Positions 1 through 64,000 of a stretch of 64,000 nt of DNA are shown here, one piece after another. Position numbers and translations under genes: made by a program. Under the pieces are notes generated by a model. It searched no databases. It was not told the DNA's origin and saw only the letters and a program-made list of their open reading frames with translations. The first letter of the stretch is position 1, and each line of letters begins with the position of its first letter. Source of the stretch: Undaria pinnatifida (taxonomy: Eukaryota > Sar > Phaeophyceae > Laminariales > Alariaceae); contig JABAKD010000014.1 in the NCBI GenBank assembly GCA_012845835.1, forward strand, positions 558,001-622,000, written 5' to 3'.

Positions 1-386
1 ATCCTCGGATACTGTACTTCCGAGTGGTCTGGGTTCTGTACCACGGGTGCTGGAAGATTTAGCCCCATTTCGTCCGATGGTATACATGATACTGCTCGTA
101 TTAATAGTTGGAGTACTCGCACCAACAAAAGAAAAGCTCTCAGAATGAGCAGCATGCTCGGTAGTGCGAGGAGCACTTCGACCATCTGTGCACAGCTTCC
201 ATACTCGCATTCCCACAGTTATGCAGAAAACATCCACAAGCGGGTCCACGAGTGGGAGTTGGAGTAGCCTACTTTCGAGGGGGGCAACCGGAGTACTATT
301 AGGGTACTAGCAGTATTTCATCATTGCAACTAGTTCCTAACACGGAGGATGGATGGGGTGGTGCACGGATTAACAAGGGAAGTCAA
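1..386. other. No gene recognised
   Basis: No reading frame with splice signals and no terminal-repeat structure was seen here. It holds the first of twelve copies of the palindrome TATTAATA in this window (99-106). Confidence 0.5.
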
Positions 387-601
387 CAGGGCTTTTCAAG
401 GGTCATGATCCGGTCCGTGGGTCGCGGCTCAGTAGGGTCTCAAAACCTTGCGGGTCAAGCCGGATCGGGCCGGGAGATGTTCGAAATCAAAACGGGTTGG
501 GTCGGGCGGGGTCAGCCGGTTCTCAAATACCACGGGTAGGGCCAGGTCACCCTGACATCATCCGACCCGCGAGAAGATATCCGACCCGTGAAAAGCCCGG
601 G
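387..601. mobile_element. MITE-1 copy a (TIR element rich in GGGTC)
   Basis: A non-coding element of about 215 bp. The left end reads CAGGGCTTTTCAAGGGTC and the right end GACCCGTGAAAAGCCCGG, which are imperfect inverted repeats. The interior is made of degenerate GGGTC/GACCC motifs. Three more copies with the same ends lie at 26620-26842, 54514-55024 and 62867-63070, and a fragment lies near 55738-55785. I could not fix a target duplication, so the superfamily is open; small size, inverted ends and lack of coding capacity suggest a MITE. Confidence 0.6.
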
Positions 602-2089
602 ACATGAAATGGGTAAAGTAAAGATGACACTATTAGGAGAACGTTTTTCTGGGTGCGCCAAGGCCTCTTTGGGCCTTAATATGCTAGTTTTAGTGTGGGC
701 GTGGTCAGTCAAGGGGTCAAACCGCCGTGTTTTACGACAGCATATTTCCACACACATTGGTATGGTATGGTATGGTATGGTATGGTATGGTATGGTGTGG
801 TAATGTTTATGATACGAATAATAACTTCTGATTGACACCGCGCCACAAAATAGCAGCAAAATAGGGACCGCATTCGAGATGCATGAAGCACCCGCCAACT
901 ATTAATACCAGCGCACACAAATTGACGGCAGATACGAGCTGGGCCAGCCAAGGTCGCGCTAAAACCGGAGATTGGCCACGCACTGCCCAATTTTACGCAG
1001 TTGGGCATGAAAAATGACAGGGCGTTGTTCATGCACCAACCAAGACGTGTCGTGCCGGATATTCTTTTTTGAGAGAGAGACATGACCGAAAACGCAGCCC
1101 ACAAAATAGAAATGCCACCAAAACTTGCCATATAAAAAACGAGCCAAGCAAGGTATCATTTCGCACGGGCGTCACGAACACATTGTTAAAATTCTAGACC
1201 GAAAATCGCAAAATTGAGCGGGGCATCGCGGTAAAACCATTTTTCTCGTTAGACCTGCATTATAAGTATTACACTTGTATGAAGTACGGAATCTCGTTTT
1301 GGCCATATCTCGTGACGGTCGACGAACTGGGCAATAAAACTAATGCCACTCTTCTCCCTATCTCCTCAGTGATGCCTCCAGCAACTTTCACCTCAACCGA
1401 GAAGGATATTCAATTACGGATTTTAGTGTACTTAGTTTTTATTCTTGGCTTTTGCCGATATCTCGTCGAGTTCGACTCGAAATTTAATGATGTCACAACT
1501 TTTCGTATACTGTTTATGTTTCCGCATGCACTGATGTGTCAGGGTCACTGCTTCCAAATGGCACGTCCTACGCGACTCCATGCTTGATTCTACGTTTTAT
1601 GGCTGGCCCAGCTCGTGCACATATCCTGCTGCCTAAGGTCCTATTAATAAGGATAGCTATGTTATCTTTTGGTATGGTATGGTATGGTACGGCACCGGGC
1701 GGATATGGGATGGTGCAGTATGGCGTAGTACGGTATGATATGCGGTACTACGGTACGGTACTCACCGTTAACGACACCTCCGTCGGGGCGGAGCGGGACG
1801 ATGGTCTTCTTTCTCGCATCGTAGCCGCGGCGGCAGAGGTAGGTGTGTTCCGCCAGCTTACCCCCCCGAGGCATTTCTCGGACAATTTCCACCTGTTGCA
1901 GACGAAGCCGCAACACCAGCAATCAGCATCGATTTCAGTATTATAAGTCAATATGTTTTCACTATCGCTCCCACTATCATAAGAAGCAGCACCAATACAG
2001 CAGCACAAAAAAAAAAAAAAAGAAATGTATGAGATGTTGTGCAAGAGCAGTATTATACAGATCTCAAAAGATTTTTTTTCTTTTTTTCT
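602..2089. other. No gene recognised; simple repeats
   Basis: About 1.5 kb without a supported gene. It contains a (TGGTA)n tract at 756-803, a second degenerate TGGTA/CGGTA tract at 1668-1762 and two TATTAATA palindromes (900-907, 1642-1649). Open frames here are short and lack splice context or recognisable motifs. Confidence 0.5.
756..803. repeat. (TGGTA)n microsatellite
   Basis: About nine units of TGGTA in tandem, the last imperfect (TGGTG). A weaker relative is at 1668-1690. Confidence 0.9.
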
Positions 2090-2235
2090 TTTTTTGACCT
2101 CCGGCGGATAGGGAAAAATAAAGCTTTAGCTCAACACACTTCCACGTATTTTCATACGCGTCGTGTGTCGATTTAACTCAGTTGCTTCCGCAGCCCAACG
2201 CTAGCTGGCGCACCCTTCGGGTCCCATTGTAGGTA
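2090..2235 (+). repeat. Dispersed repeat T, copy 1
   Basis: Shared with 57180-57375: both run from a CTCCGG.GGAT.GG block through AAATAAAG, CTTCCACGTAT, TCGTGTGTC and CAGCGCTAGCT/CAACGCTAGCTGG blocks to a CCTTTCGGG/CCCTTCGGG end. Not recognised as a known family. The AATAAA inside could act as a polyadenylation signal, but nothing shows that it does. Confidence 0.5.
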
Positions 2236-2425
2236 TAGCGTAAGCTGTCCCTATCAGTGGTCTTCGATGTGCACAATAGTTGTGCTATCGTACAGATCCC
2301 AAACATGCGCGCAAGAGCCGTGTCATTCAGATCGATCGCACCGGAAAACATCATCTAGATCGCGCACAACACACAAATCAGGGACACATCTGCCACAAAA
2401 AGGTGGATCATATTGATCGATGCAC

Positions 2426-2475
2426 CTTTCGATTGACGCTGTCGAGACAAGAGAGAGTAAGTGTTGAACATTAAG
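2426..2475 (-). pseudogene. Decayed tandem copy of the BAH-like second exon
   Basis: On the minus strand this stretch repeats the end of the exon at 2664-2783: the block GACAGCGTCAATCGAAAG is identical, but the strong donor GTAAGG of the intact exon is GTGCAT here and the sequence upstream has drifted. The offset between the two exon ends is 238 bp. It matches the tandem exon duplication pattern of the large plus-strand gene at 43-62 kb. Confidence 0.6.
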
Positions 2476-2663
2476 ATTCCCTAATCCGTCAACGGCGTCG
2501 ACAGGTGGGCCCATACCAATCCCACCCCGCCCACATCACCTCGACCATGCAGATGATACAAATCAGGGGTGGATACATCTAGGTTGCGCAGGTCACGAAA
2601 ATCAGGCATGTATCTGAGCCGTGAAATGTCTAGATCTGATCTAGGCCATGTGAGGTGCCTTAC

Positions 2664-2783
2664 CTTTCGATTGACGCTGTCGAGAGAAAGGGTGGAGTAG
2701 GTGTTCGAGAACAATATTTCTTTGTCCGCCAACAGCGTGGCCAGGTGGGTTTCCACCTCGCTGCGGATGAAAAACCATTGCAC
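2664..2783 (-). CDS. Exon of BAH-like domain gene (second visible exon)
   Basis: A 40-codon, phase 0-0 exon with acceptor GATGCCGCAG and donor AAG/GTAAGG. It encodes a segment starting VQWFFIRSEVETHLA and continuing with KEILFSNTYSTLSLDSVNRK. The order Trp-Phe-Phe...Arg, then E-LF/LFSN, then a Leu-Asp-Ser-Val segment followed by basic residues, is the second half of a BAH domain, where WFYRPE-type and NELF-S-type motifs occur (family knowledge). The preceding exon at 3642-3827 supplies the first half in the same phase. BAH domains bind nucleosomes or histone tails, so a nuclear chromatin protein is the likely product. The call rests on motif reading only. Any 3' exons below 2400 were not found. 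Confidence 0.55.
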
Positions 2784-3321
2784 CTGCGGCATCACAGCAA
2801 CGCACGAGAGTATGTGCAAGACCGGTTCAAGTTAGCTAGCATTTTTCATCCCTCTCATACCGGAAACACACGCGGGCCTCACCATCGTTTCCATACTCTA
2901 TCCTAGGCCGCCCATACAGGCCATTTCAAGAGATATATATATAGGATAGAGTAAGGAAAAATAAAGTTTGATGTGTACGGCGTGTGGTTCTGTATTACGA
3001 GAAGGCATTTGGGATTAAACGCCCCAAAACTTGACCATAACCAACCCTATCCAACCCCAACCCCAACCCATGGCCGACCTGCATGGAAGTTGTTCGGGAG
3101 AAATCCGGCAACAACAAAAAACCGGAACAAACGTCGACCCCATCCATGCGTTTTTTTTGTTTGCCTTTTCTACACCTGGTACCAAATACCATACCTGGTA
3201 CATGTTTTTGCGGGCCCCGCACACTGCTGTCTATCCTATTCACAGACGTTTTCTTGCTCTCTTGCCTCGCTAAGGTGACAGAATACAAGCCAGTTAGTTG
3301 GCTCACTTGGCCACCCAACTA

Positions 3322-3638
3322 AGGGTCATTCCTATCAAAAAACAACTCAGAAAACGTGACATTTTTTCTTTGACATTTGGCGAATCGTAATGTTTTGTCA
3401 GCAATCCTGATTTTGAGTAGTTTGAAGAAGAAGAAAAAAAACTGATGTCAGGCTTCTCGACAAGCAAAGTTGGACTACTGTTTTCCCAATGCGATGGGCA
3501 CTACGGTAGGCGCGATATGTATTGAAGGAGCATAGCTTTTTTTGTCGAACACATGACATTTCAAAAATCAAAACGTCAGAAATGGTGTTATTTTTTTGTC
3601 AGGAATCGTTATTTTTTAGCGTTCATCGGGAACGACCC
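3322..3638. mobile_element. MITE-2 copy a, abutting a splice donor
   Basis: The left end AGGGTCATTCCTATC and the right end, read in reverse complement, GGGTCGTTCCCGATG, are inverted repeats. TA dinucleotides flank both sides (3320-3321 and 3639-3640). The inside is AT-rich and non-coding. A second copy is at 62168-62427 with ends GGCCGTTCCTAAC/GGGTCGTTCCTAAC. A TA target duplication would fit a Tc1/mariner-type MITE. Its right border touches the donor of the BAH-like exon at 3642. Confidence 0.55.
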
Positions 3639-3641
3639 TAC

Positions 3642-3827
3642 CGGCACAGTCACGAAGTCCGGGCAAGTAACAGCCCTTTCAACCAAGACTGTATCTCTTG
3701 TCGTGCTCACCTTAAATTGCCTGTTTCCTCTGTCCAGCACAAGCAGCTTTCCCACGAAAGGTCTTTCGTCGTTTCCGGAGTGGATCTCGAGAACGTCACC
3801 GATGGCAATCGTGAAAATCTGCGCCAT
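3642..3827 (-). CDS. First coding exon of BAH-like domain gene
   Basis: A 62-codon exon from ATG (3827-3825, context GTCAATGG) to a donor G/GTAGGG at 3641. The product starts MAQIFTIAIGDVLEIHSGND, followed by ERPFVGKLLVLD. The pattern 'x-GD-V-E....ERPFVGKLL' is typical of the start of BAH domains (GD-VyV...kPylgrI). The rest (QFKVSTTRDTVLVERAVTC) is an insertion-like linker before the WFF motif encoded at 2783-2664. Phase is 0 at the 3' end, matching the next exon. Alternatively the exon is internal, spliced at the AG at 3819-3820 to the exon at 4509-4707 through the alternative phase-0 donor ATC/GTAGAC; both readings work, so this and the upstream gene could be one. The donor lies at the edge of a MITE-2 insertion. 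Confidence 0.5.
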
Positions 3828-3853
3828 TGACAGGAGTGAGATATTACCACAAA

Positions 3854-4092
3854 TCGGACAGATCAGATCCCTAGGCATGATCAATAGCGCATGCTCTTCA
3901 GGGCAGAGGAATAGATCCCTGGTCTATATGATCAGCAAGGCCAATAGATCATGTTGCCATATGATCTGTTTGATCTGGCTGATCTAAATTAACCCATGTT
4001 TCCAATGTTGGATCTGTACCACAAAGATCCCGGCCTGTCATGATGATGGATGATCTGAACGATCTAGATCATGATCTATACGATCTGTCCGA
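3854..4092. mobile_element. MITE-3 copy a (GATC-rich TIR element)
   Basis: The ends are TCGGACAGATC at 3854 and its inverted copy GATCTGTCCGA at 4092. The interior is a mosaic of GATC, AGATC and TAGATC words and does not code. Related copies are at 4308-4494 and 50103-50456. It lies 27 bp upstream of the putative ATG of the BAH-like gene. Confidence 0.6.
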
Positions 4093-4105
4093 TGTTTGAA
4101 TTTTG

Positions 4106-4262
4106 CTAACTCACGCTCCCGCGCTTTCCACGCTCGTCATTTTTTACGCAGGAAAAAAGTCCCTACGAGCTCGAGCATGCACTTCGGTGACACGTGAACC
4201 CACGAGCTTGACGTTACTGTAGCTGGGACGAGCTTCGCCTACGACTCCATCCGGAGATGCCG
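4106..4262 (-). mobile_element. SINE-1 fragment (diverged)
   Basis: Matches the body of SINE-1 in reverse orientation: a CTAACTCACGCTC block, a CGCAGGAAAAAAGTCCCTACGAG block and a degenerate GTGAACCCACGAG block where the B box stands in better copies. The 3' end with the poly-A side is missing. It lies between two MITE-3 copies. Confidence 0.5.
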
Positions 4263-4307
4263 ACGATCGTATTAATGCTCCTCTATCAACAGGATATGTT
4301 TTGGAGC

Positions 4308-4494
4308 AGACAGATCCCTGGTCTATATGATCTGCATGGGTTATAGATCATGTTACCGTACGATTTGTATGATCTGAACGATCTACCAGGTGTTCCTTGG
4401 GATGGATCTGTAATACATAGATCCTGCATGCACAATATATAATAACGGCAGATCTAGGATCTAGATAATTCTACGTAGATCGTGATTTGCCCGA
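4308..4494. mobile_element. MITE-3 copy b
   Basis: A shorter, more diverged GATC-rich copy. It shares the AGATCCCTGGTCTATATGATC block with 3854-4092 and ends in CGTGATTTGCCCGA, the counterpart of the inverted end TCGGACAGATCATGATC of the 50-kb copy. The minus-strand exon at 4509-4707, if not spliced, would read into this element and stop at 4471. Confidence 0.5.
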
Positions 4495-4508
4495 TGAGTG
4501 GAGATTAC

Positions 4509-4707
4509 GTAAGTCTACGATATCATATAGAGGGGGTTCTGGTAGAGAGAAAATGTCACGTATAGAAGTCTCGGAAGCGTGGTCTAGCCCCGGGTAGGCA
4601 GTGCCCAGGGCAAGCATTGCGTAGGAGGACGAGTGCACGTTGCGGCAGAGACAAAATTCTGCACGAGCATGACGCACCACCGTAGCCGTCAGGCCAGCAG
4701 CTGGCGG
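4509..4707 (-). CDS. Exon of unknown minus-strand gene (EFCLCRNVHS segment)
   Basis: A minus-strand frame open from 4719 to 4471. With acceptor ATATCAACAG (exon from 4707) it is in phase 0 with the upstream exon at 4884-4970. The stretch EFCLCRNVHSSSYAMLALGT followed by SIRDIFSLPEPPLYDIVDL has mixed, protein-like composition, unlike the surrounding repeats. Two donors are possible, ATC/GTAGAC (phase 0) and TAC/GTAATC; without splicing the frame ends at a TAG at 4471 inside MITE-3. I do not recognise the family. An alternative acceptor is GTGCAG at 4659. Confidence 0.4.
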
Positions 4708-4883
4708 CTGTTGATATCTTCATCTCCAGTTGATGCTGTTGGCATTTACAGCATGGTTGCTGTTGCGGTTATCTGCATTGCAGATAAAACGATGTTATAG
4801 AAAGTAACCAGAAAATGCTGCCAAAAAAAGACAAAAAAGACAAAACCTCCTCGAAGCAAACTTCTGCGCGTCTGAAACCATAC

Positions 4884-4970
4884 CTTCTCTTCCAGCAAAC
4901 GCGTTTTCTCCTTCCCCTCGCTTTCCGACACCAAACCCTGAGCCATCTCTTGCTTCACGGTGTTGAGTTC
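4884..4970 (-). CDS. Exon of unknown minus-strand gene (coiled-coil-like)
   Basis: A 29-codon, phase 0-0 exon with acceptor GTATCGGACAG and donor GAGAAG/GTATGG. It encodes ELNTVKQEMAQGLVSESEGK then EKTRLLEEK, charged and helix-forming with leucines spaced as in a short coiled coil. It follows the Gly-rich exon (5622-6843, also ending in phase 0) and precedes the exon at 4509-4707. Clean splice borders and matching phases are the main support. Another small exon between 5000 and 5600 is possible: the minus-strand stretch around 5160-5050 is open. Confidence 0.5.
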
Positions 4971-5621
4971 CTGTCCGATACAGACACAAAAAGGATGCAA
5001 GAGAAGAAACGACAGAACGGCTGTCACCAGGAACTCGCACATGAAAAAAAAAGCAAAACTGCCTCCCAACATGCGTGGGCTGGTCGGAGGCACAACTCCG
5101 GTCGACGGTCGGCGGGCGTAATGGCCTTCAAAACCGGTCCCTGTTCCGTGGCGCGGCATACCTTAGAAACTCTTATTCGCTTGTAGGCATGTCATCTTTT
5201 CCGGCGCAAACCGCGACTACAAAAAAAGGGGATATATCTAAATAATAGCGCGGTCTCGACCAGCTTCGGGAAGCGCATCAAGTCAGTGTAGTCGTACTGT
5301 CGTGCACAACAGTTTTTCTGTGCAGAAGATCACCAAACGAGCGCGATCTAAACGCGAGTTGAGCTGGGAATAGAGAATAAGTGACGATGAAAAAAAAATT
5401 GTGGTGGTGGGGGGGGGAAGGGACACCTCACGGTTTCTTCGCCCGCGACCCAATCCAACTCTCACCGTTTCTTCGCCCGCGCCCCAATCCAACATGCTTT
5501 TCGGAGGAGGCGTTACAATGAGTCACGACCCAACCCAACCCCTAATCTCAGCCCAAACCCTAACCTCAGCCTAGGCCTACTCGAAAACTGTCCTCAACCC
5601 TCCCCCCCCCCTTTCCCTCAC

Positions 5622-6843
5622 CTCAGCAACGTCGTTGATCCTAACCCTATCGTAAACGACGCAACGCTCCCCCCGCAGGCGTCCCCTTCCGTGCTTCCTC
5701 TCTCCGGGCGCGGCACCACCCTGCCGCGCCGCGGCAAACCAGGTGTAATCCTCGTTATCCTCATCAGCCGAGCCAGCATCGCTAGTTTCCTCCCCCTCGC
5801 TGACGGTGGATGCGTTACCCCCGCCCCTTGGTGGGGGTGTGCGTCGTCGTGTAGGGTAAGCGCTGCCGCCGCCGCCGCCGCCTCTACCGGAGCCACCAGA
5901 ACCGACCGTGTTTAACCGAATGGCGCGATTTCGCTCGGCCCAGTTGGCGCTGGAATCCACTAGCGAAGGCGACGATGATTTTGTCGATGGCCGAGATATG
6001 ATGTCGGCGTAGGGTGTTTCTCCGTCCGCGGAGTCGCTACCGGCCGTTTCGACGGCGCCACCACCGCTACCGCCACCGCCACCGCCGTCGCCGCCACCGT
6101 CATCACCGCCACCGTTACCACCACTAGCGCCGCCGCCGCCGCCACCACCGTTACCGCTGCTGCCGACAGCGTCACCGCTGCCACTACCACCGTCACCGCT
6201 ATCGCCAACCTTCCCCTCCTCTGCAGGGAGACCCCCTCCCAACTTCGGCTGCAGCGGCTCCTGTCCTTCGACACCACCACCGCTAGCATCGGGAACCTTG
6301 CCGACACCACGGCTGCTGCCACTACTGTCGCCGCTATCGCCGCCAGCACCACCGCCATCGCTGACGCCAGCACCACCATCACCACCACCACCACCGCCAT
6401 CACCACTACCACTACCACCACCACCATCACCGCCGCCGCTACTACCGTCACTGCTTAGGACTATCCCAGTAACGCTGCTACCCTCTGAAACCTGCGGTCC
6501 GGAAAAAGATAGTGCGCGTGCTATGTCGTCGTCACGGATAGCGGCGGCAGCCGCGGCGGCCGGGGGCTCGGTAGTAGCAGCAGTAGCAGCCGCCGCGATC
6601 GGTTCAGGTGGAGGCTCATCAACGAAGGAAGAAGACGTGACCGCCACTACAACTGCTGGTGTTGGTGTTGGTGTTGGTGGGGTAGGTGATGGTGGTGTTG
6701 GTAGGGCTGTTGGAGTTCCATCGCTCGGAATGGCGGTGGGAGGGGGGGCAGGCAAGGCCAATGCAGGCGAGCTGCTGTCGGCCGGGGTTTCGTCCATGCC
6801 TTCGGAAAGCCACAAGCTTTTGAAAGAGTGGGGTTCCTGTTCG
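5622..6843 (-). CDS. Large low-complexity exon of unknown minus-strand gene
   Basis: An open minus-strand frame bounded by a strong acceptor (pyrimidine tract then GTTAACCAG/C, 6844) and donor GCTGAG/GTGAGG (5621). The start reads SEQEPHSFKSLWLSEGMDET; an ATG at 6797 in a good context could instead be the true start. The centre is a Pro/Ser/Ala then (GGN)n Gly-rich disordered region (about residues 45-290). The C-terminal part turns acidic and then basic: SDAGSADEDNEDYTWFAAAR, then RKHGRGRLRGERCVVYDRVR. The frame stays open upstream to a TAA at 6908, so the 5' border is not certain. Function unknown; a nuclear regulatory protein with a long disordered region is one possibility, and fusion to the BAH-like exons downstream is another. 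Confidence 0.5.
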
Positions 6844-6908
6844 CTGGTTAACAAGCGGAGGAACAGGGCGTGGTCAGGAATGAAAAATAGAGCACGGGGG
6901 CGGGGTTA

Positions 6909-7332
6909 AATCAGCCGCTACAGAGAGCACTATAGTAGCATGGGAAGGTAACCCATTGCATCTGTATCGACGCTCTGGCACAAACAATGGGAATTAGATT
7001 GGGACACGAACAACAACTAAATCCACGATTGGGGGAGACCATGACATGTTTGCTTGCATGCATGCGTACGTCTTTCCTGTCAGCTACTGGCAAATAACTA
7101 GCGAACTGTGATTTGAAAGCGAAGTTGAGAGACAAGCGCTGTGTTCGCAAACGCGTTTGACGTACATACGAGCAGCACGTAGACCTTTCAGCATATCGGA
7201 AACGAACTTCGCACTTGCTTTAATGGTGGTAGTGGTGGTAACAGTAGTGGTAGAGTAGTACTAGTTGCAGTGATAGTTGCAAAGTTGTAGCAGCAGCAGT
7301 ACTAGTAGCAGTGGTAGAATATAGTATGATAC
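6909..7332. other. No gene recognised
   Basis: Region upstream of the minus-strand gene. No first exon with a fitting donor phase could be picked with confidence. A promoter may lie here, but no TATA-like or other motif is convincing. Confidence 0.4.
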
Positions 7333-7363
7333 ATAGTAGTAGTAGTTGTAGTAGTAGTAGTTG

Positions 7364-7413
<50 letters not shown>

Positions 7414-7449
7414 CTAGTAGTAGTAGTAGTAGTAGTAGTAGAAGTACTA
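7333..7449. repeat. (TAG)n trinucleotide tract
   Basis: About 35 units of TAG/GTA with a few substitutions, preceded by a looser GTAGTGGTA-type tract from 7204. Confidence 0.95.
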
Positions 7450-7730
7450 CTGCGTAGCATAATAATTACGTACATATGATACATCCATATCATATTATTG
7501 TATAATGCAGATCATGGGATTCCTTGGGCTCGTGGGTACGTACGTGTTGGGGCAAAGGGCTCCGACATGATGCAGATGATCCAACCGCAATGCGCGTGCT
7601 TACTACTCGTAGCTGGTGCTGACCCCCGACATTGCTCTGTTGCTGGTATATACTATACAGCAGTGTAGTCTTTCTATTTATATAATAGTCTTTTTTGCAA
7701 ATATGAGTTTGAACGAAGTCTGCGATCTCA

Positions 7731-8814
7731 GGCCATTTCTAACACAATCGGACCGCTAGTCGAAAACGGCCCTTTTCGACTGGACTTTTTCGACTGGATT
7801 ATTTTGGTCCTTCTTCTTATCGTCAGTCGAGTCGATTTCATAGTTTTCGTGCTCTTCCTAGAGGCGGTTGGTGTGAGGGAGTATTACCGTATGGTAGTCG
7901 CAAATGGGTTGGCAGCTCTGTGCTTCGGGCGTTCGCGAGCCACGCGTGCTCCGCGCTCGACGAACCCTCGTTCCAGCGGGCTGGTGGCTTTAAGCTTAGC
8001 TGAAAGCCGCCAAAGCTACGTTCGTGGAGCTGTACTCAGCCGAGAGTCGCCAAAGCTACAGCATCAGGCGTAGCCGTTGTTGGCAAAACGGGATCGATAC
8101 CGTGCGCTGCTGCCGTCGTGTGATGATTTTTTTTACTTTTTTGGACACTTCTACTTTCCAGCTTCTGGACAAGCCGTGGTCACAGGTGTCGTCCCTTCCC
8201 CCCCCCCCGGTTCTTGCCTTCGATTTTTATCGCGCATAGGGTTCAGCAATCCCACTGCTCGTCCATTTTTCATCGACTGTTGCTAACTCACGCTCTCGCG
8301 TTTTCCGCAAGTCAATTTGTGCGCAAGGAAAAGTCCCCACGAATTTATACGAGTATGCACTCGAGGGGATTCGAACTCACGAAACTGACCTATACCAGGC
8401 TCAAGGATAACCTGATACGCCACAGGGACGACCGGCTAGATATATCATACACGCTGCTGGCGAGTGGAGCTAGGAATGCGCCATGCTGACTTGCGGCGAG
8501 AAGCAAGAGCAGTGATAGCCATCGTCGGCGCCGTGTATGATACTGCTGTGTGGTATCTGTGGGTGTGTGTGGTGGTGGGATGAGCGATGCGATGGGTTCA
8601 GAAAACAGGTGTAAAACTTTTTCGACTGAGTTCTTCGACTGGCGGATCCAGTCGAAAAAATCAACTTCTTCGACTGGATCCCCCAATCGGAAAACTCAGT
8701 AAAAAAAAGTCAGGTCGAAAAAGCCCTTTTTCAACTGCGTAAGAAAGCCCGATTTGGGCTTCAGTCGAAAAAGGCTGTTTTCGACTGACAAATCCGACTG
8801 TGTAAGAAATGGCC
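7731..8814. mobile_element. TIR DNA transposon relic with TCA target duplication
   Basis: The left end GGCCATTTCTAACACAATCG and the right end in reverse complement GGCCATTTCTTACACAGTCG begin inverted repeats of about 40 bp. Both subterminal regions carry repeated TCGACTGG/CCAGTCGA words. Flanks are TCA on each side, and related J repeats show the empty site with a single TCA. A 3-bp duplication and ends starting GG resemble PIF/Harbinger-type elements, although those usually duplicate TTA/TAA, so the superfamily is not settled. No transposase is recognisable inside; a SINE-1 copy is nested at 8126-8436. It appears non-autonomous. Confidence 0.75.
8126..8436 (-). mobile_element. SINE-1 copy a (tRNA-headed), nested
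   Basis: Read on the minus strand: tRNA-like head with A box TGGCGTATCAGGTTATCC and B box GAGTTCGAATCCCC (8436-8350), a body of about 200 bp with CTTTTCCTTGCGCACAAATT and GATAAAAATCGAAGG blocks, the conserved 3' block CACGGCTTGTCCAGAAGCTG and an A-rich tail (T run at 8127-8134). It sits inside the TIR element 7731-8814, so it is younger than that insertion. Confidence 0.8.
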
Positions 8815-8862
8815 TCACAGCTGGGGTATTTACATTTTTATAATACAACCAGGGGGGCTTTG

Positions 8863-9389
8863 CCGAGGCGGGCTGCCGCCCGCCTTGGCTCCGCGCATGC
8901 CCGAAATTTCGAGGATGCATGGTATGCACTATGAGTATAGGATTATAGGTAATTCGAGGTTGTACATTCGACAGTACTACCAAGAGGTACACTAAAAAAT
9001 GGTGTCAATCAGGTGCAACAAAGCACAACAAAAATTACAGCGCCATCCGGCGTTCATACTTTTATGGCATATACATATGATGAAGAACAGCAGCAGCAGC
9101 GGTAAGCAGCAGCACTTCAGCTGCAGCAAGAGCAGGGCAGCAACAGCAAGGCAACAGCAAGGAAACAGCAGTAGCAGCAAAAAAGCATGACAGGAATATA
9201 CAACTTCTATTCTCGAACGCCGTATTATTAATAATATCAAAATATTAAATAACTTGTAATACTCTGTATTCGTACTCCTTCCGATATTAAAGCGGAGAAA
9301 AAACAAAATAGCAGTATCATGGAAACTACAGCAGTAATAAATATATAAAATAGATACGACGTATGATGTTAGAAAATCTCCCATCTAGA
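8863..9389. other. No gene recognised
   Basis: Holds a GC hairpin (GGCGGGCTGCCGCCCGCC, 8869-8886) and a CAG/AGC-rich tract (9085-9190). No coding evidence. Confidence 0.5.
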
Positions 9390-9610
9390 GTAAAAACACC
9401 AACACTAGCCATTATAGTGGAGAAAAAACAAAACATTTAGTCTACGTATGTACTGTTAAAAACAAAAGCGTAGGACCCCTCCCATTTAAAAAATCCACCC
9501 ACACAGTATATTACAAGTACCAACAACGCAGCTTGCAAAGATGACTATCGACCCGAAATTCGTCGAACTCACGGCTGACGTCCTTGAAAAAAGTTTTATA
9601 AAATACATGT
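9390..9610 (+). repeat. Dispersed repeat J, copy 2 (long form)
   Basis: Matches 39165-39345 over about 200 bp, with the core GCAGCTTGCAAAGATGA, GAAATTCGTCGAACTCACGG and ACGTCCTTGAAAA. Upstream both share CATTATAGTGGA and CAGTATATTACAAGTACCAA (ACGAG in the other). Other copies are at 22300, 24470, 36362, 58070 and, reversed, 63360. Confidence 0.7.
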
Positions 9611-9751
9611 ACCCGTATGTCGTACAGCAGCGTACAGCAGTACAATATTAATATATCAGGTTCAGGTACCGTGTTGCGAAACCACTCACACGTGGTGCCC
9701 AGCAAAAAAAAATTAAAAAAAAAACACGGTAAACAAAAAACAGAAAACCGG

Positions 9752-9826
9752 AAGCATTCCGGGAATCGAACCTTCGACCATATTACATTTTTCAAGGAGT
9801 GCAAGCTACCTTCTAACCACCCGTTG
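9752..9826 (-). mobile_element. tRNA-like sequence (pseudo-tRNA or SINE head)
   Basis: The reverse complement has an A-box-like TGGTTAGAAGGTAGCTTGC and a good B box GGTTCGATTCCCGG. I could not fold a full cloverleaf with a paired acceptor stem, so a functional tRNA is not claimed. Similar B-box-like fragments lie at 9970-10010 and 10596-10625. Confidence 0.4.
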
Positions 9827-10149
9827 TTGTCTCCACACACGGCACCAAACAACAATACAAAACCCACTACTCTTTCGATTGCACAGACTATAATGCGCCT
9901 CAATCATTATCATACATTTTTTTCTAAAGGGGAACAAAAAAAAGGAATCTCACAAAAAAATGATCCGGGGACTCGGAACCACGGACGACCTGTTCAATGG
10001 GACAGCAGCCCAACCGTTTATACTCCTTATGTTCTTACATGTGAAGTTTATCAAGTTGACATGCATCTGTACGTACGAACATAAAATTTGATATTTCGAC
10101 CAAAAAACCAAATAGGGTACCACCGCAGAGAGACGACGCCAGCACGACG

Positions 10150-10285
10150 GACACCGGTCCAGGAAACAGCGCGTCGAGAAGTGGACCTCAGCTCGAGCTA
10201 TTTCGAAGACGGCTCAAAACCTGGTCTAAATCGGAGCCTTGGGCGTCTCTCGTGCAAGCTACAACATATCATGTATGTATATATC
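10150..10285 (+). repeat. Conserved dispersed element S, copy 1
   Basis: About 110 bp shared with 32222-32350: CAGCTCGAGCTATTTCGAAG here and TAGCTCGAGCTATCTCAAAA there, then the identical block GGCTCAAAACCTGGTCTAAA followed by TCG, then CTCTCGTGCAA. Both copies are open in one frame (VDLSSSY, GSKPGLNR), but differences fall on all codon positions, so protein coding is not shown. Confidence 0.55.
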
Positions 10286-10428
10286 TACTGTTAATATGTA
10301 TCTATAGCAGCAAAAAAATATCAATGGCAATAATGGTACCAACGATACGTCAGAGATACACATTGTGATGTTCCAACCATCTCACCCCAGTGACGTCACT
10401 AGGGGGCAGTCATCGGTATATCTCCTAT

Positions 10429-10447
10429 GGGTTAGGGTTAGGGTTAG
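10429..10447 (+). repeat. Interstitial telomere-like repeat
   Basis: Three units of GGGTTA/TTAGGG. Similar short runs are at 47158-47188 and 48287-48303. Confidence 0.7.
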
Positions 10448-10639
10448 TTCCATCCATGATGAAAAACACTATAATGTAGGACAACCCGATACGTACATCA
10501 CGGCAAGAAAGATGGGTTATACGGAGTATCAAACCTGCAATGAAACTTGAAAAAAAAAAAACAGACTCACACACACAAAAAAAAAAACTCGCTAAAGGAT
10601 TCGAAGCGGCGACCTTCCAACCACAACGAACGCATTAGG

Positions 10640-10800
10640 CATGAGTGGGAGTAAGTGGGGCAGGAATTTTAGATGGGATGGGACTTGGTGGGATGGAAAG
10701 CGCGTATCCCACTGTTGGATTCCCACCCCATTCCCATCCCATCCCATATTATATGGGATTCCCATCCCATATTATATGGGATTCCCATCCCAATTTGTTC
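10640..10800. repeat. GGGAT-rich fragment, hAT-like subterminal sequence
   Basis: Dense GGGATGGGA and TCCCATCCCAT words like those inside the hAT element at 17498-19063, plus a 23-bp direct repeat built on CATATTATATGGGATTCCCA. The hAT ends are absent, so this is at most a fragment. Confidence 0.4.
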
Positions 10801-11154
10801 CTATGCAAGCCCTTGCAAATAACGATGAACCCCGGGCCTCTAGCTTGATATAACAAGTATTAATAACTATTCGAAAAGTTAGGTTCGGCCTACTTGCTCT
10901 TCACATTTTCGCTCTCTGCTCGTTACCCCCATTGGGAAGTCAGCATTGCGAAAATTGTAACAACTAAAGAACTACGTATTTTTATCTTTCTGCTGAAAGT
11001 GCTCGGTTGGTGCAAAGCATCCTTGGCATCTCCGGGGGTCCCACTTCGACACCGCCTCCGTGCATTACCTGCGGAACGGTTCAGCTTTTCTTTGATTTCT
11101 TGCTCCACCTCATCTATTATTTCTTAAATATCGATTTCTTTGTATCTTTATTCT

Positions 11155-11717
11155 TTTCGATGACACCCGGAGTCGAACCAACGAAGACCAGGCTTATTAG
11201 CGGACAGTCTTTACCTGCTAGACCACAAAGTCATAAGTGACTGCGGTGTTCATTTCAGCGCTTGTCACTGTCTCCTTTCTTGATGAGTATGCTATCACGT
11301 CTTATCTATTGTTATGGACTTGCTTTTTTACAAATATCGATTTTTTTATCATGATCATTTTTTTTCCTCGTCACGCCTGGATTCGAACCAGCGGAGACCA
11401 GGCTCCTAGGCGGACAGTCTACCTACTAGACCATAAAGTCACAGCAGTGTGTAGTGTTCTTCTCAGCACTTCTCATCGTCTCCTTTTTTATGAGCGTATT
11501 ATCAGTGCTTTTTTTATGAGGCCTCCACTTTCCACACAAACTTTGAGACATTCTCCTCTCCGGACGACTGAATCAACGTTTTTTTTTTTTTGACGACACC
11601 CGGATTCGAACCAACGAACATCATGCTCGTGAGCGGATGGTCTATCTACTACTAGATCACAAAGTCACAGCAGTGACTCTGTGGTGTTGTTGTCAGCGCT
11701 TCTCACCGTCTCCTTTT
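11155..11717 (-). mobile_element. SINE-2 tandem cluster (three tRNA-like heads)
   Basis: Three minus-strand tRNA-like heads at about 11159-11228, 11368-11448 and 11591-11665, steps of 209 and 223 bp. Each has an A box like TGGTCTAGTAGGTAGACTG and a B box like GGTTCGAATCC, with anticodon-arm-like sequence between. Heads are separated by a body with AGCGCTGAGAA-type and AGGAGACGGTGAGAAG-type words. The cluster is cut at 11718 by the LINE and resumes at 16262. Confidence 0.7.
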
Positions 11718-11723
11718 TATATG

Positions 11724-14700
11724 TGTGTGTGTGTGTGTGTGTGTTCTTCACATTAAACCGTTCTTCTACTCGTCGACATCCAGCACACCCAGTGTCCGTA
11801 CTGATTCTTCACCCTAGAAAGATCAGCTCTGTGGTCACAAGCCACGACACAGAGATAATGCATCGTAATGCATTCGACAACGCAATGTCATGCCCTAGTA
11901 CTGGGTACGACAGGCACAACATACATACGTCAGCAACAGAAATACATTGGAAGAGAGAAATACGAAATAAACAAAAACAAAAACAAAAACAAAAACAAAA
12001 AACAAAAAACAAAATAAGAAAACAAATAAAAACAAAGATAAAAATAAAACAAACAAAATGAAGGGGAAATCGAAGAAACAACCCAACCGCAAAGGAGAGC
12101 CAAAGCTCGGAAAAGAAACATAATAAAATGAAATAAAATAAAGTAAAGTAAAACCAAAATAAGATAATCCGAACACGAGCCAAAAACCTGGACACGCAAG
12201 GAGGGAACAAAGGGGAAAAAAATACCCCAGAGAAAGACGAAAAGTGCTATGTACCTACTAGTCGGCCTGGTACCTTGCTACCCTGTCTGCCATCTCCTTC
12301 CTGCCTTCGTCCACCGCGGTCTCCCTTCTATTCCTCCTGTTGCCCCCCCTGCCCCCATTCCCTTGGACGGCTTTCCTTCTACTCCTCCTGTTTCCCCCCC
12401 TCCCCCCTTTGTGTTCTTCTCATTAAACCAAAATACCTTGTAAAAGAGAGAAACAACGAAAGAAACCAAGACAAAATAAATAAATAAATAAATAAAAAGG
12501 GGAGCCAAAGCACGGGAGATAGAAACATACCCCGAGCATGAGCCAAAATGGACATGCAAGGGGGAAAGAAAGGGAAAGAGAAAAAATACCCCGGAAAAAA
12601 GAAACAAGTAGAAGAAGGAAGACTGGGAGGGCCAAATAAAACAGGCTCGTCACCTACCCACCATGCAAGACTCCCTTCATAAGGATAAGAAGGGGAAAGA
12701 AAAAAAATAAAATAAAATAAAATAAAATAAATTCACGGAAAAATCAAAGTACCAAGACATCACATTCCGAGCAGCCGCAGCAGTTGGCGGTACGAGTGGC
12801 ATAGATAGAAAGGTTCCACCTACTAGTCGGCCTGGTACCTTGCTACCCTGTCTGCGGTCTCCTTCCTACTTTCATCTACCGCGGTTTCCCTTCTACTCCT
12901 CCTGTCCCCCCCCCCTGCCCCCATACCCTTGGGCGGTGTTCCTTCTACCCCTCCTGCTGCCCCCCCTCCCCCCGTTCCCTTCGACACCACCCACGGCGGA
13001 TGCGCGGCGCTGTCTACTCAGCTTTGCCTCATCCTCGTGCCACCTGCCCATGAACCGTTCAGCTGCTTCGAGGACCCCCCGGTACCACTTGCCCACCTTT
13101 TTTGCTGCAGTGGGCCACAGCGCGGTCCCAACTCCAAAAACTAAGGGGGAGTGTTCCGTTGATCCCTCGTTGGCTTTGAACACCCTAAGGTCCTCAGCTA
13201 TGGCTCTAGGCCAAGTCTTAAGTTGTCCGCCTGGTTTCGGGTTCTCCCCACCAGCGATCGTCCCGAACATCAACCGACGGGGCAGTCGCCCCTTGTGTTG
13301 TCGCACCAGGGCCCCGGCAAAGAAGAGCCGCCGTTTACGGATGGTCGTTTCGATGCTCTCGCATCGTGTCATCCTGAGGGCCTTCGCGTACGAGAGGGTG
13401 GTGTGGTCGGTGCGTAATCGGCGCTGGAAGCCAATGACTCGCAAAAGGACTTCGTGGTGGGCTGATCGGAGCTTGGCGAAGTGGTCCGCATTGAGGGTCC
13501 ACGTCACACACCCGTACAGCAGGGTCTCAATGACCTCGGCCTTCAGCATGCGGACTTTCAGACTAAGCGGGGCGGTCGTCCTGTCATACAATTCCGGGCC
13601 AAACCGTTTGAGGCATGCCCGCATGAGACGGATCCGTCGTTCGATTTCGAGCGAAAGGTCAGCGCTTTCGTGGATAATGCCGCCTAGGTATAAAAACTGG
13701 GTCGTCTGTTTATACCTCTGGCCTGATGCTTCGATCGCGAGCGGTGGGGCGAGGGATGTCTGGTCCGGTGTTCGTAGCAGCATCGTCTCTGTCTTCTTTT
13801 CCGATACCGTGAGGCCTGCTGCTTCGAAGACAGTCACGATGACTGTCATCATTTTAGCAAGGCCTTCCGCCGACTTCGAAACAATTCCTGCGTCATCTGC
13901 GTACAACATGCCCCACACAGCCCTTTGCACGCATGCCAACGGTTCCTCTTTTCCGACTGCACTGCCCTCTTCGAGGTGAACCAAATCCCTTACGATGCTT
14001 TCGTCTTTGCTGAAGCGTACCAGCACGACGTGTATCGCAGCAGCGAAGAACACGTTGAACAGTAACGGTGATAGCACGCAGCCTTGCCGCAGCCCCTGGG
14101 TGACATTAAACCAATCCGAGTGCTCGCCGTCATCCGCACGCACGCGAGCCCGCATGCCTTCGTGGAAGTTGCGGATAACTGTAAGCATCTTGGTTGGTAC
14201 GCCAAGGCGTGTGAGTACCTCCCACAACAGTTCCCGGTCGACAGAGTCGTACGCTTTCTGCAGATCGATGAAGCACATGTACAGGGGGATTTTCCTCTGT
14301 CGTCCGAGCTCTTGCAACCGGCGCACGACAAACAGCATGTCGACCGTCGACCGTGCGGGACGGAAGCCGCACTGTTCTTCAGGAAGTATTTCCTCGGCCT
14401 CGCAGTAGTTGCTAAGGCGGGACGCAACGATTTTCAACAATATTTTGCCTGCGTGGGCAACAAGCGAGATCCCTCTGTAATTGTTGCAATCAGTTCGATC
14501 CTTTTTTTTGTGAAGGGTCTTGATGATAGCATCTTTCCATTGCTGGGGGACTTCGCCCGTTACCCACACGTTGACAAGGATATTGTGAAAACACTGGACG
14601 AAAGCGGGGTGGTCAAGTTTTAGTAGTTCGACCGGGAGACCGTCTGGTCCAACGGCTTTCCAATTTGACATGCCCTTAATCGCATCCGTCATCTCGTCCA

Positions 14701-16261
14701 TGGATGGTTCATCTCCAAGCGATAGTTTAAGCGGTCGCGGTGGCAAGAGGTCGATGATCGTGGGATCGAGTTTCAGCGATTTCGTGTTCAAGAGTTTGTG
14801 GTAGTGCCCCGCCCATCGTTCACGAATTCGCGCTTGATCCCGCAACAACGTGCCATCCTCGTCCATAATAAACTGCTCGCTCCTCGCTTTTGTACCTTGC
14901 AATCCCACCGTACTCTTCAGGTGCTTGTAGAACCCTCGTTGATCGTTACTCGCTAGGAGTCTCTCGGTTTCGGCGAGGTACTCTTCAAAGTACGCTTGTA
15001 CTCCTGCGGCAACCACTTCCTGCAGATTCGCACACGCAGATCTCAATTTCTTCCACGCTACACTATCTCGGGGGTTGGCACGCAAGAACTGTCTCGCATC
15101 CTCCCTCGCTGTCCATGCTACTCTGAAAGCGGCCGAAGTTTCGGCAGGCTCGCACCAACCATGCCGGCGGTGGCGACGTGGTGGAGGTGGCACCTCTTTC
15201 TCTACAGCATCGATGATAGTCGTGGTGAAAAACTCAACCATGCCAGACGTGTTACGGGGCTGGATAGGTTGGTTGAGAGTGGAAACAACCCTCGCGATTA
15301 CTCGTTGGCGACGCTTTCCGTCGGATAAAAAAAGCTGCCTGTCGAATTCTCGGCGTTTTGGGGGTTTCAGCATTTTTCTGTTGGACGAAAAGTGACCACT
15401 AAGTCGGACCTTGATGTACACAATGTTGTGGTCTGAATCGGCCTTAGCTGGTGGCGGAGGCTGTGGGATGACTTTAACATCATGTACTCTAGGTCGATGG
15501 GCTTGGCGGGTTAGGATGTAGTCTATCCTCTTACGGTCATTCGGGCTGGTGCCGTTGTACGTATGCGATATCCCACCCTTGCGCGTGCTGAAAAATGTGT
15601 TGGTGAGAGCTAGCTTGCAATTGGTAGCGAACGACAAAAGTCGTTTGCCATTATCGCTACGAGCATCTCGTCCGTATGCTCCAAGCACCCTACTTTCATC
15701 ATCACCGCACCCTTCCATCCTCTGCCCAGTTCGCGCGTTAGCATCCATCAGTACAAACAAACACTCTTTAGTGGGGATCTGTTCAACCAGGTCCTCCAGC
15801 TTTTGCCAGAAAATACCTTTCAGCTTGGTGTCTTTGGTACAATCAGTTGGGGCGTACGCAACGACGAAATTAACAGCATCGCATCGACCATCCAACTCAA
15901 AGCGCATAGACATAAGCCGTTCGTCAATGAACTGCTGGGTGAACCTAGACTTACGGCATATTGAGTCCTTAACTGCTAGACCTACTCCGTACAGCCCTTG
16001 CCTCGCTGCTGTTTTTTCCTGACCTGAGCAAAAAACTTGGTATCCAGCTGCACTGAATCTCGTGTTGCCGGGCCGTCGAGTTTCCTGCAGGCCAATGAAG
16101 TCACAGCCGAGTTGCTGGCCTTTCGCCAGTACACGCTCGTCATGCCCATACCCGTTCTTCCCCTTTACGGCCAGGGTACGCACGTTGTAGGTCGCTACCG
16201 CCACAAGTGCCGCCTTCCGTCTCTTACGAGTCTCGCGTGCTGCTTTCTCGGCCAGCCGACG
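11724..16261 (-). mobile_element. Near-complete non-LTR retrotransposon (LINE, RTE-like)
   Basis: A 4.5-kb element on the minus strand, flanked by the direct repeat TATATG (11718-11723 and 16262-16267) and inserted in a SINE-2 cluster. It has one long frame with endonuclease and reverse transcriptase (12893-16204), a 1.1-kb A-rich 3' UTR with (AAAAC)n-like runs and a duplicated CCTACTAGTCGGCCTGGTAC block (12250 and 12815), and a 3' (AC)n tail. The frame is still open at the 5' border with no ATG before the endonuclease, so a few bases to a 5' UTR may be missing. Four 5'-truncated copies sharing the same 3' end lie at 19440, 26093, 27205 and 41600. RTE-like is an inference from the single ORF, APE-type endonuclease and microsatellite tail. 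Confidence 0.9.
12893..16204 (-). CDS. LINE ORF: APE endonuclease plus reverse transcriptase
   Basis: About 1,103 residues counted from a GTG at 16204; the frame continues upstream to the element border (RRLAEKAARETRKRR...), so the true start is unknown. Endonuclease (1-270): TYNVRTL (5-11), QET (40-42), DANARTG (154-160), HTY (214-216), SDHN (257-260). Reverse transcriptase (about 480-850): NNYRGISLV (574-582), CGFRPARST (612-620), FIDLQKAYDSVDR (645-657) with the first catalytic Asp, GLRQGCVLSPLLF (704-716), the catalytic YADD (768-771) and LGG (841-843). A Gly/Arg-rich tail ends the protein. The enzyme would nick target DNA and prime reverse transcription of its own RNA. All catalytic motifs visible are intact, so this copy may be young; activity is not shown. 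Confidence 0.9.
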   Translation of the reverse strand: MAVATYNVRTLAVKGKNGYGHDERVLAKGQQLGCDFIGLQETRRPGNTRFSAAGYQVFCSGQEKTAARQGLYGVGLAVKDSICRKSRFTQQFIDERLMSMRFELDGRCDAVNFVVAYAPTDCTKDTKLKGIFWQKLEDLVEQIPTKECLFVLMDANARTGQRMEGCGDDESRVLGAYGRDARSDNGKRLLSFATNCKLALTNTFFSTRKGGISHTYNGTSPNDRKRIDYILTRQAHRPRVHDVKVIPQPPPPAKADSDHNIVYIKVRLSGHFSSNRKMLKPPKRREFDRQLFLSDGKRRQRVIARVVSTLNQPIQPRNTSGMVEFFTTTIIDAVEKEVPPPPRRHRRHGWCEPAETSAAFRVAWTAREDARQFLRANPRDSVAWKKLRSACANLQEVVAAGVQAYFEEYLAETERLLASNDQRGFYKHLKSTVGLQGTKARSEQFIMDEDGTLLRDQARIRERWAGHYHKLLNTKSLKLDPTIIDLLPPRPLKLSLGDEPSMDEMTDAIKGMSNWKAVGPDGLPVELLKLDHPAFVQCFHNILVNVWVTGEVPQQWKDAIIKTLHKKKDRTDCNNYRGISLVAHAGKILLKIVASRLSNYCEAEEILPEEQCGFRPARSTVDMLFVVRRLQELGRQRKIPLYMCFIDLQKAYDSVDRELLWEVLTRLGVPTKMLTVIRNFHEGMRARVRADDGEHSDWFNVTQGLRQGCVLSPLLFNVFFAAAIHVVLVRFSKDESIVRDLVHLEEGSAVGKEEPLACVQRAVWGMLYADDAGIVSKSAEGLAKMMTVIVTVFEAAGLTVSEKKTETMLLRTPDQTSLAPPLAIEASGQRYKQTTQFLYLGGIIHESADLSLEIERRIRLMRACLKRFGPELYDRTTAPLSLKVRMLKAEVIETLLYGCVTWTLNADHFAKLRSAHHEVLLRVIGFQRRLRTDHTTLSYAKALRMTRCESIETTIRKRRLFFAGALVRQHKGRLPRRLMFGTIAGGENPKPGGQLKTWPRAIAEDLRVFKANEGSTEHSPLVFGVGTALWPTAAKKVGKWYRGVLEAAERFMGRWHEDEAKLSRQRRASAVGGVEGNGGRGGSRRGRRNTAQGYGGRGGGQEE

Positions 16262-16560
16262 TATATGAGTATACTATCAATGTTTTTTTTTTATGAGTGT
16301 CATTTTCTGTTTCGATGACACCGGGATTCAAACCCACGCAACCCAGGCTCAGAAGCGGACAGTCTATCCACCACACCACAAAGCCACAGCAGTGACTCGG
16401 TGGTCTAGTGGATAGTCCTATAGACCTACTTACAAATATTATCGATTCCCGAGCGGCCTCCATTTTTTTTGTTTCCCACACTAACTTAAGATATTCTCCT
16501 CTCCGGACGGCTGAGCGGGGGGCTCGGATGCCCGAAACAGCACTTCTCAGTGCTACTCAT
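16262..16560 (-). mobile_element. SINE-2 copy continuing beyond the LINE
   Basis: Minus-strand head at 16314-16395 (A box, B box GGTTTGAATCCCGG) preceded by the body with CTCATAAAAAAAA. On the other side the sequence runs head-to-head into GTGACTCGGTGGTCTAGTGGATAG and then the body with GAGCGGCCTCCATT, CTCTCCGGACGGCTGAG and CAGCACTTCTCAG. Together with 11155-11717 it formed one cluster before the LINE arrived. Confidence 0.7.
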
Positions 16561-16744
16561 ATATATTTTTTAATTCAATGGCCCGTAGGTTGAGTTTCAA
16601 CCATTCAATCGTCCATACTCACAGCTGACGGTTTTTCAATTCTTATATAATACCACGTACCGGCACTACTACACCAGGGTCGTACATAACAGGTATTGCG
16701 GTGTAGGATCACAATTCACACCCAGCTCAAATCAGTCCCGCTAT

Positions 16745-17182
16745 TTAAAATATAGCCCAGCAACGCCGCGCAGCGCCGTGCGGTGCCGTGCGGTGCGGTG
16801 CCGCGCCTTGCCCTGTGCTGCGGTGCTATGTTGTGCTGCGCTGTGCCTTCTTTCGAACATAAAGCAGCACAACAGGTATAATACGTGTTGTTGTGTACTC
16901 TAATTTTTGCTTTTTCTTCAATTAATTTCTCTCGGCCGCCATGTTTTTCCCCCACGCAAATTACACCCGCACTGCCGATCAGAACGTGACACCGCCAACA
17001 AGCACACAGCACACCAAAGGGCACTTTGCTCTGCACAAGCAGCTCTTGGCATTATCAAATATCTGCTCGCACCAAATCATGGGCCTCTTCTTTCTGCCCC
17101 CTTTACATGTTTTCGTTGCATTCTTCCTTGCGCGAGAGTAGCGAGCGGCGTCAGCGGCCCGCGGCGGACCCCTTGTATAAGC
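16745..17182 (-). repeat. Dispersed repeat D, copy 1
   Basis: Minus-strand copy of a repeat of about 440 bp also at 33368, 34578 and 35928. Landmarks in sense order: a GC hairpin CCGCGGGCGGC...GCCGCCCGC near the 5' end (partly eroded here), AAGAGGCCCATGATT, TGCCAAGAGC, TGTGCAGAGC, TCTGATCGGCAGTGCGGGTG, AAGAAAG, and a 3' CACGGCACCGCACGGC low-complexity part. It is not coding and I do not know the family. Confidence 0.65.
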
Positions 17183-17497
17183 ATATTATCATTTACTACG
17201 TGGACGTTTTGGAGCGTTCTGCGGAGCTGCGATGTCGTTCACTCGCCAAGCGTGCCTCGCGTGCCTCGCGTGCCGGAATACATCGAAATTTCGCTTCGTT
17301 TTGTGCCCCTTTGAACTTTTCGCCAACATCCTCTTATCGATTCAGGTTGACATTGAGGAGCGTTCATTGCCTTACTGCTACGTCGTTCTATCGAAATTGA
17401 TTTCACCCCCTTTGGACTTTTCGCCACCATCGTAGATCTACTATGGTGAAACTCTCGGAACGCCCCGCCATTCCATACGTTTCGCTTACGTTTTATC

Positions 17498-19063
17498 CAA
17501 GGGTGGTCATGGGATTGAATGGGACGGGCATGTGAGACGGGGATGGGACGGGATGGGATGGGACGGCAATCCCACAGTGATATTTATGCTGCCCATCCCA
17601 TCCCATTCCCATCCCATCGCGAATTTCTACCCCACTAGCTCCCACATACCCGATAAATCTCCGCTCCCGTCCCACCTGCTTCCCATCCCAGCATTGGCAC
17701 AGCCACTCCCGTCCAAACCCCGCTGTCAACGAAGCTACTCCCGTCTCATGGGAACTGTTGGCGCGAGACTTACCCATCCAAATAGAGCATATTCCTTCCA
17801 CAAACAGAATGTTCTGTCACTCGCGCGAGTGACCCCGAGCCACCGAAAACAGAGGCCCCTAAAGTGACCCCCTACCGCAACCTTGGTCAAAAGTTCCACC
17901 TCTGAGGTGCATCCCACCCTAGGGGTGCAGCAGGAGTTCCTGAGCTCCTTAGAGACCCGATGGTTCCACACTTGAGGCGCTGAACCTGTCAGAAACGCTT
18001 GGGTTTGATCATGGGATTGCATCCATATGGTCCGAATAGAGCTGGCCCAGCGTTCAGGACACACACAAGAGTCTTTGAAAGTACAACAGAATCTTCTTCG
18101 GGGGATATTATATACGGAGTATTTCATAATGTATACGTATATACTCCGTATATATATTCGAATCTCCGATGTTCATCCGCACTGCGGACAGGCAACAGGG
18201 AAACACGCACAGCCCCATGGCGGACCCTACCGGCGGCGGCGGCTCTGCTGCTCAGCTAGTGTCAGCACAGCCAGCTCAACCCGTGTCGGCACAGCCAGAT
18301 ACGTTGCAGATAGGCGGTCTTGCGGTACAACTGGTCGGTGCTGGGAAAGGGAGCCACAGGCAGACCTCAGGGATTTGGAAGCATGTAGTGGAGTTCACGC
18401 AACCAACGGCGGCCGGCGAGAAAGTTAAGTGCATGGTGAAAAGAGCGCTTCCCGCGGTGGACACGCTTCCAGAACGCGAGGTAACCTGCGGCCACTTGAT
18501 GAAGTACGTCAGAGCTGACCCCAGCAAGAGCGTCTCCAGCGGAGGGACGAAAACTTAGTTTCTCCAATTCTCACTTCTCGTCTACTTGCTTGTGTTGGGT
18601 TTGGGGTTGGGTGGTTAGGTTCGGGGGCATTGTGCATTTGTTTGGTGCAGCCCTTCATCCTTGGAGAATACAGAATACGACAACAACCTGCAAATAATTA
18701 TCGTATACCATGTGCATTGGTTGTTGGGGACGTGATGTCCCGTACCGGATCTCACGTACAATCCCACATTGCCAATGACACAGTCCCAGCGGCGTCCCCC
18801 CACCGTGTGACACATTAGTCTCATCCCATCCCATCCCATCTCGGTTTTTTGTGGATTCCCATGTGGTCCCCATTGATGAAAGGCGTCCCAGCTTCCCGTC
18901 CCATCCCCATCCCACATACAACCCAATTGGGCCCATCCCATCCCATTAAAGTGGGACCGTAATATTCTAACCGCGTGATCCCATAACGCACACAATGGGG
19001 CCCAAAAAACTTCCCGCCTGCGGCGAGCAAACCCGTCCCATCCAGGCCCCATGACCACCCTTG
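17498..19063 (+). mobile_element. hAT-type DNA transposon, 1,566 bp
   Basis: Perfect 16-bp terminal inverted repeats CAAGGGTGGTCATGGG (17498-17513) and CCCATGACCACCCTTG (19048-19063), flanked by an exact 8-bp direct repeat GTTTTATC (17490-17497 and 19064-19071). An 8-bp target duplication and a CA-starting end are diagnostic of hAT. Both subterminal regions (17514-17760 and 18810-19045) are packed with GGGATGGGA/TCCCATCCC words, as hAT transposases need for binding. The middle encodes a BED-like finger (18217-18558), but no catalytic hATC domain, so it looks like an internally deleted, non-autonomous derivative. Perfect ends and duplication suggest a recent insertion. Confidence 0.9.
18217..18558 (+). 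CDS. BED-finger-like N-terminus of hAT transposase
   Basis: ATG in a good context (CCCCATGGCG) opens a 113-residue frame. The first 50 residues are Ala/Gln/Gly/Pro-rich; then comes SGIWKHVVEFTQP, VKCMVKRALP and CGHLMKYVRADPS. The spacing W-K-H ... C ... H-L...Y resembles a BED zinc finger (DNA-binding domain at the N-terminus of hAT transposases), but the second Cys of the CxxC pair is not there, so zinc binding is doubtful. The frame ends at a TAG 30 residues after the finger; in an autonomous relative a splice or a continuous frame should lead into the catalytic domain. Found wholly inside the hAT element. Confidence 0.55.
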   Translation: MADPTGGGGSAAQLVSAQPAQPVSAQPDTLQIGGLAVQLVGAGKGSHRQTSGIWKHVVEFTQPTAAGEKVKCMVKRALPAVDTLPEREVTCGHLMKYVRADPSKSVSSGGTKT

Positions 19064-19200
19064 GTTTTATCGCGGTAAGAACTCAGATTTTTTTTTCCTC
19101 GTCGACTCGCGTCGGATTGTGCGTACCCACGGCGGTGCTAGGCGCTCTCAGCTGATCTTTTTCGTTGTTGTTGCATTTTTGCAACTGAAGTGAAATCACA

Positions 19201-19281
19201 CCACGGTGGGAATCGAACTCAAGGACCAACGCTAATAGTGTTCAAGGGTAATCACTATTAATAGACCACCGGGACGACGCC
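19201..19281 (-). mobile_element. SINE-3 tRNA-like head with a 6-bp insertion
   Basis: The reverse complement has B box GAGTTCGATTCCCACC and an A-box region TGGTCTATTAATAGTGATTACCC. Compared with related heads (for example 54950, CCACTAGACCA), the CTAG has become CTATTAATAG, i.e. TTAATA inserted at a TA. Confidence 0.5.
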
Positions 19282-19439
19282 ATTGGCCGTTAATATTTAC
19301 GTTTTAGGAATATTGTCTTTTGGCGCCATCGTCTTTTGGGCGCCATTTTACCATTTCTTGTACACCGTTGGTTGTTGAAATGTAAGTCTGAGATCCCCTG
19401 CATATTGTCGGAAGGCAAATCGAATAATAAATATATTTA

Positions 19440-20174
19440 TGTGTGTGTGTGTGTTCTTCACATTAAACCGTTCTTCTACTCGTCGACATCCAGCACACCC
19501 AGTGTCCGTACTGATTCTTCACCCTAGAAAGATCAGCTCTGTGGTCACAAGCCACGACACAGAGATAATGCATCGTAATGCATTCGACAACGCAATGTCA
19601 TGCCCTAGTACTGGGTACGACAGGCACAACATACATACGTCAGCAACAGAAATACATTGGAAGAGAGAAATACGAAATAAACAAAAACAAAAACAAAAAC
19701 AAAAAACAAAAACAAAATAAGAAAACAAATAAAAACAAAGATAAAAATAAAACAAAAAATGAAACAAACAAAATGAAGGGGAAATCGAAGAAACAACCCA
19801 ACCGGAAAGGAGAGCCAAAGCTCGGAAAAGAAACATAATAAAATGAAATAAAATAAAGTAAAGTAAAACCAAAATAAGATAATCCGAACACGAGCCAAAA
19901 ACCTGGACACGCAAGGAGGGAACAAAGGGGAAAAAAATACCCCACAAAAAGACGAAAAGTGCTATGTACCTACTAGTCGGCCTGGTACTTTGCTACCCTG
20001 TCTGCCATCTCCTTCCTGCCTTCGTCCACCGCGGTCTCCCTTCTATTCCTCCTGTTGCCCCCCCTGCCCCCATTCCCTTGGACGGCTTTCCTTCTACTCC
20101 TCCTGTTTCCCCCCCTCCCCCCTTTGTGTTCTTCTCATTAAACCAAAATACCTTGTAAAAGAGAGAAACAACGA
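19440..20174 (-). mobile_element. 5'-truncated LINE copy (about 735 bp)
   Basis: Nearly identical to the 3' part of the LINE at 11724-12450: (TG)n, then TTCTTCACATTAAACCG..., the (AAAAC)n zone and the CCTACTAGTCGGCCTGG block. It stops abruptly after GAGAGAAACAACGA, the sign of incomplete reverse transcription. High identity suggests recent activity. Confidence 0.9.
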
Positions 20175-20365
20175 TTACACATACTAATAATACTTTGATT
20201 AATACCTGGTATGGAACAACGACAATTCACGTTTATTACCACTGGCGACCAATCAACGTCAAGATCTTGGGTTCGCTTCATTGAACGGGCGGCGTCAGCC
20301 GCAAAACCTTGTATTATTAATAGTATTAATCTTGACAGTAGCAGCTATATAACAAACTAAGTTTG

Positions 20366-20465
20366 CTCTACTCGACGAGCCGTTCACAGCTAACTTTCTA
20401 GCATTCGTTTGCTGTGTCGATCCTGAGATTGCAGCATTCAGAGCTACGGTCCGCAACACTAAAAA
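20366..20465 (-). repeat. Dispersed repeat M, copy 1
   Basis: Shared with 23800-23890: ACTCGACGAGCCGT.CA.AGCTAA, a GCATT.G block, TCGATCCTGAGATTGCAGCA and GGTCCGCAACA. Unknown family; orientation arbitrary. Confidence 0.5.
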
Positions 20466-20469
20466 ATGC

Positions 20470-20942
20470 AAGGTTGTGTTCTGCAGGGTACGCACAAACC
20501 ATACCCGGTATATTTACCCCTACATTACCCTACAAAGCACTTCTGTAAGTTCTGTAAGACATTCATACCCGTAGCCGAAACTTCTGGAAGTTCTGTACGC
20601 CATTCACACCCGTACCAGGAACTTCTGGAAGTTGTGCACGCCAGTGCCACAAATACCCGGGGTACGGGTATGTAATTTTTATAACTTTTGTGAGTTCTGT
20701 ACGCCCGTGCCACAATACCCGGAACTTCTGCGAGTTCTGTAACACTTTCGTACCGTACCCGAAACTTCTGCCAGTTCTGTAAGATCCGCATACCCTTACG
20801 CGGATCTTCTGTGACTTCTGTAAGACTTGTGGCACACTACCCGGGGTACGGGTATACCTTTGTTAAAATATCCGGGAAGCCCACACGCAATAATTCAGGT
20901 TTAAACCCAAAGAGTGTATTATGCACTTAATTATGATATCAT
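20470..20942 (+). repeat. K array 1 (GAACTTC/GAAGTTC tandem cassette)
   Basis: Starts TTCTGCAGGGTACGCACAAACC, then about nine units around ACTTCTG.AAGTTCTGTA alternating with linkers such as CATTCATACCCGTA and CGCCCGTGCCACAATACC, ending near ATTATGCACTTAATTATGAT. The unit core GGAACTTCTGGAAGTTC is a near-perfect palindrome. Same start and end occur at 29276-29700; related arrays are at 23125 and 30285. Confidence 0.75.
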
Positions 20943-21689
20943 ACAGACTGACTAACATCACCCTGTTGACCCTGATAGCTACACTGTAGTTGCAAGGGGA
21001 GTCGCCGACCTATATCTACTTCGTTCCCCCTTGCCGCCTCGGTAAGGCATGCTGCGAAGCATGCCCTAGCAGGCTTGTAGCGAGAGTGGGGGGGTCTTTC
21101 TGGCGGGTGTAAGGCCGGACTCACCCTCAAGGAGTGATACCTTCTTGCTGCTGCGTGTGGCCGCGAGGCTTAGGCGTGGCGGTGGAGTTGGGTCGTACGT
21201 GGTGCGTTAGGCATGGTCACCTACGATTCGCGCGTCTTTCTAGGCAGCAGCGGCGGAGCAGCAATGCTTAATCGGGATGCTCGTGCGCGGAGGCAGGCGC
21301 CACCACGAGCCACGCTACGGCGCAGTCTCGGTTTGCGTGGAGGGAACTGCGCCGGCAGGAGGCTGGATTCGACGACGAAGGAGGAGGGCGACTGGCCGTC
21401 GACGGGCGGGGAAGAGACGGATTGAACTCTCCCTGAACGAGAATTTTGTTTTTCAGATCAGAACCGCAAATTGCGTGGAGCATTTTGTTTTTTTTGGACG
21501 GGGGAGAAGGGGAACCGACTGGAATTGAGTGTGAACGAGAGCAAGTGCGAAGGAGCTGGCCGAGTGAGCTGAGGCGATGAGGCGGCCACGGAGAACCACA
21601 GCAGGAGGACGGCACACGGAGACCCACGACCGGCACGCACATCATCATCATGAGAGCAGCGATCGTCTTTTTTTCAAGGGTTATTTTTA
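20943..21689. other. No gene recognised
   Basis: GC-richer stretch with a hairpin GGCATGCTGCGAAGCATGCC (21037-21056) and a short GGGAGTCGCCGACCTATAT block also found near 36362 and 63500 at the edge of repeat J. Open frames here have no splice context or known motif. Confidence 0.45.
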
Positions 21690-22290
21690 CGAGGCAGTAG
21701 TACAACATGTTACTTACGTCTCTGATTTTGTAGAGTTTGTAGAAGAGTTGTATACGACCCTTCACGGGGAACGACCCGCCGCAATTTTCAATTTTCAGGC
21801 ACGGGCGTCGTAGCTGCGCTGCAACCTGTCAAATAACTCGGGAAGGAGGGGCGATCATTCATATCTGTACGGTGGTTTTTGGTTCCATTGCTCTTGTTTC
21901 ACTGCACGCCCGCGGGTCGTCACTCTGACAGCACTCCATACAGCAGGCGCGTTCATCTATACTCACGATTACCGTGCGGTTCGTACGGTGCAGGCAGCCC
22001 AACCGCTGTATAAATAGTTTGTAGCCGCGAGTTGGTTAGTTGTGGGGACGGGGGAATTCTATGCTGTAGTTGAGTGGATACCCGCGGCCATGTGAGTTCA
22101 GTTGGCCCATTTGACCTTTTCACTTGTGCGCCTTTTTCCGTATCGTGCGTTTTTAGGCGGGAAAGCGTAGTACTTCCCTGACGAATTTTGATTTCACTTG
22201 GTTTTTCGGATCTTCCTAGGGCTCCAGCACCTTTGTGTGACCACGGACTCTAAATGTTTGACAAGAGTTAATGTGAGGAAACAACAACAA
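21690..22290 (+). mobile_element. Retroelement O, copy 1
   Basis: About 590 bp, close to 38176-38757 (roughly nine bases in ten alike by eye). Landmarks: GAGGCAGTAGTACA, TTTTCAATTTTCAGGCACGG, GCCCGCGGGTCGTCACTCTG, GATTACCGTGCGGTT, GGATACCCGCGGCCATGTGA, and a 3' end GTGACCACGGACTCTA...GAGTTAATGTGAG followed by CAACAACAA. The 3' end is shared with family P, so O looks like a SINE or LINE tail that borrows the same 3' signal. Confidence 0.6.
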
Positions 22291-22299
22291 TCCCTAATG

Positions 22300-22411
22300 A
22301 GGACACACAACCCGTAATACGCGCGATCGGAGTATCACACACAGCTTGCAAAGATGAGTTTCGACAAAATATTCGATCTCACAGCTGGAGTGTATTTTAA
22401 CTTTTACAATA
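22300..22411 (+). repeat. Dispersed repeat J, copy 3
   Basis: CGCGATCGGAGTATCACACA, CAGCTTGCAAAGATGAGTTT and GATCTCACAGCTGGAGTGTA. It serves as the empty-site reference for the insertion at 7731-8814. Confidence 0.7.
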
Positions 22412-23125
22412 TTGTCAGTGAGACAAACCGAACACCGAACATCAGCAGTACGTAAAAATATATTATAATAAATAACACCTAATGTATAGGTCCTTTTCAA
22501 GTTGTTTTCGTTTCCAAGGGCATGTACGCTATATTATAATCACACATTTTACGGAGAACACTTTTGAACAATAAAATATTATTTTTTATTGTGAATCGAA
22601 TTGAATTCGATGCGATTTGGTGGACACATACGAATTTGGCTCCTATCGGGAAACCACGTATTGCGTATTATCAATGCTTTTTTCCGATCAGAATAATACA
22701 GATACATAGGTATGCCGTGACTGCTGTGACGGCGATGCAGCTATACCATCATCGACGTCTTGAACTATCCTCTGTTTCCTCGGTAGCTTCGCTTCTTTGT
22801 CGTGGCTGGCTTATCGAGCTGGTGGCCAAAATTGGGCTTGCGACCGCCACTATTTTTTGAGGCGCCGCAGCCGGGGTACGCTATGGTATGATCTGTTACA
22901 GAGCAGTAGCCGTGAGCGCGGCTATTGCCCCGGTCGCCACTCATTGAGGTCCACGATTTATAGCCTCTCTCAGGGATGGTTTGTCGATAATGCCCGTAAA
23001 GTTACGACGGATTGCCTCGGGGACGTTGGCCCAGTGAGAACATGCCATGCAAGTTGGATGAAATCCTCCACTTCAAATCGACCCCCCCCCCCAAAGGAGT
23101 GTGCATTTACCCTATGGCATTACCT
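22412..23125 (+). repeat. Repeat L, copy 1
   Basis: Aligned with 29700-30285: GACAAACCGAACACCGAACA, GAATCGAATTGAATTCGAT, CCTATCGGGAAACCACGTAT, ACTATCCTCTGTTT, GGCTTATCGAGCTGGTGG, AAATTGGGCTTGCGACCGCC and GGGGTACGCTATGGTATGAT. No protein family recognised. It is flanked by K arrays in both copies. Confidence 0.65.
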
Positions 23126-23505
23126 GTACCCGGAACTTCTGTAAGTTTTGTAGGACATTCATACCCGTACCCGGAAATTCTGTAAGTTTTGTACGCCCGT
23201 GCCACAATTACTGGAACTTCTGGAAGTTCTGTTAAACTTTCATACCCGTACCCGGAACTTCTGTGAATTCTGTAGGACCTTCATACCCATACCCGGAACT
23301 TCTGTAAGTTCTGTACACCCGTGCCACAATACCCGGGGTACTGGTAAAGCACTATTTGTACCCGCCCGGAACTTCTGTGAGTTATGTACGCTCGTGCCAC
23401 AATACCCGGAACTTCTGAAAGTTCTGTAACACTTCCATACCCGTACCCGAAACTTCTGGAAGTTCTAAAAGACTCCCATATCCTTACCCGGAACCCATCC
23501 TACAG
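23125..23505 (+). repeat. K array 2
   Basis: About nine ACTTCTG.AAGTTCTGTA units with the same linkers as at 20470. It follows L directly, as at 30285. Confidence 0.75.
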
Positions 23506-23536
23506 AACATAACCTTGAAATGATGCAGTAAGTCGT

Positions 23537-24112
23537 GATGCGCTAAATACGATGCTGAGATTACAGCCTTTTGCACTAACTATGGTCCGCAACATTGCAT
23601 TGTCGGATGGGAAATGCATTACAAGAAAAAAACGCCAACTGTAGAATAAGTATAGTTTTGCGTTCCGGCGTCAGCCGTCAGCCCTGCTACGTACGTACAT
23701 ACAGTAGGTACCTCAATTACCACGTAAGGGCTAACATCATGACCGAACAACAATTCGCTCCGACCGACATTTTCATTGCCATATTGAGGCACGCGCGCGC
23801 CACTCGACGAGCCGTGCAAAGCTAAGTCTTGAGCATTTGCTTGGGTCGATGCTAAAATTGCAGCAGTCAGCGCTTTGGTCTGCAACATTAACCCCTTCAC
23901 AACTGTAAACCCGTTTTTGGGGACAACTTGCAATTAGGATGGGGAGGCGTTTTAACGCCTTCATGACTGGAAACCCCTTTTGGGGGACAAAACTACTTGC
24001 AAATAGTATAGGGAATGGTTTCACTCGTGATGCGCAAATAATACGATGCAGAGATGACAGCATTTAGCGCAATGGTCCGCACCATTGCATACCTGGTAGT
24101 CAGATGGAAAAA
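23537..24112. repeat. Repeat M, copy 2, with internal direct repeats
   Basis: The stretch 23537-23615 (TGATGCGC, ATACGATGC, GGTCCGCAACATTGCAT) recurs at 24030-24112 with substitutions. A second pair, 23886-23940 and 23949-24008, shares AACCCGTTTTTGGGGACAA/AACCCCTTTTGGGGGACAA. The part at 23800-23890 matches 20366-20465. Confidence 0.5.
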
Positions 24113-24469
24113 AACAAAAAAAAATACAGCAGTAGTAGTAAGCAACGCTTCAGCAGCAGCATTTATTTTGTTTGTTATTAATAATAATTTTGCGATCCCG
24201 CGTCAGCCGTCAGCCTTATTGCGTATGTACGTACCAGATACCCAGGGTATCAATTTCGAGCTACAGCAGTGGTTTCATGACCAAACAACAAATTCGCTTC
24301 GACCGACCCTTCCGTTGTCCGATGGTATTGAAGTCGTGTTGACTTAGCGTGCGCGTCAGCGCAGAACCTTGCAACGGTGAAAATCGCCCAAAGAGGCTAG
24401 AAGCCGGTGTACCCTCGGGCGTTTGTGTGAAATGTTGAACGTAAGAAATCTGGGGTTGTGGAGCGGGAA
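24113..24469. other. No gene recognised
   Basis: AT-rich spacer with a TATTAATA palindrome at 24176. Nothing else stands out. Confidence 0.45.
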
Positions 24470-24590
24470 TTAATCATAAACAACCCGTCATTCGCGCGAG
24501 CGGAGTATCACACACAGCTTGCAAAGATGAGTTTCGACAAAATATTCGATCTCACAGCTGGAGTGTATTTTCATTTTTTATAATGTATTT
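24470..24590 (+). repeat. Dispersed repeat J, copy 4
   Basis: CGCGAGCGGAGTATCACACA then CAGCTTGCAAAGATGAGTTT and GATCTCACAGCTGGAGTGTA, almost identical to 22300-22411. Confidence 0.75.
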
Positions 24591-24759
24591 GAGAGGAATG
24601 TTTGATTACGCGATACGTAAGCGTATGAGAGCGAGTTTGGATTTGATGAGCTCTCATTCAGGAGAGAGATAAGGACACGGCAGGTAGTAGACAAGCAAAG
24701 AATATACTGTACCTGGTAGGGCAGAGCACAGGAACTACTGTGGGTATCTGATCAGCAAC

Positions 24760-25058
24760 TTTTTTTCCTTTTCACACTTCTACTTTCCAGCTTCTGAACG
24801 AGCCATGGTCAAAGGTGTCGTCCCTTCTCCCCCCAGGTTCTTGCCTTCATTTTTTATCGCGCATAGGGTTCAGCAATCCCACTGCTCGTCGATTTTTCAT
24901 CGAGGGTTGCCAACTCACGCTCTCGCGCTCTCCGCAAGTAAAATTGTCTACAAGAAAAAGTCCCTACGAATCATACGAGTATGCACTCGGGGGGACTCAA
25001 ACTTACGAAACCGACCTATACCGGGCTCGAGGATAACCTGATACGCCACTGGGGCCCT
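24760..25058 (-). mobile_element. SINE-1 copy b
   Basis: Full length on the minus strand: head with TGGCGTATCAGGTTATCC, the B box drifted to AAGTTTGAGTCCCCC, body, and the 3' block with GAAGCTGGAAAGTAG near the T-rich end at 24760. Confidence 0.8.
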
Positions 25059-25324
25059 CCAGCTCTCACGACAACCTAATATACTGCTGCCTATGAGGTT
25101 GGAGGCTGGAGGCGATCACCGCCACGTACAGGGGTGCTCCGGCCAATGAGCGCCGCCGATATGCTCGTAAGGTGCTTCATGTTACGGTTTTCTCTTGTAC
25201 TACTGTAGAATGGCTAAAAGCATCCACGGTATTCCGTATTATGGCAAACAACATACGATACATCGAAAAATGGATAACGTATACTACATAAGAACCACGC
25301 CCCGGTGGTCACATTTTCGGTTAA

Positions 25325-26066
25325 AAAAAATATCACCGGGTGTGGTATCTTATGTAACCCAGGTGATAAAGTGCAGCTCGCAGGGGGCACGAAGGGGGTG
25401 TGATAAACCACGGGGTGTGGTAGCCCTTCTGCACACCCACAGGAGGGCGTAGGGGGTGTGGTAATGAGGGGTGTGATAAAAAGGGGTGTGATGACACTGC
25501 CTGCAAGGAATCGTACTGCTGCCGCGCACTTTGAGGTTGCGGTATTGGGGGGGTGTAATAGCAATGCCTACACGGAATGCGGCTGCGAGCGAGTCAGCAA
25601 ATGGCTGCTGAGCCAGTTCGGTGGCTGTCATATTGGCGCCTGTTGCTGTGTCAGCTGCTGCTGTCGGTTCAACAGCAACAGCAGCAGAAGGGGCAGTATC
25701 AGGTGGAGCCGCAGGTGTACAAAAAGTTTGCTCGGGTCGAAAGAACGAGGTGATGGGTCGCGCCTGCATTGCTGCGGTCGAAGCAGTTGTCGATCGAGCC
25801 GGGGTGCTGGCGGCGGCATTCTGTTCTCCCTCCACGTTCATGGTGGAGGTCTCCATAGAGGGTCTTTCCCTGCACACAGAGGGTGTGTATTGTGTGTGAT
25901 CCCCAGGCAAAAGCTGTATCACCCCGGTGATAGGAGGAGGGGCCCCGTGAATGTATGCGGCGTAAACCTTAAGGGGGGTGTTATCTTGTGTAACCCAGGT
26001 GATAATTCGCCTCCTCGTTTGAAATGCCAAAAAATATCACCGGGGTGTGGTTTTCTGTGGGTCGCG
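25325..26066. mobile_element. Unclassified element with CACCGGGGTGTGG borders
   Basis: AATATCACCGGGTGTGGT and the block TTATGTAACCCAGGTGATAA stand at the left (25329-25370). TTGTGTAACCCAGGTGATAA and AATATCACCGGGGTGTGG stand at the right (25983-26050), in the same orientation. GGGGTGTGATAA/GGGTGTGGTA words crowd the left third. A minus-strand frame with low-complexity Ala/Pro/Thr content fills the middle. A repeat-bordered mobile unit is likely, class unknown. Confidence 0.4.
25350..25856 (-). CDS. Hypothetical protein inside the unclassified element
   Basis: ATG at 25856 opens 168 residues. The first half is Ala/Thr/Ser/Pro-rich, with a short motif RPITSFFRPEQ; ITSFF with the preceding residues resembles a PCNA-binding PIP box (xxxI-x-x-FF) lacking the Gln. 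The second half reads through the repeated GGGTGTGG words (YHTPHYHTP), which argues against a real C-terminus. Possibly the N-terminal exon of a transposon protein. Weak. Confidence 0.25.
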   Translation of the reverse strand: METSTMNVEGEQNAAASTPARSTTASTAAMQARPITSFFRPEQTFCTPAAPPDTAPSAAVAVEPTAAADTATGANMTATELAQQPFADSLAAAFRVGIAITPPQYRNLKVRGSSTIPCRQCHHTPFYHTPHYHTPYALLWVCRRATTPRGLSHPLRAPCELHFITWVT

Positions 26067-26092
26067 GTTTCTTACGTGGGTGTAGTATACGT

Positions 26093-26579
26093 GTGTGTGT
26101 GTGTTCTTCACATTAAACCGTTCTTCTACTCGTCGACATCCAGCACACCCAGTGTCCGTACTGATTCTTCACCCTAGAAAGATCAGCTCTGTGGTCACAA
26201 GCCACGACACAGAGATAATGCATCGTAATGCATTCGACAACGCAATGTCATGCCCTAGTACTGGGTACGACAGGCACAACATACATACGTCAGCAACAGA
26301 AATACATTGGAAGAGAGAAATACAAAATAAACAAAAACAAAAACAAAAACAAAAAACAAAAACAAAAAACAAAAACAAAATAAGAAAACAAATAAAAACA
26401 AAGATAAAAATAAAACAAGAAATGAAACAAACAAAACGAAGGGGAAATCGAAGAAACAACCCAACCGGAAAGGAGAGCCAAAGCTCGGAAAAGAAACATA
26501 ATAAAATGAAATAAAATAAAGTAAAGTAAAACCAAAATAAGATAATCCGAACACGAGCCAAAAACCTGGACACGCAAAA
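26093..26579 (-). mobile_element. 5'-truncated LINE copy (about 487 bp)
   Basis: Same 3' end, (TG)n then TTCTTCACATTAAACCG, as the LINE at 11724, truncated after CCTGGACACGCAA. Flanked by the direct repeat ATACGT (26087-26092 and 26580-26585). Confidence 0.9.
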
Positions 26580-26619
26580 ATACGTAGGGTAGTTCGATAT
26601 ATTATTTTTTTTCTCCATA

Positions 26620-26842
26620 CCACGATTTTTCACCGGTCGAATCTCTTCTCGCGGGTCGGGTCGGATCAGGTCGGTGACCCCACCCGACCTATGATACTTG
26701 AAACCCTCCTTCGTAACCCGACCCGACTCGACCCGTGGTATTTCCGACACCTCCTGACCCGCCCCGCCCCGACTCGCGGGCTTTTGAAATGTCTCCTCTG
26801 ATCCGACCAGCAGGCCGGGTCATGTCCCGTCAAAAGCCTTGG
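26620..26842. mobile_element. MITE-1 copy b
   Basis: Left CCACGATTTTTCACCGGTC, right CCCGTCAAAAGCCTTGG (inverted), with GGGTCGG/CCCGACCCG words inside. Starts about 40 bp beyond the truncated LINE copy. Confidence 0.6.
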
Positions 26843-27114
26843 ACAATACGTGCCCAAAGTTCCACCGCTCCGACCAAAGGACAACAGCCCAAGAGACCAA
26901 GAGACCAAAAGCCAGAATGACCCTAAATCTTGTATTTTGAGCCAACAATGTGCAATCTTTGTACTTTCTTTTCTTTCCTTCCTCTTTCCCGTTTCGCTTT
27001 CTATTCTTCTTATATTTATTTTCTGTCTTTTCTTTTCTTTTCTTTTCTTTTATTCCAATTGGCTTGAGTCTGACGTGAATATGCGTAGAGATAGGTACCC
27101 CGTGCAATAATTTT

Positions 27115-27770
27115 TTCAAAATATACACGTGGTAGTATTTTCTGGGTGGCAAGCGGTGAAGTGGGGCTGTTTCAGGCGCGAGTAGCGAGACGAATCTACC
27201 AGTATCTTTGTTTTTATTTGTTTTCTTATTTTGTTTTTGTTTTTTGTTTTTGTTTTTGTTTTTGTTTATTTCGTATTTCTCTCTTCCAATGTATTTCTGT
27301 TGCTGACGTATGTATGTTGTGCCTGTCGTACCCAGTACTAGGGCATGACATTGCGTTGTCGAATGCATTACGATGCATTATCTCTGTGTCGTGGCTTGTG
27401 ACCACAGAGCTGATCTTTCTAGGGTGAAGAATCAGTACGGACACTGGGTGTGCTGGATGTCGACGAGTAGAAGAACGGTTTAATGTGAAGAACACACACA
27501 CACACCAGTAGTATGAATCTGGCACGTCGTAGGCTGACTCCCGAATTCATATATTTTTCTGGCGGACGCATTAGTTGCGTTCGCTATGATGTAAGTATGC
27601 GCGTATCACGTTTTGTTTTTTTTTTGTGTTTTTTTCCGTGGGGCATTTCTCCATTCCAGAGTAACTGGGGCATTTCTCCATTCCAGAGCAACTGGGGCCT
27701 GTACTGTGACCACGGACTTGACTATGCGGGCTAATGTGAGAACAACACCACCAACAATAACAACAAATTG
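27115..27770 (+). mobile_element. Retroelement P, copy a, interrupted by a LINE fragment
   Basis: Left part ACACGTGGTAGTATTTTCTG and GGGTGGCAAGCGG matches 37866-37960; after the LINE copy at 27205-27503 it continues ATCTGGCACGTCGTAGGCTG and ends CTGTGACCACGGACTTGACT ... TAATGTGAGAACAAC. The 3' part has a local 28-bp tandem duplication (GGGGCATTTCTCCATTCCAG). Confidence 0.65.
27205..27503 (+). mobile_element. 5'-truncated LINE copy (about 300 bp), sense on plus strand
   Basis: Reverse complement of the LINE 3' end: (TTTTG)n, CTCTTCCAATGTATTTCTG, GTGAAGAATCAGTACGGACA, TTTAATGTGAAGAACACACA. The direct repeat ACCAGTA flanks it (27198-27204 and 27504-27510), and the uninterrupted P copy at 37953 shows the empty site ACCAGTATGG. 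Confidence 0.85.
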
Positions 27771-28021
27771 CAATTTTGTATCGCATCGTATATACCATGG
27801 TACGCAATATTAATATTTACGCGCTCGTACATACCACACCACTTTGAACGTAAATATAAGGATCGTTTTATATTCATGTTAATATGCCAACAGCCCTTAC
27901 GTAAACGTCCGAGTGGTACAAGCATCAGCAGTACTGGTACAGTATCAGCAGTACGTACAGCAGGTAAGCAGACACGGTACGATGTAACTAGACGAAGATG
28001 GAGTGCGGGTATGATACAGCA

Positions 28022-28075
28022 GTATATACCACCGACTTGATTATGCGAGTTAATGTGAGAACAACAACAACAACC
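28022..28075 (+). mobile_element. Retroelement P, copy b (3' end only)
   Basis: CCGACTTGATTATGCGAGTT then AATGTGAGAAC and four AAC units: a very short 5'-truncated copy. Confidence 0.5.
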
Positions 28076-28792
28076 GTCAAAGTTCCAACGTTGAAACGCT
28101 CAGCTGGAAACACTGAACACGTTGCAATTCCACAGCAGCATCACAGATAGCTTCACAGATCATATTCACCAATCCCATGACAGCGATAGATCTAAAGCTG
28201 TCGCATCGTCACGCAATCATACAGCAGTACTGGACACCTAAAATGCAACAGGAATTCCGGCTCAGGCTGGATTTTTTATCTGACAAAGAATGCGTTCTAT
28301 ACTCACTCACTTCAGTATCACGAATGCTGAAATTCTTCATATACTTCTTCAGCCTGCCTTTCCTAGTACCCTGTTTCTTAGCACGTCTCTCGTACTGCTG
28401 CTGTATACAGCAGTGATCTAGATGCCTTCGGAGGCCACCATCTGCAGTGCTCTGACCTCTCATACTATTCTCTATTCCCCGCTCCTTACTACCGACGGGG
28501 AAACCATCGATTGGAGTTGATTGGTGGAATTTGTTTTTTACTTCTTTCTTTGCTTTTTTGTTTTTCCACCCTCTGGCAATTGCAGCCTTTCCTTCCCTTT
28601 CCGATCTTCTTCCGTTACATTCTTCAGAAAAGCTGTCGCTTGTTTTGCTTCGTTTTTTTTTTTCTTTTCCTTTTTTTTCTAAGGGTTAGGGTTGGGTTCC
28701 TAACCCTTCGTTTTGTCAGAGCCACAATGTACACGTACGCACTACTATTTTTTGTGCCCCTTTTTCCTCTTTGTTTGAAAAAAAATGCGCGA
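28076..28792. other. No gene recognised
   Basis: Contains pyrimidine-rich tracts (28530-28680) and a short GGGTTAGGGTTGGGTT stretch at 28683. No supported gene. Confidence 0.45.
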
Positions 28793-29085
28793 TAAAGCCA
28801 CCATCAACTGAAGTAGTTTGGGCTTTTCTCAAGTACCGCTGACACCCAGCCCTACGATGGACCGCCACCTACGAAGTACGCCTTTTTTAGTATGGAACAA
28901 AGGGTATGACGGATGTGACCTTAAACAGCCGTCTCTTTGCTGCCACTTCAGCCACATGTTCCACGCTGCTGTGTGTTTTACAAAACTGCCTTTTCCACCC
29001 ATCTACATGCCGCACACTCAGTAGTGTCCGTGCCGATTCGCCACCCTAGAGAAAAGCTCCGTAGAAAACAACTTCGAGACAGACA
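28793..29085 (+). repeat. Repeat V, copy 1
   Basis: Aligned with 31015-31200: TAAAGCCACCA.CAACT, GTAC/AACGCTGACAC.CA, GAC.GACCGCC.TC/ACGA-like words and AGCCGTCTCTTTGCTG. Copies V lie on both sides of the K-L-K block. Confidence 0.45.
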
Positions 29086-29275
29086 TGTATGTACATCGCA
29101 AGTACTAAAAAAAATATACCAGTTACGTGTATACTCACGCATGTAGCGTTTGGGCTGTTTTCCTGGACCATGGAGACGGGACTCTTGGCATTGTCAGGTC
29201 GCCAGCTTGTACATACAATCAATGGTGGATCTCTGCCCGCTTCAGATCAGAACTATGTTTTCGGTGTTTTCCAAG

Positions 29276-29700
29276 GTTGTGTTCTGTAGGGTACGTACAA
29301 ACCGAACCCGGGGTATTTACCCTGCAAAGAACTTCTGCAAGTTCTGTAGGGCATTCATACCCGTACCCGGAACTTCTGGAAGTTCTGTACGACATTCATA
29401 CCCCGGTACTTCTGGAAGTTCTGCACGCCCGTGGCCACAATACCCGGGGTACGGGTATAGCATGGTTTGTACCCGCTCGGAACTTTGGCGAGTTCTGTAC
29501 GCCTGTCCCACACTACCCGGAACTTCTGTAAGTTCTGTAAGAATCCGTACCGTACCCGGAACTTCTGGAAGTTCTGTAACACCCTCATACCCTTACCCGG
29601 AAATTCTGTGACTCCTGTAAGACTGTGGCACAATACCCGGGGAGCTCTATATTCATTCAGGTTCAACCCGAAAAGTGTACTCTGCATTAATTAGGATGTC
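29276..29700 (+). repeat. K array 3
   Basis: TGTTCTGTAGGGTACGTACA start, about eight ACTTCTG.AAGTTCTGTA units, end CATTAATTAGGATGTCAT as at 20942. Confidence 0.75.
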
Positions 29701-30285
29701 ATGTTTTGTCAGTCACACAAACCGAACACAGAACACAGCAAGCAGTACGTAGCATACAAAAAGATCACCTGTTTATGTTTCTTTTGTTTCTAAGGGCACG
29801 TATTAACGTGTTAACGAAGGACACTTCGGAATCGAAGTTATTCTCTTTTATGAATCGAATTGAATTCGATTCGATTTGTTTGAAACAGTGTTTTTTTTCC
29901 TCCTATCGGGAAACCACGTATTGCGTTTTGTCAATGTATATTTTTCGATCGGAATAATGCAGATCTCGCTATCAATCATCGAAGTCTTGAACTATTCTCT
30001 GTTTTCGGTGGCTTTGCTTTTTTGTCGTGGCACTTGGCTTATCGAGCTAGTGGAAAAATTGGGCTTGCGACCGCCATTGTTTTTTTTAGGCGCCACAGCC
30101 GGGGTACGCTATGGTATGATCTGTGTTACAGAAGAACAGTAGTGGCAGTAGACGTATGCGTTATGCCTACGAGTGCATCAGTGTATTATGCAACATGCCA
30201 ATCGCAGTAATTGCAAATGTGTTGACAATAGTGTCTTTTTTTTACCTGTCAAATTGTTGTTTTTTCGCCCCTTTTGAGGCGGGTA
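29700..30285 (+). repeat. Repeat L, copy 2
   Basis: See copy 1 at 22412; here L sits directly between two K arrays, which appears to be the original order (K-L-K). Confidence 0.65.
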
Positions 30286-30925
30286 TTTACTCGGGAACTG
30301 CCCGTACCCGGGACTTGTGTGACTTCTGCACAACCCTACCCGTACCCGTGACGTCTGTGAGTTCTGTACGACATTCACATACCCGTACCCGAACTTTCTA
30401 GTTTCGTTCTGTCAGTAGGGTACACACAAAACCATACCCGGGGTATTTACCCCGGGTATTACGCTACAAAGAACTTCTGTAACTTCTGTAAGACATTCAT
30501 ACCCGTACCTACCCGTACCTGGAACTTCTGGAAGTTCTGTACGCCGGTGCCACACAGACCCGGGGTACGGGCAGAGTATGTTTACACTTGCCCGGAAGTT
30601 GTGTAAGTTCAGTACGCCCGTGCCACAATGCCCGGAACTTCTGGAAGTTTTGTAAGGCTTTCATACCCGTACCCGGAACTTCTGGAAGTTCTGTAACACC
30701 TTCATACCCGTACCCGGAACTTCTGTGAGTTCTGTAAGACCCGCGCCACAATACCCGGGGTACGGGTACATCATGTTTTGTACCCGCCCGGAACTTCTGT
30801 GAGTTCTGTACGCCTGTTCCACAATACCCGGAAGTTTTTGAAGTTCTGTAACACTTCCATATCCGTACCCGGAACTTCTGGAAGTTCTGTAAGACCCCCA
30901 AACCCTTACCCGGAACAAACCCTTC
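30285..30925 (+). repeat. K array 4
   Basis: Longest array, with about fourteen ACTTCTG.AAGTTCTGTA units. Linkers CATACCCGTACCCGGA and GCCACAATACCCGGGGTACG recur. Confidence 0.75.
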
Positions 30926-31014
30926 AGAACTTAAGCGTGGTATTTTCCTTCCTTATCCAAGAGTCTCTTATAATACTACGTACGAGATAAACGACTTTCT
31001 GCGTATGACAAGAG

Positions 31015-31200
31015 ATACTAAAGCCACCAGCAACTAATTGGGCTATTTTCCAAGTAACGCTGACACTCAACCCTGTGACGAACCGCCGTCTAGACGTCAT
31101 ATACTACATTACTACGAGTACGGAAAATCTGTGTGACTGACGTGATAAAAAAGAGCCGTCTCTTTGCTGACACACTGTTGTTGTGTGTTGGTATGGAATA
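31015..31200 (+). repeat. Repeat V, copy 2
   Basis: Partner of 28793-29085, more diverged. Confidence 0.4.
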
Positions 31201-31224
31201 ACGTTGCGCTTCAACTAAAACATT

Positions 31225-31365
31225 AATTGCTCTTTCATTTAAACATTTAAACCAATTGATCTAAACCAACTGATTTCTAAATCAATCTCAGTTCAACTTG
31301 TAGTTGATTTATTTATTTACATCAATCTCGGTCGAGATCTCGATCAACTTTATCTCGTTGATTTC
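31225..31365. repeat. Repeat U, copy 1
   Basis: AATCAATCTCGGTCGAGATC and TCGATCAACT, with a palindrome TCGAGATCTCGA; matches 33045-33160 (AATCAATCTAGGTCGAGATC). Confidence 0.5.
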
Positions 31366-31984
31366 ACGGGGGGGGGGAAGGGTTGTTGTTTACCCCTCTG
31401 AGCCGTCCGCATAGCGTCTGCCCGTCATGCCATCCCCCCACAAGACCACGCAAAGTCACTGCCTCGTCGTATGACATCTCCTGTGCCTGTTGCACCTGGT
31501 ATATGGTGCTGCTAAGCTGCTATATTGTGAAAAAGCGAGGATTTGCGGCCTGCGGCTCCGTGCATACCCGTAACGGTCGAGGTTGTGGTACGCGTAAAAG
31601 AAAAAGGGAAACGAAGGGTAAAAAGGGATGTATTTGTGGATCTAGTTGATGAAGGTGCCGTTACCTCATATTAGAACTCATTCGTAAGAGCAGCAGCAGC
31701 AGCCGCAGCAGCAGACGCAGGACTCTCACGTACGTGTAACTTCAACCACAGTCGTAGTAGCAGCACCAGCGGCAGCACCAGCAGTTTGACAAACAGTAGG
31801 AAGTATCCAGTATAATATGATATGCATACAATTATTGAATTTCACTTCGAGCTGGTACGAATAGAACAAAAAAAAAAGGCAAGACAAACAAAAATAAGTA
31901 AGTAAAAACATATCGAATACACACCGAGGCTCGAACCCCAAGGGAAGAAAACCAAAAGAATGAAAAAACTGCTGGAAAAGAGGG
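31366..31984. other. No gene recognised
   Basis: A CAG/AGC-rich tract at 31690-31790 and an A-rich stretch at 31860-31920. A B-box-like GGGGTTCGAGCCTCGG is present on the minus strand at 31922-31942, without a matching A box. Confidence 0.4.
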
Positions 31985-32075
31985 TTCACCGCGAGATTCG
32001 AACTGCTGCTCGTGGTAAGAAATGTTCGAGGCTACCCGTCGAGCTACTGCAGTGCAACAACAAGGGCTTATTGCT
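31985..32075 (-). mobile_element. tRNA-like sequence (SINE head)
   Basis: The reverse complement carries GTAGCTCGACGGGTAGCC (A-box-like) and GCAGTTCGAATCTCG (B-box-like) 35 bases apart. The acceptor stem does not pair convincingly, so this is read as a tRNA-derived SINE head. Confidence 0.4.
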
Positions 32076-32139
32076 GGCACAAATGCTTGTATTTTATACG
32101 CACGACTACGCACTTGACATTTCGAAACAGAAATTCGGC

Positions 32140-32350
32140 CACAAAACGTGATTTGGCAGGGGCGGTCATGAAACGAAGCGAGCCCCCGGCAGAGTCGGGA
32201 GGGGCGAGCAAGGTGAGGCATGTTAATGAAAAAGCGCGCCGAGAGGTGGACCTTAGCTCGAGCTATCTCAAAAACGGCTCAAAACCTGGTCTAAATCGCA
32301 CCCTAAGGTTGCTCTCGTGCAACCTCCGCCTAATACTTCATGCGTTTATA
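32140..32350 (+). repeat. Conserved dispersed element S, copy 2
   Basis: Core at 32222-32350 matches 10150-10285 (GGCTCAAAACCTGGTCTAAA identical). The flank 32140-32220 (GGCCACAAAACGTGATTTGG, GAGCGAGCCCCC-like words) has no partner in the window. Confidence 0.5.
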
Positions 32351-33044
32351 CCACAGCGTAGCGTCTGTAAATGCGTAGTAATGCCCACAATGGGCATATT
32401 TCGTTGTCAGATACCCAGACATCGCAAGCGAGGCTGATGGCCTGACCACGCAGCAATTTTTTCAACCCCTCTCGCCAAAAACCAGGGTCTCCTTTGTCAG
32501 TCAAAATCGTTGTCACTGTCAGACCTACCACCGCTGGACGCGGCTCCTCTTGTCTCTCTACTGTTTGTCTGATCGGGCTCCTCATTCGCAGCGCTGTTGG
32601 TTACACGTAGCGACGGACGTGTGTGATACATAGCAGGTCTTGCAGCTACTGCTTGGTCTGTGACTACACGGTTAGATACTAGATGCCTCTTCTCTCCGCA
32701 GGCTCCGTCAAGAAAAATCCTCACACACGGTTAAACTCCGCGAAAAACCAACAGCACCTATTTGCGTTATCGGTGTGAAAAAAAACACTGAACACAATGT
32801 GTCGTGGTAGGTTGAGGCCTGCCTTATGGCCGGCCGATTATTTTGGAAAAACGCCTACGGAACACGCGGCGGGACCATCCCTGCCGACCTCGAGCCCCCC
32901 AAACGGTTGGCTTTAGGGTTATGGTAGGGATCGGGTTCGGTCTGGGTCGATGTGCAAGATAGACATTGACACTACTAAGAGAGTGTGCAGTCATTTTTCT
33001 TTGAACCGACAAAGCAAATAGGGGCTGCCCCAAAATACCAGTAA
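32351..33044. other. No gene supported
   Basis: A minus-strand frame ending at 32497 closes with an acidic GGRSDSDNDFD tail and could be a 3' exon, but no partner exon, acceptor or family was found. Confidence 0.35.
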
Positions 33045-33160
33045 ATCTTGTTGATTTAAATCATCTCAACAGAGATTTGACTTTTGATATAAATCAATCT
33101 AGGTCGAGATCTCGATCAGCTTTTGACCCGAAAGATCAAATCTCGGAGCAACTACTTTTC
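33045..33160. repeat. Repeat U, copy 2
   Basis: Partner of 31225-31365. The end AACACTATTAATAGTGTGG (33174) carries one of the CTATTAATAG palindromes. Confidence 0.45.
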
Positions 33161-33367
33161 AGAGGTGAGATGCAACACTATTAATAGTGTGGAACTGTTT
33201 TCTTCGTTTCTTTCAGTATCATAGTAGTTTAAGAGGCCAGAGAACTGCAGAGGGTGACCGCCGAAGGGGGGGAAGGCACGGCGGCGGGGCCCTTGGTATT
33301 TGCAAGTCGCCAGTTTGCGCCTATAATCAATCATGGGCTTTGTCCGCCACATATATTACACAAGGGA

Positions 33368-33740
33368 TTACACAAGGGTTCCGCTCCGCGGGCGGCGTCA
33401 GCCGCCCGCTACAATCGCGCAAGAAAGATTGTGTGCACCAAAAAGGGAAGGGGGCATATAGAAGAGGCCCATGGCTTCGTGCGCCTACTAGGTAGCGATT
33501 TGATCATGCCAAGAGCTACTTGTGCAGAGCTGATTGCCCTGTGCTGTGTTGCGTGCTAGCTGGCGATGTCACATTCTGATCGGCAATACGGGCGCAATTC
33601 ACGAAAAAAAAAGAAAAAAACATGAAGAGCGCCGAGAGAGGACAATCAATGAAGAAAGCAAGAAGACAACTATTAGCACACACGTACATACCGGTACCTG
33701 GTACCTGGTACTTCGCATGATACCTCATGGTACTGCTGTA
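33368..33740 (+). repeat. Dispersed repeat D, copy 2
   Basis: Starts CAAGGGTTCCGCTCCGCGGG with the hairpin GCGGGCGGCGTCAGCCGCCC, then AAGAGGCCCATGG, TGCCAAGAGC, TGTGCAGAGCTGATTGCCCT, and ends in a GGTACCTGGTACCTGGTACT zone. Confidence 0.7.
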
Positions 33741-33790
33741 TCGTCACTTCTTACTTTTCAGGTCAACTCGTGAGAGGTTTTACCCTCGCG

Positions 33791-34050
33791 ACCTTTTGGA
33801 CAAGCCGTGGTCACAGGTGTCTCTCCTTCCCCCGGTACGTGCCTTCATATTCCCGCTTTTCAGCATTTCTTCATGCTCGTCGGTTTCATCGATTTTTGCT
33901 CAACTCACAACTCACGCTCCCGCACTATCCGCTAGTCTGTTCTTTGTACGCGCGAAAAAATCCGTACGGGCTCTAGTACGCACTCGGGAGGACTCGAACC
34001 TGCAACATTGACTTATAAATAGTAGGGGCGAGATTCACCTGCTACTCTAC
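33791..34050 (-). mobile_element. SINE-1 copy e (diverged subfamily)
   Basis: Minus-strand head with B box GGTTCGAGTCCTCC and a drifted A box; the 3' block CACGGCTTGTCCAAAAGG is conserved. The body has drifted and differs in length from copies a-c. Confidence 0.6.
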
Positions 34051-34127
34051 TGCTGCCTGCAGGATATGTATCTTAGTCGCAATTACCGCCGCTGCTGTTT
34101 AGATATGGACAGCTGCTGTACAACTTG

Positions 34128-34240
34128 ACTTCTGGCGAGAGATGCGATAATATCTTCAGGGAGTCTGTGGTGAATGTTAAACGTTAGACACACAGACCCT
34201 AACCCAACCCTGGCCCCGCCCCTACCATTTTTTTTTCTTC
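34128..34240 (+). repeat. Repeat R, copy 1
   Basis: GGCGAGAGATGCGATAATAT, CTTCAGGGAGTCTGTGGT and an ACCCTAACCCAACCCTGGCC block, also found at 38985-39040 and 39553-39690. Confidence 0.45.
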
Positions 34241-34384
34241 TAGCGCTGTGTACTGTGTAGCGTGCCTTCACCCCGCCTGCTGGCGAGTTTATGTAACTTA
34301 CGAGTATTACGTGCTAGGCACGTTATATCTCCCTTGCTTCATTTTCTGTTTCTCTTATTTTCTCTTCATTGTTGATGCACTTCT

Positions 34385-34577
34385 TGTCTCCTCCGATTTT
34401 ATTAAATTGGTTTGGTTTCCTGGATGGCATGCCGTGTAGTCGGTTTAAGCTGCAACTCTTCAAAGGTGTGTACCAGCATGGGCCTGGCACGTACGTACGC
34501 TGACTTCCAAATTCATCTCTATTTTTTCGGAGGATGCATGACTTAAGCTTCACTTATGGTATGTACGTGTGTCACAC
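34385..34577 (+). mobile_element. Retroelement P, copy h, cut by repeat D
   Basis: GTGTACCAGCATGGGCCTGG, CACGTACGTACGCTGACTTC and a CATGACTTAAGCTTCACTTA block match P upstream of its 3' end (compare 61370-61480). The (AAC)n end is missing; repeat D starts immediately after. Confidence 0.5.
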
Positions 34578-35060
34578 ACGTGTTCCGCTCCGCGGGCGGC
34601 TGACGCCGCCCGCTTCGCTCGCGCAAGGAAGATTGCAACTAAAACATGTACGTAAAGGGGGCAGTAAGAAGAGGCCCATGATTCGGCGCGACTAGCGAAT
34701 GGATAATGCCAAGAGCGGCTTGTGCAGAGCTATTAATAGTTGCCCTGTGCTTGCACTTTGCTGTATGCTTGTTGGCGATGTCAAATTCTGATCGGCAGTG
34801 CGGGTGTAACTTGCGAGGTGAAAGAAACATAAAGACCGAGAGAAGACTATCAACTTTGAAGAAAGCAAAAAACGAGTACAAAATAACGTACATACCGGTA
34901 CCTACCTGGTACCTGGTACTTCGCGTCGTGCACCTGGCACTGCTGTATGTTGGAAAGAAAGCACAGCGCAGCATGAAACAACACCGCACGCAGGGCAACG
35001 CACGGCACCGCACGGCACCGCACGTCGCTGCACTGCTGTGAACTATATATAGCTGTGGGC
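34578..35060 (+). repeat. Dispersed repeat D, copy 3
   Basis: Hairpin GCGGGCGGCTGACGCCGCCC, AAGAGGCCCATGATTCGG, TGCCAAGAGC, then TGTGCAGAGC interrupted by TATTAATA (34731) relative to the other copies, TCTGATCGGCAGTGCGGGTG, and the CACGGCACCGCACGGC tail. Confidence 0.75.
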
Positions 35061-35074
35061 TGAGCTGAGCTGGT

Positions 35075-35625
35075 GGTGCATCTTTATTGTGATTCAACAA
35101 AATGAGAGTAAGTACAGTTAAGCATTCACCACGGCACAGCACGGCACAGCATCGCACAGTCGCACAGTACCGCACCGCACGGCAGGGCACGGCAGGGCAC
35201 GGCACGGCACGGCCCGGAACGGCACAGCACGGCGCTGCGCTGCTGAGCTAGCGATGCTGCTGTGCGCTGCTGGGCGGGGGTGAACTGATGATGTGATGAA
35301 CCAAGCTGATATCATCAGGCTGGGACCCCTGGTATGGTGAAAGCTTCCGTACGGCGCGGCGCTGAGCTGGGGGTGCATCTTAATTGTGATGCAACAAAAT
35401 GCGAGTAAGTACAGCGAAGCACTCACCACGGCTCAGCACGGCACAGCACCGCACGCCAGGGCACGGCAGGGCACGCCAGGGAACGGCACTGCACGGCGCT
35501 GCGGTGCTGAGCTGGCGCTGCTGTGCGCTGCTGTGCGCTGCTGGGCGGAGTTGAGCTGAAAATGTGATGAGCCAAGCTGATATCATCAGGCTGGAACCTC
35601 TGGTATAATGAAAGCTTCGTTCAAA
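35075..35625 (+). repeat. Two tandem units of about 280 bp, GCACGGC-rich
   Basis: Unit 1 (35075-35350) and unit 2 (35355-35625) share GGTGCATCTT.ATTGTGAT, GAGTAAGTACAG, CACTCACCACGGC, CACGGCACAGCAC runs and AGCTGATATCATCAGGCTGG. The CACGGC runs match the 3' part of repeat D. Confidence 0.7.
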
Positions 35626-35774
35626 GAAAAGCGGGACCGTTCCGCAAGTACCGAAAGGAGGCGGTGTCCAGGTAGGATGTGGTATTCCCAAAAAACAGGA
35701 GTTTTAAACAGAGGGGAAGCGAAAAAATCAACTTCCCCAAAATCAGGATTTTTAAACTTGAATTGTGTCAAAAA

Positions 35775-35930
35775 TAAAAGATAAAAAGCGGTGAGAAGCG
35801 CTGTTTCAGGCATCCGAGCCCGCTCCGCCGCCCGGGGAGGAGAATGTCTCGAAATAGTGTGGAAAGCGAAAAAAATGGAGGCCTCTCAGGGCCTCTCAGT
35901 AGATCGATATTTGTAAGTAGTTGTACAAGG
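35775..35930 (+). mobile_element. SINE-2 body fragment
   Basis: GCGGTGAGAAGCGCTGTTTC, GGCATCCGAGCCCGCTC, GAGGAGAATGTCT, AAAAAAATGGAGGCC and GATCGATATTTGTAAGTAG, joined directly to repeat D at 35928. Confidence 0.6.
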
Positions 35931-36362
35931 GCTCCGCTCCGCGGGCGGCTGACGACGCCCGCTACGCTCGCGCAAGGAAGAATGCAATTAAAACATGTTA
36001 CGGGGGCAGAAAGAAGAGGCCCATGATTTGGTGCGAACAGCGATTTGACAATGCCAAGAGCTGCTTGTGCAGAGCTAATTGCCCTGTGCTGTGTTGTGTG
36101 CTTGCTGGCGGTGTCACGCTCTATCGGCAGTACGGGTGAAAATTGCGTGGGGGCAAAAACATGGGGACCAAGAGAGATCAAATGAAGAAAAAGCAAGAAG
36201 ACGGGTATACAACACGTATACCTGGCACTGCTGTATGTTCGAAAGAAAGCACGGCGCAGCACGACACAGCATCGAAGCGCAGGGCAAAAGGCACGGCACC
36301 ACACCGCACGGCACCGCACGGTGCTGCCCTGCGCTGCTGAGCTACATATAGCTGGGCTGGGG
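35928..36362 (+). repeat. Dispersed repeat D, copy 4
   Basis: CAAGGGCTCCGCTCCGCGGG with hairpin, AAGAGGCCCATGATTTGG, TGCCAAGAGC, TGTGCAGAGCTAATTGCCCT, and an end CCGCACGGCACCGCACGGTG. This is the uninserted reference for 34731. Confidence 0.75.
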
Positions 36363-36445
36363 AGTCACCGACCTGTATCCTTCACGAGGGTATAGTTTTT
36401 GGTCGATCTCACAGCTGAAGGGTATGTTTTCATATTTCTAATATA
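36362..36445 (+). repeat. Dispersed repeat J, copy 5 (internally deleted)
   Basis: GGGAGTCACCGACCTGTATC then TTGGTCGATCTCACAGCTGA and TTTTCATATTTCTAATATA; the middle part is missing compared with the reversed copy at 63360-63530. Confidence 0.5.
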
Positions 36446-36544
36446 GCTGGGCTGATGTGAGCTGGGCGTGCATTGTGATTCAACAAGGTAGCATTTGGTA
36501 TGTACAAACCTGGTGTAGTAGTACCGGTACGTGTTATTGAACTT

Positions 36545-37400
36545 TGAAAATTTGAAATGTAAATCTAAGAAGCGCTGAGAAGTGCTGTTTCAGGCATCCG
36601 AGCCCCCGCTCAGCCATCCGGAAAGGAGAATATCTTAAAGTTTGTGTGGGAAGCAAAAAAAAGGAGGCCGCTCAGGAAATGCATATTTGTAAGTAGGTCT
36701 ATATGGCTATCCACTAGACCACAGTCACTGTGACTTTATGGTCTAGTGGATAGAGTGTCCGCTTCTGAGTCTGTGGTGTGCGTGGGTTCGAATTCCGGTA
36801 TCATGGGGGGGGGATGATAGATAGGATTATCCAGTAGACCACAGAGTCCCTGTGATTTTGTGGTCTAGTGGGTAGACTGTCCGATACTGAGCCTGGTGTG
36901 CGTGGGTTCGAATCCCCGTGTCATCGGAAAGAAAAAGTGATTCGTGTGGATACCAGGCTCTATTCCCTAGATCGTACCGCCTCGTTATCACTATAATCCT
37001 TCAAGACCATCCTGGCTTCTCGAGGGGCACTCTGAGGTGTTTCTTCATCGTTGACCCTCGAGAGTGTGGTTATGCACACAACCCACCTCGGCCTGTCTCC
37101 ACACCTCCTTGCCCAAAAGATAAACCTGCGAAGGGACTCTCGTCCCACATTCTTACTCATAAAAAAAGCGTTGATAGCATACTCATAAAAAAGGAAACGG
37201 TGAGAAGCGCCGTAACCAATAAAAAAAGCATTTTATAGTAAACTGATGAAAAAAACAGAAACGGTGAGAAGCGCTGAGAAGCGCTGTTTCAAGCATCCGA
37301 GCCCGCTCAGCTGTCCGGAGAGGAGAACGTCTTGAAGTTAGTGAAGGAAGCGAAAAAAATGGAGGCCGCTCAGGAAATCGATACGATTATAAGTAGTTCT
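36545..37400 (+). mobile_element. SINE-2 cluster, plus strand
   Basis: Bodies at 36560-36700 and 37165-37395 (GAGAAGCGCTGTTTCA, CATCCGAGCCCGCTCAG, GGAGGCCGCTCAGGAAAT) and two tRNA-like heads at 36732-36812 and 36847-36926 with A boxes TGGTCTAGTGGATAGAGTG/TGGTCTAGTGGGTAGACTG and B boxes GGGTTCGAATTCC/GGGTTCGAATCCCC. Each head is preceded by an inverted copy of its own start (TATCCACTAGACCACAGTCA, 36715-36734). Confidence 0.7.
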
Positions 37401-37435
37401 ATGTATGCATGCATACCAATTTCGGTGTATTTATA

Positions 37436-37548
37436 TTTTCCCCCCGAGGTGGTGTATATTCTTCCACCCCAGAGTGACTGGAGCCTGTCCTGTGACCACG
37501 GACTTGATTATGCGAGTCGATGTGAGAACAACAAAAACAACCAAGTCT
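37436..37548 (+). mobile_element. Retroelement P, copy c
   Basis: CACCCCAGAGTGACTGGAGC, CTGTCCTGTGACCACGGACT, TGATTATGCGAGTCGATGTG, then AGAACAACAAAAACAACC. Confidence 0.65.
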
Positions 37549-37865
37549 GCGTTCTGCAGATAGACAAAAACTGGTACACATACGAAAGTTTACGGAGATT
37601 GAGTTTTTTTCGCCCGGATCTCCAGGAGGATCCCAAAACAACAACAACAAACTCCCTCGTATCTACACAACTCTGCCCCGACAAAAACCGGCGTGTTGCT
37701 GTACCTGGCACCAGGTATGTACTAAACGTACTGGCCGTAAATATAATTACCTTTGTATTATTAGACAAATAACAAATGGACCTTATATTACCGTCCAGAA
37801 TGGTATGATATTTATGTACCAAGTCGCTGTACGATAAGCTACAAGTGCTGGGAGCCGCATTACAA
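37549..37865. other. No gene recognised
   Basis: Spacer between P copies c and d. Nothing identifiable. Confidence 0.4.
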
Positions 37866-38175
37866 CTACGTGGTACGTGCAATATATACGTGGTAGTCTT
37901 TCTTGGGTGGCAAGCGGTATAGTCGGTTTTTCCTGGCGCGAGTAGTGAGACGTATGCACCAGTATGGACCTGGCACATCGTAGGCTGACTCCCGATTTCA
38001 CTTTTATATGTTTCTGGTAGAGGCATGAATTGCGTCAGCTGTCATATATGCGTGTACCACCTTCGGTTTGTGTATGTTTTTCCCTGGGGTATTCCTCAGC
38101 TCCAGAGTGACTGGAGCCTGTCCTGTGACCACGGACTTGATTATGCGAGTTAACGAGAACAACAACAACAACAAC
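37866..38175 (+). mobile_element. Retroelement P, copy d (longest uninterrupted)
   Basis: ATATACGTGGTAGTCTTTCT, GGGTGGCAAGCGGTATAG, ACCAGTATGGACCTGGCACA, TTTTTCCCTGGGGTATTCC, CCAGAGTGACTGGAGCCTGT, ending in TTAACGAGAAC and six AAC units. It supplies the empty site for the LINE copy at 27205. Element O follows without a gap. Confidence 0.7.
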
Positions 38176-38757
38176 GAGGCAGTAGTACAGCATGTAACTT
38201 ACGTCACTGATTATTGTAGAGTTGGTAGAGTTGTACCCTTCATGGGGCACGAACTCCCCGCAATTTTCAATTTTCAGGCACGGGCGTCGTAGCTGCGCTC
38301 AACCTGTCAGATACCTCGGGAAGACGGGGCGATCATTGATATTTTTATGGCGGTTTTTGGTTCGATTGCTCTTTTTTCACTGCATGCCCGCGGGTCGTCA
38401 CTCTGACAGCACTCCAGGCAGCAGGCGCGTTCGTCTGTGCTCACGATTACCGTGCGGTTTGTACGGTGCAGGCAGCCCAACCGCTGTAGTTTGTAGCCGC
38501 GAGTTGGTTGGTTGTGGGAACGGGGGAACTCCATGCTGAAGTTGAGTGGATACCCGCGGCCATGTGAGTTCAGTTTGTACACTGAATCATTTCACTTGTG
38601 CGCCTTCTTCGTAACGTGCGTTTTAGGCGGAAAAGCGTAGTATTTCCCGGACGAATTTTTATTTCATTTGGCTTTTCGGATCTTCCTAGGGATCCAGCAC
38701 CTTTGTGACCACGGACTCTAGATTTTTTACGAGAGTTAATGTGAGACAACATCTACA
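38176..38757 (+). mobile_element. Retroelement O, copy 2
   Basis: Partner of 21690-22290 and colinear throughout. Ends GTGACCACGGACTCTAGATT ... GAGTTAATGTGAGACAAC. Confidence 0.65.
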
Positions 38758-38819
38758 ACAACCAGTACCAGGTACAATACAGCAGAATACAGCAGTACCT
38801 GATTACGTATGGAGAAACT

Positions 38820-38970
38820 GGAATTTTCCGGACTCGCCCTGGCAGGCACGGGTTTGGGCCGGGCCGGGCCGGCCGGACCAGGCCCACCCCATCAATTACT
38901 GTTTCATGCGAGAACAATATCACGAGTCACGGCCCGGCCCGGTCCATCAACTTTTCATTTTGTGGGCTGC
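38820..38970. repeat. GGCCCGG-rich inverted region
   Basis: GGGCCGGGCCGGGCCGGCC (38858-38876) faces GGCCCGGCCCGG (38931-38942), so the two can pair into a stem. Reminiscent of MITE-1 in layout but different in words. Confidence 0.4.
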
Positions 38971-38984
38971 GGCCCGTCCCCGCC

Positions 38985-39690
38985 CATGCTGGCGAGAGAT
39001 GCGAGGACATTTTCGGGGAGTCCGTGGCACGATATTAAAGCCGGGGGGGAAAAAAAACAAAATATACCGCCTACCATACATATGATAGAGCAGTATAGTG
39101 GAAACTACAGTAATAAATTTATAAAATACTTCGAAGTAGATGTGATGTTTTACCTAGCTCAAAATTCCCCACCTAAAGTATGAATACCAACACTTACCAT
39201 TATAGTGGACAAAAAATAGGACATCTCCCAATAAAAATCACCCATACAGTATATTACGAGTACCAACAACGCAGCTTGCAAAGATGAGTATTGACCTGAA
39301 ATTCGTCGAACTCACGGCTCACGTCCTTGAAAATTAGATGTAAAATAAGACAACCCAAATCCTTACACCAACCCCAACCCCGCCCCTATACTTAGTGTAC
39401 CCGTAAAACTTGGTCCCGAAAAAATACCGCGTTTGTTCTGTTTTCCAAAATTTGGTGGGCCTCAATGACACTCAGACAATAACAACACTGCTGTATTATT
39501 TCAAGATAAATAATGACAATCTGGGTAATTTGTAATTTGTGGCACGAGAAGGCAAGTGCTGTTGAGAGATGCGAGAACATCTTCGGGAAGTGAAGTGTGT
39601 CCCCATAGTCAGACCTAACCCTACCCCCAACCTCGACCCCGACCCTACCCATAGAACCTTGTCCCGAACAAAATCGGCGTTTTTATTTTA
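38985..39690 (+). repeat. Mixed repeats R (two copies) and J copy 6
   Basis: R at 38985-39040 (GGCGAGAGATGCGAGGACAT) and 39553-39690 (GAGAGATGCGAGAACATCTT). J at about 39058-39345, matching 9300-9610 (GGAAACTACAGTAATAAATT, CATTATAGTGGAC, GCAGCTTGCAAAGATGAGTA, GAACTCACGGCTCACGTCCT). The stretch 39370-39690 holds two loose copies of an ACCCCAACC...CTTGTCCCGAA segment. Confidence 0.55.
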
Positions 39691-39974
39691 CTTTTGTTTT
39701 GGTGGAAAATATCAAAAATAGCACAATAAACACATTTTTCATAATAATACGTGCCAGATGAACAGTAACATTTGAATATTGTCTAAGGTACAGTATGGCG
39801 ATCGGGGAATCCGTGGTCAAAGCTGCAGGGCGCCATCGTTGTGGTAAACGACACACGTTTAAAGCATGACACTTACAAGTGGCATAATTATGTCCGAAAT
39901 ATAAGAACATTTGTATACTTCTATTATTATGAACACGTTACTAATATTATCGGACAACATAAATAGTATCTGGT

Positions 39975-40165
39975 ATACTTGCAGATCGATTTTGCGAGTT
40001 CGAGCCCCACGGGACTTTTTCTTGCGGAAAAATAGGCCTGCAGAACGCAGAAAGCGTGTGCATAATTCGACGCGAGTCGCCGACCGAAGGAACCGCTGAA
40101 CTCTTGTCGCGACAAAAGTAAAGGCATGCACCTTGAGTGGGGAGGGGGGACGAGCACGAGTGCCT
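39975..40165 (+). mobile_element. SINE-1 copy h (variant)
   Basis: B box GCGAGTTCGAGCCCCACGG, GACTTTTTCTTGCGG, AACGCAGAAAGCGTG, then CGACAAAAGTAAAGGCATGC. Head start drifted, 3' end missing. Confidence 0.5.
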
Positions 40166-40565
40166 GATGCCCGACAATCAAGTACGAGATGCGCTGTGAA
40201 AAACTACAGGCTCATGTTTATGCCACGCGGTGGTAGACAGGCGGGTTCTCGTGTACTATAGATAGTAGTAGAGAAGTGCGAGGGAATTTCGTAGATCGGG
40301 ATGGCAAAAGAAAAGTTGATGAAAATTGCTGCTACCGGTATACCGGAACGTCACTGAGTCAGGTACAGAAGCAGTAGCACCGGCAATGCCTCTGCTGCTG
40401 CTGCTGCTGCTGCTGCTGCCGGTCAACTGCAATAATACTCCCAACAGCAGTAATAGCAGTGCAGAGAGTCAGCATGCCCTTGGCAGGATGCGCACATAGA
40501 TGGCCGGTAGCACGCGGGATGGGGGGCAGATGTGCGGCATTCCAAGTACAGGGTACCAGGTATAG
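40166..40565. other. No gene recognised; (CTG)n tract
   Basis: Contains a run of about eight CTG units (40392-40417) and TAC/TGC-rich spacer. No gene. Confidence 0.5.
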
Positions 40566-40896
40566 CCGGTCGCCCAGGTGGCGTATCAGGTTATCCTCGA
40601 GTCTGGTATAGGTCAGTTTCGTGAGTTCGAATCCCCCCGAGTGCATTCTCGTATAAATTCGTGGGGACTTTTTCTTGTGCACAAATTGACTTGCGGAAAA
40701 CGCGAGAGCGTGAGATAGCAACACTCGATGAAAACTCGACGAGCAGCGGGATTGCTGAACCCTATGCGCGATAAAAATTGAAGGCGAGAACCGGGGGGAA
40801 GAAGGGACGACACCTGTGCCCACGGCTTGTCCAGAAGCTGGAAAGTACAAGTGTATAAAGAACAAAAAGAAAAAAAAAAAAAAAAAAAAAAAAAAT
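40566..40896 (+). mobile_element. SINE-1 copy c (full length with poly-A)
   Basis: Best SINE-1 copy: head CCCAGGTGGCGTATCAGGTT (A box) and GTGAGTTCGAATCCCCCC (B box), body CGTGGGGACTTTTTCTTGTG, GCGATAAAAATTGAAGGCGA, CCCACGGCTTGTCCAGAAGC and a tail of about 26 A at 40870-40896. RNA polymerase III promoter boxes are in place. The poly-A suggests mobilisation by a LINE that recognises poly-A, not the (AC)n-tailed LINE of this window. Confidence 0.85.
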
Positions 40897-41069
40897 GACC
40901 CACCGCGTCTGGACTATAATATAATCACCATTTGATTTTCATGCAAATATGAAAACGGTCCTTACATATCCGTCCGTAGTTGTAGGCCACAGTCGAGGTG
41001 CCTTGAATGGTGTCTGTCTCCGAACGGAAATTTAAGGATCGTTTGGTACTAACATTACTAACTCCACGA

Positions 41070-41245
<176 letters not shown>

Positions 41246-41319
41246 AGATACGTCCAAAGCGGTACGCGTGTGCATCCTGAGAAAAACAAACTTCAATCTA
41301 CAGCCGTCGTTGGTTGTGT

Positions 41320-41540
41320 AGCTCTGAGCACGTCGTTGGTGTGTTGTTCGCGAATAATCAAGTCCGTGGTCACAGGACAGGCTCCAGTCACTCTGGGGCG
41401 GAAGAATACCCCAGGGAAAAAATCAGGAAAAAATAAAACTAACGAAAAGTGGTTGAACTGTGAAGCAAGTCGTATATATATCCGCCAAAAAATATAAAAA
41501 GGAAATCGGACGGGTGTGCCCTGGTAGCCTTCCTTGTCTT
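41320..41540 (-). mobile_element. Retroelement P, copy f
   Basis: Minus strand: CCCCAGAGTGACTGGAGCCT, GTGACCACGGACTTGATTAT at its 3' side and TTTTCCCTGGGGTATTCTTC upstream, reaching TATATTTTTTGGCGGATATA. Confidence 0.6.
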
Positions 41541-41599
41541 GGGGTTCGGGATGCCACTATTTTTATAATTATAAAAATGAAAATACACTCCAGCGACGT

Positions 41600-41705
41600 G
41601 TGTGTGTGTTCTTCACATTAAACCGTTCTTCTACTCGTCGACATCCAGCACACCCAGTGTCCGTACTGATTCTTCACCCTAGAAAGATCAGCTCTGTGGT
41701 CACAA
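41600..41705 (-). mobile_element. 5'-truncated LINE copy (about 106 bp)
   Basis: (TG)n, TTCTTCACATTAAACCG to CTCTGTGGTCACAA, identical to the LINE 3' end. Direct repeat GACGT on both sides (41595-41599 and 41706-41710). Confidence 0.85.
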
Positions 41706-41710
41706 GACGT

Positions 41711-43300
41711 ACGAGGTATTATTGTCCAAATTCAATTATCGTAATACTGAAGCCACACGCGTCACATAATACTTTATAGTTGTCTTTACTTTATCTCATA
41801 CATTTTTTACGTGCCTAGCATGACGTTTCACATACAATAAGCAACGATAGCATGTACGACATACATAATACCAGGTATTCAGTAACAAGTGTGTGGCAGT
41901 AAAGAAGAAAAGAAAGAAAAGACGAATAAGAAAGAACAAAAAAGAAACACAAAATGGCAAGAATAGAGAAACAACAAGTAATTTTGTCCCAAATGCGTGG
42001 GTCTCAATCCAATAAAAAGAGGTACCTTTGTTTTTGGGGTGAAATGACTTGGAATTAGCGTACGCGATGACTATAACCTGGCGTACTCGAAAAAAAAAAC
42101 TTGCTGCTGCTGTACAGAATTCTGCTTGGAGCTCCTTGTGACCCCTGCTGCTGCTGCAGTTTTTTAAATAAAAGTGTTCCGACAACTGTCCGAGTACTGC
42201 TGTGTAGGCCTTCTCGTGATGGTAAGGCCTAGACGGTGCGGATGTGCAACGACCTTATATACTCGTACTCGCAGATAGGGCGTACTTTGAATGAAAAGCG
42301 CAAAAAAAACACGACGCATATATGAACTCTGCGAAACAAAAACGTGCTGCGCAAAATAACCAAGAGAAAAACAGCGGCTGACGAGTCAAAATTATTTACG
42401 ACCGCAAGAGCACCTTTTTTCTGGCGCGAGTTACTCGAAATTAGACTGGCAAAAAATTGCGCAAATTTTTTCTCAAGTAATTTTTCGTTCGAGAGGTATT
42501 TTTTGTCATCATCGAAGACAGAAAACCGAAAGTCAAGTTCCCGCCGAAGTGGGTTAGTTGTAGGATACATTACGTATACCAGGTATAGAGATTGCACGAA
42601 GTGTATGTATGTAATGTAGAGCCTAACCAATTCAAAATTGAAGAACGATGAAACTCTGTTGGATCGGCCCCTCGGCACGCCACATAACTCTAAACCAGAT
42701 CAAGCAACGACCGCAATACCGTTTTTGGTAGTTTCTGCTGTCTGGCCTCCTGCGTTCGGTTTTTATGAGCCAATCGGCGACTGGCCTCGAAAAAAACACA
42801 AAAACCCACTCACCTATAAAAATATTCGGGATGTGTTTTTGTTGGCGTCAAGAACTCTGCTGCTCCCTCTCTCCCTCGCCAGCGGATACTGGAGCCCCCC
42901 TACTACCGACACGACGTCCAGCTCATCCACAGCCAAGTATTCAGACAAAAACTACGCTCGCGGTGGCGCCGAGGTCGTCAAGCGTGGGTATTGCAAGAAA
43001 TACAACTGCCAAACGAGTGCGAGGTGCACTTCGGTCGAATGTACGAACACACGCATTCACTTTCCGTAACAAATCGAAAAAGTGCGCGTATTACTTGGAA
43101 GGCGTCGCCTAATTGACGGTTTCATCCTTATCTTGAAAAAAATGATTTTCTCTGGGGTGTTTTTCTTCGTCGTCACATCAACCACGCCCTGCACTGATAC
43201 GCGAAGTCTTGCGGTGCTCGGCAGAAGCCAGTTCCTCCTACCCTAGTAGAGGACTGAGGTCAGTGTTGTGTGGTTGCTTGGTGGTCGGGTGTATGGGTTC
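41711..43300. other. No gene supported; possible promoter/5' region of the large gene
   Basis: AT-rich to 42640. Plus-strand frames at 42638-43120 are open, with a TATAAAAATA at 42817-42826, but neither codon use nor splice sites settle whether they are coding. A Cys-containing stretch (GYCKKYNC, 42986-43009) is not matched to a family. Confidence 0.35.
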
Positions 43301-43324
43301 TTCCCTCCGGTCTATGTGTGAAGA

Positions 43325-43825
43325 ATGAAAGAGGATGACAATAATAAACAGGCGGATGATCCTGGTGCTGCTATTGCGGGGAACATTGCCACAAGCAGCC
43401 CCGGCGAATCCACCCCAGACCCTCGGCAAAACCACCCGACTACCACCAAAAGCTACGGTATGACCCCGGTCATCGAAAGCGGTCCTAGCCGCGGTGGAGC
43501 AGGGCGCAGCGCCCTCATATCAGAACTTGTCGCGCAGTTAAAACGAGGAGAGATCACGAAAACCGACCTTTTCGCGAGATTGCAGCAGTTGCAAGGCGCT
43601 GGGGTTACTGGGATGGGGGATGCCGCGGGGGCTGCCTCTGCCACTGCCCAGTCACCGGCATCGTCTACCAACGCATTACCGTCGACGTCGGGCTCTCTTC
43701 ATGTAGCTGGTGTGGGCGCTGGTCGGGATGGTGATGCGTCCCTGGTGTCTTCGGGGGGGAAGGAGGAGGCGGCGGATCCTGGGGAGGAGGAGGCTGCGGG
43801 GTTTTTCAGCGCCAATGACCGACAG
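43325..43825 (+). CDS. CTFxPxI gene, exon 1
   Basis: ATG preceded by an in-frame TGA (43319-43321), so this is the first Met in frame. 167 codons, ending AATGACCGACAG/GTAACA in phase 0. Starts MKEDDNNKQADDPG; residues about 63-87 form a charged helix-like segment ELVAQLKRGEITKTDLFARL, the rest is Ser/Gly/Ala/Glu-rich. Probably cytoplasmic or nuclear; no signal peptide or membrane segment. Confidence 0.65.
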
Positions 43826-46800
43826 GTAACAGACATCACACGCACCTGTGTACCGGTACGTACCTGGTACCGTATATACCTGGTAGTAGCTTCTGTACCA
43901 GTGGTGTGAGTATGAAAAACGCAAACGGTAGCTGCCGACCATCATACCGTCGTACGAAATCCAGGCAGAAGACGACGAGTGAGATCGTTGCCAAGCTTCT
44001 GTTCGCAGTAACATTGGCGCAGACTACACGTGAGCTCTTTGGGCTGCTTCTTTCGGAAACAGGAGATTTCATGTGGACTCTGACTCTTGCTATTGTACCC
44101 GTATGATGCTGTTACGGTCTGAGTCCTTGCGCCGTCAAAAGGCGACAGCAGCATTCTGGGAACGCAAACACCTGCCTCGTCGTAGTCGTATCTGCATCAA
44201 GCAGTAGTACTGCTGCTCCCTGCAGTTTGTCGGCGCAAGCTACGTGTAAGGGTCGTTTTCAGCTCATTGGGTTATCCTCTGTCGGAAAATGGCGATTACG
44301 TGATGAATCTTACTAATACGTGGCGCGACGAATTGGTCATGGATTTCACTCCCCAAGGCACCGACATCGGGCTACGAGTCAGACCGGCTCCAATGGAACA
44401 ACCACGCGGGTGACTTACGCGAGCGTTGCTGCTGTAGTGACGGTTCTGTGCCGGGTGGACGATTGTTTTGCGAGCCAACTGAGGCTCGTACTCGTCAAGA
44501 TTCAACCCTCGTTGATTCCGGTAAACTACCGAAATTGCACCGAAAACTGAAATATTTTACGTATCGTTAAGATCGACCCTTATTGTCGGCATGGTATAGG
44601 TACCAGTAGTGTCTTAACCCGCGCGTCAAAGCGCGGCAAAACTCTTGTGACGCGAAGACCTGCCTCGTATATACGACTCGTACGTACGACTTACGTTATT
44701 ATAATACTCGTACTGCTGTATATACCCGGCAGGTATACCCGGCAGGTCGTCGGCGCAAGCTACGATAGCGCGTGTACGCTCTTTGGGTTATCCTCTGCCG
44801 CAGTCTACGTGGCGATTACTAGTATGTGACGAGTCTTCTTGTCGGCGTAGTGGTTTTGCGGAGATTCTGGCTAGGAAAGAAGCATGGCGTGTCGTCGTGG
44901 AGGGTGCATACGTGATACCGGCCGCGTCTATTGGGCGAGAAGCACCAACCACGTCTATGATTTCCTCCCAGGTCTTGAAGCGAGGTTGTCTTTCCCTTCC
45001 GCCCTCTCCCCCCGAACGTACCCGTTGGCCTCACAATCGTGATTAACTCCTTTAGACTACAGTATAGTCCACATTCTGGGGACCAGAGGAAGAAGTGTGA
45101 AAAATGCACGTACTCGTTCGCATGGGCCAAGCAGCACTGGCCTCGATCTCTTTGTGAACTCCTTTTTTTCCTGACCAATAGATGGCCATATACTACTGTT
45201 ACTGGCGCTGCTGAACCTGTTTTACATCAGGCTATTATCAAGAAAATCGCGGATGAGCGGCGACGTAGGGCGCAAGACATCCGACAATCATGGTCGGAAG
45301 GCGGTCCAACCGATCCTGCCCAGCCCCAACCTTCATCTTCCACAGAGGTATCGACGTCAGGCGGCATCCAATCAGATCCCCTCGCGGTCTACTCTTCCAC
45401 ATCTCAATCGTCATTACAGCAACAGAAGCACCATAACGCGTCCCTGTCAAACGCCCCTACGCCGTCTTCTACTGGCGTGCAAAGTTCATCGAACTCCTTC
45501 CGTGATAGCGGAAACAGGCGAACGGCGTGGGAACAAAACAACGTCCCCGAATCCCCCCTCGGGAACTACGAAACCCCCTCCAACAAGTTTCCATTTCCTA
45601 CGAACAATGGACGCGGCGGTGACGGTCGCCGGGTTGACTCCGCCGACCGCGATAATCTGGCATCGTCGACACCGTCGTCGCGCGATGTTGGGGGGGGGGG
45701 GTCGCGGAGGGACGGGACACGGTGGACGGCTGAACTTGCCACGCGAACACCATCCCATGCTACTGGTCGTGGCGGTATCGGAGGTGTTACCGGTGGCGGC
45801 GGCGGCGGTGGTGATAATGGTGACCGATATCACCCTACCCCGTCCTCAAACCGCCTCGCAAGCGTAGGGGACACCAACACCGGGGAGGAGGAGGCCGCAG
45901 GGGGTCGGTACGGGGATCGCCGCCGGGGTCAGGGGAAGTCGAACCCTGGAGGTTTGCCAACGCGCAAGAGCGCCATCGATCCGACGATAGGGGCGGGTAC
46001 GACGCGCACGTCTCGCGTGACGTCACCGCTAAGCCGAGGACAGCACCACGGGTCCGGGGCGGTACCACCGGAAGATGTCCTAGGTATAGTTAATGTCGTT
46101 GCTGCTGTTGTTCCCGCTTGGCTCGCCATCGCCATAGTCTAGTCCGTGGTAAAGAAACAGGCTCCAACCGATATGTAGCGAAAGAGCACCTCAGACAAAA
46201 ATAGTATGGACCCGTCGACAAGAGTCACCAAACCTGAGCAAGGCTTGGAGGCTTATTGTGACACCACCCTTGAGCAATCTTGAGCCTAGGTTAGTATTAC
46301 GAGCGAGTGCGAGTTTTCTAGTTTACCCCGCGCCAGCAAAACGGGTCCCCTTTCGAGGTCGATGAAGCCGGATTATCGAAACACGCACAAAAGTTGACGA
46401 CAGTTACAGATATACTGCTGCGCGAATTCCTAGCGACAGGTATACTATGTTACACTGGTAGGGCGTAGTGTATCACTCGCCACTAAGCAGGATCTCTTGA
46501 TCTAAATGCCTTGTTGCCCACCAAAACGTGAGCCTGTCGTTCTTACGTCGTTACTTCTTGCTCGGGAGCCTGTAATGCAACCCTAAACATGGATGCAGGG
46601 AGCTCGTGGACGAAAGGCGGTGGCGATACGTGGGATGCTGAGCACGGTTTCGTGATGTGAATTTCTTGCCGCCCCCCAAAAAGGAGGTCTGGCGTTCTGA
46701 TTCGGTTATTTCTTGTCGTCCGCCGAAAATGAACCCTGGGGTCCTTATTAGGTTATTTCTCATTGTTAGGCGTATACTGTAATCGTGAACCTGGCGCAGG

Positions 46801-49800
46801 GAGCCCGTGGACAGAAGGCAATGAAGATACGTGGGGTGGAGCTGGCCGTGGGGGGGGGGGGCAGCAACAGCAGCAGCAGAGGAAAGAGTGGGACGGGGGG
46901 GGGGGTGCGGGTAGGGGCGGGGGGGAGCAGGCGAACGAGAGGACTGTTGACGAGGATGCTTATCGCTTCAGGAGCTTCAGCGAGGAGGTAGATAGTATGC
47001 CGCCGCTTACCTACGTGCTGCTGTGCTGTAGCCGTCCTCGATATATATATATATATATGTTATGGCCGTCCTCGACCCTTGTTTCAGAGTTAAACCCTTT
47101 CTGGCTGCATCCACGCATGTCTCCCTCGGTGTTGCAGCAATATTCAGTATACATTCAATTAACCCTAACCCTAACCCTAACCCTAGCCCTATCTTTCGGA
47201 CTGCCCATGTTTCGGGCAAAGCGCTTGAAATGTGAGTAGGATCAGCTTCTCCGCATAGCTCGACTGATGATCCGCACACCTCGACCCGCACACCGCAACC
47301 GTTCCGCGTGCCTCCACCGCTGATACCGAGTCTAATACCCCGTAATACCCCGACTAATATCCCGCAGCGTGCTCGCCGGGGCGAAGAGCTTGTCCGGCGG
47401 GAACTGATGAACGAGTGCACGTTCACGCCGAAGATCAAGGGTCTGCCGCAGGTGCGGCGCTTTTCTGCAGAGAAAATTCGAAGACGTTTAAAAAGAAAAC
47501 GCGAAGAAAGCCGACAACAACAAAAGCGAATACGAAGAAATTTCGAAGAAATTTCGAAGAAATTCGAAGTTTTGTATATGTTCTCCGCAGCAAGCTCGTC
47601 ACTGGCACGGTACTTTTCATGTTCACGCCCATGGTGAAGGGTCTGCCGCATATTCAACGCTGTTTTTGTGGGGAAAATTCGAAGACGCTACGAAGAAAGT
47701 GCGTAGAATGTTCGAAATACACCAAGAGAATGCGGAGATTTTTCTTCCGCGGCATCATTGTCGCTGGTACGGTAGTTTGCCAGACCATGGTTGACTCTGT
47801 CCTTCGGCGAGAACTTCCGCCCTGCATCTGTCACCCGAGATTAACGCGGCTGCGGCCCATCTGGCCGTGGCATTGTTGCCTGTGTGTATGTGTGCGTTCG
47901 GGATTTTAAACAGTTATTTTTAACCGTCGGCAATAAGTAGGACATCTGATGTCCGTGCCGATTCTTTCATCCAAGATACCAGCTATGTGGTCAGAAACCA
48001 CGAGACAAGATGTATAAATCGAGCGTGTAGAAAGGAGATTGGGCCATGCAACACCAAACGGTTTGGCCACGCAAAGCGATCCGCACTGGGTACGAAACGT
48101 GCCGTGTGTTGAAGTCGGTGTTTGATTCGATATTTCCGACGGGTAGGGTCATTGTCAGCGCGCTCCGCACGTGCTTGCCGAAGCTGACCAGCAGTGTTTA
48201 CGACCTGGCCTAGCTTCGAGAAAATGGTTGATAGTCTACGCTAACTCGTCACTACAGGATCGTTTCCACAAATTTCTCAAGCGGTCGGGGTTAGGGTTAG
48301 GGTGTAAGAACTGGCGCGGCAGTGTTTTCCGTTTTGTGCCTCGCATAATGCACCTGTCGGCCAAGCCACCCGCCCAAGCTCGGCTCAAGGACGAACGTCC
48401 CCGCGTTCCCTTATCGCTTACCAAATGGCAGAGCTACGGTGCGACCAACCACGACGAGACGCCATTTCTTCAGCGCGTTAGCCAATGGCAAAGGGAGAAG
48501 GAGAAAGACGCGGCCGCCCGCAAGGTTGACGGGGAGGTAAGAGTTTGCTATTCCGCCCCGGATAATAAGACACTTCAAAACACCCTTGTGAGTTACAACG
48601 CATGATTAGAGAGGGACGTTTTTTGCTGTGGTACGTAAGGGTAAGACTACGCTCTAAGAAACACATTATCAGATGAAAACACCAAAGTACCATGCTACTA
48701 GGCACCGCTGACGTCGCTGCCACCGCCGCCCCCGCCGCCATCGCCGCCACCACCCTTGCCGATGCCGCCGTGTCGCTACGGCCCGCCCGCTTGCTGATCG
48801 TGCAATTTTTGCAATGGTACTATCAGGTTTAGACTAAGCTCCAAGAAAGCAATTGTCCGACGAAAAATAAAAATGACGCTTGATGGGCACAGCTGACACC
48901 GCCGCAACAGCCGCCGCTGCCACCGGGTCGTGTTATGAGGGCTGATAAGGCCTTAGGAATATGATATGGGGACGCAACACGTATTACTGGTTGCTCCGAG
49001 GGAAAAGCATGGGACACGTGGAGTAGTTTATTGCGTCCCCTTCTTTTGGACTTAATGCTGACCTGAATTGAAGCCAAAGCTGCTGTTCTTCTATATCTTC
49101 CCAGCGCACAAGAGAGTGACAACGAGGGCCTGCTCAATAAGCAAACCTAGGAGGCAGAAAGTCAGCTCTGGCCCTCCCCTTGCGCTCCCGCCCCCCCCAA
49201 CTATCGCTCACCTCCCTACACCCCCCCCCCCCCCTGCTGTGTATTCGCATTGCTTCCCCGCCCGCGCTTACCTCCCCCCTTCCCGGGAGTTCTCTGTGTC
49301 CCCATAGCAATCCATAGCCATGTGGCGTCGTCGGTAGGATCAAAAGCAGTCGCCCCTACCCATCCCGTTGCCCACTCGCTCGGCTGGTGATTTTTTCCCT
49401 TGCCCAGGACAAGAGCTAGAAGCGTGTGCCTTCACTCCGATCGTTCAGTTCTTGCAGTTTCATAAGGCCTTGCTGTTTTATTGGGCTTAGACTACGCTCC
49501 TAAGGAAATATTATCAATTCAAAACGAAACAAAACGTTTGCTGTCAGACACCGCTGACGCCATTGGCGCCGCTGCCGCGCTCCCTGTACCCAGGAAAAGG
49601 AGCTGGAAGCGTGTACTTTCACGCCGCACGTGAACAAGGTCTCTCGCCGCGCGGCTATACTCAGGAGGGAAGCTCTCGGCGAGAAACACTTGGCAGTGGA
49701 CGACCGCCTCTACGACGAGTCCCTAAGGAGGTGCATACCAGGAATGCACGACAGCGATAACTGTTACCCTTGACGCGTTCTACGAGCGGGATACCGGTAG

Positions 49801-52800
49801 CACTTTTAGGCCAAGAACGCCAGGCTGTCGGAAGTCGGCTAGATACTCAATGCGCGAACTCGACAACATATATTTTGTTGGTTACATAGCTCTATCTACT
49901 GAGCTACTTAGTCACAGGTGATCTGTCAGAGGTATGCCTGCTGTCTCTGCGCCAGGGATATGGATCGGTATGATACGGCTCTTGCCCAGCGTGTCGTTTT
50001 TGCTATGGAGCGCCATATGGCACGCGTAGATATAGACGTGAAACTGCAGTAGGTCGGTCGTTTCATGGATTCGGAGAATACGTGATGCCGTCCTTCCACA
50101 CCTCGGACAGATCATGATCTAGATATATCATATGGATCATATAGATCATACAGGTCATCCACAGTAGTAGACCCTATTTCTGCCCGTTGCGAGATGTTGT
50201 GCAGGATCTGTATATGAAGAGAACAGATCCAACTCTGGAAGCATTCACTAGATCATGAGATCGTACGACTCCCACCCGGTAGCATGAGCTAGATCATACA
50301 GACCATACAGATATTCCCTGTAATATCTAGACGATCAAGTGCGGATCGATCGTAGATGATCTGTCCGACGATCATAGATGATCTGTCCGACGATCATAGA
50401 TGATCTGTCCGACGATCATAGATGATCTGTCCGACGATCATAGATGATCTGTCCGACGTGTGCATTCTTTACATAACGAAAGCTATGATATGTAGGTGGT
50501 CTAGATCGCGACCTGTTCGCTATTTAAACGACTCGAAAACGGCTAAAAACGACCGAAATCGACTAAGACCAATACCAAAAACGACCGAAAAAGAAAAAGA
50601 AAGCACCCGACCGAAAACGACTCGCAAAAACGGTATGTGCGCAACTTTCTTCTGCTTCAGGGACATGGATGGGCCCCACCTTACCGCAGAGCAGGCTTTG
50701 GAAGAAGAAAAACGTCTCAATCAAGTGTGTACCTTCACGTGAAATCGACACAGAAACGACCAAAAACGGTTTAAACAACCGACGAAAACGACGAAAACGA
50801 GAAACGAAAACCCGACCGACAACGACTTGTGTGCGCTATTGTTTTTTGTTCGATAGGGATATGGACCGGTCCCACCTTACCGCGGAGCAGGCGTTGAAGG
50901 AAGAAGAACGCCATCACGAAGAGTGTACTTTCACGCCCGAACTTGCAACTCAAAGAGCCGCCGCCTCCGCAGGTATGGTTTGAGCTGTTGCCGCATTTTT
51001 GATTCCTTGTAAAACGCGCCTCGATGTGGACATGATGCTAGTAGTAGTACTAGTAGTACCACGAGTAGCTAATAGTAATAGATACGGTAGAGGTGAGCCA
51101 ATTTTGTGTTTTGAGGCTCATAGCCACTTGAGGAGGTTTCATGAAATACCTCACCCAAAACTTTTTTTTTTTTCGTCCACCCGATGCACAAACCAATGGC
51201 CTAGGTGTACAAACGAAATAATACCAACTGAAACTCCAAAAACCAAGGGACGAATCAAGGGTCTAGGTGTACAAAACAAACAATAATGCAGAGCAAGTAA
51301 TGGCGTTCGGACTTATTTTTGTTAGCGTCGTAAATTATGCTAATAGGCTAAGGAATCTCGTCTTCCAGAAATATTGCAGCCACAAACTCCGACCTCAATC
51401 GCGGCACGCGCCTGCGCCAGGGGAAGTGTGCCGTGTAAAACCAGCAGGTAGGATTTAAGTTGCTGCAGGAAGTGAGTTTTAGTTTTGCCGTATACAGTTC
51501 CGCAGAAAACGTGGCACGATGCTGTCACGTAGTACATGCCCCGCTTTCCATGTATATATCTTGACCTGGAAGGAGCGGGGGCGCGGATGACTCAAAGGGC
51601 GCCCTCAAGCCGTTTTCAACTTCTCCTTTTGTTTTACAGCCCTACTCTTATCCTTACGCCAGGCGATAGCAGTTACAACCATGGTGATGCTAGCCGTACT
51701 GGGGGAGGGTTTACATTGCGCCCCCGCGGTCGATCGCGGTACCGCCAATCCTCCCCCCTAAACCCATTTACCCGGGAAGGATGCGATGGCAACCCGGGAA
51801 AAACCCCGGAAGCGTTGACGTTTTCTTGCAGCCAATCTCGCATCAGGTGATGGCGATGCAAACCGTGTCGGGAGCGGCTACACTGCCCCCCGCAGCTGCT
51901 GGCGGTACCGTCAACCAGCGAAGCCTTCCCCAGACCGTTTACCCCGGGAGGGGAGGATAATATGTCATCCCCGGAAAAAACGCCATGTTGGTCGTTTAAA
52001 AAAGCAGCGTTCCCTGTTTGTGCAACCCATCTCGCGTCACGTGATGGCGATGCTCTACATTTTTTGGGGGGGATACACTGCACCCTGCGGCTGATTGCGG
52101 TAACGCCAACCAGCGAGCCCCCCACAGAACAGCTAACCCGGGGAGAATACGATGACATCCCCCTGCGAAGCAACGCAACGTTTCCCTTTTCAAAACGCAA
52201 TGTTTCCCTTTTTGTGCATGCCATCTCGCGCCGGTTGATGGTGATGATAACGGCATTCAGGGGGGTCACATAGCGCCCCCCCCCGACCGAGCGCGGTACC
52301 GCCAAGCAGCGAACCCCTTCCGCGCCCTTAACCGTTTACCCGGGGAGGATACGGTGTCATCCCCGAACAAAAAACTCAACATTTCCCTGTCAACCGCGAC
52401 GTTTTCCTTTTTTTGCAACCCATCTGGCGTTAGGGGATTGCGATGGTAACGGTTTTGGGGGGGGCTACACCGCACCCCGCGGCCGATCAAGGTACCGCCA
52501 AGCAGCGAAAGCTGTTGCCGCCGCGGTGGCCACCGGTGGCGTGGGTGGCGGCGGCAGCAGCGTGTGGGGCGCCGGGAGACGCGCTAATTGGGTAGGTGGA
52601 AGGAATGAGCTGGAAGCGTGCACATTTTCGCCCGCTGTCATCGGGGCGCGCAAGGGGATGAACCAGGCGCAACAGTACCTTCAGGTACGTGTGAGAATTT
52701 TACGCTTGGGACATTTGACCAATTGGGTGGTCGATTTACAAAAAGTAAACTTGCGCAGCAGATCAGTTTTTCAGTTGATTTCTCGACCTCACAGCCGACT

Positions 52801-55800
52801 TGTATATGTTTTTTTTTCTTAATTTAAATAAAATAAAAATGCGTCATTTGAGTCCTCCCGATTGAGTCAACAATCAACTTTGCAAGCGTATGACCACGTG
52901 CGCAGTATGCACGACGTCGTTGTTTACGTAATCACCTTTTTTTTTGTGTTGCTTTTTCCCTCTTTCGTTTCCATCTTTCTTTGCGGTACGACGTGCTTGG
53001 GCGATGTACCAGTGTATCGCCTTCCAGTCGCCCGAGAACGCCGGAAGCATATTACCGACGTAAAAAAACATAGCAAGCGTAACGTTTTTTCCACTTTGCC
53101 TTGCTTTTGTTCAACCCTAACGATCCGATTTTGTAGCAACAAGCACTCGGCTTGCACTTTTTATTTTTGTCCCTGCCGGTTTGTAAGCCGCGCACGCAGT
53201 ACGACGTGGTTGAGCGGCATACCGGTGGCGTCTTTCGCTTCCCCACGGATACCCAAAGCACTTTACCCGCGTACAACAAAACCGAGAATGAAAAAAAAAA
53301 AATGTCTGGGTTTTTTTTTTTTGCCTTGCCATTTGCTTTGTTTATTTTTTAGGGTAACACCCTATGAGGCAAAACTTGAAAAAACAACAACAAATACTCC
53401 GGCTTGCATGCTTACGTGTCCCCCCCCATCCCACCGCGCGCACAGTACGACGTGGTTGAGCGGCTTACTGGTGCCGCATTCCGCTCCCCCGAGGGCACCG
53501 AAAACGAGGACGGAGTCGGAGATGACAGCGAGGAAGGGGAGGCGCTGTTTGGCTACGTGAGGGGGGTGGGGGGGGGCGTGGCGATGCGCGCCCAGCCCAA
53601 CGGGCAAGGTTCTTCGGCGTGGGCTAACACAGCAGCGGGCGGGGATAAGGTATGGGGGTGGTGAGGGGGGGGACTTTTGGGTAGGGGACGCCGCTGTGCG
53701 ATTGCTCTCTGACACGTGCAGAATTTTATTCAACGTAAACTGTTTTTTCTCATTCTTACACGAGCGTCGAAGTAACAAGTGACGCCTCTACACGTTCGTT
53801 TTATACCCAAAAACTTCTGGGTAATCGATTCCGCGAACGCGACACAGACGGTTTTCGATTCTACTGGAGGGGCGTTCCGACGGCCGGGGTCGGGGGGGAG
53901 CGACGCGAGCGCTAGCTTTCACGCCTTTTTGTCGAGGCAAAACAAGATGGAGACTGATAAGCGCCGACACATCGAGGCCATTCAGGTAAGCCAGAAAACT
54001 CTGCAGCAGCAGCAGCAGCAGCAGCAGCAGCTGTACGGACCAGAAACCCAGGGGACGGCCTTTTTTGGTCCCCGATTTTTGCCGTGATAGCCGTAGGTAT
54101 CGCGAAAAGATTGCTCACGGTAGTTGCGGTTACACACTTGTTGGAATCTGGTTGAACTGCCGTCCCTGATACGAGTCTTACTACGGTAGCCCCCCCTAAC
54201 TTTTCTTTAACGAAACCGCCGGTTTCAAAACCAGCTCCCGGTCGTATCTCCTGGAATTACGGTGTCCCTCAACACCCTCCCAGACGTCATCGATCGATAG
54301 ACCTTTGCACACAAGAAAACATATGGATACTTTTCTTTCAATAGTATCCTTCCTTGTGTCGAGCAGCCATGAAACGTCTTTTGTTAACGAAAATCGCTGG
54401 TTTTTGGGGGGGACTGTCGTAGAATCAGTTATACGTAGTGTTACCTGCAGGTATAGTGCACTTGCTTGGCTTTGTTTTCTGAAACATGGGAGGGGGGAAA
54501 GTGTCGAAACTAACTTGGCTTTTCACGTGTTATGACCCGGCTCGCGGGTTGGCCCAGAATGTTATCAAAGTCCCACGGGTCGGGTCGGGTCGGGTCGGGT
54601 CGGGTCGGGTCAGCAGGTTTGCAAATCTCGCGGGTCGGGTCGGGCCACTCCTTTTCTTCTTTGTAAAAGTCTCACTTTTACTTTCAAGAATCTGGGCAAG
54701 CCGTGGTTACAGGTGGGTTCGCTTCTCTCCCATCGGTGTGTGCCTTCGTTTGTATCGCGCAGAGGGGTCATTCAGCATTCCCAACGCTCGTCGATTTTTC
54801 ATCGAATTTTTCTAACTCGCTCGCGCTCTTGCGCTTGCTTTCTACTGATAATTTTTGGACAAGAAAACGTCGTCCGAGTATGTTGTAGTATGCGCTCGAG
54901 GGAGGTCGAACCAGCCACGTCGACCATTATATTAGTCACGAGGCCAACCCACTAGACCATCGGGAACGCCGACATGACCCGACCCGGCCCGCGAAAAAGT
55001 GACCCGTCCCGTGAAAAGCCCTGGAAACGAAAGGATACCATCACAGCATCGGACACACGGGGCAGCCTAAACTGTCGGGAGGGGGCATGTGTCCCGAGCG
55101 CCAAGTAGGGAGATAGATGCCAGTTATCTCGCCCATGTTTTTTGGGTCTAACCTACTTGGAAGTTGAGTGGGAACGTTTCCGCGTTGGTAAAATGATGGC
55201 TGGGGTCCAGGCTGGGGGCTACGTTTAACAGTGTGTACCCCAGTTTCGGAGCACCCGAGACACGAGCCTCGGTAACTTAAGAGAGGCCAAATCGGCATGT
55301 CCCGCCATGCTGTAACGTCACATGTTGCTCCACTACAGACAAGAACAATGTGTCGCTAAGAACGCCTGTGTCGGCTTGTCACGGGGTGTGCTTGAGTCGG
55401 GGTACCAACTAGTCGTCAAGCCCAGGTCGACTCGCAGCTCTAACTCATGGGGGTATTTTACACGTTGAACTATTAATAGTGCTGCGGCAGAGGCACCGTC
55501 ACCTGAGGGCACTGCAGGAAGCACAATAAGGGGTGGTATTGATGGGCGGTACAAGGTTCCCCTTCGCGATGTGGCTGGCTTGAAACCCCGGGGGGGGCGC
55601 AAGTGAAAATGAGAAACACAGGAACGTTCCAACGAACGATTCTAGGTACGATAACATATTGTCCTATGTACGACCTGCGGGGAGCATGATGACACTTCCT
55701 ATGGCTGTACGGTCGTCCTCGACGGCTGATACTATCCACCGTTTTTCACGGGTCGTGATCCGACCCGTGGATCGGGTTAAGATACTTTTGTGCATCCAAG

Positions 55801-58800
55801 TATGTGTATGCAAGAGTCGACTCGAGTTGACCGGGGAAGAAAATTATGAACTTTCAAAGATATACATCAAGGAACGCGCCGTGGTGGAGGGGGGGGGAGG
55901 GGGGGGGGGGGGGGTGCTATGTGACCCGGTGCTATGTGACCCGGGATCTGAGCTAGGAAGAGTGAAAGAGTTGGAGACGTAGGTGTGATGGGAAAATAAC
56001 ATAAGATATTGGAGGGATGAGCTAATGATATACCAATATTGAACTACTGATGTTATACCAGTGGAATTCTAACCATGAAATCGCCCACCGCCTCTCCCAC
56101 CCGCGATGCTCGCGACCTCAAACACTGCCAACACTACCTGGAGCTGTCAAACCACCCTTTTCGGGCTGTCATACCCCGAAGGGGGCTAGTATTTAGGTTA
56201 CGTAGATACGAGGCATTGAAGGAATGAAGTGCTACTATTATAATGATACTATTCAAGTAATTCTAGGCATGACGTCGCCGACCTAACATCCTCACCCGTG
56301 ATGCGTCGCGACCTCAAGCATTAACACTTACCACCAGGACATGCCGAGTCCCCACCGCTTAGGCCCGCCGTATGCGCGGGGAGCGCTAAGATCCGGGGTC
56401 ACCATTTTCTCACCGCCAGAACGACCCACACTCTAATACCAAGTAATTTGTCCCTAAACACAGGTGCAGTGTTACATACTCCAGGGAAGGAGAAATTTTA
56501 TACCGGTAGCATTCTAACCACGACGTCGCCGACCGCTTGTCCGTCCCGCGACCTGATACACCGTCACCACCAGGCGATGTCGAACCACCCGTTCAGGCCT
56601 GCCATATGCCCGGAGAGCGCTAAAATCCACTCTGAGAGCAACAAGGGAAGCTTCCTCCAGAGGGTGGCTCGGGACGCCGCAAGGAAGGAGCACGAGGCTG
56701 GTCGCCAACAGGCGAGGAACGGCGTGCGGGAAGGGAAGCGGTTTTGGTTTAAAGAGTGAGCGTTTTTAAAGAAAAAAAGAAAAAGCAAACCTTAAGGGAG
56801 CATTTGTCTAAAACTTCGTCCTCGCAAGCTACCCTAGCTCTAGCTAGAGACACCACGAGAAAGGAGTACGAGGCTTGCCGCCGGCAGGCAAGAATGAGCA
56901 GGCCCGGGAGGGGGGCGGAGGTGTACTCTTGTCATGCATGGCTGTAGGCGTAAGACCGTAGACCCTCGGGCGGGGGTGTAGTCATGGTCATGGCCGTAGG
57001 GTTATTCTTAAGGCCATACACCCTTGTATCAAGACGGGGCAAGTCGAGTTTTCACCAAGCGGAAGAGGAGGGGTGGTTTGAACAAGCTTGAGCCTGTTGC
57101 CCTAGGGTATTCGTTTTGTCTCTCTCGTGCAAACCCCGTTTGATGTTGGAGTTGCCTTGTTGGTTTCTTGTTTTATTTCGTTTTGTTATTTTGTCCTCCG
57201 GTGGATGGGCAAAAAATAAAGGTTACCCTAACCACTTTTCCACGTATCAGATGTATCGTGTGTCAAGTTAACCCGGCTGCATGGCACAACGGTGCTGCAT
57301 TGTGCCAGCTTGATTTTCCCAGCGCTAGCTCCGTCTTGTTTCTCACGTGTAATCCAATTTAGCCACGCCTTTCGGGGATGTGGACATGTGTCCTACCTAC
57401 AGCCGGGTAGTTTCCAAACTCGTACCTTATCGTTGGAATATGACCGTTGTGACATGATCGTTAGAATATGACCGTCGGGATACAGCGTTGGGATATGACC
57501 GCTGGGATATATTGTTGGGACATGACCGCTGGGATGTGACCGTTGAGACACGACCGTTGGGACATATCGTTGGGATGTGACCGTGATAATATAATCATTG
57601 GGATTGCAGGCGTCCGGAATGCACGATCCAGGCTGCACGCCCAAGCCGCAGATTACCGCCCGCTCGATCATCCTCATGCTACTGTGTCGGGTGGCCAACA
57701 TTCTAATCGTTAACTACATATCCAAACCGTATGTAACTGCCCTGAAATCGCGAAACAGCACCCCAAATCGTACGTAACCGTTGGGATATGACCGTTGGGA
57801 TATGACCGCTTGGAATTTCAGGCGGCGGGAATGCACGATCCGGACTGCACATTCAAGCCGCAGATCACAGCCCGCTCAGCCACCCTCCAGGGTCGGAGCG
57901 TGATGGAGCTTAGCAGGGGTGACCAGTTGAAAAGAGAAACCACGAAGCGCCTCACCCGACTTAGGGCAGAACAGGTGCGACACTCCCACCACAGTCTTAA
58001 GGGCCGTTTCTAATACCGCAGAAATAGCTCGTTTTTTTGTTCTTCTATTTTGACAAGTGTTTAGCAAAATAAAATGCCAAGTTTCCCGTATAATTACCAA
58101 CTACCCAGCTTGCAAAGATGAGTATTGACCCTAAATCGTCGAACTCGCAGCTGACGTCCTTGATTTTTTTTTTATAAATTGCCAAATTTCCGTATGTTCG
58201 CCACACGTTTTCGGGGCACATGTCACTTGTCCTTCCATGGCAGAGGTACGGACATATTATTTGCTACGAGGTGTGAAGTTTGCTCCTTCTTTTTTTTGCT
58301 GCTTGCAAGACGTAGCCAACTTGGCATTTTTTCTTGTCTTGCGTGTCGCCGAAAACGCCCCCAACCATCGTCAAATTATGTGTCTAGTCTACGCACGGCT
58401 ACGTCAGAGATGCACGATCTGCCTTCTGAGGTTGGTTGCTAACATGGCGAGGAACTATGTACCCCACCTAAGGACTTAAACTTGAGAGAAAAAGAAGGAG
58501 TGCTTTCAGCCGTTGTGATGAGCAATGCCATGGCCTAGGTACAAAAGCGAAAAACGCTGCGAAACAAGACCAACATGCCGGCTGTGTTGGGTTAATAGCC
58601 CCTTTAGAGTCCCCAAATACCTCCCTATACCGACTTCAAATAAATTTGTCAAGAGAAAAGGGTTTCCACTTTGAAAGGCGTTGAGGGGCCCCGTCATTCA
58701 CAAAGCAGTTTTCCTTGCGGGGGCTGATTCTGTCGTGGCTCTATCGTAGCGCGGATCTCGAGTGTGTTCGTTCGGGATGGCACCGAGCGGTGTCGGTACT

Positions 58801-61800
58801 GCCAGAATATAATCCGGTTGCCTCCCGAAATTAACCACCGAGCATACGGACTTCCAAAATTTATCCGGTTGCCTCCCAAAATGAACCACCGAGCGTACGG
58901 ACTTCCAAAATTTAGCTCGGTGTGAAGGCACCGCCTGCTGAGAGACAGGTTTAAAAACGCCAGCCGATTGCTGTTGATAGAGCCAGCAGGGCTGTGAGCT
59001 GGCTGGCTACACTAATAGTGTACTAATGGTAAGTCGTCGACTTAGCTACTGGTTACTAGTTGGCCAGATACTTTTTAATACATTAGTACTATATGTATAT
59101 AAGTTACAGTGTGTTGCCGTGTATTACTGTGTGTTACGGTTTGTTTTCGTTCGGAAATTAGCGGAGGTTTGCGTCTTTGCATTCGACCGACGCGCGCGTG
59201 GCTGAACGTGTGGTATTTACCACCGGTACTAATGACGAAGTCAGCCACCTCGGCGCCTTAAGAATAAACTTAAGAGCCAGGTTAAGCGTTGCAACAATGT
59301 GCTGTCTTATTTTGTCGTCGATTGTGTGCAGGAACTGTTGGCGGACACAACGTTGGAACCGACCGGGGGTCAACGCCTCTGAGAGGAAGAACAACGTTCC
59401 GACCGAGGATTAACGCTGCTGAGACAAGGAAAAACGAAATGTGTCGAAGCTTACAAACCGTTTCTCTTCACCGTAACAAAAACACTACACTAATTTTAAG
59501 TTAGTTTTATCCCACAAATGTAGGTAAAGTTCTGCTGGAAACTCGTTTTGGGCGACATTATTTCTTGAATTTAGTGCAGGGGGGGGGTTGGGGGCTCTAA
59601 AGGGGTTACAGTGGGCGTCCCTTTCTTTTGGACACCTATGTAGAATGCTTTGTTTCCACGCGCGGTAATGCTGTACCCGAGATATGTCTTCTCGTCAACC
59701 GATAACTAGAGCCATGTTAAGCCTTACAACAATGCGCTGCGTAATTCTGTCGTCGATATTGTGAAGGAGCTGTTGGTGGACACAACGTTCCGGCCGAGGA
59801 TTAACGCCGTTTCGAGGATGGCGGTCTCCAAGCTTAAGGTTTTGTCCGACCCCGGCAATTACATCGCCACCGTCGAGGTAAGCCTGTGGAACGGCGATGT
59901 GGTAAAAGGTCTTGAACATGCTTTTGTGCTGATGGTAAGGATTTAGGAGGGTAGTTGTCCGTGTGACCATATTGGTAGAATGTTCTTGTACCCTGGTAAC
60001 ACTCTCCCGTCCTCCCGACGACGCCGTTTGTGGAGGAATTAGGAGCGTATCAATCCGTTTGGCCATTGGCAAAGGGTTAACCAAGTGCCTACCCAAACCA
60101 AGCCTTGTAACGCTGAACTACTAATACTATTGGCGTCATGCTCATGGCTTCAAGGGCAACCATTTTTTTTCCCCAAGTCCTTAACATGAGAAGCTCAATG
60201 TGCCTCGTCTAAATCCCGATTTTGAAAAGAAAAAAGAAAATGTGTATGTCCAGATGAAAAAAAGAATCCCGTGGGCTAGGCATACAACGAAAAAAAGGTC
60301 AAAACAAGCCCACGCCTTTGAACTCGCTGCTGGAACAGTGCCATCAGACCCCGAACATCGCTCCCTCCGCGCAATAAACAGCACCATTTTCATGGTTAAG
60401 TCCCATCAGTCGTTCCGGCGGCTTGAGGGGCAGTGGGTGGTGAGAGGAGCGTTGGAGAGAGCGACGAGAGAGGTGGAAGGGAGTAGTATTTTATTTCTCT
60501 CCCCTAAAAATACAACGCAGAAAACACGAGCATCTGGCCCAGCCGCTGCTGCTGGGCAGCTAGTAGCAACAGCACATTGTCTGTTCTCGTGTTCTACCGG
60601 TCTGCCGGCACTACCCCGTGCTGTACCCACTTGATATTGCCGCCGACGCGATCAACCAAACGCTGCCATGCAGCTGCAATCAGCGTCGATTCCTCAACGA
60701 CAGAAGATGAACCAAAACGCCCTCCTACTTAATTATCTCTCGCCACAAAAGACATGTTATCATTTGTTTGGTCCCTGAACTATTCTTTGTTCGGTTGCGG
60801 AACTAATCATCTTCTCCAGTTTACATTCTTTCGCGGAAAAACGTGGCTTTTTTTTGTTTTTTCTCTCCTGCCAGTCACTCCGGCGACTTAAGGAGCAGTC
60901 GGTGGTCAGAGGGGCGTTAGAAAGAGCGGCGAAAGAGGTGGAAGAGTGTACGTTTGCACCCAAAACCACGGAATGCCCTGCCTACATCTCGGTGAGAGAG
61001 AGGAAAAACAACAACCTATCACGCAAAAAGATGATAATTTTTGTGTGGCTCTTTTTAGTGCACAGCTTTGGCTATGTAACAAGCGTATGGTCGGAAAGGC
61101 GAGAGTTTATGCCGTTTTATTGTTTCGTAACATTAGCTTAGTTTAGCCTAGAAGGACGCTAAGGACCGGCATGCGTGTGTCGTGTTGTTGTTGTATACCG
61201 TGTTGGCCTAGTTATCAAGCGCGGTCGACGGGTGCGTATTCTCTTCCTTGCTTATTTTTCTCTCTCGTTTCCCTTTCTTTATTTACTTTTTTCTACTCGG
61301 ATTTGTACCCTGTTGGGCTTTCTTGGTGGTATATGGTACTCGGTTTCAGCTGCGAGTATTGAAACGTTTGTACCAGTACGCGCCTGATATGTACGTACGC
61401 TGGCTTACGATTTTCACGATTAGTTTTATTTATTTGTTGGCTGACGTACGACTTGCATCACCTATGATATGTACGTGCACCACTTTTTATTGTTTTTTTC
61501 CTGGGTTATTCTTCCACTTCAGATTGACTGGAGCCTGTCCTGTGACCACAGACTTGATCACGCGAGTTGATGCGAGAACAATAGCACCAGCAACCACCGA
61601 CAACGGCATCGTCTTGCTACTTCTTGAACAGATCCCGCCTCCCAAAAGTCGTTCGCACTCGTATTTTTTACCAACCCCGAACACGTTTTTCCCAATCGCG
61701 TGTGTTTCCTACCCACGTCATATTCCTTGCCTCTTCTCGAACAACAGCGGATCGCTCACAGCATCTCGGCGTCAAAAGCTGCCGCGGGCAAGCAGAAAAC

Positions 61801-61825
61801 GCGGGTCAAACCGGATTGGCGATGA
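43325..61825 (+). CDS. Modular CTFxPxI-repeat protein gene, 15-exon model
   Basis: Exons: 43325-43825, 45231-46083, 46770-46987, 47368-47451, 48390-48536, 49594-49730, 50857-50972, 52596-52684, 53446-53649, 53848-53985, 56574-56723, 57822-57974, 59767-59877, 60875-60991, 61748-61825. They sum to 3,096 nt (1,031 codons plus stop); every junction keeps phase. The N-terminal 530 residues are mostly disordered apart from ELVAQLKRGEITKTDLFARL. The rest alternates FLxR...R helices with [E/A/D]CTFxPxI motifs. Such motifs recur in large uncharacterised protist proteins as far as I know; function is unknown. Most 3' exons have a degenerate tandem twin. Uncertain points: exon 3 and exon 5 starts, the weak donors of the exons at 49594 and 56574, the terminal exon, and whether 50661-50738 is also used. 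Confidence 0.65.
44010..44840 (+). repeat. Intron 1 segment present three times
   Basis: Blocks starting near 44013, 44229 and 44748 share GGCGCAAGCTACG (GGCGCAGACTACACG in the first), CTCTTTGGG/CTCATTGGGTTATCC and TGTCGGAA/TGGCGATTAC. The steps are 216 and about 519 bp. This fits the local duplications around the exons. Confidence 0.55.
45231..46083 (+). CDS. CTFxPxI gene, exon 2
   Basis: Acceptor TTTTACATCAG, donor CTAG/GTATAG, 853 nt, phase 0 in and phase 1 out. Opens with a basic helix AIIKKIADERRRRAQDIRQS, then 260 residues of Ser/Pro/Gln/Gly/Arg-rich, probably disordered sequence. Confidence 0.65.
46599..46680 (+). pseudogene. Decayed tandem copy of exon 3
   Basis: GGATGCAG/GGAGCTCGTGGACGAAAGG parallels GGCGCAG/GGAGCCCGTGGACAGAAGG 201 bp downstream; encoded GSSWTKGGGDTWDAE against GSPWTEGNEDTWGGA. 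The following Gln/Gly tract is missing. Confidence 0.55.
46770..46987 (+). CDS. CTFxPxI gene, exon 3
   Basis: Acceptor TTTCTCATTGTTAG (alternative GGCGCAG at 46799, same phase), donor GAGGAG/GTAGAT. Phase 1 in, 0 out. Encodes SPWTEGNEDTWGGAGR, a Gln/Gly run and DEDAYRFRSFSEE. Confidence 0.6.
47158..47188 (+). repeat. Interstitial telomere-like repeat (CCCTAA)n in intron
   Basis: Four CCCTAA units and a variant CCCTAG. A shorter TTAGGG run lies at 47-48 kb (48287-48303). Confidence 0.8.
47368..47451 (+). CDS. CTFxPxI gene, exon 4 (first CTFTPKI motif)
   Basis: Acceptor AATATCCCGCAG, donor CCGCAG/GTGCGG, 28 codons, phase 0-0: RARRGEELVRREL then MNECTFTPKIKGLPQ. A related block lies exactly 200 bp downstream (47621, TTCACGCCCATGGTGAAGG). 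Confidence 0.6.
48390..48536 (+). CDS. CTFxPxI gene, exon 5 (first FLxR motif)
   Basis: Donor GACGGGGAG/GTAAGA is strong. The start is less sure: CGGCTCAAG/GAC (48390) or GGCCAAG/CCA (48366), both phase 0. Encodes WQSYGATNHDETPFLQRVSQ then WQREKEKDAAARKVDGE. Confidence 0.6.
48640..49575 (+). repeat. Intron 5 segment present three times
   Basis: Segments from 48640, 48828 and 49485 share TTAGACTACGCTC.AAGAAA, a GA.GAAAA stretch, and GGCACCGCTGAC.CCGC... The first step is 188 bp. Intron 5 has grown by tandem duplication. Confidence 0.55.
49408..49450 (+). pseudogene. Decayed tandem copy of exon 6
   Basis: TTGCCCAG/GACAAGAGCTAGAAGCGTG is the twin of ACCCAG/GAAAAGGAGCTGGAAGCG, 186 bp upstream; a one-base loss shifts its frame against the intact exon, and the CTFTP motif reads CAFTPIV in the shifted frame. 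Confidence 0.65.
49594..49730 (+). CDS. CTFxPxI gene, exon 6 (ACTFTPHV motif)
   Basis: Acceptor CTGTACCCAG, donor AGGAG/GTGCAT (weak). Encodes EKELEACTFTPHVNKVSRRA then AVDDRLYDESLR. Leaves phase 2, which the exon at 50857 completes to Arg. If not spliced the frame would end at 49774. Confidence 0.65.
49879..49918 (-). mobile_element. tRNA D-arm-like fragment in intron
   Basis: The reverse complement reads GTAGCTCAGTAGATAGAGCT, a textbook A box/D arm, with a weak B box (GAGTTCGCGCA) 25 bases on. No cloverleaf; probably a relic SINE head. Confidence 0.35.
50103..50456. mobile_element. MITE-3 copy c with amplified right end
   Basis: TCGGACAGATCATGATCTAG at the left and GATGATCTGTCCGA at the right. 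The right end is repeated five times in tandem with a 22-bp period (unit GATGATCTGTCCGACGATCA, about 50350-50456). Confidence 0.65.
50661..50738 (+). CDS. CTFxPxI gene, duplicate exon 7a (in-frame cassette?)
   Basis: Acceptor TTCTGCTTCAG, donor TTCAC/GTGAAA, 78 nt, phase 2-2. Encodes DMDGPHLTAEQALEEEKRLN then QVCTFT, the twin of the exon at 50857, 196 bp downstream. It lacks the PEL... end but keeps frame with both neighbours, so inclusion, skipping or mutually exclusive use are all possible. Confidence 0.45.
50857..50972 (+). CDS. CTFxPxI gene, exon 7 (ECTFTPEL motif)
   Basis: Acceptor TTTGTTCGATAG, donor CCGCAG/GTATGG, phase 2 in, 1 out. Encodes DMDRSHLTAEQALKEEERHH then EECTFTPELATQRAAASA. 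Confidence 0.65.
51703..52515. repeat. Intronic tandem repeat, unit about 195 bp, 4.3 copies
   Basis: Units start near 51703, 51877, 52070, 52262 and 52463. Each has CACTGC.CCCC.C.GC, GGTACCGCCAA.CAGCGA, TTTACCCGGGGAGGATACGA, TCATCCCCG, TTTCCCTTTT and CCATCTCGCGTCA.GTGATGG. The first unit alone contains TTTTCTTGCAG/CCAATCTCGCATCAG/GTGATGG, which looks like a 15-nt exon with both splice dinucleotides. Confidence 0.8.
52596..52684 (+). CDS. CTFxPxI gene, exon 8 (ACTFSPAV motif)
   Basis: Acceptor AATTGGGTAG, donor CTTCAG/GTACGT (strong), phase 1 in, 0 out. Encodes GGRNELEACTFSPAVIGARK then GMNQAQQYLQ. Confidence 0.65.
53200..53352 (+). pseudogene. Decayed tandem copy of exon 9
   Basis: Acceptor GCGCACGCAG and YDVVERHTGGVFRFP, against YDVVERLTGAAFRSP 246 bp downstream. 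No clean donor follows; the frame runs on to a stop at 53350. Possibly an unused exon. Confidence 0.55.
53446..53649 (+). CDS. CTFxPxI gene, exon 9
   Basis: Acceptor CGCGCGCACAG, donor GATAAG/GTATGG, 68 codons, phase 0-0. YDVVERLTGAAFRSPEGTEN then an acidic and Gly-rich stretch. Confidence 0.65.
53848..53985 (+). CDS. CTFxPxI gene, exon 10 (second FLxR motif)
   Basis: Acceptor CGCGACACAG, donor ATTCAG/GTAAGC, 46 codons, phase 0-0. TVFDSTGGAFRRPGSGG then FHAFLSRQNKMETDKRRHIE. A (CAG)n tract follows in the intron (54001-54030). Confidence 0.65.
54514..55024. mobile_element. MITE-1 copy c with a nested SINE-1
   Basis: Left CTTGGCTTTTCACGTGTTAT, right CCCGTGAAAAGCCCTGG. Without the SINE at 54676-54972 it is about 215 bp, the size of the other copies. 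Inside is a (GGGTC)n run at 54572-54607. Confidence 0.65.
54676..54972 (-). mobile_element. SINE-1 copy f (diverged), nested in MITE-1
   Basis: Minus strand: A box TGGTCTAGTGGGTTGGCC and B-box-like TGGTTCGACCTCC, then AGCGTTGGGAATGCTGAATG and CACGGCTTGCCCAGATTC. Confidence 0.6.
55025..56140. other. Intron 10, no exon recognised
   Basis: Holds a CTATTAATAG palindrome (55470-55479), a MITE-1 fragment (55738-55785), a long G tract (55889-55914) and an 18-bp tandem repeat GGTGCTATGTGACCCGG. Confidence 0.5.
56145..56400 (+). pseudogene. Two decayed tandem copies of exon 11
   Basis: Blocks at 56145 (TGTCAAACCACCCTTTTCGG) and 56343 (TGCCGAGTCCCCACCGCTTA, then CGCGGGGAGCGCTAAGATCC) parallel exon 11 at 56579 (TGTCGAACCACCCGTTCAGG), with steps of 198 and 236 bp. 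Flanking intron (GACGTCGCCGACC) is duplicated too. Confidence 0.6.
56574..56723 (+). CDS. CTFxPxI gene, exon 11 (third FLxR motif)
   Basis: Acceptor GTCACCACCAG, donor AACGGC/GTGCGG (weak), 50 codons, phase 0-0. AMSNHPFRPAICPESAKIHS then GSFLQRVARDAARKEHEAGR. Confidence 0.6.
56815..56945 (+). pseudogene. Decayed tandem copy of exon 11, downstream
   Basis: Encodes ATLALARDTTRKEYEACRRQ, related to RVARDAARKEHEAGRQQ; step 176 bp from the intact exon. No acceptor in place. Confidence 0.55.
57180..57375 (+). repeat. Dispersed repeat T, copy 2
   Basis: Partner of 2090-2235, in the intron between exons 11 and 12. Confidence 0.5.
57425..57600. repeat. Minisatellite, unit near 19 bp
   Basis: About nine degenerate units around TTGGGATATGACCG; two more stand directly before exon 12 (57777-57808). 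The array is therefore part of the exon 12 duplication. Confidence 0.7.
57610..57700 (+). pseudogene. Decayed tandem copy of exon 12
   Basis: GATTGCAG/GCGTCCGGAATGCACGATCC matches ATTTCAG/GCGGCGGGAATGCACGATCC, 212 bp on. Encoded ASGMHDPGCTPKPQITARS has lost the Phe of CTFKP, and the distal half is gone. Confidence 0.65.
57822..57974 (+). CDS. CTFxPxI gene, exon 12 (DCTFKPQI motif)
   Basis: Acceptor TGGAATTTCAG, donor GAACAG/GTGCGA, 51 codons, phase 0-0. AAGMHDPDCTFKPQITARSA then GRSVMELSRGDQLKRETTKR. The order CTFKPxI ... R-S ... ELSxGD ... basic helix is the fullest form of the repeat module in this gene. Confidence 0.7.
58070..58185 (+). repeat. Dispersed repeat J, copy 7
   Basis: CAGCTTGCAAAGATGAGTAT, TCGTCGAACTCGCAGCTGAC, GTCCTTG, then a T run. 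Confidence 0.6.
58812..58922. repeat. Tandem repeat of about 54 bp, two copies
   Basis: CCGGTTGCCTCCCGAAATTA ... GGACTTCCAAAATTTA, then CCGGTTGCCTCCCAAAATGA ... GGACTTCCAAAATTTA. Confidence 0.8.
59332..59430 (+). pseudogene. Decayed tandem copy of exon 13
   Basis: GTGTGCAG/GAACTGTTGGCGGACACAAC parallels GTGAAG/GAGCTGTTGGTGGACACAAC 435 bp downstream, including upstream intron (TTGTCGTCGAT). The CTF-like motif is lost after a small rearrangement. Confidence 0.6.
59767..59877 (+). CDS. CTFxPxI gene, exon 13 (TTFRPRI motif)
   Basis: Acceptor ATATTGTGAAG (its twin keeps CAG), donor GTCGAG/GTAAGC, 37 codons, phase 0-0. ELLVDTTFRPRINAVSRMAV then SKLKVLSDPGNYIATVE. Thr replaces the usual Cys. Confidence 0.65.
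60410..60490 (+). pseudogene. Decayed tandem copy of exon 14
   Basis: CCATCAG/TCGTTCCGGCGGCTTGAGGG against TGCCAG/TCACTCCGGCGACTTAAGGA; encoded SFRRLEGQWVVRGALERATR. The CTFAP motif is gone (EGSSILF). Step 465 bp. Confidence 0.6.
60875..60991 (+). CDS. CTFxPxI gene, exon 14 (ECTFAPKT motif)
   Basis: Acceptor TCTCTCCTGCCAG, donor ATCTCG/GTGAGA, 39 codons, phase 0-0. SLRRLKEQSVVRGALERAAK then EVEECTFAPKTTECPAYIS. Confidence 0.7.
61290..61600 (+). mobile_element. Retroelement P, copy g, in the last intron
   Basis: CTTTCTTGGTGGTATATGGT, CAGTACGCGCCTGATATGTA, TTCAGATTGACTGGAGCCTG, TGTGACCACAGACTTGATCA, TGCGAGAACAATAGC. The tail has no (AAC) run; this is an old copy. Confidence 0.6.
61748..61825 (+). 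CDS. CTFxPxI gene, putative terminal exon
   Basis: Acceptor TTCTCGAACAACAG, then RIAHSISASKAAAGKQKTRV and a TGA at 61823-61825, phase 0. It continues the preceding CTFAP...AYIS in the way that R-A-S residues follow CTFRPRIN in exon 13 (SRMAVS). The segment after it (GGATTGGCGATGACGTTGTT) recurs loosely at 61976 and 62119, so the gene may also extend further and the stop may lie in an intron. Confidence 0.4.
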   Translation, partial: RIAHSISASKAAAGKQKTRVKPDWR

Positions 61826-62167
61826 CGTTGTTGAGGGCGTTTTCGCACGTTTCAATGGCGTGTTTGTCGCGGGTTTCCCGTGTTCCAGTAGGGCATGTGT
61901 GGGAGAGGGAGAAAGGAGAGGGGTTCCCCGGGCATGAAGCATGCGCGGGTTAAAACCCCGATCTTCGTCGAACCTGATTGGCGACGACCTTGTTGTTAAG
62001 GGTTGCCCAGGATCCAGCGACGTTGCTCGGATTCTTTATGATTCAGGAAGGCGTTTGTGGAGAGCAGTGAAGGGGTGAGGAGCTGCCCCTAGCCAGAGCA
62101 AAAAAAACGAAGGCCAAGTCGGATTGGCGATAACGCTGTTGTTTGGTGTTACCCATATTCCAGTAAT
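61826..62167. other. Loose tandem repeats, no exon supported
   Basis: Three copies of a GGATTGGCGA.GAC.TTGTTG block at 61813, 61976 and 62119. Confidence 0.45.
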
Positions 62168-62427
62168 GGCCGTTCCTAACGAAGTAAAAAAATCACGATT
62201 CGTGACGAAAAATTCGCAATCAATCGGGATATTTGTAAGGTGGCGTTGTGTCACGTTTTCGAAACAGAAAGCACTTTGTTTTTTTTGTCACGGATCGCGA
62301 TGTCAACTTTTTATCAATTTCGGTGGAAATTTTATAAACTTTTTTCGTTTGTTACGATTCGCGAGAATTTGTCCCTCTTTTTTTTTTTCGTGACATTTTT
62401 GCTTTTTTTTTTGTTAGGAACGACCCG
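62168..62427. mobile_element. MITE-2 copy b
   Basis: Ends GGCCGTTCCTAACGAA and, inverted, GGGTCGTTCCTAACAAA; internal TCACGATTCGTGACGAAAAA is itself palindromic. Partner of 3322-3638. Confidence 0.55.
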
Positions 62428-62439
62428 ATAAGGCGTGTG

Positions 62440-62690
62440 TGGGAGGGGGAGGGGGGGGAAGGGCAGGGGGGCAGGGGGTGCGTTGGGTTGGTGTACCAGC
62501 CAAAAAAAATTGGGGTTATAATCGCGATATACGCTCGCTCCCGTTGTCTAGTAGGGGGGGGGAGGCAGGGGGTTAGGCGTGCGGCGGGTTGGCGCACGAG
62601 GCAAAAGCTAGTGAAGTTATAATTACGATGTACGCTCGCTTCCGTTGTTTGCTAATGCTAGGGGGGGGGGGGGGGGGCAGAGGCGAGGGA
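62440..62690. repeat. Tandem duplication with G tracts
   Basis: Two units (62478 and about 62579, step near 100 bp) share GGGTTGG.G.ACCAG/GAGGC, AAGTTATAATCGCGAT-like and TACGCTCGCT.CCGTTGT, each followed by a run of seven to sixteen G. Confidence 0.65.
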
Positions 62691-62866
62691 TGCACGCACA
62701 AGTTTTGTTTTTGTTACATATTTTGTAGCCAAACCGTTTCTTTATAATGTTTTGACATATTTTGTGGGGGCGGTGATAGCGCTAAACGTGGGTGGGTAGT
62801 TGCACCTTTGAAACTCACGGCTGACAGACGTGGTATACATGTGCACAGGGCTGGGGTAGGAAGAAA

Positions 62867-63070
62867 CAGGGTTTTTCGCGGATTGTGTCGAGTTGTGTCG
62901 GGTCAGGTCGGGTCGGGTCGGTCCGATCTGTGACATTTGATGAACTCCTTACCCGACCCGATCAAAGCTGTGTGATTTCGAACATCTTTTGACCCGACCG
63001 GCCTCGAACCCCCGGACTTTTAAAACGTATTGACCCGATCTGAGGGTCGAGTCATCACCCGCCAAAGCCT
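62867..63070. mobile_element. MITE-1 copy d
   Basis: Left CAGGGTTTTTCGCGG, right CCCGCCAAAGCCT, with GGGTCGGGTCGG and CCCGACCCG inside. Confidence 0.6.
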
Positions 63071-63359
63071 AAAAGAGGTATACCGAGGGGTGAAAGCCGG
63101 TGTGTATTCGTACCTTACCGCGATTTCGGTTGTACTGTGCTTCCAGCGGGTCTCTGTGATTTGTCAGTCGATAAACGAGATTGTAAGTTGATACCTTGTA
63201 ACGTCTACGGGACCTGGTACTTGACAGGTGGGGTGGGCGCGTCGTGTAGTTTTGCGCTTTTTTGTTTGGCGGTGTCTGTTGTTAAAATTAAAAGATATAC
63301 CTCTGCTGTGAAATCGAGTTTTTGCGGATAACCTATTACTACTACTGTTATATTTTAAA
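63071..63359. other. No gene recognised
   Basis: Spacer; nothing identifiable. Confidence 0.4.
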
Positions 63360-63530
63360 AAATGAAAAATACACTTTGATTTTTTAGCTGTGAGATCGAC
63401 CAAAAATTGATCTTTGATCAAAACTCAGCCTTGCAAGCTGCGTGTGATACTTCGATCGCGTGTGTTACGGGGTGTGTATCTCGTAAAGGATACAGGTCGG
63501 CGACTCCCCTGCTAATGCCAGGGTCAACAA
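63360..63530 (-). repeat. Dispersed repeat J, copy 8 (longest, reversed)
   Basis: Minus strand: GGGAGTCGCCGACCTGTATC, CCCCGTAACACACGCGATCG, AGTATCACACGCAGCTTGCA, GGTCGATCTCACAGCT. It joins the 5' block seen at 36362 with the core seen at 22300, showing that both belong to one repeat. Confidence 0.65.
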
Positions 63531-63885
63531 GACTAAGACCTTCAGCCTTGTACTGCGCACGGAAATTATACCACCCGCATTGAGGGGGACAAAACCAGAC
63601 ATCTATTTGTGGCGTTCAGTTTGCATATAACAAATAATTGCCATAGTGTGAGTTAACTCTTGGAGTGGGCTACTTGGGTCTACCGGGTTGGTACGCAAGT
63701 TCCTGGGTACTCCCTGTACATGTGGCAGGCCCAGCGGAGATCCAGACCAGGCCCGATGCTCGGGTTGTTAGTGCTGTCGAGTCATAATGGAACATGCGGT
63801 GGACGTCGATCGCTACTGTTCCGAAGTGATCTCTCTTCTGCTTTTGGTGTGATGTAAAGAAAGGCACATTCACACACCTGTAGTA

Positions 63886-64000
63886 ACCTGTCGCCCCGGT
63901 GGCGTATCAGGTTATCCTCGAGCCTGGTATAGGTCAGTTTCGTGAGTTCGAGCCCCGCCGAGTGCATACTCGTATAAATTCGTTGGGATTTTTTTCTTGT
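63886..64000 (+). mobile_element. SINE-1 copy d, cut by the window end
   Basis: Head CCCCGGTGGCGTATCAGGTT and GTGAGTTCGAGCCCCGCC, then TCGTATAAATTCGTTGGGAT; nearly identical to 40566-40700. Confidence 0.85.

What the first reader, a model, noticed from the sequence alone, without database searches (positions are those of the whole stretch)
46599..60991. Most exons of one gene have a tandem, decayed twin about 200 bp away
In the CTFxPxI gene, exon/twin offsets are 201 (exon 3), 200 (exon 4, twin downstream), 186 (exon 6), 196 (exon 7), 246 (exon 9), 198, 236 and 176 (exon 11, three extra copies), 212 (exon 12), 435 (exon 13) and 465 (exon 14, about twice the step). Introns are duplicated with similar steps (188 in intron 5, 216 in intron 1, about 195 in the 51.7-kb array). 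The unrelated minus-strand BAH-like gene shows the same (238). Usually one copy keeps frame and splice sites and the other has lost them. A step of 176-246 bp is close to a nucleosome repeat, so the duplication mechanism could be tied to chromatin (for example slippage or end joining between adjacent linkers); that link is speculation.
Basis: partly seen in the sequence, partly recalled or inferred. Interest (0 to 1): 0.88.

Follow-up and report, generated by a model that had tools for sequence, protein, structure and literature searches.

The report
Decayed partial exon copies in kelp gene
In one gene of what looks like a kelp (wakame) genome, most exons have an old, partly copied and apparently no longer coding duplicate nearby, usually about 200 bases away; short local duplications of many sizes turn up elsewhere in this genome, so the 200-base step looks like a feature of this gene rather than a general rule.

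Summary
Nine of 14 exons of the CTFxPxI gene (my exon model) have a local twin; the 12 pairs aligned (10 exonic, 2 intronic) beat 500 Markov nulls and 462-470 placements elsewhere. Seven exons have steps of 185-246 bp, two 435 and 465. Twins are partial: all 8 exons with upstream twins are copied as acceptor plus exon head, ending before the donor. Codon-position divergence fits a non-coding twin.

A genome-wide 200-bp step is not supported: in 24 random 10-kb loci and 5 kinesin genes, local duplications are common with broad offsets and no 200-bp peak after clustering. Yet in this gene 8 of 12 clusters fall at 185-255 bp against 13 of 75 elsewhere (p 0.0009, range chosen afterwards), density is about 4.5 times random, and the twins look coeval. 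That is unexplained.

Best reading: ordinary short local duplications with a breakpoint inside an exon; the incomplete copy becomes intron and decays. The nucleosome link is untested. Assembly statistics match Undaria pinnatifida.

The parts
43325..43826 (+). exon 1 of the CTFxPxI gene (my model)
   Evidence: open frame from ATG to GT donor
45231..46083 (+). exon 2
   Evidence: open frame between AG and GT
46595..46637 (+). twin of exon 3 head (upstream, 201)
   Evidence: 35/43 identical, 0/500 Markov; only at threshold
46799..46987 (+). exon 3
47370..47451 (+). exon 4 (CTFTPKI)
47618..47708 (+). twin of exon 4 tail plus intron head (downstream, 200)
   Evidence: 70/90 identical
48369..48535 (+). 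exon 5 (acceptor uncertain)
   Evidence: open frame
49396..49439 (+). twin of exon 6 head (upstream, 185)
   Evidence: 38/44 identical; not found by the exon-only scan
49593..49730 (+). exon 6 (CTFTPHV)
50547..50739 (+). twin of intron 6 tail plus exon 7 head (upstream, about 196-207)
   Evidence: 193 bp aligned to 50754-50935;
50858..50971 (+). exon 7 (CTFTPEL)
51681..52509 (+). intron 7 array, about 195-bp unit, about four copies roughly 70% alike
   Evidence: DNA search of the genome finds only itself
52585..52684 (+). exon 8 (CTFSPAV), no exon twin found
53188..53257 (+). twin of exon 9 head (upstream, 246)
   Evidence: 56/70 identical
53446..53649 (+). exon 9
53850..53986 (+). exon 10 (edges uncertain)
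56050..56188 (+). twin b of exon 11 head (upstream, 445)
   Evidence: 97/127 identical; 196 bp from twin a
56250..56394 (+). twin a of exon 11 head (upstream, 234-249)
56573..56699 (+). exon 11 (3' edge uncertain)
57568..57665 (+). twin of exon 12 head with acceptor (upstream, 211-212)
   Evidence: 79/98 identical
57822..57974 (+). exon 12 (CTFKPQI)
59273..59377 (+). twin of exon 13 head with intron tail (upstream, 435); a second piece at 59391-59416
   Evidence: 84/101 identical; second piece
59764..59877 (+). exon 13 (TTFRPRI)
60407..60485 (+). twin of exon 14 head (upstream, 465)
   Evidence: 65/79 identical
60875..60990 (+). exon 14 (CTFAPKT)
2663..2783 (-). exon of the BAH-domain gene
   Evidence: Pfam BAH 3.8e-9 for the joined translation of three exons
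2425..2509 (-). twin of that exon's tail plus donor (downstream, 238)

Best explanation
Each twin is what is left of a short local tandem duplication with one breakpoint in an intron and the other inside an exon. In most cases the copied piece is intron tail, acceptor and exon head. Only the complete copy can make the normal mRNA, so it stays under selection; the incomplete copy becomes intron DNA and drifts. Shown: the pairs, their partial nature, neutral-looking decay, and that local direct duplications of many lengths occur in random pieces of this genome. Inferred: that the events arise by error-prone repair or slippage of the ordinary kind, and that tolerance of incomplete copies inside introns explains why they persist. 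The clumping near 200 bp and the similar age of the twins in this one gene stand out in the data but are not explained; a period of relaxed constraint or a local burst is my guess.
For: Pairs above all nulls. For 8 of 8 exons with upstream twins, alignment stops inside the exon before the donor. Codon positions 1, 2 and 3 differ at 35/187, 32/183 and 46/184, aligned intron at 108/502: the twin is about as free as intron, with a mild third-position excess. Exon 7 gives a nearly complete head-to-tail unit (193 bp aligned at offset 207); exon 11 and the 51.7-kb array are series. Unique-copy local duplications elsewhere: 27 clusters in 24 random loci (offsets 71-723) and 5 in 5 kinesin genes (64-149), the filter admitting 60-1000; among them young ones with almost no spacer, L013 (75 and 169 bp, 96-99%), L022 (124, 92%) and L029 (409, 94%). 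A kinesin exon in L035 has the same anatomy: acceptor plus exon head, 136 bp upstream, 96% identical, ending inside the exon.
Against: Density in the gene is 10 clusters per 18 kb against 2.2 expected, and 8 of 14 CTF exons against 1 of 20 kinesin exons have twins: a uniform background does not give this. Offsets clump (8 of 12 in 185-255). Twins are too alike in age for the constant-rate model that I simulated: a minimum divergence of 0.115 or more in 3 of 5000 runs, variance as low in 43 of 5000. Several pairs show only short copies with long unaligned stretches between (79 bp at 465; 56 bp at 136 in L035 with 96% identity), which plain head-to-tail duplication does not predict, least of all when young.
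Confidence: 0.62

Rival explanations
1. Chromatin-tied duplication: breaks in neighbouring nucleosome linkers are joined so that one nucleosome repeat is duplicated (about 200 bp) or two (about 435-465 bp), mostly over exons.
For: 8 of 12 clusters in the gene at 185-255 bp versus 13 of 75 elsewhere, Fisher 0.0009; two of the rest near twice the step; of 19 unique-copy window offsets 9 lie at 194-246 versus 1 of 32 control offsets at 185-246, range-scanning permutation 1 of 400. An array with offsets 184-211 in kinesin locus L034 (before masking).
Against: Control offsets smooth with no 200-bp peak; kinesin genes 0 of 8 in 185-255 after masking; 11 of 56 random clusters in that range. With other ranges the window excess is weaker (150-250 p 0.009, 160-220 p 0.04, KS p 0.014). 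Range chosen after seeing the data. No nucleosome map.
Confidence: 0.12
2. Pure visibility: duplications fall everywhere at a constant rate and exon twins are seen more often only because one copy is constrained.
For: In simulation at twin divergence 0.22, exon-containing pairs are seen in 168 of 200 and intron-only pairs in 66 of 200; at 0.26, 90 versus 8.
Against: At 0.18 intron-only pairs would still be seen in 174 of 200; young twins, the easiest to see, are missing (1 of 19 window pairs at 85% identity or more versus 15 of 32 control pairs, p 0.002). The simulated indel rate is an assumption.
Confidence: 0.22
3. Templated local copying: repair synthesis copies a short piece to a place tens to hundreds of bases away, giving spaced rather than head-to-tail repeats.
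For: Young pairs with spacers: L035 56-bp copy with 80-bp spacer at 96%, L010 270-bp copy with 203-bp spacer at 98%, L018 82-bp copy with 28-bp spacer at 95%.
Against: Other young pairs have spacers of 0-2 bases (L013, L022, L029); exon 7, exon 11 and the intron array are head-to-tail or nearly so. Later insertions or deletions can also make spacers.
Confidence: 0.2
4. Functional twins: the upstream copies are decoy acceptors or alternative exons kept by selection.
For: 8 of 9 upstream twin copies in this gene keep the acceptor AG; several frames stay open over the aligned part. Upstream to downstream is 9 to 2 over CTF, BAH and one kinesin exon (p 0.065; test, counts).
Against: AG retention is within neutral expectation (about 6 of 9 at this divergence, my arithmetic); first and second codon positions differ nearly as much as intron; the exon 6, 11a and 13 twins carry frame-breaking gaps; no upstream twin has the exon's 3' end.
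Confidence: 0.07

Closest known systems
Small tandem duplications made at DNA breaks (CST / Pol alpha-primase fill-in; Schimmel et al. 2021 (author and year recalled), PMC8355091; start of abstract and passages seen)
   Same: Short head-to-tail local duplications; the paper's introduction (passage seen) says that insertions in humans and plants hint at error-prone break repair.
   Different: No break or repair step was observed here; the experimental overhangs in the passages I saw are 43-49 bp, shorter than this step.
Intron-exon tandem duplication in a potato RdRp gene (Ma et al., PMC4974935; start of abstract and passages seen)
   Same: The duplicated piece is an upstream intron-exon structure carrying the acceptor, and a cryptic GTAAG became a donor; close to the exon-head twins here and to the kinesin twin in L035, which is followed by GTAAGA.
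   Different: In potato the copy became a new exon and a new intron; here the copies appear unused, in existing introns.
Brown-algal exon shuffling of LRR exons in ROCO genes (Teng et al., PMC11378527; passages seen)
   Same: Same group of organisms, if this is a kelp; repeated local exon duplication.
   Different: There whole 72-bp phase-2 exons are kept and alternatively spliced; here partial copies decay.

Membership tests
Local tandem duplication | Same-orientation copies close to each other | tested here: met
   All 12 pairs aligned
Local tandem duplication | Head-to-tail junction without spacer | tested here: inconclusive
   Nearly met for exon 7, the exon 11 series and the 51.7-kb array; exons 13 and 14 show only 105 and 79 bp of a 435 and 465 bp step
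Duplicated or mutually exclusive exons | Both copies carry acceptor, whole exon and donor | tested here: not met
   0 of 8 exons with upstream twins are copied to the donor; the exon 4 twin lacks the exon's 5' part
Intron gain by tandem duplication (AGGT model) | Exonic segment with AGGT duplicated, new intron between the copies | tested here: not met
   Upstream twins include the acceptor and in most cases intron tail, and lie in existing introns by my exon model
Nucleosome-phased duplication | Genome-wide excess of lengths near the nucleosome repeat | tested here: not met
   64 control offsets, smooth null reaches the maximum in 1495 of 2000 runs; small sample, about 0.26 Mb plus the rest of the window
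Nucleosome-phased duplication | Breakpoints in linkers | not testable with these tools
   No MNase data

The most novel reading that the evidence does not exclude
A single past episode duplicated nucleosome-sized pieces over the exon edges of one gene, mostly of about one repeat length and a few of two, so that the gene carries a fossil record of chromatin-guided breakage and repair.
Probability: 0.1. Interest if true: 0.8.

Novelty: new variant of a known kind. Interest (0 to 1): 0.4.

Why it matters
It shows a way in which introns in a kelp can grow: short duplications with a break inside an exon leave partial exon copies that turn into intron. Partial exon copies with intact acceptor AGs are a trap for gene prediction. 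If the common step and common age hold up, the gene would be a natural test of whether chromatin sets the length of small duplications.

Tried and rejected
A joined exon 3-4 protein finds only itself in the genome. Rejected: a dispersed 195-bp satellite (the intron 7 array matches nowhere else in a DNA search that skips common words); new-intron creation from AGGT; whole-exon duplication. I looked by eye for nearby matches of the same profile part in the Pfam exon lists of kinesin, HSP70 and actin (130, 74 and 50 matches) and saw none, but truncated twins would fall below the threshold and the planned positive control did not complete, so I give this no weight. Literature: the listings of searches (12-15 rows each, 4) show no paper on nucleosome-length intragenic duplications by title; apart from the papers cited, only listings were read.

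Rows dropped: one search listed 88 clusters (28 window, 53 random, 7 kinesin); one search kept 51 (19, 27, 5) after removing those whose copy is found in other loci and offsets outside 60-1000. Short-period repeats (up to 60 bp) and low-complexity matches were masked or filtered; this removed an array with offsets 184-211 in kinesin locus L034 that unmasked one search shows, a row that would have favoured the 200-bp reading. One search uses no filter for dispersed copies (87 clusters). L001-L008 were not used as controls. Of 80 random places drawn, 24 were fetched; they come from 23 contigs and only from the parts below the highest coordinate seen, so the sample is not fully random. L011 and L014 hold long N runs.

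Caveats on statistics: the 185-255 range and the age test were chosen after seeing the data; divergences come from trimmed local alignments of 22-52 sites each; the two exon 11 copies are not independent; the detection model assumes uniform ages and a low indel rate; the exon 3 pair is the weakest.
Full report
What the window is. The window is 64 kb of contig C20 in a 511,146,479-base genome of 68 contigs; the largest contig I saw has 32,303,302 bases. A published table gives Undaria pinnatifida M23 as 511.3 Mb with a largest scaffold of 32.30 Mb and 50.1% GC (PMC12116465, passages seen). I take it to be that kelp; the table's scaffold number (114) differs from 68, and no gene-based test of identity was answered.

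The gene. I read 14 exons between 43325 and 60990 on the plus strand from open frames with AG and GT borders. Exons 4, 6, 7, 8, 12, 13 and 14 carry CTFxPxI-like motifs. Pfam gives nothing over its cut-offs for ten ORFs. The minus-strand neighbour has a BAH domain (E 3.8e-9 for three joined exons).

The pairs are real. The 12 pairs I aligned exceed all 500 Markov simulations and all 462-470 placements elsewhere in the window. Nine of 14 exons have a twin; by a stricter exon-only scan it is 8 of 14, with exon 3 just at the threshold and exon 6 missed. Offsets are 185-246 bp for exons 3, 4, 6, 7, 9, 11 and 12 and 435 and 465 for exons 13 and 14. Exon 11 sits at the end of a three-copy series (steps 196-199 and 234-251) and intron 7 holds a series of about 195 bp, which a DNA search finds only here.

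The twins are partial. Eight exons have upstream twins, and in all eight the match ends inside the exon before its donor; the exon 4 twin lies downstream and lacks the 5' part of the exon. The BAH twin is also downstream and holds the exon tail. Counting one kinesin exon, upstream to downstream is 9 to 2 (p 0.065). For exon 7 the alignment covers nearly the whole unit, so the unit ends within the exon, just after TTCACG. For the others the apparent end may partly reflect where exon conservation stops.

Decay. Over ten twin copies, mismatches at codon positions 1, 2 and 3 are 35/187, 32/183 and 46/184 and in aligned intron 108/502. A twin under coding constraint should show far fewer changes at positions 1 and 2. 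So the twins drift, while the exon changes mainly at third positions.

Is 200 bp a rule of this genome? I fetched 24 random 10-kb loci and five kinesin genes located through Pfam. Local direct duplications are common: 27 unique-copy clusters in 218,856 unmasked random bases (offsets 71-723) and 5 in the kinesin genes (64-149), with a filter of 60-1000 bp. A more sensitive scan gives 56 random and 8 kinesin clusters, of which 11 and 0 lie at 185-255 bp. Offsets from controls and the rest of the window decline smoothly; a smooth null reaches their tightest clumping in 1495 of 2000 runs. Two rows lean the other way: uncollapsed pairs in the first 20 random loci are most numerous at 150-199 bp (16 of 173), where arrays count many times, and an array of 184-211 bp in kinesin locus L034 was lost to masking.

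Is this gene unusual? Yes. It holds 10 unique-copy clusters in 18 kb where 2.2 are expected (Poisson 1e-4). Eight of 12 sensitive clusters lie at 185-255 bp against 13 of 75 elsewhere (Fisher 0.0009); by the stricter method 9 of 19 window clusters lie at 194-246 against 1 of 32 controls at 185-246, and a permutation that scans over ranges gives 1 of 400, while other fixed ranges give p 0.009 and 0.04 and a KS test 0.014. One of 20 kinesin exons has a twin. The ten twin copies are also alike in age: first- and second-position divergence pools to 67/370, homogeneity p 0.94, and a constant-rate model with a similar detection limit rarely lacks young twins (3 of 5000) or shows so little variance (43 of 5000). 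The window has 1 of 19 pairs at 85% identity or more, the controls 15 of 32 (p 0.002). These tests were chosen after looking.

How it most likely works. Short local duplications are found in most random loci I looked at in some form. Young examples are both nearly spacerless (L013 75 and 169 bp, L022 124, L029 409) and spaced (L010, L018, L035), so more than one repair route may act. When a breakpoint falls inside an exon, one copy is incomplete and only the other can give the normal mRNA. The incomplete copy lies in an intron and decays. A kinesin exon in L035 shows a recent case: acceptor and exon head, 136 bp upstream, 96% alike over 56 bases, ending inside the exon. Exon constraint makes such pairs visible for longer than intron pairs, which explains part of the exon association. 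Why one gene shows many of similar age and step is open.

Known relatives. Small tandem duplications at breaks (PMC8355091), a potato gene in which an intron-exon piece was duplicated in tandem (PMC4974935), and shuffled LRR exons in brown-algal ROCO genes (PMC11378527) are the nearest cases of which I saw passages. In those passages none describes a gene with partial twins of most exons at one step.

Noticed in passing
L035:2998-3053 and 3134-3189: A kinesin motor exon has a 96% identical copy of its acceptor and first part 136 bp upstream; the copy is followed directly by GTAAGA and by my count would make an in-frame exon of about 48 bases. It could be a new alternative exon.
   Followed up: partly
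G000:C2:16034374-16037637 and 16063521-16066784: Two kinesin loci with identical scores 29,147 bases apart, which suggests a recent segmental duplication.
   Followed up: no
window 12168-12459 and 19883-20174: A 292-base direct repeat, 99% identical, 7.7 kb apart; perhaps the ends of a young mobile element.
   Followed up: no
window 50347-50458: Five nearly perfect copies of a 22-base unit in intron 6; similar GATC-rich words are seen by eye in an intron of the BAH gene near 3900-4400.
   Followed up: no
window 48620-48739, 48806-48924, 49479-49576: Three related copies in intron 5, perhaps a small repeat rather than a tandem duplication.
   Followed up: partly
L034:4116-4383: A short array with offsets 184-211 bp in a kinesin gene, seen only without masking.
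   Followed up: no
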